Source: a virus
DNA: 32,422 bases
Virus record (IMG/VR): IMGVR_UViG_3300047157_000154
Coordinates: 1 to 32,422 of that record
Reading direction: 5' to 3' (one strand)
Below, in pieces: positions 1-32,422 of this stretch (position 1 is the stretch's first letter; each line of letters starts with the position of its first letter). Below the pieces are notes generated by a model. It was not told the origin of the DNA. It saw only the letters and a program-made list of their open reading frames with translations, and searched no databases. A program made the translations under genes and the position numbers.

Positions 1-385
1 TAACGACGTCTTAAGAGCTAGAGCGGAGCAAGAAACTCTAACTACTACTCAAGATATCCCTGTAAACAAAGCAGGTACTGAATTTAATATAGCAACGGAT
101 GCAATAGTATTTACGTTACCGGCTATTTCTTCAGAAAATATAGGAATGGAATTTACTTTCCGTAATACGGGAGCGGACGGTAATAACATTATTACGCTTA
201 GTCCTGCGGCAACGGATGCGATCCACGGAACTGTAGCGGCTGTACAATCGGGCGGTGTAGATAATAAAGATTGGATCAATACAAAAGCAACTGCTAATAA
301 AGGCGATTGGTGTTCGATCAAAGCCGTAGCGTTAACCGACTGGTATTTAACAGGAGGAGACGGCGTTTGGGCAAGTGAAGCATAA
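1..385 (+). CDS. Capsid decoration-like protein, 3' part (5' part at 32400-32422)
   Basis: The reading frame is open from base 2 to the stop at 383-385 and has no start codon of its own at the left edge. Joining the right end of the window (ATG at 32400, 23 bases) to base 1 gives an uninterrupted 135-residue protein beginning MSTTTTTSNDVLRARAEQ. It lies just before the major capsid gene and after a scaffold-like gene, which suits a head decoration or head-fibre role. The C-terminal part is rich in beta-type, Gly/Thr/Asp sequence and ends in WYLTGGDGVWASEA, a style common in small phage head-surface proteins. No catalytic motif is seen. Function is inferred from position; the join across the window ends is strongly supported by frame. 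Confidence 0.7.
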   Translation, partial: NDVLRARAEQETLTTTQDIPVNKAGTEFNIATDAIVFTLPAISSENIGMEFTFRNTGADGNNIITLSPAATDAIHGTVAAVQSGGVDNKDWINTKATANKGDWCSIKAVALTDWYLTGGDGVWASEA

Positions 386-409
386 TAATTAATAAATAAA
401 AAAAATACA

Positions 410-1339
410 ATGGCAACAACTAATTCATTAACAACCACATATAGCGGTGAGTTCGCTGGTCAGTACATCTCGGCAGCACTTTTAAGTGGTTCAACTTTGG
501 ACAACGGATTAATTACCGTTAAACCAAATATTAAATTTCAAGAAGTTATTAAAAAAGTAGCTTCTGACGATATCGTAAAAGATGCAACGTGCGACTTCGA
601 TCCGACATCGACTTTGACATTAACTGAGCGTATAATTACACCGTCAAATCAACAAGTAAACTTACAACTTTGTAAAAAAGATTTTCAAAACGATTGGGAT
701 GCTATCTCTATGGGCTATTCGGCTTTTGATAGTTTACCTAGTTCTTTTGCTGATTTCTTAATCGGTCACGTATCGGAAAAAGTAGCTCAAAGAACGGAGC
801 AATCAATTTGGAACGGAGCAGCTGCAACGGCTGGACAGTTCGGAGGATTTAAAGAGCTTATGTTAGCCGACGCGGACGTAACGGACGTTGGAGCGGGAGC
901 TGCGGTTACTTCGGCAAACGTAGTAGAAAAATTAGGACTCGTAGTAGATGCGATTGGTAGCTCGCTCTATACAAGCGATGACCTATTTATTTATGTATCT
1001 CAGAACGTAGCAAGAGCATACGTAAGAGCATTAGGTGGTTTCTCTGTCGCGGCAACTTCAAACGCGGGTACTGACAATAAAGGTACTCAATGGTTTAACG
1101 GAGGAGCGCTTTCGTTTGATGGCGTAAAGCTTGCGGTAGCTAACGGATTAGCGGATAACACTATGGTAGCTGCGGAGAAATCAAATCTTTATTTTGGAAC
1201 CGGTCTTTTATCGGATCATAACGAAGTGAAGGTGATCGATATGGCGGATATTGATGGAAGCCAGAATGTAAGAATCGTAATGCGATTTACGGCTGGAGTT
1301 CAGTACGGGATCGGAAGCGACATCGTACTATATTCGTAA
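410..1339 (+). CDS. Major capsid protein
   Basis: This 309-residue protein follows the protease, scaffold-like and decoration-like genes, the standard place of a major capsid protein. Its sequence is of the kind found in capsid proteins of Bacteroidota siphoviruses: a flexible Ser/Thr-rich N-terminus, a helical segment around residues 100-135 (FADFLIGHVSEKVAQRTEQ), and a C-terminal beta region with VRIVMRFTAGVQYGIGSDIV typical of the end of HK97-fold capsid proteins. There is no long N-terminal delta domain, consistent with a separate scaffold gene upstream. The start ATG is 24 bases after the previous stop in an A-rich leader. A terminator-like hairpin follows. The identification rests on order and sequence character, not on a database search. 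Confidence 0.8.
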   Translation: MATTNSLTTTYSGEFAGQYISAALLSGSTLDNGLITVKPNIKFQEVIKKVASDDIVKDATCDFDPTSTLTLTERIITPSNQQVNLQLCKKDFQNDWDAISMGYSAFDSLPSSFADFLIGHVSEKVAQRTEQSIWNGAAATAGQFGGFKELMLADADVTDVGAGAAVTSANVVEKLGLVVDAIGSSLYTSDDLFIYVSQNVARAYVRALGGFSVAATSNAGTDNKGTQWFNGGALSFDGVKLAVANGLADNTMVAAEKSNLYFGTGLLSDHNEVKVIDMADIDGSQNVRIVMRFTAGVQYGIGSDIVLYS

Positions 1340-1356
1340 TAGTTAATTAATCAATT

Positions 1357-1398
1357 AAAAGGGTGGGTAAGCCAATAGTGCCTACTCACCTTTTTTTT
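1357..1398 (+). terminator. Rho-independent terminator after the capsid gene
   Basis: GGTGGGTA at 1362-1369 pairs with TACTCACC at 1383-1390 (8 bp, one G-U), flanked by an A4 run and followed by T8 at 1391-1398. It lies 18 bases after the capsid stop and may reduce transcription into the tail tube gene. Confidence 0.8.
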
Positions 1399-1412
1399 AT
1401 AAAAATATACAG

Positions 1413-1961
1413 ATGGCTTGTGATTTAACAAAAGGTAGAAAAGAACCGTGTAAAGATTCGGTTGGTGGTATTAAAGCTGTTTTCTTTGCAGACTTTGGCG
1501 ATATTACTATAGCCTACGACGGTACGGATACGGACGTGGTAGACGATTTAGGAACGGTAACGGTATTTCGTTACGATTTGAAAGGTAATTCTTCGTTTGA
1601 ACAAACGATTACCTCTTCAAGAGAAAATGGTACGACTTTCTTTGAGCAAACATTAAACCTTACTCTAAAGAAATTAACGGTACAAGATAATAAAGAGCTG
1701 AAATTAATGAGTTTCGGGCGTCCGCATATTATAGTGCAGGATTACAACGGTAACGCTTTCCTAATGGGAGCGGAACACGGATGCGACGTGAGCGGCGGTA
1801 CGATTGTGACTGGATCGGGAATGTCGGAATTAAGCGGATATACGCTAACTTTCGTAGCGAATGAGCAAGTTCCTGCAAACTTCCTAGAAGGTGCAACGGA
1901 AGCTAATCCCTTTGCCGGTTTAACGGGTACGGTAACCGTAACGGCGGGTACAAATTCTTAA
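1413..1961 (+). CDS. Probable major tail tube protein
   Basis: This 182-residue protein starts MACDLTKGRKEPCKDSVGG and continues with beta-rich sequence containing FRYDLKGNSSFEQTITSSRE and LTLKKLTVQDNKELKLMSFG, a pattern I associate with tail tube proteins of flavobacterial siphoviruses. It sits immediately after the capsid gene between two strong terminators, so it can be made as an abundant separate message, as expected for a tube subunit. The C-terminal AGLTGTVTVTAGTNS resembles an Ig-like or disordered tail end. No other tube candidate stands out among the tail genes at 21.7-30.4 kb. The assignment is by recall of family character and position. Confidence 0.6.
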   Translation: MACDLTKGRKEPCKDSVGGIKAVFFADFGDITIAYDGTDTDVVDDLGTVTVFRYDLKGNSSFEQTITSSRENGTTFFEQTLNLTLKKLTVQDNKELKLMSFGRPHIIVQDYNGNAFLMGAEHGCDVSGGTIVTGSGMSELSGYTLTFVANEQVPANFLEGATEANPFAGLTGTVTVTAGTNS

Positions 1962-1985
1962 TAGGGTTTTTATTTGGTAAAATTA

Positions 1986-2011
1986 GGGGGTTTTTAGCCC
2001 CCTTTTTTTTT
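1986..2011. terminator. Bidirectional terminator between convergent genes
   Basis: GGGGG at 1986-1990 and CCCCC at 1998-2002 form a hairpin with a 7-base loop, followed by T9 at 2003-2011. An A/T-rich flank on the other side lets it also serve the leftward gene whose stop is at 2010-2012. Confidence 0.8.
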
Positions 2012-2345
2012 ATACTACTAAAGCGGCGTAAAATCTATTAGGATCGTAGAACTTTATAGTACCATACCATTTTTGACCTCCGTCGTAACAAACGGTAATA
2101 GTATTATTTGGAGCTATTATTTTAGAGTCTCCGTATTCCGTACCTTCTAAATCATCAATATACCAACCGCTAGGAGCGTTTTCAACTTTTAATACTAATT
2201 TTTCTAAGTTGTATTCGCTTCTTTCTAAAAAAACTTTACGTCCTTTATTGTCTTCGCCTATATATTTACGATTAGCAATTTTTAAAGCTTTTTCGTTTTG
2301 TTCTTTTTGTAACATTTCTATTAATTGTTGTCTTGAATTTTCCAT
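2010..2345 (-). CDS. Small protein of unknown function, the only leftward gene
   Basis: The gene encodes 111 residues from an ATG at 2343-2345 (MENSRQQLIEMLQKEQ). A longer in-frame ORF reaches 2405, but that extension runs through the promoter and leader, so the internal ATG is preferred. The N-terminal third is a Lys/Glu/Gln-rich helix and the rest alternates like a small beta domain (SGWYIDDLEGTEYGD). I do not recognise the family. It is a single gene inserted in the opposite direction between the tail tube gene and the portal operon, with its own host-type promoter and a shared terminator, as expected for a moron or host-takeover gene. Its promoter shares a palindrome with the accessory gene at 20446. 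Confidence 0.7.
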   Translation of the reverse strand: MENSRQQLIEMLQKEQNEKALKIANRKYIGEDNKGRKVFLERSEYNLEKLVLKVENAPSGWYIDDLEGTEYGDSKIIAPNNTITVCYDGGQKWYGTIKFYDPNRFYAALVV

Positions 2346-2366
2346 TTTATTTGTTTTTGTTATTGT

Positions 2367-2406
2367 TTTACTTTGTAAATATACAACCTTTTTAGATATA
2401 AACAAA
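2367..2406 (-). promoter_or_regulatory. Leftward host-type promoter with palindromic element
   Basis: On the minus strand TTTG (plus-strand CAAA 2403-2406) is followed after 19 bases by TATATTTA (plus 2376-2383), close to the Bacteroidota TTG / TAnnTTTG consensus. Overlapping the second box is the perfect palindrome TTTAC-TTT-GTAAA at 2367-2379 (plus-strand reading), also found at the promoter before 20446. The leader to the start codon is rich in A and C. Confidence 0.6.
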
Positions 2407-2437
2407 TAATAAACAATTTATTTTAATATTTAATTTA

Positions 2438-2464
2438 ACAAAAAACAAGTTTTTTTATTATATA
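2438..2464 (+). promoter_or_regulatory. Late-promoter-like signal (ACAA-N14-TATTATATA)
   Basis: ACAA at 2438-2441, 14 bases, then TATTATATA at 2456-2464; the ATG of the next gene begins at 2468. The same arrangement with the same spacings occurs before 21699, 30392 and 31780. If TATTAT is a -10 element, the first transcribed base would be the A of the start codon, giving a leaderless message for the portal operon. Confidence 0.6.
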
Positions 2465-2467
2465 TAT

Positions 2468-2815
2468 ATGATAGTATTGCAAGAAACTAACAACGCTCAA
2501 AATATAAACTTTATACCTAGAGAATATACCGCCGGAGCTTCTTATACTTTTAATATAGTAGACGAAACTCAAAATAAAAGCGTATATAGTCAAGCGACAA
2601 CCGGAGTAACTCAAAACCTATACTATAATAGATATAGCGCTTCTTTTACAACCTTAAAACAAGGTATTTACTATATGCTTACCGTTTTATCCGGTACAAA
2701 CGTTATCTTTAAGGACAAAATATACTGTACTAATCAAACCGATTTACCTCAATATACAATTAATAGCGGAGAGTATACTTCTAACGATACTACAAACGAA
2801 TTTATTACAATATAA
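2468..2815 (+). CDS. Conserved phage structural-region protein
   Basis: The protein has 115 residues and is predicted mainly beta (NFIPREYTAGASYTFNIVDE, YSASFTTLKQGIYYMLTVLS). No signal peptide, membrane segment or catalytic motif is visible. It is the first gene of the portal operon and its stop overlaps the portal start by one base (TAATG), so the two are translationally coupled. Proteins of this shape are frequent next to portals in Bacteroidota phages, and a minor head or tail role is likely. The start ATG lies four bases after the late-promoter-like box. Confidence 0.6.
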   Translation: MIVLQETNNAQNINFIPREYTAGASYTFNIVDETQNKSVYSQATTGVTQNLYYNRYSASFTTLKQGIYYMLTVLSGTNVIFKDKIYCTNQTDLPQYTINSGEYTSNDTTNEFITI

Positions 2816-4743
2816 TGGAGAACCTACATATAGTTAATTTAGCCTCTTATAATAGACCTCAAATATCCGAAGACAAGCAAAGAGAATGGGTGAATTACGG
2901 AGACGATAATAATTACTACCAATATCTTATAGATTTATATACCAATTCTACAACTAATAACGCAATTATTAACGGTATAGCAAATATGATATATGGTAAA
3001 GGAATTGACGCTCTTAACAATAGTCAAAAGCCTAACGAATACGCCGCTATGCGATCTATAGTATCGGATCATTGTTTAAGAAAAGTTTGCTTGGATCTTA
3101 AATTACTAGGAGAGGGATCTTTTCAAGTTCTTTATCAAGATAGTAAAGTAATAAAGGCGGAGCATTTTCCTAGACAAACTCTTAGACCGGAAAAATGTAA
3201 CGAAGACGGAAAGATAGAAGCTTATTATTACGCTCCCGATTGGACTAAAGTAAAGCCAAACGATAAACCTCAACGAATCGCTTCTTTTGGATTTGGTAAC
3301 GGTAAAGAACCGGAAATTAAAATATGTAAGAGATACGTTTCCGGCTACGATTATATATGTCCCGTCGATTACCAAGGCGGACTAGCTTACGCGGAACTAG
3401 AAAGCGAGATATCTGATTACCTTATTAACGACGTTCAAAATAACTTTTCGGGCACCAAAATCGTAAATTTTAATAACGGTTCACCGGACGTTAATCAACA
3501 ACTCCAAATTAAAAACGACGTAATGCGAAAGCTTACCGGCGCAAGAGGAGAGAAAGTAATAATAGCTTTTAATAATAACGCTGAAAGCAAAACAACGGTA
3601 GACGATATACCCTTAAACGACGCTCCGGCTCATTACGAATACTTATCTAACGAATGTAGTAATAAGTTAATTGTAGCGCATAGAGTTACAAGTCCTTTAC
3701 TTTTAGGAATAAGAAACGATAGTAACGGACTAGGATCAAACGCGGACGAAATAAAAACCGCCGCTTTACTTTTTGACAATATAACTATAAAGCCTTACCA
3801 AGATCTTTTAGTCGATTGTATAGACGATATACTAGCCGTTAACGATATAAGCCTTAAACTCTATTTTAAGACGTTACAACCGCTTTCTTTTATAGAATCG
3901 GACAATCTAGTAACGGACGAAGCTAGAGAGGAAGAGACGGGCGTTAAAAGAGATTTAAGCTTAAAAAGTCAAGTAGTAGATAAAGATTTTGCTATTATAG
4001 ACGATCGTTTAGCTTACGCAACTAAAGAAATGGCTATCGAAGGAGCTAAAAATATAGGATGCGAAGGTTATCACGAACACGAGTACGAGGGTAAGATTTG
4101 GTTTATGCCTTGCGAAGAACATAAGCAAAGTAATTTAAACGCCGAAACGGACGATAAAGTATTTGATTTACTCAACGAGTTTGGCGAAGACGAAGATTTA
4201 GAAAATTGGGATTTAGTAGACGAACGTAAAGTCGATTACGATCAAGAAGAAGCTTTAGATAAAATGGTAGGTTTAGCAAGAGTAGGACAAGCGACTCCAA
4301 ATTCTAAAAGTAAGCAAGACGAAACAAATAAAGAAGGGGTACAATTTAGAGTAAGATATCAATACGCTCCTTTAACGGTTTCGGCTAATAGTCGTGAGTT
4401 TTGTAGAAAAATGGTAGCCGCTAGAAAATTATACCGCAAAGAAGATATAATGCAAATGAGTAAACAACCCGTTAACGCCGGTTGGGGTAAAGACGGAGCC
4501 GCTACATACGATATTTGGCTTTACAAAGGCGGAGGATCGTGTCAACATTTTTGGATGCGTAAAACGTATATGAGTAAAAAAATAGGAGAAAAAGCAAACG
4601 TTCCAAAAGACGAAATAAGCGTTAACAAAGCAAAAAAAGAAGGATTCAAACCCGAGACTAACGATACTAAAGTTGCGAAACGTCCTAGAGATATGAAAAA
4701 TAGAGGGTTTATAAAACCTAAAAACTTTACAACACCGAGATAG
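2815..4743 (+). CDS. Portal protein with extra C-terminal region
   Basis: This 642-residue protein has a portal-like core over about residues 1-370: an N-terminal WVNYGDDNNYYQYLIDLY segment, the central GLAYAELESEISDYLINDV, and LKLYFKTLQPLSFIESD at the end of the core, all typical of Bacteroidota phage portals. A Cys/His cluster follows at 416-436 (GCEGYHEHEYEGKIWFMPC then EEH), a possible metal-binding module. Residues 505-642 form a separate basic domain (VRYQYAPLTVSANSREFC, GGGSCQHFWMRKTYMSKK) that is not part of the dodecameric portal fold as I know it; it may be a fused minor head or morphogenesis domain. It sits between the small protein at 2468 and the head-tail adaptor. The core assignment is firm in character; the role of the tail domain is unknown. 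Confidence 0.8.
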   Translation: MENLHIVNLASYNRPQISEDKQREWVNYGDDNNYYQYLIDLYTNSTTNNAIINGIANMIYGKGIDALNNSQKPNEYAAMRSIVSDHCLRKVCLDLKLLGEGSFQVLYQDSKVIKAEHFPRQTLRPEKCNEDGKIEAYYYAPDWTKVKPNDKPQRIASFGFGNGKEPEIKICKRYVSGYDYICPVDYQGGLAYAELESEISDYLINDVQNNFSGTKIVNFNNGSPDVNQQLQIKNDVMRKLTGARGEKVIIAFNNNAESKTTVDDIPLNDAPAHYEYLSNECSNKLIVAHRVTSPLLLGIRNDSNGLGSNADEIKTAALLFDNITIKPYQDLLVDCIDDILAVNDISLKLYFKTLQPLSFIESDNLVTDEAREEETGVKRDLSLKSQVVDKDFAIIDDRLAYATKEMAIEGAKNIGCEGYHEHEYEGKIWFMPCEEHKQSNLNAETDDKVFDLLNEFGEDEDLENWDLVDERKVDYDQEEALDKMVGLARVGQATPNSKSKQDETNKEGVQFRVRYQYAPLTVSANSREFCRKMVAARKLYRKEDIMQMSKQPVNAGWGKDGAATYDIWLYKGGGSCQHFWMRKTYMSKKIGEKANVPKDEISVNKAKKEGFKPETNDTKVAKRPRDMKNRGFIKPKNFTTPR

Positions 4744-4745
4744 TT

Positions 4746-5249
4746 ATGGCAGAGGCATTATTTGTAACTAGAAAAGATATAGTTAAGTATACTTCGGTAT
4801 CCGGGGGACTTGATACGGATCGTTTTATACAGTACGTTAAGATCGCGCAAAATATACATATACAAAACTATATAGGAACGGATCTTTATAATAAGATTTC
4901 TACCGATATTATAGCGGGTAATTTAGCGGGTAATTACGCTACCCTTGTTGAGACGCATATAAAGCCTTGTTTGGTACATTGGGCTATGGTTGAATATTTA
5001 CCTTGGGCGGCTTATAGAGTCTCTAATAAAGGTATCTCTAAAGGGACTAGCGAAAACTCCGATAGCGTTTCAAAGGAAGAGGTAGACTTTTTAGTAGAAA
5101 AAGAAAGAAAGACGGCTCAATATTATACCGATAGAATGATAGAACACTTCTCTTTTTACGCGGCTAGTTTATACCCGGAATATTATAGTAATAATAACGA
5201 CGACGTTTTTCCGGATAAAAGCGCGGATTATACAGGTTGGGTTATATGA
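4746..5249 (+). CDS. Head-tail connector / adaptor protein
   Basis: The protein has 167 residues, is mostly helical, and matches the general form of DUF6712-type connector proteins of Bacteroidota phages: TRKDIVKYTSVSGGLDTDRF near the N-terminus, a run with IQNYIGTDLYNKI around residues 37-49, and PCLVHWAMVEYLPWAAYRVS around 75-95. The start is 2 bases after the portal stop. Such adaptors bind below the portal ring and receive the tail. The assignment is from family resemblance and from its place directly after the portal. Confidence 0.65.
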   Translation: MAEALFVTRKDIVKYTSVSGGLDTDRFIQYVKIAQNIHIQNYIGTDLYNKISTDIIAGNLAGNYATLVETHIKPCLVHWAMVEYLPWAAYRVSNKGISKGTSENSDSVSKEEVDFLVEKERKTAQYYTDRMIEHFSFYAASLYPEYYSNNNDDVFPDKSADYTGWVI

Positions 5250-5338
5250 TTAAAAAAAAATACAAACCTAAACAACAAAACGTAGTTAAGTTAAAAAACT
5301 ACTTAGAGAAGATATATAACAAAAACGTAAAAAAGTAA
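5246..5338 (+). CDS. Very basic 30-residue protein
   Basis: A short ORF overlaps the adaptor stop (ATGA) and encodes MIKKKYKPKQQNVVKLKNYL plus ten more residues, about a third of them Lys. The overlap and the similarity in style to other short basic phage proteins support translation. It may bind DNA or RNA, or act as a small virion component; nothing more can be said. Confidence 0.45.
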   Translation: MIKKKYKPKQQNVVKLKNYLEKIYNKNVKK

Positions 5339-5345
5339 TTATAAT
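5319..5345 (+). promoter_or_regulatory. Weak copy of the late-promoter-like signal
   Basis: ACAA at 5319-5322, 14 bases, then AATTATAAT at 5337-5345 (6 of 9 match TATTATATA), with the next ATG at 5349, the same four-base offset as the strong copies. It would serve the fibre cassette. The degenerate box makes this the least certain site. Confidence 0.35.
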
Positions 5346-5348
5346 AGT

Positions 5349-5555
5349 ATGGCTAATAATATAAATTGGGGTAAAGTTTATTGTAATATGGAAACTAATT
5401 CTGCTTGGGGAGCGGATGAAGCATATACAACTGAATTTATACCCGATTTTTCTGCTCCAAGTTGTTGGACTTTAGTACCTGCGTTTACAGCGGATACAAC
5501 ATTATACAAAGCAGATACAACATTATTTACAGCAGATGCAACACAAATAACATAA
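5349..5555 (+). CDS. Small appendage-region protein with C-terminal heptad repeats
   Basis: A 68-residue protein begins MANNINWGKVYCNMETNSAW, an opening I associate with short proteins beside marine phage fibre genes. The C-terminal third consists of three 7-residue repeats, TADTTLY, KADTTLF and TADATQI. It is the first gene of the fibre cassette and lies 9 bases before the large fibre gene. A role in fibre attachment or as a minor fibre component is likely but not shown. Confidence 0.55.
   Translation: MANNINWGKVYCNMETNSAWGADEAYTTEFIPDFSAPSCWTLVPAFTADTTLYKADTTLFTADATQIT
5487..5549 (+). repeat. Three 21-bp tandem units coding 7-residue repeats
   Basis: Units at 5487-5507, 5508-5528 and 5529-5549 share the core GC(A/G)GAT(A/G)CAACA, in frame with the 5349 gene. 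In-frame repeats in fibre-region genes can change copy number by slippage. Confidence 0.7.
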
Positions 5556-5564
5556 TATAAAAAA

Positions 5565-6323
5565 ATGGCTAAACAGACGATAAATATAGGAACTACTGCA
5601 AATGATGGCACAGGCTCAACCTTACGAGATGCCTTTGATATTTGCAACGATAACTTTACGGAACTGTATACAGACGACGCCGGAGATGTAGGTAGTATAA
5701 CAGCAACTGCACCGATAGCAAGAGATTCAGCAACTGGGGCAGTAACAATCTCTTTAAATGATGGAGGAATTGTTACAGATAAAATAGCAGACGATGCAGT
5801 TACAGCAGATAAACTAGCTAACTCAATTAATACAGCTATAGCAGCTAACACAGCAAAGGTTACTAATGCAACCCATACAGGAGATGTTACAGGTTCGGCA
5901 GCTTTAACAATAGCCGCAGATGCAGTTACTACAGCAAAAGTTTTAAATGATAATATAACTCACGCTAAACTAGAAAACAGATATACAGCAAGTGGAAGTA
6001 TTACAACTTATACAGGAGCAGTAACTGTTGATTGGTCAGCAGCTACTAACTTTGTAATGGGTTCTTCTTTATCAGGAGCAATAGAATTTGATTTTACAAA
6101 CTTCAAAACAGGTCAAGTTTTAACTATTCACAACCTTACAGGTTCGCAAACAATTACTTTAGATTCTAACGCTGCAACAAGTGAAACTTTTAACAAGCTA
6201 GGTGGTAATGACTATGATGGTTCAGCAACGAATGCTTTAATGATAGAATGTATTAGTGATTCAGCAAATGCTGTTTTTAACTATTCAGTATTAACCTATG
6301 TAAGTGATACAACACCAAGCTAA
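5565..6323 (+). CDS. Tail fibre / appendage protein
   Basis: This 252-residue protein starts with QTINIGTTANDGTGSTLRDA then FDICNDNFTELY, the classic N-terminal module of fibre and appendage proteins in marine tailed phages (NIGT..NDGTGD.LR.AF...N.NF.ELY). Residues about 70-150 carry repeated VTADKLA / VTTAKV stretches typical of triple-stranded fibre shafts, and the C-terminal half is beta-rich (QVLTIHNLTGSQTITLDSNA), likely a head or tip domain. It is followed closely by a fibre-accessory gene and a second large fibre gene. The protein is expected on the virion, in host recognition or as a structural appendage. Confidence 0.75.
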   Translation: MAKQTINIGTTANDGTGSTLRDAFDICNDNFTELYTDDAGDVGSITATAPIARDSATGAVTISLNDGGIVTDKIADDAVTADKLANSINTAIAANTAKVTNATHTGDVTGSAALTIAADAVTTAKVLNDNITHAKLENRYTASGSITTYTGAVTVDWSAATNFVMGSSLSGAIEFDFTNFKTGQVLTIHNLTGSQTITLDSNAATSETFNKLGGNDYDGSATNALMIECISDSANAVFNYSVLTYVSDTTPS

Positions 6324-6333
6324 AAAATAAGAT

Positions 6334-6795
6334 ATGAAAGCAATTAATATAGATGGTACAATAAAAACTTATAGCAACCTAAAATCTTTTGGAGGTGCTT
6401 TAGGTTTACAATATTCTAGTGATAGTGATTTAGAAGCACTTGGTTTTTATGATGTAGTAACACCAACAACTAAACAAAGTCAAGAGTTAGGTGCTATTAA
6501 ATGGGATTCTAAAAATAAAGTTTTTACTTATCCTGTTAAGAATAAAACTTATAGTTTATCGGTAGCAGAACTTAAAACACAAAAAATAGAAAACCTAAAA
6601 CATATTTACGGAAGTAAGTTAGGCAAAACTGATTGGTACGTTGTAAGAGCAGCAGAAGGTGGTACAGCAGTACCTAGTGATATAGCTACAGAAAGAAGTG
6701 ATTTAAGAACAGAATGTGCAACTAAAGAAGCAGAAATAAATGCTTTAAGTACAAAAAGTTCTATTATAGATTATCAACTTCCAAGTTATATCTAA
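6334..6795 (+). CDS. Fibre-associated protein, DUF4376-like
   Basis: The protein has 153 residues. The region around residues 90-140 (LGKTDWYVVRAAEGGTAVPS, then DIATERSDLRTECATKEAEI) matches the pattern of the DUF4376-type C-terminal segment of fibre-associated proteins: TDWy..R..e.G..vP.di...R..lR. It lies between two fibre genes and its stop overlaps the next start by one base. It may help assemble fibres or form part of the appendage. Base composition is CpG-poor like its neighbours and unlike the core genome. Confidence 0.6.
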   Translation: MKAINIDGTIKTYSNLKSFGGALGLQYSSDSDLEALGFYDVVTPTTKQSQELGAIKWDSKNKVFTYPVKNKTYSLSVAELKTQKIENLKHIYGSKLGKTDWYVVRAAEGGTAVPSDIATERSDLRTECATKEAEINALSTKSSIIDYQLPSYI

Positions 6796-7862
6796 TGGGT
6801 TTAGGAAAAAAGAAAATACTTTCACAAGGTGCTAGTGATGATGGTGGTTATTTTGAAACTATTACTTATGGAGGAACAGGCAGCACACAATCTACTAACT
6901 CTCTGTCAAGTCAAAGTGGTACGATAGATTTTCAACCAGATTTAATTTGGTTTAAAAATAGAACAGGTGCTTATCCATATCAAATGTATAATAGTATAAC
7001 AGGTGTTGATAAATTTTTAAATACAGGAGTAGCTACTACAATTGGAAGTTACACAGGAACAGGAGCAGAGATTAATGATTCTGGTAATGATTTAATGAGT
7101 TTTAACTCAAATGGTTTTACTATAGGAGCTCCAACTTTTGGAAGCGTTAATGAAGTTGGTTTTAATCACGTTGCGTGGTGTTTTAAAGCAGGAGGTGCGG
7201 CAGTATCAAATACAGATGGAAATGTTACTGCACAAGTTTCAGCTAATCAAGCAGCAGGTTTTAGTATTGCTTCTTATACAGGAAATGGAGCAGCAAATGC
7301 TACTGTAGGACACGGACTCGGTGCAGTACCTGAACTAATAATTACAAGGAATAGAAATGGAAGTTTTTGGAATGTGGGTTCACCATATATAGGAGGGTTT
7401 TCTAATTATATGACTTTAAATAATGGTGATGCATCCCTTGTATCTGGCTCACCTTTTAATGGTACAGCACCTACATCAAGCGTTGTTACTTTTGGAACTT
7501 ATAGTGCAACTAATGGCTCTAATGGCCCTATGATTATGTATTGTTTTCGTTCTGTGGCAGGAGTACAAAAAGTTGGGAGTTATACAGGAAGTGGTTCAAG
7601 TGGTAAGAGTGTTACTACAGGATTTCAACCTAGATTTTTAATGATAAAAGCGACTAGTTTTGGAAATGGTTATTGGTTTATACTAGATAACCAAAGAGCA
7701 ACATCTGGAACAAATGGCAAAAAAGCACTTTGGGCGAATACACTTCTTGCAGAAGGTAGTACAGATTATGATGTTCGTTTTGATGCTACAGGATTTACAT
7801 TATTAAATACAGATTCACACCTAAACCAAAGCTATAATTATTTATACCTAGCAATAGCATAA
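6795..7862 (+). CDS. Tail fibre protein with repeated beta domains
   Basis: The 355-residue protein carries repeated modules of a type frequent in marine phage fibres: DFQPDLIWFKNRTGAYPYQM near residue 46, then HVAWCFKAGG, SANQAAGFSIASYTGNGAAN and VGHGLGAVPELIITRNRNGS in the middle, and GFQPRFLMIKAT near the end. Each unit alternates a 'P.L.(I/W).K.R' strand with a 'SYTG.G' strand. No catalytic site is visible. It is likely the receptor-binding or distal fibre part. The next ORF begins in an overlapping TAATG. Confidence 0.7.
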   Translation: MGLGKKKILSQGASDDGGYFETITYGGTGSTQSTNSLSSQSGTIDFQPDLIWFKNRTGAYPYQMYNSITGVDKFLNTGVATTIGSYTGTGAEINDSGNDLMSFNSNGFTIGAPTFGSVNEVGFNHVAWCFKAGGAAVSNTDGNVTAQVSANQAAGFSIASYTGNGAANATVGHGLGAVPELIITRNRNGSFWNVGSPYIGGFSNYMTLNNGDASLVSGSPFNGTAPTSSVVTFGTYSATNGSNGPMIMYCFRSVAGVQKVGSYTGSGSSGKSVTTGFQPRFLMIKATSFGNGYWFILDNQRATSGTNGKKALWANTLLAEGSTDYDVRFDATGFTLLNTDSHLNQSYNYLYLAIA

Positions 7863-8002
7863 TGGAACAATTAAAGATTTATGGTTTTAACGCAATAGCA
7901 TTAGCTTTTTCGGTTAGTTCTATAAATCCTATTTTACAAGCTGTTTCTTTATTATTAGCAATAGCATATACAATAATTAGTATTAGTAAAAAATTAAAAT
8001 AA
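7862..8002 (+). CDS. Small membrane protein, holin candidate
   Basis: A 46-residue ORF overlaps the stop of the fibre gene and the start of the next gene by one base each. It encodes MEQLKIYGFNAIALAFSVSS followed by a hydrophobic stretch (ILQAVSLLLAIAYTIISI) and a Lys-rich end. One or two membrane spans are likely, with the positive end inside. Its place at the head of a run of small membrane proteins and a peptidase suits a holin-type role. Confidence 0.55.
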   Translation: MEQLKIYGFNAIALAFSVSSINPILQAVSLLLAIAYTIISISKKLK

Positions 8003-8412
8003 TGGCATTACCTAAAAATGGTGTGGCTAGAGAAATAAGAAGTTATGTAGGATCACTACTAATATTTTTATTTGTTATAGGACTTATAGTCGCTTTAATT
8101 CAGTTTCCTGTACTAGATACTAACAAGGAGGTCGTAATGATGTTAATTGGAACAATTTCAGCTAGTATAGGTATAACCGTAGCTACTATAACAGGAAGTA
8201 AGCCTGATGATATAAACGCTCTTAAACAAAGTTTAGAGAAGAAAGAGAATCAAATTGAAATGCTTGTAAAAGCTAAAGACAATTTAGAGGAAATGGTTAT
8301 AAACCTCCAAAGAGAAATGTTGCAAAACCAAGATAATATGATGGATAAAATCATTCTTAAGGCAGCAATGGACTTTGATGACAATCGTAACCCACAAAAA
8401 GGAAAGCTATGA
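8002..8412 (+). CDS. Membrane protein with two TM segments and coiled coil
   Basis: The protein has 136 residues. Two hydrophobic segments are visible at about residues 17-36 (SLLIFLFVIGLIVALIQF) and 46-64 (MMLIGTISASIGITVATIT), followed by a coiled-coil region at about 70-115 rich in Glu, Lys and Asn (LKQSLEKKENQIEMLVKAKD). It overlaps both neighbours. The architecture fits a holin or an envelope-associated lysis protein; a spanin-like role is possible but there is no lipobox. I do not recognise a named family. Confidence 0.6.
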   Translation: MALPKNGVAREIRSYVGSLLIFLFVIGLIVALIQFPVLDTNKEVVMMLIGTISASIGITVATITGSKPDDINALKQSLEKKENQIEMLVKAKDNLEEMVINLQREMLQNQDNMMDKIILKAAMDFDDNRNPQKGKL

Positions 8413-8486
8413 AAGAAGTAAAATGTAAGTGCGGATGCACAAATAACCCAGAAGGTTACTGCGATGGTAGCCATTTAAATAAATAA
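8409..8486 (+). CDS. 25-residue CDGSH-like iron-sulfur microprotein
   Basis: The ORF starts in an ATGA overlap with the previous stop and encodes 25 residues containing CKCGCTNNPEGYCDGSH. This fits the CDGSH iron-sulfur signature C-x-C-x2-(S/T)-x3-P-x-C-D-G-(S/A/T)-H except for one extra residue between Pro and the third Cys and a Pro shifted by one. The candidate 2Fe-2S ligands are C6, C8, C18 and H22; C10 is an extra Cys. Known CDGSH domains are about 35-40 residues or more, so this is a near-minimal form. It sits among lysis-type membrane genes, and its role is unknown. Alternative: a small zinc-binding knuckle. Confidence 0.6.
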   Translation: MKEVKCKCGCTNNPEGYCDGSHLNK

Positions 8487-8488
8487 AT

Positions 8489-8668
8489 ATGCAAACTTTT
8501 ATAATTATAATTTCAATAGTAATGTTTTTAACTGCCTTAATGATGGCGTTAACAGTTTACGGTATATTTACAGATAAAGATAAGGACGGAATACCTGACG
8601 CTTTAGAAGATAAATTTAACCAAGTAGTAAGCGATATAAAACAAGAAATTGAAAAAATTAAAAAATGA
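8489..8668 (+). CDS. Small TM protein with Ca-binding-like DKDKDG motif
   Basis: A 59-residue ORF encodes an N-terminal hydrophobic helix (FIIIISIVMFLTALMMALTV, about residues 3-25), then FTDKDKDGIPDALEDKF, a DxDxDGxxD loop like those in thrombospondin type-3 or EF-hand calcium sites, and then a Lys/Glu helix. Its stop overlaps the start of the peptidase gene (ATGA). It is probably a single-pass inner-membrane protein acting with the lysis genes. Calcium binding is inferred from the motif only. Confidence 0.6.
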   Translation: MQTFIIIISIVMFLTALMMALTVYGIFTDKDKDGIPDALEDKFNQVVSDIKQEIEKIKK

Positions 8669-9014
8669 AATACTTTACGTTAGATGAATTTGATTCACCT
8701 GATCACAAAGGTAGCGGTGTTAATATGGATAGTAACTTTCTTGAGTTGCTCAACAACGCCCGTCAAATTGCAGGGATACCATTTAAAATCTCAAGCGGAT
8801 ATAGAACGATTGAACATAACCAAAAAGTTGGAGGCGTATCAAACTCGAGCCACCTATCCGGTCTTGCGGCAGATATTAGTATATCGTCCGGAAACGAAAG
8901 ATACCTTGTTCTTAATGCCCTTATTAAAGCAGGATTCAAAGGTTGGGAATCGCTAAAACCTTTATACATTGCGATACCGACGGATCAAAGCCAAACTCGG
9001 TATGGACATACTAA
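8665..9014 (+). CDS. M15-family peptidase (endolysin) with an apparent -1 frame break
   Basis: Residues 44-70 hold SGYRT and SNSSHLSGLAAD, the M15 peptidase zinc-site pattern (SxHxxGxAxD, ligands H63 and D70). The uninterrupted frame runs on to 9045 but loses the third ligand and the family C-terminus. Reading -1 from the AAA at 8938-8940 restores them exactly: RLGIAKTFIHCDTDGSKPNS then VWTY, with the third zinc ligand H102 (codon 8967-8969), ending at 9014 and giving a normal 116-residue enzyme. So one A appears missing from the run, or the ribosome slips here. The enzyme would cut peptidoglycan peptide bonds at lysis. It overlaps the previous gene by four bases (ATGA). Confidence 0.8.
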
Positions 9015-9032
9015 TACGGTAGGAAGTACGCT

Positions 9033-9230
9033 ATGGAAGAATTAATTACAGGTTATATTGCGTTTCGTTTATTAGAGTATTTAATACTAAAAAGTTTTGT
9101 CTGAGAAGAAAAAATTTAAAGATACCCAAGTAGGCAAATTCTTCTTAACAAAATCCCGGATGTAGTTGGAGCCGTTGCCGGTAATACCGCCGTAGGGAGT
9201 GTTATACAAGCTATTATAGGAGGATCCGAT
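9033..9230 (+). pseudogene. Frame-broken 5' part of the holin-like gene
   Basis: An ATG at 9033 opens MEELITGYIAFRLLEYLILK but meets TGA at 9102. The +1 frame then reads KVLSEKKKFKDTQVGKF, and from 9141 the frame of the downstream gene reads LLNKIPDVVGAVAGNTAVGS straight into the ATG at 9231. The sequence thus looks like one gene split by an extra base near the A run at 9089-9093 and a missing base near 9141. Family members usually have such a 'KDTxVGKFLLxKIP' segment before the SDADK part. Whether this reflects errors in the sequence or true decay cannot be told here. Confidence 0.5.
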
Positions 9231-9512
9231 ATGTCCGACGCCGACAAAGAGATAGCTTTAAAAAAACTAGATTTAGAGAGAGCCGAAATAGACGGTACAA
9301 CAAGACGATGGGTAGCCGACGCAAGGAGCGGATCTTGGTTATCTTCTAACGTAAGACCTTTAACTTTAGTATTTTTAACCGTTAGTTACGTTATAGGTTG
9401 GTATTTAGGCTATCCTTTAGATTCTATTACCGGTCTTCTCTCGATCGTGATTGGAGGCTATTTTGGAAGCAGAGGTGTAGAGAAGGTATTTGGAAATAAT
9501 AAACATCAATAA
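9231..9512 (+). CDS. 3-TM holin-like protein (Holin_3TMs type)
   Basis: From ATG 9231 the ORF encodes 93 residues: a charged helix (SDADKEIALKKLDLERAEID), then the conserved SWLSSNVRPLTLVFLTVSYV and hydrophobic segments at about residues 43-60 and 62-82. This matches the pattern of the holin family first named for gene-transfer-agent release, where 'RxxRPLT' precedes the membrane spans. An AGGAGG lies at 9219-9224, just before the ATG, but Bacteroidota rarely use such sites and it also encodes part of the in-frame upstream segment. The native start is probably farther upstream, in the broken region. It would open the inner membrane for the M15 peptidase. Confidence 0.65.
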   Translation: MSDADKEIALKKLDLERAEIDGTTRRWVADARSGSWLSSNVRPLTLVFLTVSYVIGWYLGYPLDSITGLLSIVIGGYFGSRGVEKVFGNNKHQ

Positions 9513-9644
9513 ATGGCAAAGCAAATAGTTATAAACTATAAAAAAGTTAAAGTTAAGAGAAAGGGAATACATAGTAAAAACAAACAATCTGCTTTAAAAT
9601 CGTCAAAGAATTATACTAAGAAATATCGCGGTCAAGGTCGATAA
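9513..9644 (+). CDS. Short basic conserved phage protein
   Basis: A 43-residue ORF directly after the holin-like gene encodes a Lys/Arg-rich protein with VKVKRKGIHSKNKQSALKSS and the ending YTKKYRGQGR. Short proteins with the pattern 'KRKGxHSKxKxS...YRGQGR' recur in marine Bacteroidota phages as I recall them. It probably binds nucleic acid or is packaged; no function is known to me. It is the last gene of the rightward late block before the promoter at 9671. Confidence 0.55.
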   Translation: MAKQIVINYKKVKVKRKGIHSKNKQSALKSSKNYTKKYRGQGR

Positions 9645-9670
9645 TGTTTATAATTCAAATACTTGAATAG

Positions 9671-9701
9671 TTGACTTTTAAAAAAAAACGAAGTAACTTT
9701 G
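9671..9701 (+). promoter_or_regulatory. Host-type (Bacteroidota) promoter for early genes
   Basis: TTG at 9671-9673, 20 bases, then TAACTTTG at 9694-9701, a full match to the Bacteroidota -33/-7 consensus (TTG, TAnnTTTG). It lies in the 132-base gap 9645-9776, whose remaining part is an A/T-rich leader with no gene, and would drive the early genes from 9777. Confidence 0.65.
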
Positions 9702-9776
9702 GTGGGTAGTGGGAAATTAATTACTTTATTATTTTATATTTAATATAAGAAATTTATAAAAATTTTAATTTATATT

Positions 9777-9989
9777 ATGAAAATAGACGACGAAATAAGG
9801 AAAATTACAAGCTATAAAACTTGGAGCGTTAAACGTAAAACTGATACCTTACTAGAAATGGATGCAGAAATGTATACTAACTTAGGTAAAGAATCAACTA
9901 AGACTGAAAAGAAAAATGTAAAAGCTATTAGTAGAAAAATATATAGAGCTATATCTTTATTAAAGTCCTTTAGATGGTTATATACTTAG
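9777..9989 (+). CDS. Small basic early protein
   Basis: The protein has 70 residues and is helical and Lys/Arg-rich (IRKITSYKTWSVKRKTDTLL; KNVKAISRKIYRAISLLKSF). It is the first gene after the strong host-type promoter, the usual place for an immediate-early phage product that acts on the host. No family is recognised. A DNA- or RNA-binding role would suit the charge. Confidence 0.55.
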   Translation: MKIDDEIRKITSYKTWSVKRKTDTLLEMDAEMYTNLGKESTKTEKKNVKAISRKIYRAISLLKSFRWLYT

Positions 9990-9997
9990 AAGCTCAT

Positions 9998-10042
9998 ATG
10001 AACGAAAAAGATCTTAGGAGTCTAGTAGATGCCCAAAACTAA
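9998..10042 (+). CDS. Possible 14-residue leader ORF before ninG-like gene
   Basis: An ATG at 9998 opens MNEKDLRSLVDAQN and the stop lies inside the start of the next gene, overlapping it by 14 bases. It may only couple translation to the nuclease gene. Support is weak because it is so short. Confidence 0.25.
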   Translation: MNEKDLRSLVDAQN

Positions 10043-10418
10043 AAAACCTTCAAGGAGTAAACTTGTAAAGAAACTCGATACGGTATTTAGTCAATGGATA
10101 AGGTTAAGTAAAGCGGATAAAAACGGATATTGTACTTGCGTAACTTGTTCTAAGAAATTATATTGGAAAGAGATTCAAGCGGGACATTTTCAAAGTCGGA
10201 AACATTATAGTACCCGTTGGGACGAACTAAACGTTTTCCCGCAGTGCGTCGGTTGTAATGTATTTAAATACGGAGAACAATATAAATATTCTCTTTTTTT
10301 AGGTAAAGAAGCCGCAGAAGTATTATATTTGAAAAGTAAAGAAATTGTAAAGTTCGCTAATAGCGATCTAGAAGATATGATAAAAGATTATAGTCAAAGA
10401 CTAAAAAAGCTTACTTGA
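10029..10418 (+). CDS. NinG-like recombination nuclease
   Basis: The 129-residue protein starts with TKKPSRSKLVKKLDTVFSQW then IRLSKADKNGYCTCVTC, and continues with AGHFQSRKHYSTRWDELNVF then PQCVGCN. This is the lambda NinG (Rap) pattern: paired CxxC motifs (C37/C40 and C73/C76), an AGHFxSR block (51-57) with the conserved His, and 'R.DelNv.pQC..CN'. NinG proteins resemble HNH nucleases and act on branched DNA during recombination. It lies with Erf, a RecE-like nuclease and an ssDNA-binding protein in the early region, fitting a phage recombination set. Length is normal for compact forms. Confidence 0.75.
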   Translation: MPKTKKPSRSKLVKKLDTVFSQWIRLSKADKNGYCTCVTCSKKLYWKEIQAGHFQSRKHYSTRWDELNVFPQCVGCNVFKYGEQYKYSLFLGKEAAEVLYLKSKEIVKFANSDLEDMIKDYSQRLKKLT

Positions 10419-10448
10419 TTTTTTTCTTGTAATATTGTTCTTTGTTTT

Positions 10449-10477
10449 AGGGCGGCAGAAATGTCGCTCTTTTTTTT
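10449..10477 (+). terminator. Terminator after ninG-like gene
   Basis: A 9-bp stem (AGGGCGGCA 10449-10457 with TGTCGCTCT 10462-10470, two G-U pairs) is closed by a GAAA tetraloop and followed by T7. Confidence 0.8.
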
Positions 10478-10502
10478 GTTAATTATTTTTTTACTATCTT
10501 TA
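10476..10502 (+). promoter_or_regulatory. Host-type promoter before the erf operon
   Basis: TTG at 10476-10478, 16 bases, then TATCTTTA at 10495-10502, close to TAnnTTTG. It starts at the end of the terminator T-run, so it reinitiates transcription for the gene at 10507 and erf. The first transcribed base would fall at or just before the ATG. Confidence 0.45.
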
Positions 10503-10506
10503 CAAT

Positions 10507-10614
10507 ATGGAACAATTTACAAAAGCAGAACTCTATGGCAAGGTACAAGAACTGCAATACGAAAACGAACAATTAAAAAATCAATTAATTTTAAATACAA
10601 AGATCAATGGCTAA
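10507..10614 (+). CDS. 35-residue coiled-coil peptide overlapping erf
   Basis: The ORF encodes MEQFTKAELYGKVQELQYEN and a further 15 residues with Leu/Glu/Gln heptad character, and ends inside the erf start (8-base overlap). It is probably translated ahead of erf and may couple to it. Function is unknown; a short coiled-coil partner is possible. Confidence 0.45.
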   Translation: MEQFTKAELYGKVQELQYENEQLKNQLILNTKING

Positions 10615-11131
10615 GAAAGAAACAAATATAAACGAAAAACTATTTAACCTACAACAAGAGATAGGTACTATAAGTAAAGACGCGAGTAATCCGTTTTATA
10701 AATCAAAATACTTCGATATAAATTCTTTGATAAAACAATTACAACCTTTACTAAAAAAATATAAGTTACTTTTATTACAACCTATCGAAGAGGATATAGT
10801 TTATAGTAAGCTTATTTGTATAGAAGGATCCGGGGGAGTAATAAGCGGATTAAAGATTCCCGAAATAACGGATCCACAAAAACTTGGTAGTTGTATAACA
10901 TATTACCGTAGATATACTTTAGCTAGTTTATTAGGTTTACAAGCTATAGACGACGACGCAAACGCTGCGAGCGGTAATATAAGCCCGACTATCGAAAAGC
11001 CTTGGTTAAATAAAGATACGTTGCAATTTACAAAAGCAATAGACTTTTTAAATCAAGGAGGGAATATTAAAGATATAGAAGCGAAGTATAAAATTAGTAA
11101 AGCAGTTAGAGATGAGTTATCTAAACTGTAA
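10607..11131 (+). CDS. erf: Erf-family single-strand annealing protein
   Basis: The protein has 174 residues. Residues 21-45 (SKDASNPFYKSKYFDINSLI) and 89-121 (DPQKLGSCITYYRRYTLASL then LGLQAIDDDANAA) match the ERF family: 'GSaiTYarRYaL..lLGl...DDDgnaA'. Erf-type proteins anneal complementary single strands during phage recombination and genome circularisation. It overlaps the coiled-coil peptide before it, and an OB-fold ssDNA-binding protein follows 59 bases later. A RecE-like nuclease at 15326 could supply its single-stranded substrate. The C-terminal 50 residues are variable, as usual. Confidence 0.85.
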   Translation: MAKKETNINEKLFNLQQEIGTISKDASNPFYKSKYFDINSLIKQLQPLLKKYKLLLLQPIEEDIVYSKLICIEGSGGVISGLKIPEITDPQKLGSCITYYRRYTLASLLGLQAIDDDANAASGNISPTIEKPWLNKDTLQFTKAIDFLNQGGNIKDIEAKYKISKAVRDELSKL

Positions 11132-11190
11132 AATAAAAAAAGTATATTACAACTCAACTTATAATAACAAACCAATTAAAATAACTATAT

Positions 11191-11523
11191 ATGGAAATTA
11201 CAGGAAATATCAAACTAATAACGGAAACGGAAACGGGAACCTCGAAAGCGGGGAAGGAATGGGCGAAACGTCAAATAGTAGTAACGACTAATGAAACGTA
11301 TCCTCAAGATATCGCAATAGATTTTATGGGCGATAAAATAACTCAAATAAATAATTTTGAAGTAGGGAACCCGGTAACGGTTTCTATTAATATTAGAGGT
11401 AACGAGTATAACGGGAAGTACTATAATAGTATAAGCGGTTGGAAGATAGCTAATACAATAGGTCAAGTTAATAATAACGATCAACAACCCGCTAGAGAGA
11501 AAGTAGAAGATTTACCTTTTTAA
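11191..11523 (+). CDS. OB-fold ssDNA-binding protein (DUF3127-like)
   Basis: The protein has 110 residues. MEITGNIKLITETETGTSKA and KEWAKRQIVVTTNETYPQDI open a beta-barrel pattern I associate with DUF3127, a group of phage SSB-like proteins. The C-terminus ends EDLPF, an acidic-hydrophobic tip like that of bacterial SSB (DDxPF), used to recruit partner enzymes. A polar linker (about residues 90-105) precedes the tip. It follows erf and is followed by a terminator. Likely role: coats single-stranded DNA in replication and recombination. Confidence 0.75.
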   Translation: MEITGNIKLITETETGTSKAGKEWAKRQIVVTTNETYPQDIAIDFMGDKITQINNFEVGNPVTVSINIRGNEYNGKYYNSISGWKIANTIGQVNNNDQQPAREKVEDLPF

Positions 11524-11530
11524 TTTAATC

Positions 11531-11554
11531 GGGGGTTAATAGCCCCCTTTTTTT
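11531..11554 (+). terminator. Terminator after the ssDNA-binding gene
   Basis: GGGGG at 11531-11535 pairs with CCCCC at 11543-11547 around a 7-base loop, followed by T7 at 11548-11554. The next gene starts 9 bases later, so read-through or processing must supply it. Confidence 0.75.
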
Positions 11555-11562
11555 ATACCTTA

Positions 11563-11700
11563 ATGATAAAACTAAAACAAGGCGAAGAGTTTCCTAAAGA
11601 CTTTTGGAATTATAACGTAAACGCTATAACCGGATACTATATAGAACCTCAACGTAAAGAACAAAACGACAAAGTAGCGAGAAAATACCATAAACGATGA
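11563..11700 (+). CDS. 45-residue protein coupled to the helicase-like gene
   Basis: The ORF opens MIKLKQGEEFPKDFWNYNVN and ends with a basic tail (KVARKYHKR); its stop overlaps the next start (ATGA). Codon use matches its neighbours. No family is recognised. Confidence 0.5.
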   Translation: MIKLKQGEEFPKDFWNYNVNAITGYYIEPQRKEQNDKVARKYHKR

Positions 11701-12608
11701 TAGCGCATTCAAGAAAAATACAAGATAAAATACTAGATATAAAATACGGTAGGATAAAACAAGGTCTAAAACTTGATATACCCGAGATCGACGAACACTT
11801 AAGATATAAGCAGGGAAATTTTAATTTAATAATTGGGCACGCAAATTCGGGGAAAACAACATTTTGTGTTTATTTATTTGTTCTTTGGGCGGTAAAGCAT
11901 AACTTAAGGTTTTTAATATGGTCAAGCGAAAATACTCCTCAATCTATAGTAAGGAAAATAATAGAGTTTAAAATGGGTTTACCAATTACGGAAGCTTCGG
12001 ACGAACAAATTAATAACTCTATTTCTTGGTGCGATAACCATTTTAAAGTAATAGACGTAGACGATCTATATACCTACAAACAATTAATTAACGAAGCTAA
12101 ACAAATTAAAAGCGTTTGGAATTACGATTGTTTATTAATAGATCCTTATAATAGTTTATCTAAAGATCCAACGTTACAAAAGCTAGTAGGTAATTCGCAC
12201 GACTACGATTATCAAGTAGCGAGTGAGTTTAGACTTTTAGCTAAGAAGCAAAATATAACGCTATATTTAAACGCGCACGGAGTAACAAGCGCTATGCGGT
12301 CAATACATACAAACGGAGAATATCAAGGATTACCTAAACCGTTAGGAATGGCGGACGTTGAAGGTGGTGGTAAATGGGGTAACCGCGCTGATGATATTTT
12401 ATGTATACATCGTTATACAACGCACCCGAGCGATTGGATGTATTCTAATATTAGTATACTCAAGGTAAAAGAAAACGAAACCGGCGGAAGACCTACATCG
12501 TTCGATAATCCTATAAAAATTAAAATGAAAATAAATAACGTTGGGTTTGAGTTTTTAGGATCCGATTTATTAAAAGAAAAACCTATAGAAGAAAAAATAC
12601 CGTTTTGA
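11697..12608 (+). CDS. DnaB-like RecA-fold ATPase / helicase
   Basis: The 303-residue protein is a RecA-type motor: Walker A GHANSGKTT at 47-55, a DnaB-like SSENTPQSIVRKIIEFKMG at 76-94, Walker B DCLLIDPYNSL at 144-154, a sensor strand TLYLNAHGVTSAM at 188-200, and GGGKWGNRADDILCIHR at 223-239 where DnaB enzymes have their arginine and Asp residues. There is no DnaB N-terminal domain, so it is a helicase-core-only form. It probably unwinds DNA at the phage fork, with loading help from the DnaA-domain protein or from host factors. The last residues EEKIPF resemble the SSB-type acidic tip. It overlaps both neighbours by four bases. Confidence 0.75.
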   Translation: MIAHSRKIQDKILDIKYGRIKQGLKLDIPEIDEHLRYKQGNFNLIIGHANSGKTTFCVYLFVLWAVKHNLRFLIWSSENTPQSIVRKIIEFKMGLPITEASDEQINNSISWCDNHFKVIDVDDLYTYKQLINEAKQIKSVWNYDCLLIDPYNSLSKDPTLQKLVGNSHDYDYQVASEFRLLAKKQNITLYLNAHGVTSAMRSIHTNGEYQGLPKPLGMADVEGGGKWGNRADDILCIHRYTTHPSDWMYSNISILKVKENETGGRPTSFDNPIKIKMKINNVGFEFLGSDLLKEKPIEEKIPF

Positions 12609-12820
12609 TTATAATAATTTTTTTATTAATTGTTGCGTTGGTTTTTATAGTAATAGGACATATAAAGAAAGCTGAAATAATTATAAGTCCAATAAAAGGC
12701 TTTATGTTTGGTTTTTTATATCACAAAGAAGAATACATAGAAGAAGACGAGTACACTTTACAATGTTTGTTAGGAGTAATTAGTGTAAACGTAATATGGA
12801 AAAATCTGCCGAATGGCTAA
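12605..12820 (+). CDS. Small single-pass membrane protein
   Basis: From a TTG start in the overlap with the previous stop the ORF encodes 71 residues with an N-terminal hydrophobic helix (IIIIFLLIVALVFIVIGHI), then a possible second short hydrophobic patch near residues 30-38 and an acidic EEYIEEDEY. It could anchor a replication component to the membrane or exclude other phages. Function is unknown. The 3' end overlaps the sigma-like gene by 25 bases. Confidence 0.5.
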   Translation: MIIIIFLLIVALVFIVIGHIKKAEIIISPIKGFMFGFLYHKEEYIEEDEYTLQCLLGVISVNVIWKNLPNG

Positions 12821-13347
12821 AAATAGTAGCGAAGGATCATAAAAAATGGGTTAAGCTTGTTAAGGATTTAGGAGAGTATAGCTTCGCGGAGGATATAGTC
12901 CAAGAGGCTTATATTGTTTTATATAAATATACTAACGAGGAAAGTATAATAAAGAATGGTAAAGTATCTCAAGGATATATGTTTTATACTCTACGTTCGG
13001 TTTTGTTTCAATTTCATAACGCTAAAAAGAAATTTAAAAGACAAGATATAGACGATGAAGAATTTTTTAATAAAATACCCGATATTGATAATTTAGACGT
13101 TGAAGAGGGATACAATAACTTTTGTCTTCTTTTAGATAAAAAGGTAGATACTTTTAATTGGTACGATAAGAAACTTTGGAAGCTATATTCTCAAACCGAT
13201 ATGTCAATAAGAAAGATAGCGTCCGAAACTAATATAAGTTGGGTAAGTATATTTAATAGCTTAAAAAATATTAAGAACGATCTAAGAGAAAACTTAAAAG
13301 AAGACTACGAGGACTGGAAAAATAGAGATTTTGAACGATTAAAATAG
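12796..13347 (+). CDS. Sigma-70-family-like transcription factor
   Basis: The protein has 183 residues. Residues 27-45 (EYSFAEDIVQEAYIVLYKY) match sigma region 2.1-2.2 ('aEDivQEaFl.ly'), followed by a basic aromatic helix (SQGYMFYTLRSVLFQFHNAK then KKFKRQ, 58-82) like regions 2.3-2.4. Residues about 122-166 (LWKLYSQTDMSIRKIASETN then ISWVSIFNSLKNIK) form a region-4 helix-turn-helix. The size is that of ECF sigmas. A phage-coded sigma could direct host RNA polymerase to the ACAA-N14-TATTATAT signals before the structural operons. That link is inference. It starts inside the end of the membrane protein gene. Confidence 0.7.
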   Translation: MEKSAEWLKIVAKDHKKWVKLVKDLGEYSFAEDIVQEAYIVLYKYTNEESIIKNGKVSQGYMFYTLRSVLFQFHNAKKKFKRQDIDDEEFFNKIPDIDNLDVEEGYNNFCLLLDKKVDTFNWYDKKLWKLYSQTDMSIRKIASETNISWVSIFNSLKNIKNDLRENLKEDYEDWKNRDFERLK

Positions 13348-13352
13348 AAATA

Positions 13353-13769
13353 ATGGAAAACTATAAAGGTGATAAAAGAAGTAAAGAATACAGACAATGG
13401 AAAAAAAACCTAGAACAATCTAGTAAAGGATTAGGCGATAAAGTCGAAAAGGTCTTTAAGGCGACCGGGATAGATAAGGCGGCTAAATTTATACTAGGAG
13501 AAGACTGCGGATGCGAAGAGCGTAAGAATACTTTAAATAAAATCTTTCCAAGTAAAAAAATTAATTGTTTAACGGAAGACGAATATAATTATTTAGATAC
13601 TTTCTTTAAACTAAAAACTTCTAAGGTTACTCCCGATCAACAAGCCGAATTAATATTAATATACAATAGAGTATTTAACGGTAAAGCCGTCGCGACAAGT
13701 TGCGGAAGTTGTTTTTTAAACGGAGTATACGATAAACTAAATAAAATATTTAACGAGTACAACGATTGA
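13353..13769 (+). CDS. Conserved Cys-containing phage protein
   Basis: The 138-residue protein contains FKATGIDKAAKFILGEDCGC then EERKNTLNKIFPSKKINCLT, and near the C-terminus SCGSCFLNGVYDKL. This layout ('GxDKxxKFxxGEDCGCxERKxxLNKxFP') recurs in Bacteroidota phages in my memory, always uncharacterised. The Cys residues (about 52, 54, 71, 117, 120) could bind zinc. It lies 5 bases after the sigma-like gene and overlaps the next start by four bases, so it is in the same operon. Confidence 0.6.
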   Translation: MENYKGDKRSKEYRQWKKNLEQSSKGLGDKVEKVFKATGIDKAAKFILGEDCGCEERKNTLNKIFPSKKINCLTEDEYNYLDTFFKLKTSKVTPDQQAELILIYNRVFNGKAVATSCGSCFLNGVYDKLNKIFNEYND

Positions 13770-14146
13770 AAGAGAAGGAGCTTTTTGAATATCTAATAAA
13801 ATGTTGTTACCCGGATCTAGTAAAAGCTAAAAAGCAAATGTCTCGGTGGGATTGTTATAGCCCGGATAAGAGCCATAGGATAGAATTAAAATGTAGGGGT
13901 AAGCATTACGATAGTTTACTTATTGAAAAAAAGAAGTTCGACGCCTTAATACTAAAGTGTAAAGAAAATTTAGATATACCTCTTTATATAAATTATACTC
14001 CTAAAGGCGTATATAAATTTAATTTGTATATTGTTAAACCAATTTGGGAAATACAATATCATAATAAAACTACTCAATTTAAAAACAATAGTAAGATACC
14101 AAAGGAGGTAGCAATGTTAGATATCAAAGACGCGGAAATATTATAG
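13766..14146 (+). CDS. PD-(D/E)XK-like nuclease candidate
   Basis: From a TTG start overlapping the previous stop (TTGA) the ORF encodes 126 residues. The stretch MSRWDCYSPDKSHRIELKCR with GKHYDSLLIEKKKFDAL fits a restriction-endonuclease-fold core: D29, then E40-L-K42, then a Lys/Glu strand-helix. A compact single-domain nuclease for host DNA degradation or junction cleavage is plausible. Length is typical for small phage nucleases. The match is by motif only. Confidence 0.55.
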   Translation: MKEKELFEYLIKCCYPDLVKAKKQMSRWDCYSPDKSHRIELKCRGKHYDSLLIEKKKFDALILKCKENLDIPLYINYTPKGVYKFNLYIVKPIWEIQYHNKTTQFKNNSKIPKEVAMLDIKDAEIL

Positions 14147-14167
14147 AATAATTTAAACAAAGAAACA

Positions 14168-14482
14168 ATGAACAAAAAAATAAACAACCTTAAAGAAATA
14201 GAATACTATACTAACTTTAATCTAGTAGGAGAGTATATAGTAGAATCAAGAAAGTTAAAGCCGGAAAACAAAGCTTTAAACGATATGTACTACGCTTGGC
14301 AAGAAGTCGGCTTTTACGCTAATAACCTTATAGGTAACGAGAGACATTATAACGATTCCTTAAGCGAGTATAGAGGCGATAAGATAAGAGCGATAGAACG
14401 ATCAAGGAAAGCCGAAGAAAAAATAAAAAGCTTAGAGCAAGAGATAGAAAAGCTTAAGATAAGAATAGAAGTAGGTATTTAA
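14168..14482 (+). CDS. Coiled-coil protein of unknown function
   Basis: The 104-residue protein has a mixed N-terminal half (YYTNFNLVGEYIVESRKLKP) and a clear coiled coil in the last 35 residues (AIERSRKAEEKIKSLEQEIE then KLKIRIE). It starts in an A-rich leader (AACAAAGAAACAATG). No family is recognised. It precedes a small helical protein in the same operon. Confidence 0.55.
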   Translation: MNKKINNLKEIEYYTNFNLVGEYIVESRKLKPENKALNDMYYAWQEVGFYANNLIGNERHYNDSLSEYRGDKIRAIERSRKAEEKIKSLEQEIEKLKIRIEVGI

Positions 14483-14494
14483 ATAATAAAACAA

Positions 14495-14767
14495 ATGAGC
14501 GACTCAATAAAGAAATGGCACGAGATACAAGACGATAATAAATGGACGACCGATAGTACCGGGTACTCTTATAACAATATACCGAAGGATCCTATAGTTG
14601 AAAGCGTATTAAATAAGTATAAGACTAGATCAAGAGACGGTATTATAAAATACAATACTACTCTTTACGATAACCCGGACGGGTTTTATAAGTTTCTTAC
14701 GCATCTTCAAGAAGAACTTATGGACGCTACCTTATATATAGAAAAGATAAAACATCAAAAAAGTTAA
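14495..14767 (+). CDS. Conserved helical phage protein (EELMDA motif)
   Basis: The 90-residue protein contains YKTRSRDGIIKYNTTLYDNP and FYKFLTHLQEELMDATLYIE then KIK, a pattern ('R...G..KYg.tL..n......L.H.qEELmDa..Yi.k') frequent in phage early regions. The helix with E-E-x-x-D spacing resembles the metal-binding helix of MazG-type all-alpha NTP pyrophosphatases, but the second half-site of that fold is not evident. It may be a reduced MazG-like protein or only a structural relative. Confidence 0.55.
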   Translation: MSDSIKKWHEIQDDNKWTTDSTGYSYNNIPKDPIVESVLNKYKTRSRDGIIKYNTTLYDNPDGFYKFLTHLQEELMDATLYIEKIKHQKS

Positions 14768-14775
14768 TAAATTGT

Positions 14776-14805
14776 TTGTATGTTAAAATTATTTGTTTAT
14801 ATTTG
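14776..14805 (+). promoter_or_regulatory. Host-type promoter with perfect -7 box
   Basis: TTG at 14776-14778, 19 bases, then TATATTTG at 14798-14805, an exact TAnnTTTG. It is followed by an A/C-rich leader (AACAAACAAATAACAAG) to the ATG at 14832. It should drive the genes from 14832, perhaps through the modification operon. Confidence 0.7.
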
Positions 14806-14831
14806 AGTATTATTAACAAACAAATAACAAG

Positions 14832-15080
14832 ATGAAAACAAAAACAAATACAGATTTTTTAGAATTATTAAGTAGAGAAGAGGTAAAACTTGAAGTCTTT
14901 GAATTTAAGTCCCATACTCTCGGAGAGCTATTAAAAGCTACAATTATAAGAAATACTATTAACGAAATAGTAAATGTTATATCAATTACAAGAAGAAACG
15001 ATAGAGAACAATTAGGATCTTGGGAATTTCAACACGCTAGTCACGACTTACAAAGACAATTAGATTCTTTTTGGAGATAA
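14832..15080 (+). CDS. Small helical protein of unknown function
   Basis: The 82-residue protein is mostly helical (NTDFLELLSREEVKLEVFEF; LGELLKATIIRNTINEIVNV) with a polar C-terminus. It is the first gene after an exact host-type promoter and is followed by a hairpin, so it can be made strongly by itself. No family is recognised; a regulatory or host-directed role is plausible from position. Confidence 0.55.
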   Translation: MKTKTNTDFLELLSREEVKLEVFEFKSHTLGELLKATIIRNTINEIVNVISITRRNDREQLGSWEFQHASHDLQRQLDSFWR

Positions 15081-15089
15081 TAAAAATAG

Positions 15090-15108
15090 GGGGAGGAAAC
15101 TCCCCTTT
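15090..15108 (+). terminator. Hairpin, weak terminator or attenuator
   Basis: GGGGAG at 15090-15095 pairs with CTCCCC at 15100-15105 around a GAAA tetraloop, followed by only three T. It may attenuate rather than end transcription into the genes beyond. Confidence 0.6.
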
Positions 15109-15122
15109 AAAAACATAGAACA

Positions 15123-15329
15123 ATGACAAATATTTTAGAAAAATTAATAGAATTATACGAGATATCTTACGAAGGAGATAACAACCTAATTACAAGAGGT
15201 TTAATACACGAGATAATTATAGATATCGTTAGCGAAGATTCAATAAAGGCGGATCAAGGTCGTTTAATATTTGATAGGTTATCTAAAATTAGAAGACGAT
15301 CTAATAGAAAAATAAAAGCTACGATATGA
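15123..15329 (+). CDS. Small protein of unknown function before the RecE-like gene
   Basis: The 68-residue protein is helical with an acidic middle and a strongly basic C-terminus (LSKIRRRSNRKIKATI). It overlaps the next start by four bases (ATGA), placing it in the same operon as the RecE-like nuclease and the modification genes. No family is recognised. Confidence 0.5.
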   Translation: MTNILEKLIELYEISYEGDNNLITRGLIHEIIIDIVSEDSIKADQGRLIFDRLSKIRRRSNRKIKATI

Positions 15330-16099
15330 TAACATTACTAAACGGCGATAGTTGGGGCAAAGAAGAAATCTTAGCTCAAATGTACGACGACGAATTTTAT
15401 TACGGTCACTTGGGTAAGTACGCTTTAAGTAGCTCAAGCCTTAAAACTATTCTTAAAAGTCCTAAAACTTATAGAAACGTAATTAAGTACGGAGATCCTA
15501 ATTCGGGAAGTCCGGCGTTATCTTTAGGAAGGCTAGCTCATTGGATGTTGCTAGAGCCTCGAAAAATAGATAAAATACATTTTGTAGATACATCTAAAAA
15601 GAATACTAAAATATACAAAGAAGCAAAAGAAAACGCTAAAGGTGCGGAGGTATTCTTAACAAAAGAAAGAAAAGATACCGAGAGAATAACCGACGCGGTA
15701 TTAAGAAACGAAGCGGCTTTAAAATTACTTAGTAATTCGGAGTTTGAAGTTCCCGAGATCGGATTACTTGAAGGATTACCATTTAGAGCAAAGGCGGATA
15801 TTATGAAAGGCGATACAATTATAGATTATAAAACATCAAGCGATCTTAGAGGATTTAGATACGCGGCTGATAAATACTGTTATGACCTACAAGCCTATTT
15901 ATATTTAAGACTCTTTAATAAAAAGAAGTTTACTTTTTTAGTAGTAGATAAAGGTAGTACCGATATAGCAATATTTGAAGCTAGCGAGGACTTTATCAAT
16001 AAAGGAAAAGAGAAGTTTTATAGCGCCGTTGAGAATTATAAATATTTTTTCCAAGATAATAACGATATTGACCAATACGTTATGCGCGGTATACTATGA
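15326..16099 (+). CDS. RecE-like / PD-(D/E)XK exonuclease
   Basis: The protein has 257 residues. ALSSSSLKTILKSPKTYRNV (33-52), ALSLGRLAHWMLLEP (64-78), GLPFRAKADIM (150-160), TIIDYKTSSDLRGF (164-177) and YDLQAYLYLRL (186-196) reproduce in order the motifs of the RecE/exonuclease VIII-like PD-(D/E)XK group (DUF3799 type): the H of 'G.laH...LEP', D158, D167-x-K169 and Q189. It would resect double-stranded ends to give single strands for Erf. It overlaps the CmoA-like gene by four bases. The large N-terminal extension of E. coli RecE is absent, as in most phage forms. Confidence 0.8.
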   Translation: MITLLNGDSWGKEEILAQMYDDEFYYGHLGKYALSSSSLKTILKSPKTYRNVIKYGDPNSGSPALSLGRLAHWMLLEPRKIDKIHFVDTSKKNTKIYKEAKENAKGAEVFLTKERKDTERITDAVLRNEAALKLLSNSEFEVPEIGLLEGLPFRAKADIMKGDTIIDYKTSSDLRGFRYAADKYCYDLQAYLYLRLFNKKKFTFLVVDKGSTDIAIFEASEDFINKGKEKFYSAVENYKYFFQDNNDIDQYVMRGIL

Positions 16100-16749
16100 A
16101 AGAATTTAGCTTCGATACAATAAAAGATTTTGACGGACATATAAACAAGAGTATACCTTCGTTTAATATATTACTAAACTTAATAGAAAATATTTCTTAT
16201 AGTTTTATTAGAGATAATTACAACGTTTACGACCTAGGTTGCTCAAAAGGTAGTTTACTTTTAAATTTAAGTAAAGGAAATAAAACAAATACTAATTTTG
16301 TAGGATACGATATATCTTCAAACCTTTTACCTAAAGATAAAAACAAAGTTTACTTTTTAAATAAAGATATAACCGAAGAGGATATTAAGTTTATAGATCC
16401 TTCTTTAATATTATCTATTTTTACTCTACAGTTTATTGATTACAATAAGAGACAACCTCTATTAAATAAGATATACAAATCTTTAAATAAGGGAGGAGCT
16501 TTTATCGTTGCGGAAAAGGTTTTTGTTAAGGACTCTTATATACAAGATATCTTTACTTTTGCTTTATACGATTACAAAAGAAATAACTTTACTCCTAGCG
16601 AGATTTTAAGTAAACAAAAAGACTTAAGAAAGATAATGTTTCCCCTTAAGGAAAAAGAAAATATTAAGCTATTTAAAAAAGCCGGGTTTAAAAAAATAGA
16701 GCCTTTCTTCCAATCCTTAAACTTTAAAGCTTGGTTATGTATAAAGTAG
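16096..16749 (+). CDS. CmoA-like carboxy-SAM synthase family protein
   Basis: The 217-residue protein aligns along its length with CmoA rather than with general methyltransferases: FDGHINKSIPSFNILLNLI (12-30) for CmoA's 'F...I.RSVPGY..I', YDLGCSKGSLLLNLS (45-59), IFTLQFIDYNKRQPLLNKIY (108-127), SLNKGGAFIVAEK (129-141), DYKRNNFTPSEI (159-170), LFKKAGFKKIEPFFQSLNF (192-210). CmoA converts SAM and prephenate to carboxy-SAM. E. coli CmoA has about 247 residues; the phage form is shorter between motif I and FTLQF. By ungapped alignment from memory, the E. coli Arg199 position is Gln174 here. No CmoB partner is present; the next gene, overlapped by 13 bases, is a DNA cytosine methyltransferase. Likely role: supply carboxy-SAM for DNA modification. 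Activity is inferred. Confidence 0.75.
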   Translation: MKEFSFDTIKDFDGHINKSIPSFNILLNLIENISYSFIRDNYNVYDLGCSKGSLLLNLSKGNKTNTNFVGYDISSNLLPKDKNKVYFLNKDITEEDIKFIDPSLILSIFTLQFIDYNKRQPLLNKIYKSLNKGGAFIVAEKVFVKDSYIQDIFTFALYDYKRNNFTPSEILSKQKDLRKIMFPLKEKENIKLFKKAGFKKIEPFFQSLNFKAWLCIK

Positions 16750-17822
16750 AATACAAGCCTATAAAATTAAAAGACGTTAAGGAGGAATCTAATAAAAAAC
16801 TATTTAACGTTATTTCTTTCTTTGCCGGAGGAGGAGGTTCTTCTTTAGGATATAGAATGGCGGGAGGAAAAGTTTTAGCAATAAACGAATTTGTAGAAAG
16901 CGCACAAGATACTTACCGGGCTAATTGGGAGGATACAAAAATATACCCTAACGATATAAGGAAAATAAAAGGAGAGGATATACTAAGAGATCTTAACCTC
17001 AAGAAAGGAGAACTAGATATATTAGACGGCTCTCCTCCTTGCGCTTCTTTTTCCGTAGCGGGCAATAGAGAAAAGGATTGGGGTAAAGAAAAGAAGTATA
17101 GTAATAAAACTCAAAAGACCGACGATCTATTTTACGAGTTTGCTAGGATAATAAAAGAAATTCAACCTAAGACTTTTATAGCGGAAAACGTTAAAGGTAT
17201 GTTAATCGGACAAGCTAAAGATTTATTTGGTAGCGATCAATTATCAATGTTCGGAGAGCATAGCGAGACAATATATCATACTTTAACTAATATAGGTTAT
17301 AACGTTTCTTATAGAGTTTTAAACGCTAAAGACTTCGGAGTTCCTCAATCAAGAGAAAGATTAATTATAGTTGGAGTAAGAGACGATATACAAAAAAAGT
17401 TTAAATTTCCTAAACCTTCAAACTATAGGTTTAATTTAAAAGAAGCTTTCGAAGGATTAGAGAATACAAAAGAAGAGCTTAAAGAAGCTAATATAGAAGC
17501 TTACTCTATATATAAAGAATCTAAGAAACTTAAAGAAGGAGAGCAAAGCGTAAAGTATTTTAGTTTAATAAAGACGGATAGGAATAAACCGTCGGGAACT
17601 TTAACTCAAACGGCGGGATCGATATCAGCCGCTTCTATAATACACTGGGAAGATAGAAAGTTTACCGTAAGCGAAGCAAAAAGAATAATGAGCTTTCCGG
17701 ACGATTATAAATTAATAGGAAAGTATAGAGATAAGATAGAGAGACTAGGGAGAGCCGTTCCCCCTTTATTAATGAGATCGGTAGCTAAACAATTATATAA
17801 TTTAATTTTAAAAGAACAATGA
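16737..17822 (+). CDS. C5-cytosine DNA methyltransferase with Arg in motif X (candidate carboxymethyltransferase)
   Basis: The start is ATG 16737 (361 residues), preferred over the in-frame TTG at 16731. Motifs: I at 26-36 (ISFFAGGGGSS), IV GSPPCASFSVAG with catalytic C102 (PCA instead of the common PCQ), VI AENV at 149-152, VIII QSRERLIIVG at 204-213, and X LGRAVPPLLM at 337-346. In nearly all C5-methyltransferases motif X reads GN(S/A)V; here the Asn is Arg339 (AGA, 17751-17753). The corresponding Asn in M.MpeI, when changed to Lys, was reported (as I recall) to let the enzyme use carboxy-SAM and make 5-carboxymethylcytosine. With the overlapping CmoA-like gene, this enzyme may carboxymethylate cytosines in phage DNA. 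Plain methylation remains possible. The target site is unknown. Confidence 0.85.
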   Translation: MYKVEYKPIKLKDVKEESNKKLFNVISFFAGGGGSSLGYRMAGGKVLAINEFVESAQDTYRANWEDTKIYPNDIRKIKGEDILRDLNLKKGELDILDGSPPCASFSVAGNREKDWGKEKKYSNKTQKTDDLFYEFARIIKEIQPKTFIAENVKGMLIGQAKDLFGSDQLSMFGEHSETIYHTLTNIGYNVSYRVLNAKDFGVPQSRERLIIVGVRDDIQKKFKFPKPSNYRFNLKEAFEGLENTKEELKEANIEAYSIYKESKKLKEGEQSVKYFSLIKTDRNKPSGTLTQTAGSISAASIIHWEDRKFTVSEAKRIMSFPDDYKLIGKYRDKIERLGRAVPPLLMRSVAKQLYNLILKEQ

Positions 17823-18256
17823 AACAAATAAATATATTTGGAGAGATAGAAGAAAGAAATTGGTTCGATGATAATTTAAAACAAATTAAGATAGGACTAG
17901 AAGGCGAAAGCCAAATAAGAGCTTTACTAAGTAAAAAGAATATAAAGTTTATGCAAGCCGACTTAATATTTAACTATAACAATCAATACTATTGCGCGGA
18001 GGTTAAAACACAAGAAAAGTATTTAGCTCCTCCGTTTGACGGTCACGGCTTACCAATGTGGCAAATAACCGCAAGGATAGAACTATTTAATAAAACCGGG
18101 ATTATACCTTACCTATTTATTAGATGCTTAACCGATAACTTAGTATACCATCAAGACTTAAGAGAATTAATGCGAACCAAATATTATCAAACAAAAGGAA
18201 AATCCCCAAGAGTAATATTTAATCTAAGCGAATTTAAAAAAAGTAATATTGAGTGA
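17819..18256 (+). CDS. PD-(D/E)XK nuclease-like protein
   Basis: The 145-residue protein has GEGESQIRALL-like opening sequence (LEGESQIRALLSKKNIKF, 27-44), D48, AEVKTQEKYLAPPFDGHGLP (60-79) and MWQITARIELF (80-90). This gives a plausible PD-(D/E)XK site: E31 region, D48, E61-x-K63, Q82, as in junction resolvases and related repair nucleases. It overlaps the methyltransferase stop by four bases (ATGA). It could resolve recombination intermediates or trim genome ends before packaging. A restriction partner of the methyltransferase is less likely given phage context and size. Confidence 0.6.
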   Translation: MKQINIFGEIEERNWFDDNLKQIKIGLEGESQIRALLSKKNIKFMQADLIFNYNNQYYCAEVKTQEKYLAPPFDGHGLPMWQITARIELFNKTGIIPYLFIRCLTDNLVYHQDLRELMRTKYYQTKGKSPRVIFNLSEFKKSNIE

Positions 18257-18459
18257 ACAACGATAAAATAAGAGACCATTATCTTTTAGCCTTAGTAGAT
18301 ATAGCAAACGGTAAAAATATAATGGAATTAGAGGAAGCTATCGACGACTACGAGGAGCTTGAAGAGTACGAGGCTTGCGCCGGTATTTTAAAAGCAATAC
18401 ACGAAAGCGGATATTTAACAATAAAAGATTTAATTAAAATAATAGATAAAGATGAATAA
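18253..18459 (+). CDS. Small acidic conserved phage protein
   Basis: From a GTG start overlapping the previous stop the ORF encodes 68 residues, highly acidic (ELEEAIDDYEELEEYEACAG), with the pattern 'DxYLlALxDIxxGKNIxELEEAI..YE..E.YEACAGI.KAI' that I recall from other Bacteroidota phages near replication genes. It may be a DNA mimic or a small helical regulator. Its end overlaps the DnaA-domain gene by 8 bases. Confidence 0.55.
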   Translation: MNNDKIRDHYLLALVDIANGKNIMELEEAIDDYEELEEYEACAGILKAIHESGYLTIKDLIKIIDKDE

Positions 18460-18916
18460 AGAAACATTACAAAAATTAGTAGAAGAATTTTACGAACTTG
18501 ATATAACTCGAAATACTAGAAAAAGAAATTACGTTGAGGCTAGAGCAATGTATTATAAAATAGTAAGAGACAATACAAGATTAAGCCTAGAGGCTATAGG
18601 TAAAACGGTTAATAGAGACCACGCGAGTGTATTCTACGGAATTAAATCGTTAAGTAATTGGATTGATACCGATCGAACTATAAAAGCAAGATATAGATTA
18701 CTAGTAGAGCAAGTAGAAGAGTTTAAGTCTATAGCTACGGATAGAAATTTAATTAAAGAAGTAGATCAAAAACTAGCTTTAGAGTTTAGTAGGTTGAATC
18801 ATAGGCATAAAGAATTGTTAAACGAGAATATAGGACTCGCCTTAGAGTTGAAAAAATTAAAGGAGGAGCATAGTAAAAGAGAACAATTTTATACTAGATA
18901 CGGGTTTATAAATTAA
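18452..18916 (+). CDS. DnaA domain IV-like DNA-binding protein
   Basis: The protein has 154 residues. Residues 28-67 (VEARAMYYKIVRDNTRLSLE, AIGKTVNRDHASVFYGIKSL) match the origin-binding C-terminal domain of DnaA, including the signature 'IG..(v/f)(n/g)RDHasV' at 48-60. The AAA+ ATPase domain of DnaA is absent; instead a long coiled-coil tail (about 95-150) follows. It may bind DnaA-box-like sites on the phage or host chromosome and help load the DnaB-like helicase, or divert host initiation. It is the last gene of the early block, before a late-promoter-like signal. Confidence 0.7.
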   Translation: MNKETLQKLVEEFYELDITRNTRKRNYVEARAMYYKIVRDNTRLSLEAIGKTVNRDHASVFYGIKSLSNWIDTDRTIKARYRLLVEQVEEFKSIATDRNLIKEVDQKLALEFSRLNHRHKELLNENIGLALELKKLKEEHSKREQFYTRYGFIN

Positions 18917-18942
18917 CAATAACTTAAAAATCTTATTATATA
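18916..18942 (+). promoter_or_regulatory. Late-promoter-like signal before the terminase genes
   Basis: ACAA at 18916-18919, 14 bases, then TATTATATA at 18934-18942. Here the start codon is 24 bases beyond the box (ATG 18967), so the message would have a leader of about 20 bases. This copy shows that the motif does not depend on the start codon, which supports a promoter over a translation signal. Confidence 0.6.
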
Positions 18943-18966
18943 ATTGAATAAACAATCTATTTCAAT

Positions 18967-19209
18967 ATGGATAATCGAATAAATAACGGAGGAGCTAGAG
19001 AAGGAGCCGGAAGGAAACCTAAGTCCGAAGAGATAAAACTAGTAGAAAGATTAAGCCCTTTAGAGGACGATGCGCTTGCCGCTTTATCGGAAGGAGTTAA
19101 ATCCGGGGATATCAAATGGGTTACTCTATATCTTAATTACTATTTAGGAAAGCCTAAAGAAACTAGAGATATTACTATCAACGAGGACTTACCTCTTTTT
19201 ATTGATTAA
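18967..19209 (+). CDS. Terminase small subunit (short form)
   Basis: The 80-residue protein begins with NNGGAREGAGRKPKSEEIKL, the basic 'GGxRxGAGRKP' opening common to small terminase-type and related DNA-binding phage proteins, followed by two helices (LSPLEDDALAALSEGVKSGD; VTLYLNYYLGKPKETRDI). It ends one base into the large subunit gene (TAATG overlap). Its position directly before TerL supports the role of recognising phage DNA and loading the packaging motor. It is short for the family. Confidence 0.65.
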   Translation: MDNRINNGGAREGAGRKPKSEEIKLVERLSPLEDDALAALSEGVKSGDIKWVTLYLNYYLGKPKETRDITINEDLPLFID

Positions 19210-20378
19210 TGCGGGTTCAAAAAACCAAGGCATTAACGAAATTAAGAAGTTTAGATAATAGGATCAAGGTTGTAAGAGGCGGAACCTCCGCCGGGAAAAC
19301 AATTTGTATCTTACTTATCCTAATCGATTACGCTATTAAAAACGAAGGAAAAGAAATAAGTGTAGTATCGGAAAGTATACCGCATCTCCGTAGAGGTAGT
19401 TTAAAGGATTTCTTATCGATCTTAAAAGGACTCAATAGGTACAAGGAAGATCAATTCAATAGGAGTACCTTAAAGTATACCTTTACAAACGGTAGCTATA
19501 TAGAGTTCTTTTCTACTGATCAACCGGATAAGCTTCGCGGGGCAAGACGAACCGACCTCTATATTAATGAGTGTAATAACGTACCCTTCGACGCTTATAA
19601 TCAATTATCGGTAAGAACCTCCGGAAATATATGGCTCGACTATAATCCTTCTAGTTTGTTTTGGGTAGACAAAGAGATTATAGGGCAACCCGATACGGAC
19701 TATATAACCCTAACTTATAAAGATAACGAAGTACTTCCTCAATCAATAGTAGACGAAATAGAGAAAGCAAGAGAGAAAGGTAAGACCTCGACTTATTGGT
19801 TAAATTGGTGGAACGTCTACGGACTTGGAAAAATAGGATCTCTAGAAGGGGTATGTATCCCGGATTGGAAAGAGATAGATACAATACCTAACGAAGCTAG
19901 ACTATTAGGATATGGCTTAGACTTCGGCTATTCGGTAGATCCGTCGACATTAATCGCATTATATAAATGGAACGAAGCTTATATATACGACGAGGTTCTT
20001 TATAAGAAAGGAATGCTCAATAGAGATATAAGTAGATTCTTAAGTCAATTAGAGATTACCGAAACTATCGTAGCGGATTCCGCAGAGCCAAAGAGTATAG
20101 CCGAATTACAAGGATACGGGCATTCTATATACGGAGTAAGCAAAGGAAGAGATTCCGTAGTATACGGATTAAATCTAATAAACCAAAACGAGATATATGT
20201 AACCGCAAGAAGCAAGAACTTAAAAAGAGAACTAGGAGGCTACGTTTGGGCTAAAGATAAAGAAGGTAATACCTTACAAAAACCAACAGGGTTACATCCG
20301 GACTGTATAGATGCCGCTCGATATATATTAACCGATCAATTAGAAAACCCCAATAAAGGAGAATATTATATTTATTAA
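19209..20378 (+). CDS. terL: Terminase large subunit (packaging ATPase-nuclease)
   Basis: The 389-residue protein has Walker A GGTSAGKT (24-31), an arginine-rich KLRGARRTDLYINECNNV (108-125) carrying Walker B (DLYINE, 116-121), and the C-terminal RNase H-like nuclease with acidic residues in GLDFGYSVDPST (D238), IVADSAEPKSI (D290) and HPDCIDAARY (D365/D368). This is the Terminase_3/6 arrangement. It pumps DNA into the prohead through the portal and cuts concatemers. Length is slightly short but both domains are complete. It overlaps the small subunit gene by one base. The portal is about 15 kb away on the circular map, an uncommon separation. Confidence 0.9.
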   Translation: MRVQKTKALTKLRSLDNRIKVVRGGTSAGKTICILLILIDYAIKNEGKEISVVSESIPHLRRGSLKDFLSILKGLNRYKEDQFNRSTLKYTFTNGSYIEFFSTDQPDKLRGARRTDLYINECNNVPFDAYNQLSVRTSGNIWLDYNPSSLFWVDKEIIGQPDTDYITLTYKDNEVLPQSIVDEIEKAREKGKTSTYWLNWWNVYGLGKIGSLEGVCIPDWKEIDTIPNEARLLGYGLDFGYSVDPSTLIALYKWNEAYIYDEVLYKKGMLNRDISRFLSQLEITETIVADSAEPKSIAELQGYGHSIYGVSKGRDSVVYGLNLINQNEIYVTARSKNLKRELGGYVWAKDKEGNTLQKPTGLHPDCIDAARYILTDQLENPNKGEYYIY

Positions 20379-20395
20379 AAATAATTAATAAAAAG

Positions 20396-20437
20396 TTTGT
20401 TTGTTAATTAAATGTTTATTACTTTTACAAAGTAAAA
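20396..20437 (+). promoter_or_regulatory. Host-type promoter with palindromic operator-like element
   Basis: TTTG at 20396-20399, 20 bases, then TACTTTTA at 20420-20427. The perfect palindrome TTTTAC-AAA-GTAAAA (20423-20437) overlaps the second box and the probable transcription start. The same TTTAC-N3-GTAAA element overlaps the leftward promoter before 2345. Confidence 0.6.
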
Positions 20438-20445
20438 CAAAGACA

Positions 20446-20688
20446 ATGAAATTAAAACTAAATAAAAACGGAGTTAGTAGCTATTCAAATAGAGTAGGAG
20501 ATATATTGATTTCTGTATACAAACAATATATAACAGGAGAATGGGTTGGAATTATAGAAACCTATACACACACTGCAAAAGACTTTAATAATAATAAAGT
20601 TGAAATGTTTGACGAATTATTTATTTGGAAAACAAATACAAAAAAAGACACTTGTTCCGCATTAGTTGAGTACATAAAAAACAATTAA
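20446..20688 (+). CDS. Small accessory protein of unknown function
   Basis: The gene encodes 80 residues from ATG 20446 (MKLKLNKNGVSSYSNRVGDI). An in-frame longer ORF from 20401 crosses the promoter and is rejected. The sequence alternates like a small beta domain (ILISVYKQYITGEWVGIIET) with a charged end. It is the first gene of an accessory cassette between terminase and tail genes, and CpG is scarcer than in the core genes. Function is unknown; by its promoter type it should be expressed early. Confidence 0.6.
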   Translation: MKLKLNKNGVSSYSNRVGDILISVYKQYITGEWVGIIETYTHTAKDFNNNKVEMFDELFIWKTNTKKDTCSALVEYIKNN

Positions 20689-20713
20689 AAACAAAAACAA
20701 ACAACTAGAAATT

Positions 20714-20809
20714 ATGACTTACGAAAAATTATATACTTGGTACCAAAAAGCAAATCCGGAATTATCCCACGAAGAGCTAGATCAATTAGTAAGAGACGAT
20801 TTAAAATAA
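20714..20809 (+). CDS. 31-residue acidic helical peptide
   Basis: The ORF encodes MTYEKLYTWYQKANPELSHE plus 11 more residues (ELDQLVRDDLK). It has a clear A/C-rich leader (AAAAACAAACAACTAGAAATT) like its neighbours, which supports translation. No family is recognised. Confidence 0.45.
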   Translation: MTYEKLYTWYQKANPELSHEELDQLVRDDLK

Positions 20810-20835
20810 AAACAAAAACAATTAAAACAAAAACA

Positions 20836-21138
20836 ATGAAAACACAAATTACAAAATTAGAAAATCAAGTATTAAAACAAATACAAAACTTTACAGCTGA
20901 AGATTTCGGTTCAGACTCAGCAGCTTGGTGTAATGTTCACGAAATAGATATAGACTCTAGACAATTAAGAGCTTTAATTTCTACTCTATCTCAAAAAGGG
21001 ATATTAACTCTAACCGATGACGGTGGATTTGGTGACGGTTCTTTCGTAACAATTAGTAAAGAATTTTATACTCTAACAGGCGAATGGACAAATGCTGGAA
21101 GTCCTGAGTATAAATACATTAATTTAGAAGTAAATTAA
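20836..21138 (+). CDS. Winged-helix-like small protein
   Basis: The gene encodes 100 residues from ATG 20836; an in-frame extension to 20737 overlaps the previous gene and is rejected. ITKLENQVLKQIQNF and then SRQLRALISTLSQKGILTLT read like a winged-helix domain: a start helix, a 'xQLRaLIStLsqKGiL' recognition-helix region, and a beta wing (DDGGFGDGSFVTISKEFY). Related sequences occur in phages and plasmids in my memory. A DNA-binding regulator is possible, perhaps one that acts on the palindrome in the cassette promoter. The leader AAAACAAAAACA is repeated twice before the start. A GCAA-loop terminator follows. Confidence 0.55.
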   Translation: MKTQITKLENQVLKQIQNFTAEDFGSDSAAWCNVHEIDIDSRQLRALISTLSQKGILTLTDDGGFGDGSFVTISKEFYTLTGEWTNAGSPEYKYINLEVN

Positions 21139-21144
21139 ATTATA

Positions 21145-21164
21145 GGGGCGCAAGCCCCTTTTTT
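21145..21164 (+). terminator. Terminator of the accessory cassette
   Basis: GGGGC (21145-21149) pairs with GCCCC (21154-21158) around a GCAA tetraloop, followed by T6. Confidence 0.8.
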
Positions 21165-21183
21165 ATTAACCAATAATTATATT

Positions 21184-21369
21184 ATGGAAAACAAAATAGA
21201 ATATATAATGGTAAAACAATTAACTAAAAAAGAAAATAGAAAGAACCTTATTAGAATATTTGGCGGTGCTTTATTGTTTGGATTATTTGCAATAGCGTCA
21301 ATGTATTTCTTTTTATTCTTTATCTTATGGGCGAATGAAGTTACAGAAAAAGTTGCCGGATATTTTTGA
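21184..21369 (+). CDS. Small membrane protein
   Basis: The 61-residue protein has a basic N-terminus (MVKQLTKKENRKNLIRIFGG) and one long or two short hydrophobic spans at about residues 27-50 (ALLFGLFAIASMYFFLFFIL). By the positive-inside rule the N-terminus faces the cytoplasm. It may alter the host membrane, for example in exclusion of other phages. No family is recognised. Confidence 0.55.
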   Translation: MENKIEYIMVKQLTKKENRKNLIRIFGGALLFGLFAIASMYFFLFFILWANEVTEKVAGYF

Positions 21370-21370
21370 T

Positions 21371-21589
21371 ATGAAAGAAGCTTGTTGGTACGAAGAAATA
21401 TACGTCGTTCAAAAACCTATAAAAGTAGGAACTAAAAAAGGAGGCTACGACGTTACCTTAAATATAGATTACAAAGGTAAGAATACGATCGAAGGAAGCG
21501 AAACGTACAAACAAAACTCTAGAGAATTAGAAAACAAAATAGAAGAGGCTTATAAATACGCCTATAAAAGATTTATATTAGGAGAATAG
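21371..21589 (+). CDS. Small protein of unknown function
   Basis: The gene encodes 72 residues from ATG 21371, one base after the previous stop; a longer frame from 21335 overlaps the membrane gene and is less likely. The sequence has beta character (YVVQKPIKVGTKKGGYDVTL) followed by a Lys/Glu/Tyr helix (LENKIEEAYKYAYKRFI). CpG content returns to that of core genes. No family is recognised. Confidence 0.5.
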   Translation: MKEACWYEEIYVVQKPIKVGTKKGGYDVTLNIDYKGKNTIEGSETYKQNSRELENKIEEAYKYAYKRFILGE

Positions 21590-21632
21590 TTTTGGCAGCT
21601 ATAAATGTCTTTTTTCATTTGTTTGGGGAATT

Positions 21633-21660
21633 AGAGGAGCTTAACTAGGTTCCTCTTTTT
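21633..21660 (+). terminator. Terminator before the tail operon
   Basis: AGAGGA (21633-21638) pairs with TCCTCT (21651-21656) around a 12-base loop, followed by a short T run. It isolates the accessory genes from the late tail operon. Confidence 0.6.
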
Positions 21661-21668
21661 CTATTTAT

Positions 21669-21695
21669 ACAAATAAGGTTTAATTTTATTATATA
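21669..21695 (+). promoter_or_regulatory. Late-promoter-like signal of the tail operon
   Basis: ACAA at 21669-21672, 14 bases, then TATTATATA at 21687-21695, with ATG at 21699. The last 13 bases to the ATG are the same as at 2456-2468 (TATTATATATATA then TG). Confidence 0.65.
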
Positions 21696-21698
21696 TAT

Positions 21699-22358
21699 AT
21701 GAAAGTACAGATAACCGTTCCGGATAGTTTAAAAGATATTACTTTAGATCAATACCAAAGATTCGAGAAGATAAATACCGAAGAGAATAAAGATAGCTCC
21801 TTCCTACTACAAAAGATGATAGAGATATTTTGTAACCTCAACCTTAAAGACGTAGCTAATATAAAATATAATAGCGTTCAAGAAATAACGAATCATTTAA
21901 ATAAAGTCTTTGAAGCTAAAACGGGATTAATAACTACTTTTAAATTAGGAGGTATTGAGTTCGGATTTATACCCGAGCTTGACGATATAACTCTAGGCGA
22001 GTATATAGACCTAGATACTTATTTAGGCGAGTGGGATAATATGGACAAAGCGATGAGCGTCCTATATAGACCTATAACGAATAAGAATAAAAATAGATAT
22101 ATTATAGAGGAATATAAAGAAAGCGACAATACCGAACTTTTAAAAAGTATGCCTTTAGATATTGTAATGGGATCCCTTGTTTTTTTTTGGAATTTAAACA
22201 AAGAGTTATTACAAACTACCCTGAGATATTTGAACAAAGAAGCGAAGAAAATGGATATGAAGCAACGGCTAACTTTGGAAGAAAATGGGGATGGTTATCC
22301 TCTATATACGGTCTCGCACAAAAGGATGTTACCAAATTTGACGATATCACAAAATTAA
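21699..22358 (+). CDS. Tail assembly chaperone, zero-frame product
   Basis: The 219-residue protein (VPDSLKDITLDQYQRFEKIN near the N-terminus; GGIEFGFIPELDDITLGEYI in the middle) resembles tail assembly chaperones of Bacteroidota phages, which precede tail genes and bind the tape measure. At 22181-22187 the in-frame heptamer T-TTT-TTT lies within a T9 run. The zero frame continues for 56 codons of unremarkable sequence, while the -1 frame continues with well-formed coding sequence to 22438. This mirrors lambda G/GT. An indel in the homopolymer is the alternative explanation. It is the first gene of the tail operon. Confidence 0.6.
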   Translation: MKVQITVPDSLKDITLDQYQRFEKINTEENKDSSFLLQKMIEIFCNLNLKDVANIKYNSVQEITNHLNKVFEAKTGLITTFKLGGIEFGFIPELDDITLGEYIDLDTYLGEWDNMDKAMSVLYRPITNKNKNRYIIEEYKESDNTELLKSMPLDIVMGSLVFFWNLNKELLQTTLRYLNKEAKKMDMKQRLTLEENGDGYPLYTVSHKRMLPNLTISQN

Positions 22359-22438
22359 ACGCACATAAATGTTTTTTATACTTAGCGTTTGAGAAAGAAA
22401 AGATAGAACTAGAAAGAAAACAAATAAAAAATAAATGA
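22187..22438 (+). CDS. Tail assembly chaperone, -1 frame extension
   Basis: Entered by a -1 slip at 22187, this frame adds 83 residues (LEFKQRVITNYPEIFEQRSE; NFGRKWGWLSSIYGLAQKDV; LYLAFEKEKIELERKQIKNK) to 163 zero-frame residues, giving a 246-residue product. It shows the 'W.W...i..LA..di.k...v.kl....cl.yL.fek.k.e.e' pattern of tail chaperone C-termini and ends in an ATGA overlap with the next gene, signs that this frame is the real coding frame downstream of the T run. An independent start at the TTG 22187 is possible but less likely. Confidence 0.6.
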   Translation: MEFKQRVITNYPEIFEQRSEENGYEATANFGRKWGWLSSIYGLAQKDVTKFDDITKLNAHKCFLYLAFEKEKIELERKQIKNK

Positions 22439-22893
22439 AAGGATTCTACAACTTAACGGATAAATTAAAAGATACTTTACTTGCGGAACCTTTTGTTAAT
22501 ACGGTAACCTTTGGAAGCTTAGACGATATAGATCTAAACAAACAAACTATATTCCCGTTGTCTCATATTACGGTAAACAATACAACCGTAGGAACTAATA
22601 TATTAACGTTCAACGTTAGTATTCTATCAATGGATATAGTCGATATAAGCAAGGCGGAAACTACGGATATATTCGTAGGCAACGATAACGAGCAAGACGT
22701 TTTAAATACTCAACTAGGTTTATTAACTAGAGTTATAAATACCTTACAAAGAGGAGACTTATATACCGAACTATATCAAGTAGAAGGAGACGTAAGTTGT
22801 GAGCCTTTTGTAGATAGATTCGAGAACAAGCTCGCCGGTTGGGCAGCTACCTTTGACGTAATAATCGAAAACGATATGACGATATGCAACTAA
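22435..22893 (+). CDS. Probable tail terminator / completion protein
   Basis: The 152-residue protein has alternating beta and helix sequence (PFVNTVTFGSLDDIDLNKQT; GTNILTFNVSILSMDIVDIS; DLYTELYQVEGDVSCEPFVD). A strand-rich protein of about 150 residues with a 'plshi.vn......n...fnv.i...d' opening is typical of tail-completion proteins in Bacteroidota siphoviruses. It overlaps the chaperone extension (ATGA) and the next gene by 10 bases. The role is from position and shape. Confidence 0.5.
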   Translation: MKGFYNLTDKLKDTLLAEPFVNTVTFGSLDDIDLNKQTIFPLSHITVNNTTVGTNILTFNVSILSMDIVDISKAETTDIFVGNDNEQDVLNTQLGLLTRVINTLQRGDLYTELYQVEGDVSCEPFVDRFENKLAGWAATFDVIIENDMTICN

Positions 22894-23405
22894 ACGAAGT
22901 AAATAAAACTCTTAATAAGTTCGGTAAGTACGTTGTATCTCAAGCGAGAGCGAATCTAACAAGAGGTAAAAAGAACTATACAAGAAACCTATACGAAAGT
23001 ATTACCTATATACTAGAGGAGTCTAATATAAATCCACGTATATATTTCGAGATGGACGATTACGGTATGTATCAAGATCAAGGAGTTAAAGGTAAAAATC
23101 CAAGACTTGTTAAGAACGGAAAACAAAAAGCTCCAAATAGTAAATTTAGTTTCAAGAATAAAATGCCTCCTCAAAAACCGTTATCGGAATGGGCTAAAAG
23201 TAAGAGTATAAGATTAAGAGATAGTAAAGGACAATTTAAAAAAGGAAGCTACCAAACAATAGGCTTTATATTACAAAAAAGAATATTTGCTCAAGGTATA
23301 AAACCTAGTCTATTCTTTACTAAACCTTTTGCTAAAGCATTTAAGAACTTACCTCCGGAATTAGGAAATAGTTTTGGTATAGATATAGAAAAAATATTAA
23401 GTTGA
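22884..23405 (+). CDS. HK97 gp10-like neck/tail completion protein
   Basis: The 173-residue basic protein opens with LNKFGKYVVSQARANLTRGK then NYTRNLYESITYILEES, and contains YGMYQDQGVKGKNPRLVKNG and GFILQKRIFAQGIKPSLFFT. This 'a.e...nl......G.L.eSi......y..y.dqGv.g......f......P.....W' scheme with a C-terminal 'i..rGi.p..f...' block is that of HK97 gp10-type neck proteins. These sit between head and tail. It overlaps the previous gene and lies 1 base before the next. Confidence 0.55.
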   Translation: MQLNEVNKTLNKFGKYVVSQARANLTRGKKNYTRNLYESITYILEESNINPRIYFEMDDYGMYQDQGVKGKNPRLVKNGKQKAPNSKFSFKNKMPPQKPLSEWAKSKSIRLRDSKGQFKKGSYQTIGFILQKRIFAQGIKPSLFFTKPFAKAFKNLPPELGNSFGIDIEKILS

Positions 23406-23406
23406 T

Positions 23407-25008
23407 ATGAGTACAAAGATAAACGTAAGAAGTCCCTTTTATATAAAGTATACAGAGCCTACTTTACCTGCGGTTGCTCTAACCTCCGCGTTAATTAATT
23501 TACAAGGTTTCGAGGTCGATCAATTTGGAAATGTTGTTCTACCCGTAACCGATTACGGAACTATATTGTCTTATACGTCTACGGCAGGAGATTTTACGGA
23601 CGGAAGATTTGCAACCGTTGGAAGCGCAACAAGTAGAACGGTTACATTTACAATTAGTATACCGCCTAATTTTAGTAACGCAGGCGATTCAACGATAGAC
23701 GTAAACGCAACGGCAACCCAACCCCAATTCGTCTGTAGCGGTGGCGTAACTTTAAACGGATCAGTACCTAATCAATCTATAGATACCGACGGGGATACGG
23801 CTACGGTTAATCTAGCTTCTTACTTTACACAAGGTACGGATCCTATTAGTAGTTATTCAATAACAAATAATAACCTAGATTATTTTACCCATACTTTAAC
23901 GGGAGCGTCTTTAACTATAATTGGAACAACTAGAGCCGGAACTAAAAAACTATATGTAGAAGCTAGCGACGGAGATGCGGCAACTTGTAACGCTACGCAG
24001 CCAATACAAATAACGACTACCGCGCAAGTAACCTACGCTTGTACCGACGCTTATTTCTTAGGAGGTTCTATATCGCAAGCAGGAGTAATTGTAAACCCTA
24101 CTGTAAACGGAACTATTACCGCGATAAAAGATTCAAGCGGAGGAAGTACGATAACAAGCTATCCGGCGAATACAACAGGAAGCGATAGAAACGTAACTTT
24201 ATTTTTTGATATAACAGTACCTACGGGATACTCCAATACATCGGCAACGGTAGAATGTTCTAAAACGTTTTCACAACCAACGGCGGCTCTTCCTCTTTTT
24301 ACTTGTTCAATAGCTTCCTTAACAAATCAAGCGATTACCTCTTTCGGATCTATATCAAAAGGAATAGCAGACGTAGGAACTATCGCAGACTTTTCTCCTA
24401 TTGGATTCGATTCGGTAACGGTAGATACTTCGAGAACGGTAACGTATTCAATAACTCCTCCGGCTAGCGGATACTCTAATAGCGGAGGATCTAATATTAG
24501 TTGTGATATAACAATGACTCAACCCGCAATACAACCAACTGCGGGTACCCATATTTGGTATACCGGAGGCGCAGGATATGCTTTTATGACAATAGCCCAA
24601 GCTGCATCGGCACAACCTTCTTTTAGTACGTTATTACAAAAACAAATATCGATAGAAGGTCAATTAGGGATACAAGGAATAGCAGATCCAAAACAAAAAA
24701 TAATTCAAAAAGCAAACATTCCCTTAAAAATGGAATCAGCAACGCCAGAAAATTTAGTTAGTACTTATTCGTTTCTTGATAACGGAGCGTTACCGCCTCG
24801 ATTATTTCAAACTCAATCGTCACAAGCGAGTCCATATAATCCAACCGGTGGGTACTATTGGAGAATAGATAGAGTTAAAGAATCCGGAGGATATATTTCC
24901 CCTGCTTTCCAATTAACAAGTTATTATATGAAATTAGAGACAACCGGATTAATAACGGAGGTTTGGTTTGTTGATTGGTATGCAAAAACATTTACTAAAA
25001 TAGCTTAA
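23407..25008 (+). CDS. Tail structural protein with three Ig-like repeats
   Basis: The 533-residue protein carries at least three beta-sandwich units, each ending in a motif like 'SRTVTF.I..P..(F/Y)SN.G...I.C..T.(T)QP' at about residues 75-105, 265-295 and 345-375; the conserved Cys in each may form disulfides or a packing contact. A cadherin-like segment (SIDTDGDTATVNLASYF) lies near 125-141. The last 150 residues (GTHIWYTGGAGYAFMTIAQA onward) form a distinct domain. It is likely a tail-tip or baseplate-type virion protein. No signal peptide is seen. Confidence 0.6.
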   Translation: MSTKINVRSPFYIKYTEPTLPAVALTSALINLQGFEVDQFGNVVLPVTDYGTILSYTSTAGDFTDGRFATVGSATSRTVTFTISIPPNFSNAGDSTIDVNATATQPQFVCSGGVTLNGSVPNQSIDTDGDTATVNLASYFTQGTDPISSYSITNNNLDYFTHTLTGASLTIIGTTRAGTKKLYVEASDGDAATCNATQPIQITTTAQVTYACTDAYFLGGSISQAGVIVNPTVNGTITAIKDSSGGSTITSYPANTTGSDRNVTLFFDITVPTGYSNTSATVECSKTFSQPTAALPLFTCSIASLTNQAITSFGSISKGIADVGTIADFSPIGFDSVTVDTSRTVTYSITPPASGYSNSGGSNISCDITMTQPAIQPTAGTHIWYTGGAGYAFMTIAQAASAQPSFSTLLQKQISIEGQLGIQGIADPKQKIIQKANIPLKMESATPENLVSTYSFLDNGALPPRLFQTQSSQASPYNPTGGYYWRIDRVKESGGYISPAFQLTSYYMKLETTGLITEVWFVDWYAKTFTKIA

Positions 25009-25009
25009 T

Positions 25010-25996
25010 ATGGCATTCAAGACAGCGCAATTACAGGTATATATTTACGAGGGTACTTCCGGATCTTATACGAGTACGGATTTAAAATATACTTTAGAAA
25101 ATTCTTTAATAGGAAACGATACAAATGTAGTATTTGAAATATCTGAACTCGTAAGGGATTACTTAAATATAAGTTTTAATAACGATTATTCTTCTAAATG
25201 TATTTGGGTAACTACGGTAGCAACTTTATTAGACGAAAATAATAACGTATTTACATACGGTTCTCCAATTACGAATAATTATCTAGCGCTAGAAGGTTAC
25301 GGTTATTTTGAAGATAGCGCAAATCCTCAACTCTCAACAAATGCTCTTATAACGTCTAATACTATTTACCTACCCGAAGGTACTTCCGGAAAGCTTCCAA
25401 TATTCGCAGAAGGCGTAGGTAAGTATATAATAGATTCTACTACAACGCAAGTAACGGATAGCGGTAATTCGAATCAAAAAATACAATATATAACAATACC
25501 CGCTAATAGTTCTAGTATTAAAGTATACGATACAGACGATACAACACTATTAAAAACTATAACAGTAAATAATATATGCGAACCAAAATTTACGCCTTAC
25601 AAAGTAACCTTTACAAATAAGTACGGAGCGTTTCAAGACTTGTACTTTTTTAAGAAAACAACAGAATCGTTTAACGTAACAGACGAAACGTTCAAAAGAA
25701 ATACTATATCTAATAGTACGGCAACTTATAATAAGTACGCAGGACAACAAGAAAGATACAACTCTAACGCAACTAAAAGTATATCCCTTAATACCGGCTT
25801 TATAAATGAAGATAGTAACTCTTCTATAGAAGAATTGTTTTTATCAGAAAACGTTTGGATAAGATACGGTAGTGATACATTACCTATAATACCTAAAAGT
25901 AAATCATTAACACTTAAAACTAGCTTAAACGACAAACTCGCAAACTATACCGTAGATTTTGACTTCGCTTTCAACAAGATAAACAATGTCCGTTAA
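25010..25996 (+). CDS. Tail protein (distal tail type)
   Basis: The 328-residue beta-rich protein opens MAFKTAQLQVYIYEGTSGSY and has VVFEISELVRDYLNISFNND (about 40-59), and ends with KSLTLKTSLNDKLANYTVDF. The early 'i.lEIselvrDYl' block is a recurring feature of proteins between tail completion and large tail genes in flavobacterial phages. Its stop overlaps the next start by one base (TAATG). It probably forms part of the distal tail; the exact role is unknown. Confidence 0.5.
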   Translation: MAFKTAQLQVYIYEGTSGSYTSTDLKYTLENSLIGNDTNVVFEISELVRDYLNISFNNDYSSKCIWVTTVATLLDENNNVFTYGSPITNNYLALEGYGYFEDSANPQLSTNALITSNTIYLPEGTSGKLPIFAEGVGKYIIDSTTTQVTDSGNSNQKIQYITIPANSSSIKVYDTDDTTLLKTITVNNICEPKFTPYKVTFTNKYGAFQDLYFFKKTTESFNVTDETFKRNTISNSTATYNKYAGQQERYNSNATKSISLNTGFINEDSNSSIEELFLSENVWIRYGSDTLPIIPKSKSLTLKTSLNDKLANYTVDFDFAFNKINNVR

Positions 25997-28671
25997 TGTT
26001 AAATTTACAATTATATATAGAAGGACAAGAGGTTGATTTATTTAAAGACGAATCCGTAACCTTAACACAATCTTTGCAAGATGTAAAAGATATTGAAAAG
26101 GTTTTTACCGATTTCTCAAGAACTTTCTCCGTACCTGCAAGTAGAACAAATAACAAAATATTTGGACACTTCTATAATTACCATATTGTTGGAGAGTCCT
26201 CTTTTGATGCAAGAAAAAAGAAAACCGCACAACTTTATCTTAACTACGAATTATTTAAAGAAGGTAAAGTAAAATTTGAAGGAGCAACAAAAAAAGATAA
26301 TAAGGCGTATACCTATAAACTAACTTTCTTTGGGAACGGTGTTAACCTAAAAGATATTACCGGAGACGATAAATTAAAATCTTTACCGTTATTAAAAAGA
26401 GACGAATTTAAGTTTACTTATAGCGATACCAATATAAAAGCATATTTAAAAAACGGTTTAGATATAACCGTAGACGGAATTACTTATATCGACGCTATAT
26501 TATTTCCTTTAATAACTCATAGTAAAAGACTTATATATAACTCAGACTTTACGGATCCTAATAGTAGTAATACCGATAAAATAAATAATATCGCTTACGA
26601 GAATTTAACTACCGATAACGGATTATTATTATCCGAACTAAAACCCGCAATAAGAGTACATACTATAATAAAAGCAATAGAGAATAGCTACGATATAACT
26701 TTTAGCGAAGATTTTTTTACTGATACTAACGAGCCTTTCTACAATTTGTATTTATGGTTACATAATAAAACAGGTGGCTTATTTGAAGACGAAGGTAACG
26801 AAAGCCCTATAGGTAATTTCGTAAAAGCTTCTTCAAGCTCAAGGAGAGATGTTATAGATCTTTTTAATAATTACTTTATAACTCCTTCAGATAACTTCCC
26901 GGATAAACAAAGAATATTAGATGTAACAATTTCTCCAAGTATAACAGATCCATTTTCATTTATTATTTATAAAGACGGTATTGTATTCGAAGAGTATAAA
27001 GACGTTACCGCAACTTCTGGTAGATATGAAATAAGAGATTTAAATATAGACGCGGGAAAATATACTTTTGCCGTAGATACGGGAACGGCGTCAACTTATA
27101 GTATTGAATTTGACGTAAGAGCAAGAAGAGGTGGTATAAAAAGGACTCATTTTAGCGGAACCGCAGAAGTATTATCAAACGTACAATTAAGAGCCGGGAA
27201 TCAATTACCGGATATAAAGGTTCTAGACTTCCTTACTTCTTTGTTTAAAATGTTCAATCTTACAAGTTTTCAAAATAGTGAAGGTATTGTTGAGGTTAAA
27301 ACACTTGATAGTTTCTATTCTAGTAGTACAACTATTTGGGATATAACAGAATTTATAGATAAGTCGGAATCCTCCGTCGACTCGGTATTACCTTTTAAAA
27401 AAGTAGATTTTAGTTACGAAGGTTTGGATAATTTCTTTGCGAAAAACCATTTAGAATTATTCGATAAAAAATGGGGATCCGAGGACTATACTGCAATAGA
27501 TATTAAGGGTAAAATAGAAGGAGAAACATATAAAGTAAGTGTACCGTTAGAACACTTTAAATACGAAAGGCTAAAAGACGTTAACGGCGGAACGTTTAAA
27601 GATTTGCTTTGGGGATGGAGCGCTAACGTAAAACAAGAGCCAACTTTAGGAAAACCTCTTTTATTCTATCCTATTTTATCAACTCAAGATATAGGGGTAT
27701 TAAATTTTGACGGTAGTAAATCTATACAAACAGATGTATTTATACCAAGTAATTCGGTAAGATTAACAGATTCTAAAAACCTAAACTTTAGCGGAGAGCC
27801 GAACGAGTACCTAGGAACTCCATTTAAGAAAACTTTATTTATAGAATATTATCAAAACTATATAAAAGAAATATTCGATCAACATAGAAGGCTTACAACA
27901 ATCAAAGCTTACTTACCTATATCAATAACTTTAGATTTAAGTTTAGCGGATAAAGTTAGAATATTCGAAAACTTATATAAGATTAATAATATAACGACAA
28001 ACTTCGAGACTAATCAATCTAGTATTGAGTTAATAAACGTAAAAGAAACTCCCGGCGAACCAATCGAGATAGATCCTATTGTACCAGATAAATTTGCTCC
28101 TAATAACGTTTGTATTACCGTAGACTCAACAGTAGAAACTTGCGACAACTTTATTATTACCGCAGACGCTGATTGTAACGTAGAAGGATTAGAAGTAAAA
28201 TCAACTAACGAAGTAATTCCAAACGCTATAGATACAGGAAACAAACCGCAAACCGTAGACCATTCGATACCTATACCTGTTACTCAAGCCCTTATTAGTT
28301 TATCGCCCGCAGGTTTTACGGGAAGTAATACGGTAATGTTCTCTGCTTTAATAGACGAAACGGGGCAAATTGGTAACGTATCTAATTGGGACGAATATGG
28401 GGTATTCTGGTCAACTAATAAATACGCTTTAAACCCGACGGACTTTTCGGTATTAAATACGGATTCGTCGTTAACGAAAATAGCAGTACAAAGTACCGCT
28501 TTAAATAAACAATCAGCTCCAAAAAGTTTTAGTTTTAAAGTAACCGCTTTAACTGCTAATACTTCATATTACTACAAGGCGTATATAAAAACAAACGCAA
28601 ATAGCAATTATAATACGGGAGACGAAACGATAGCTATTACAGAAACAGGCTCAAGAAAAACCAATTTATGA
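25996..28671 (+). CDS. Large tail protein with C-terminal FN3-like domain
   Basis: The 891-residue protein starts with LNLQLYIEGQEVDLFKDESV then TLTQSLQDVKDIEKVFTDFS, a conserved opening ('lyi.g..vDLf.de.i.l..slqDi.di.kvftdfS..FtvPas..NnkiF.hyyn') of large tail proteins in Bacteroidota phages. The central part is beta-rich; residues about 790-885 resemble a fibronectin type III unit (KVTALTANTSYYYKAYIKTN then YNTGDE). It is likely the central tail-tip or baseplate hub protein next to the tape measure. It overlaps both neighbours. Confidence 0.6.
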   Translation: MLNLQLYIEGQEVDLFKDESVTLTQSLQDVKDIEKVFTDFSRTFSVPASRTNNKIFGHFYNYHIVGESSFDARKKKTAQLYLNYELFKEGKVKFEGATKKDNKAYTYKLTFFGNGVNLKDITGDDKLKSLPLLKRDEFKFTYSDTNIKAYLKNGLDITVDGITYIDAILFPLITHSKRLIYNSDFTDPNSSNTDKINNIAYENLTTDNGLLLSELKPAIRVHTIIKAIENSYDITFSEDFFTDTNEPFYNLYLWLHNKTGGLFEDEGNESPIGNFVKASSSSRRDVIDLFNNYFITPSDNFPDKQRILDVTISPSITDPFSFIIYKDGIVFEEYKDVTATSGRYEIRDLNIDAGKYTFAVDTGTASTYSIEFDVRARRGGIKRTHFSGTAEVLSNVQLRAGNQLPDIKVLDFLTSLFKMFNLTSFQNSEGIVEVKTLDSFYSSSTTIWDITEFIDKSESSVDSVLPFKKVDFSYEGLDNFFAKNHLELFDKKWGSEDYTAIDIKGKIEGETYKVSVPLEHFKYERLKDVNGGTFKDLLWGWSANVKQEPTLGKPLLFYPILSTQDIGVLNFDGSKSIQTDVFIPSNSVRLTDSKNLNFSGEPNEYLGTPFKKTLFIEYYQNYIKEIFDQHRRLTTIKAYLPISITLDLSLADKVRIFENLYKINNITTNFETNQSSIELINVKETPGEPIEIDPIVPDKFAPNNVCITVDSTVETCDNFIITADADCNVEGLEVKSTNEVIPNAIDTGNKPQTVDHSIPIPVTQALISLSPAGFTGSNTVMFSALIDETGQIGNVSNWDEYGVFWSTNKYALNPTDFSVLNTDSSLTKIAVQSTALNKQSAPKSFSFKVTALTANTSYYYKAYIKTNANSNYNTGDETIAITETGSRKTNL

Positions 28672-28817
28672 TAAAAAATATATTAGACTTATTAGAAATA
28701 GCTAAAGAAGAAAACGCAAGAGGCGAGCTTATAGATATAGCTTTAGGAAAAAACAAATTACCGGAGTCGATTAAAGAGGGACTCAATCAATATAAAAGAG
28801 GGTTATGGGAAAAATAG
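28668..28817 (+). CDS. 49-residue protein before the tape measure gene
   Basis: The ORF (MIKNILDLLEIAKEENARGE; LGKNKLPESIKEGLNQYKRG) starts in an ATGA overlap with the large tail gene and ends 13 bases inside the tape measure gene. Tight overlaps and matching codon use support translation. It is helical, with no known family. Confidence 0.5.
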   Translation: MIKNILDLLEIAKEENARGELIDIALGKNKLPESIKEGLNQYKRGLWEK

Positions 28818-30355
28818 TAATGGACGTCGAGGTAAAAACCGACAGCGCGATAGATAACGTAGACGACTTAAAAGAGTCAATAGAAGACGTAGGTAAGGAA
28901 ACTAAAAACGTAGCAGACGGAGCAACCGTTATGGGCGGTCAACTTGACGCGGCAACCGGAGGAGCTATAACTAAGTTTAAAGGATTGACTACAACGATTG
29001 GAGGAGTAGTAAAAAGTTTTAAATCTTTAAAAGTAGCTATTATTTCAACCGGTATAGGCGCTTTAGTTTTAGCTATTGGAGCAGTAGGGGCGGCGTTTAC
29101 TAATTCCGAGGAAGGACAAAATAAGTTCTCTAAAATAATGATGCAAATCGGTGTAGTTACCGGTAACGTTATTGATATACTAGCAAACTTAGGAAAAGGT
29201 ATTCTATCCCTTACTAAAATATTTAGCGATCCAGCCGCTGCGCTTCAAGGATTTAAAGACGGAATAGGAGACGCGGTAGACGGAATTAAAAACTTTAACG
29301 AAGAGACTAAAAAAGAAATTAAGATAGCCGGAGAGCTAGCGGATCAATACGCGGAGGCGGATAGAGCAGAGAGAGCTTTGTTAGTTTCAAGAGCAAAGGC
29401 GAATAGAGATAGAGCCGAACTTTTAGAAAAGGCGGTTAATAAAGAAAAGTTTTCGGTTGCAGAGAGAATTGGATTCCTTCAAGAAGCGGGAGCTATAGAA
29501 GAAAAGATAACAAATCAAGAAATAGAAGCGGCGCGTTTAAGGTTTGAGGCTAAAAGAGAAGAGAATAAATTATCCGGTTCTACTAAAGAAGATTTATTAG
29601 AGGAAGAACAGTTAAAAGCAAGATTAATAGATCTTGAAACGGCAAAGCTTACAAAACAAAAAGAAGTAACGAGTCAAATTATAGCCGCAAAGGCAGAGGA
29701 GGCGGCTGCTTTAAAAGCTATAAGAGATCAAGAGGCGGCGGATATAAAAGCGGCTCAAGATTTAAAAGACGCGCAAGACAAAGAGAGAGCGGATAAGCTA
29801 GCTAAACAAAAAGCCGACGCGGACGCAAAAGCAAAAGCGGAGGAAGATAGATTAAGACAAGAAAAAGAAGACGCGGAAGCGGCAGCGTTAGATTTAGCCG
29901 CAGCGCAAAGAGACAATACCTTAAACGCTATTATAAGCCTAGCCGGAGAGGGATCTAAGGTAGGTAAAGCGGCAGCGCTAGCTCAAGCTACTATATCCGG
30001 AATACAAGGAGTACAAAACGCCTATACTACGGCTCAAGCTTCGCCAATAACGGTAGGGTTTCCGGCGTATCCTTTTATACAGGCAGGTATTGCGGGAGCG
30101 TTTGCTTTAAAAACAATTCAAAGTATTGTAAGCTCTAAAAAACCTAGCTCTTCTGCGGGAGGCGGAGGAGGAACAGCGCCTGCGGAGTCCCAAGCTCCTA
30201 GTTTTAACGTTGTAGGAGCAGCACCCGAAAATCAATTAGCTCAAGTAATAGGCAATAAAGAAGAAAAGCCGGTTAAGGCGTTTGTAGTTAGCGGAGACGT
30301 TTCTACGGCTCAATCCTTAGATCGTAAAATAGTCGAAGGAGCTTCGATAGGATAA
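28805..30355 (+). CDS. Tape measure protein (short)
   Basis: The 516-residue protein opens with MGKIVMDVEVKTDSAIDNVD and helical sequence, then a hydrophobic stretch (VAIISTGIGALVLAIGAVGA, about 77-96) typical of tape measures, then a long Ala/Glu/Lys coiled coil (about 170-370), a second hydrophobic Ala/Gly region (about 405-450) and a Gly/Ser/Pro linker (SAGGGGGTAPAESQ). The C-terminus ends SLDRKIVEGASIG. Tape measures set tail length at roughly 1.5 angstrom per residue, so the tail would be short, on the order of 75 nm. It is the last gene of the tail operon, followed by a late-promoter-like signal. Confidence 0.8.
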   Translation: MGKIVMDVEVKTDSAIDNVDDLKESIEDVGKETKNVADGATVMGGQLDAATGGAITKFKGLTTTIGGVVKSFKSLKVAIISTGIGALVLAIGAVGAAFTNSEEGQNKFSKIMMQIGVVTGNVIDILANLGKGILSLTKIFSDPAAALQGFKDGIGDAVDGIKNFNEETKKEIKIAGELADQYAEADRAERALLVSRAKANRDRAELLEKAVNKEKFSVAERIGFLQEAGAIEEKITNQEIEAARLRFEAKREENKLSGSTKEDLLEEEQLKARLIDLETAKLTKQKEVTSQIIAAKAEEAAALKAIRDQEAADIKAAQDLKDAQDKERADKLAKQKADADAKAKAEEDRLRQEKEDAEAAALDLAAAQRDNTLNAIISLAGEGSKVGKAAALAQATISGIQGVQNAYTTAQASPITVGFPAYPFIQAGIAGAFALKTIQSIVSSKKPSSSAGGGGGTAPAESQAPSFNVVGAAPENQLAQVIGNKEEKPVKAFVVSGDVSTAQSLDRKIVEGASIG

Positions 30356-30361
30356 TATATA

Positions 30362-30388
30362 ACAAAACAATTTAAAAAATATTATATT
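30362..30388 (+). promoter_or_regulatory. Late-promoter-like signal of the head operon
   Basis: ACAA at 30362-30365, 14 bases, then TATTATATT at 30380-30388, with ATG at 30392. One mismatch from the others in the last base of the box. Confidence 0.6.
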
Positions 30389-30391
30389 AAT

Positions 30392-31393
30392 ATGGATATA
30401 GTCGAATTATTTATAGACGAAAACGACGAAGTTTCCGGAGTGGAAGCGGTAAGCGTAGTGGAAAACCCGGCAATAGAAGAAAATTTTATAGCTTTAAAAA
30501 ATCAAGAGTTTAATTTTGCGCAAGTAGATAAAGAAAAACGTATCCTTATGGGTGCCGCCTTAATTCCAAACAAGCCAATATATCGTAAAAATAAAGATTC
30601 GGAGTATTATATTTACTTTAGCCAAGCTACCGTTAGGAAAGCGAGCGAGTTATTCTTTATAAGAGGTAATCAAAATAACTCAACTCTAGAGCATCAACTT
30701 GAGCTTAAAGGATTAACGACTGTAGAATCTTGGATCGTAGAATCCGAACAAGACAAAAGTAGGATGTACGATTTTAACGTACCTATTGGAACTTGGATGA
30801 TATCCGTAAAAGTAAATAACGATAAAGTTTGGCAGCAAGTCAAAGCCGGGGAAGTGAAAGGTTTTAGTATAGAAGGATACTTCGCGGAAAAATTAGAAAC
30901 AAGACCTAACGAACCGATAAAAGACGATTTATCTAAAATAGAAGACGAGTATCTAGTCGAAGAATTAAAAGAACTTTTACAAGAAGAAAAATTAGAGTCT
31001 TTTTCGGATTATCCTAGCGGTGTAAAAAATAACGCTAAGAGAGGTATTGAGTTAAACGAAAAAGTAAACAACAAATGCGCGACTCAAGTAGGCAAAGTAA
31101 GAGCGCAGCAATTAGCTCAAGGTAAACCTATAACGACGGAAACTATAAAAAGAATGTTTAGTTACCTAAGTAGGGCTAGAGAAGATTACGACGAAAACGA
31201 TACGAAAGCTTGCGGAACTATTTCCTATTTACTCTGGGGAGGTAAAGCCGGTTTACGTTGGGCGGGTTCTAAACTCAAAGAACTTGACTTAATAGAGGAA
31301 GAATTAAAAAAGCCTTGTTACGACGGTTACGAAATGATAGGTTTTAAAATGAAGAACGGAAAAAAGGTTCCTAATTGCGTTCCAATAAAATAA
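30392..31393 (+). CDS. XkdF-type prohead protease with C-terminal conserved domain
   Basis: The 333-residue protein fits the putative phage serine protease XkdF (Peptidase_S78_2): MGAALIPNKPIYRKN (53-67), HQLELKGLTTVESWIVES (101-118), PIGTWMISVKVNNDKVWQQV (131-150) and GEVKGFSIEGYF (153-164). H101 and S159 are the likely catalytic pair. Residues about 203-298 (SFSDYPSGVKNNAKRGIELN; CATQVGKVRAQQLAQGKPIT; RMFSYLSRAREDYDENDTKA; CGTISYLLWGGKAGLRW) form a second conserved module often found attached to phage head proteins. The end, CYDGYEMIGFKMKNGKKVPN then CVPIK, is a further known tail motif. It matures the prohead by cutting scaffold and capsid proteins. It opens the head operon. Confidence 0.8.
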   Translation: MDIVELFIDENDEVSGVEAVSVVENPAIEENFIALKNQEFNFAQVDKEKRILMGAALIPNKPIYRKNKDSEYYIYFSQATVRKASELFFIRGNQNNSTLEHQLELKGLTTVESWIVESEQDKSRMYDFNVPIGTWMISVKVNNDKVWQQVKAGEVKGFSIEGYFAEKLETRPNEPIKDDLSKIEDEYLVEELKELLQEEKLESFSDYPSGVKNNAKRGIELNEKVNNKCATQVGKVRAQQLAQGKPITTETIKRMFSYLSRAREDYDENDTKACGTISYLLWGGKAGLRWAGSKLKELDLIEEELKKPCYDGYEMIGFKMKNGKKVPNCVPIK

Positions 31394-31394
31394 T

Positions 31395-31742
31395 ATGGAT
31401 TACAACCCAAGTCCTCAAAACGATAAACGAGCTTGTCTTTGTAAAGACGGAATAACCTATTCGCGGGAATGTTGCGACGGTAGTTTAGTAGCTCAAGGTA
31501 TAGGGAATATAGTAAAGACAACTACGACAAGATATTACAAAGTTACTAATTGTAGCGGAGGGACGAAGCATATACATACGCACGATTTAGATTTAACCGT
31601 AGGCGATATATACTATTTAAAATTTGTACATAACAACCATTCGGATTGTTATACTATAACCTCAACAAGAAATAACGGACACTTTGAAATAACTTCGGCA
31701 ACGGCGTATAATAATTGCGGTCTTTGTCAAGCGGCTAACTAA
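31395..31742 (+). CDS. Cys/His-rich head-region protein
   Basis: The 115-residue protein opens with NDKRACLCKDGITYSRECCD then GSLVAQGIGNI, a motif I recall from several Bacteroidota phage proteins near head genes. It contains KHIHTHDLDLTVGDIYYLKF and ends NNCGLCQAAN. Ten Cys/His residues in these clusters could bind metal. The gene starts 1 base after the protease stop. It may be a minor virion protein. No enzyme motif is seen. Confidence 0.6.
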   Translation: MDYNPSPQNDKRACLCKDGITYSRECCDGSLVAQGIGNIVKTTTTRYYKVTNCSGGTKHIHTHDLDLTVGDIYYLKFVHNNHSDCYTITSTRNNGHFEITSATAYNNCGLCQAAN

Positions 31743-31749
31743 AAATACA

Positions 31750-31776
31750 ACAAACTAAAAAGTAATTTATTATATA
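31750..31776 (+). promoter_or_regulatory. Late-promoter-like signal before the scaffold gene
   Basis: ACAA at 31750-31753, 14 bases, then TATTATATA at 31768-31776, with ATG at 31780. It would give extra transcription of scaffold, decoration and capsid genes, which are needed in large amounts. Confidence 0.65.
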
Positions 31777-31779
31777 GAT

Positions 31780-32394
31780 ATGAAATCAACTGATATGTTA
31801 AATAAAGTAAAAGAGATTCTTGGGGTTGAATTATCCGAAGAAAAGGAAATTAAGTTGGCTCAAGCCGAACTTGAGAACGGGACTATTATAGAATCGGAAA
31901 GCTTCGAACCGGGGAACGAGATCTTTATAGTAACGGAAGACGAACGTGTACCATTACCTATCGGAGACTATAAATTAATTGACGGAGAAACCTTAATTAT
32001 TAAGGAGGAAGGTATAATATCTTCTATTGGAGCCGTTGAAGAAGAGCCTACCGAAGAAGTAGAAGCGGAAGAGGTAAAAGCGGAAGAAGAAAAAGAAGAA
32101 ATGGGTTACGCTACTAAGGAAGAACTTGAAGAAGTCAAAAAAGTAGTAGAAGAAATTAAATCTATGCTAGAACCTAAAGAAGAAGAAATGAGCGAAGATG
32201 TAGATTCAAGCGTTAAGTCCGAAGAAACTACTACGAAAACGGTATACGCTCAAAAAGAGGATTTATCCGAAGTAGAAAAGGTTAATCATAACCCGGAAAA
32301 TGAAACAGATAAGAAAATGAATCTTTATTCTCAAAAAAGAGGTTTTACGACTTTAGATAGAGTAATGCAAAAAATATCAAACTTTAAAAATTAA
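31780..32394 (+). CDS. Scaffold-like acidic coiled-coil protein
   Basis: The 204-residue protein is very acidic (EEPTEEVEAEEVKAEEEKEE around residues 88-107) with a predicted coiled coil at about 105-135 (ATKEELEEVKKVVEEIKSML) and a short basic C-terminal region (MNLYSQKRGFTTLDRVMQKI), a layout common in phage scaffolds, where the C-terminal basic helix binds the capsid protein. It lies after the protease and before the capsid genes. The N-terminal 75 residues look like a small beta domain (FIVTEDERVPLPIGDYKLID). Confidence 0.65.
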   Translation: MKSTDMLNKVKEILGVELSEEKEIKLAQAELENGTIIESESFEPGNEIFIVTEDERVPLPIGDYKLIDGETLIIKEEGIISSIGAVEEEPTEEVEAEEVKAEEEKEEMGYATKEELEEVKKVVEEIKSMLEPKEEEMSEDVDSSVKSEETTTKTVYAQKEDLSEVEKVNHNPENETDKKMNLYSQKRGFTTLDRVMQKISNFKN

Positions 32395-32399
32395 ATTAA

Positions 32400-32422
32400 A
32401 TGTCAACAACAACAACAACAAG
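32400..32422 (+). CDS. 5' part of the decoration-like protein gene (continues at base 1)
   Basis: ATG at 32400, five bases after the scaffold stop, opens MSTTTTT and then reaches the window edge in mid-codon (AG). Base 1 (T) completes a Ser codon and the frame continues to 385. See the entry at 1-385. Confidence 0.7.

Follow-up and report, generated by a model that had tools for sequence, protein, structure and literature searches.

The closest described system is that of Synechococcus phage S-B43, whose SpCmoX (PDB 8YF3) was identified in a paper of December 2025 as a naturally occurring C5-carboxymethyltransferase of DNA cytosine (PMC12783734). According to that paper, the S-B43 pair was proven by biochemistry, crystallography and mass spectrometry of phage DNA: the phage SpCmoA makes carboxy-SAM (Cx-SAM), and the product of SpCmoX is 5-carboxymethylcytosine (5cxmC), formed at GC. 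Wild-type SpCmoX accepts Cx-SAM as its only cofactor, and the R350N variant accepts neither Cx-SAM nor SAM. Arg350, which corresponds to Asn304 of HhaI, binds the carboxymethyl group, and C98 is the catalytic residue; ordinary enzymes carry Asn at this motif-X position, and the SpCmoX arginine mirrors the engineered M.MpeI N374K. In E. coli expressing SpCmoX, 5cxmC was formed only when cmoA was present, and DNA treated with SpCmoX resisted HhaI. CmoY ligates glycine to 5cxmC in S-B43, and a census counted 4,257 CmoA sequences on the contigs of 5,615 CmoX (PMC12783734).

A more distant relative is the CmoA/CmoB pathway of E. coli, which leads to cmo5U in tRNA. In E. coli CmoA, Arg199 forms a salt bridge with the carboxylate, and proteins related to CmoA were described as conserving this residue (PMC3663124). 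The locus presented here is like this pathway in its CmoA fold and cofactor chemistry, but differs from it in having no CmoB, in having a DNA C5-methyltransferase as the acceptor enzyme and in not conserving Arg199.

The window analysed, 32,422 bases in length, is the whole of a linear IMG/VR virus record. Its relevant features, all on the plus strand, are as follows.

15326..16099, plus strand: exonuclease VIII-like gene, immediately 5' of cmoA with a 4-base overlap (PF12684, E 4e-18; phrog_412, E 2.6e-37)
16096..16749, plus strand: cmoA, carboxy-SAM synthase homologue of 217 residues with an ATG start (TIGR00740, PDB 4gek, structure model)
16615..16617, plus strand: codon of CmoA Q174, aligned with the carboxylate-binding Arg199 of the E. 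coli enzyme (alignment)
16627..16629, plus strand: codon of CmoA R178, one helical turn further on and aligned with E. coli Glu203, a candidate to replace Arg199 as carboxylate clamp (conservation, predicted helix)
16737..17822, plus strand: cmoX, C5-cytosine DNA carboxymethyltransferase homologue of 361 residues (PF00145, match to 8YF3, SpCmoX)
17040..17042, plus strand: codon of CmoX C102, catalytic cysteine of the GSPPC motif, aligned with SpCmoX C98
17751..17753, plus strand: codon of CmoX R339 in motif X, LGRAVPP, aligned with SpCmoX R350 and HhaI N304
17819..18256, plus strand: gene for a predicted PD-(D/E)XK nuclease of 145 residues with an Hjc-like fold, overlapping cmoX by 4 bases (conserved residues, Foldseek)

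The start of cmoX was placed at the ATG at 16737, with the TTG at 16731, to which the open reading frame list extends the frame, as a possible alternative. With the ATG start, the overlap between cmoA and cmoX is exactly 13 bases (16737-16749), the length given in the initial annotation. That annotation had also called the two genes fused; it is their frames only that overlap, and no fusion protein is encoded.

The order of exonuclease VIII-like gene, cmoA, cmoX, Hjc-like gene and terminase genes is kept in the window lineage on viral contigs, and persists down to approximately 60-75% identity in CmoA and CmoX. Because this order is conserved in close relatives, the adjacency of cmoA and cmoX is not due to chance. 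The exonuclease VIII-like gene is a neighbour outside the modification chemistry. The 145-residue gene, which is kept 3' of cmoX in the relatives, occupies the place where a CmoY might stand, and was considered as a new hypermodification enzyme. It has no Pfam or PHROG family match, and weak sequence matches to hexosaminidase PDB entries were judged spurious. Its residues D48, E61xK63 and Q65 are invariant. The predicted structure, in which confidence is moderate (pLDDT 62.5), matches Holliday junction resolvases, with a Foldseek match to archaeal Hjc 2wcw (E 1.7e-4). The hypermodification candidate was set aside, and the model suggests that the gene is probably an ordinary phage resolvase with no part in the modification chemistry.

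The initial annotation had read the 217-residue protein as a CmoA homologue, and the family searches agree. The protein matches TIGR00740 over residues 4-215 (E 1.8e-37, 129.3 bits), and its best relatives in the PDB are E. coli CmoA 4gek (E 8.9e-26), 4iwn and 1im8. The top matches of its AlphaFold model (pLDDT 84) are likewise CmoA structures, with 4gek aligning over 213 residues at Z 27.3 and an rmsd of 2.1 Å, so that the resemblance to CmoA extends over the full length in both sequence and fold. A phenylalanine stands at the position of E. coli Tyr39. General SAM-methyltransferase folds also score high against the model, and the 129.3 bits lie under the TIGR00740 equivalog cut-off of 193.3 bits; both observations would suit a different reading of the locus, namely an ordinary C5-methyltransferase making 5mC beside a CmoA-like methyltransferase with another substrate. 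The experimentally active SpCmoA, however, scores even lower, at 115.6 bits, and since this proven enzyme also misses the cut-off, the cut-off does not discriminate among phage enzymes.

The residues of the neighbouring enzyme argue against 5mC as the product. The window CmoX was found to be a complete C5-cytosine DNA methyltransferase, as had been proposed, matching PF00145 (E 4e-64) over residues 22-353 of the 360-residue form submitted. Its best solved relative is SpCmoX itself (8YF3, E 7.4e-73; next best 9.5e-25), to which it is approximately 41% identical. The catalytic motif is GSPPC, with the cysteine at position 102. In motif X, R339 takes the place of the Asn of ordinary enzymes and aligns with the SpCmoX arginine which, according to PMC12783734, contacts the carboxymethyl group. 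The overlapping cmoA neighbour is conserved in the relatives. The genes, their order, the conserved residues, the fold and the co-occurrence described below are direct observations of this analysis.

To relate the motif-X residue to the presence of CmoA, viral contigs were searched with the window methyltransferase and with the window CmoA, and motif X was read for each locus. Among the relatives of the methyltransferase, whose Arg-type lineages are related and so give counts that are not independent, every Arg-type locus has CmoA with the exception of L019; that locus is cut off at the contig end, and its parallel contig L020 holds CmoA. By contrast, a large phage C5-methyltransferase family with Met in motif X (GMSVPP; L021-L081), which forms one supported clade in the tree sample, comprises approximately 60 enzymes, and CmoA was found in none of their loci, nor in those of the Asn- and Leu-type controls on the tree. 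The co-occurrence search suggested in the initial annotation thus came out in its favour, and the census in PMC12783734 shows this association on a larger scale. In a tree-based test of independent pairs, 4 of 4 informative pairs pointed in the same direction, a number too small for significance. When bacterial genomes were scanned with CmoX, the matches were mainly Met-type methyltransferases lacking CmoA, and no copy in a prophage was found. As Arg-type enzymes sit with CmoA and Met- and Asn-type enzymes do not, we consider an ordinary 5mC enzyme beside a CmoA-like methyltransferase with another substrate very unlikely.

Two loci stand apart in this survey. In Methylophilales phage Melnitz-3 (L186, 2980-4197), a C5-methyltransferase placed within the Arg-type SPPC clade has Leu in motif X (IGLMVAPL) and no CmoA in its locus; this enzyme may have reverted to using another cofactor. 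In L121 (5649-10188), a single CmoA precedes four Arg-type C5-methyltransferases in tandem, as if for four target motifs, and an Asn-synthase match stands elsewhere on the contig.

By analogy with the homologous, experimentally proven pair, the cofactor, product and mechanism of the window pair are very probably the same, and the pair extends an already published system. We hold with high confidence that CmoA and CmoX form a DNA carboxymethylation module. CmoA would convert host SAM and prephenate to carboxy-SAM; Cys102 of CmoX would attack C6 of the target cytosine, and C5 would then receive the carboxymethyl group. By gripping the carboxylate of the cofactor, Arg339 would make the enzyme choose carboxy-SAM rather than SAM. 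The modified base is likely to be 5-carboxymethylcytosine, probably at a short motif; the relative SpCmoX acts at GC, and dinucleotide counts did not point to any target motif (observed/expected for GC, 1.16). The initial annotation had proposed this same route, from carboxy-SAM through the adjacent methyltransferase to 5-carboxymethylcytosine, and the proven S-B43 homologues, R339 and the approximately 41% identity to SpCmoX support it. It had cited the base from an engineered enzyme and left open whether natural cases were reported; natural cases exist and have been published (PMC12783734).

The homology to CmoA, and the habit of annotators of naming such genes tRNA methyltransferase, might instead suggest a remnant of the cmo5U pathway of tRNA modification. 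This is most improbable: a tRNA scan of the record found no tRNA genes, no CmoB was found among the ORFs scanned, both absences having been noted in the initial annotation, and the partner is a DNA C5-methyltransferase with the carboxymethyl-binding arginine. The record also gave no match to Rfam families, and the scanned ORFs included no ligase family. Returning to DNA carboxymethylation, the question of cofactor supply depends on the host. The TerL is nearest to that of Flavobacterium psychrophilum phages, at 50% identity, and the host is probably a flavobacterium; a megablast search of phage records with the first 24 kb found no match. CmoA above the family cut-off was present in 1 of 148 genomes (order of Flavobacterium covae), indicating that the likely hosts rarely supply Cx-SAM. 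If the host is indeed flavobacterial, the phage must therefore supply CmoA itself. The shikimate pathway of the host would provide the prephenate.

In the alignment of the window CmoA, the Arg199 column holds Gln (Q174) in the window CmoA and Glu in SpCmoA, and both proteins have an arginine four residues further on, at the position of E. coli Glu203. This pattern was found in 71 of the 71 CmoAs examined on viral contigs, which were retrieved with a pattern that contained the shifted arginine, although 20 of them do not match it. The shifted arginine as an artefact of retrieval was rejected, as all 20 of these non-matching CmoAs show it too. The E. coli pattern is retained in the CmoA of phages PaBG, Alexandra and Afa-NA1 and in a cellular CmoA (L197) from a flavobacterial sample, and the very divergent CmoA of Moraxella phage Mcat8 has neither arginine. 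Judged by alignment, most phage CmoAs, the proven SpCmoA included, lack Arg199 and have the arginine four residues on, and the window CmoA departs at Arg199 from the E. coli-type subclass but not from the phage type exemplified by SpCmoA. What the activity of SpCmoA shows is that Arg199 is dispensable in its subclass, and this alone. Because Q174 and R178 share one helix (167-180) in the AlphaFold model, it is plausible that the carboxylate clamp has moved by one helical turn in phage CmoAs. The main text of PMC12783734 makes no mention of Arg199, and this arginine detail, together with the motif-X arginine in the further lineages described below, goes beyond that main text.

The window pair differs from that of S-B43 in several respects. 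Both phages have CmoA clustered with a C5-methyltransferase bearing SPPC and the motif-X arginine, with approximately 35% identity in CmoA and 41% in CmoX, and both share the shifted pattern in CmoA. In the window, however, cmoA and cmoX overlap directly, with no CmoY between them or elsewhere on the record, and the host is probably flavobacterial rather than cyanobacterial. Among named phage records, the nearest CmoX by identity is that of Mcat8 (49.7%), where a CmoA homologue adjoins cmoX and the whole record has no Asn_synthase, but where cmoX precedes cmoA. Synechococcus phage S-CRM01 has a directly overlapping cmoA-cmoX pair and no Asn-synthase-like ligase in its complete genome of 178.6 kb, but its host is cyanobacterial and its proteins are approximately 40% (CmoX) and 33% (CmoA) identical to those of the window.

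These comparisons bear on the end product. It is conceivable that 5-carboxymethylcytosine is only an intermediate. An amine would then be attached to it, like the glycine that CmoY attaches in S-B43, either by a ligase encoded in another part of the genome or by an enzyme of the contig that was not recognised. CmoY homologues accompany CmoA and CmoX in S-B43, PaBG, TurkishDelight, L019/L020, L120, L123, L124, L135 and others, and a CmoY-type ligase is present in vB-SscS-F1; several window ORFs have no family, and a linear IMG/VR contig may be a genome fragment, which limits the finding that it has no CmoY. Against this, neither PF00733 nor PF13522 has a match in the record, and no Asn_synthase was found in records G001-G005 of the window relatives. 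Moreover, in the records of S-CRM01, Mcat8 and SPbeta-like, which were submitted as complete genomes, CmoA adjoins a C5-methyltransferase and no Asn_synthase is present, so a ligase-free form of two genes exists. We regard a further ligation as possible but rather doubtful. Since no ligase was found on the possibly incomplete record, the best candidate for the end product in the window phage is bare 5-carboxymethylcytosine, and the unligated modification would probably be the final one.

On viral contigs, CmoA loci also adjoin Arg-type C5-methyltransferases with GFPC (motif X ERCGRTITIP; L122, L128, L131, L134, L140, L151, L161, L168) or SFPC (AGRSIC; L145, L146) in place of SPPC; these were found through CmoA, and their association with it is by construction. 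When the motif-X residue was left out of the tree, the GFPC clade clustered with Asn-type enzymes. Because branches with good support require the Arg label to change at least five times, the motif-X arginine probably arose more than once. The GFPC and SFPC lineages are probably separate origins of the carboxymethyltransferase function. A join of the SFPC and Staphylococcus rows by long branches was not trusted. The GFPC and SFPC enzymes would fall outside the SPPC filter of the census in PMC12783734. The combined proposal, in which bare 5cxmC is final, phage CmoAs form a subclass with a moved arginine, and the CmoX function has at least three independent origins among C5-methyltransferase lineages, with GFPC and SFPC outside the SPPC census, is tentative, and we place it somewhat below an even chance.

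Some CmoA loci are of a different kind. In Staphylococcus phages vB-SscS-F1 and SPbeta-like (L095, 6485-7492; L096, 5669-6667), CmoA adjoins a C5-methyltransferase with Gly in place of the motif-X Arg (VVGGVINQLHL); a CmoY-like gene is present in one of the two, and no Asn-synthase was found in the record of the other. In Erwinia phage Alexandra (L110, 3962-6661), an E. coli-type CmoA is followed by a DUF1611 protein and by an Asn synthase resembling CmoY. No C5-methyltransferase was found within this 8.7 kb locus, and the acceptor may be a different one. In Alcaligenes phage Afa-NA1 (L112, 3944-8488), CmoA occurs with a D12-class N6-adenine methyltransferase approximately 2.5 kb downstream, again with no C5-methyltransferase found in the 8.7 kb locus, which offers a lead to non-cytosine carboxymethylation.

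The probable role of the modification, which we infer for the window phage, would be to protect its DNA from host nucleases. The window pair extends a natural DNA modification of recent discovery to a lineage of phages whose hosts are probably flavobacteria, and represents a compact, ligase-free version of the CmoA-CmoX system. A negatively charged, reactive carboxyl group on cytosine at short motifs would be of use for DNA labelling and sequencing. Most worth following are the displaced arginine of CmoA, the form without a ligase and the additional methyltransferase lineages. If the parallel arginine lineages are confirmed with enzymes, the published count would be too low, and the occurrence of this arginine in separate methyltransferase families beside CmoA would mean that one residue change and a cofactor gene can repeatedly create a new DNA base.
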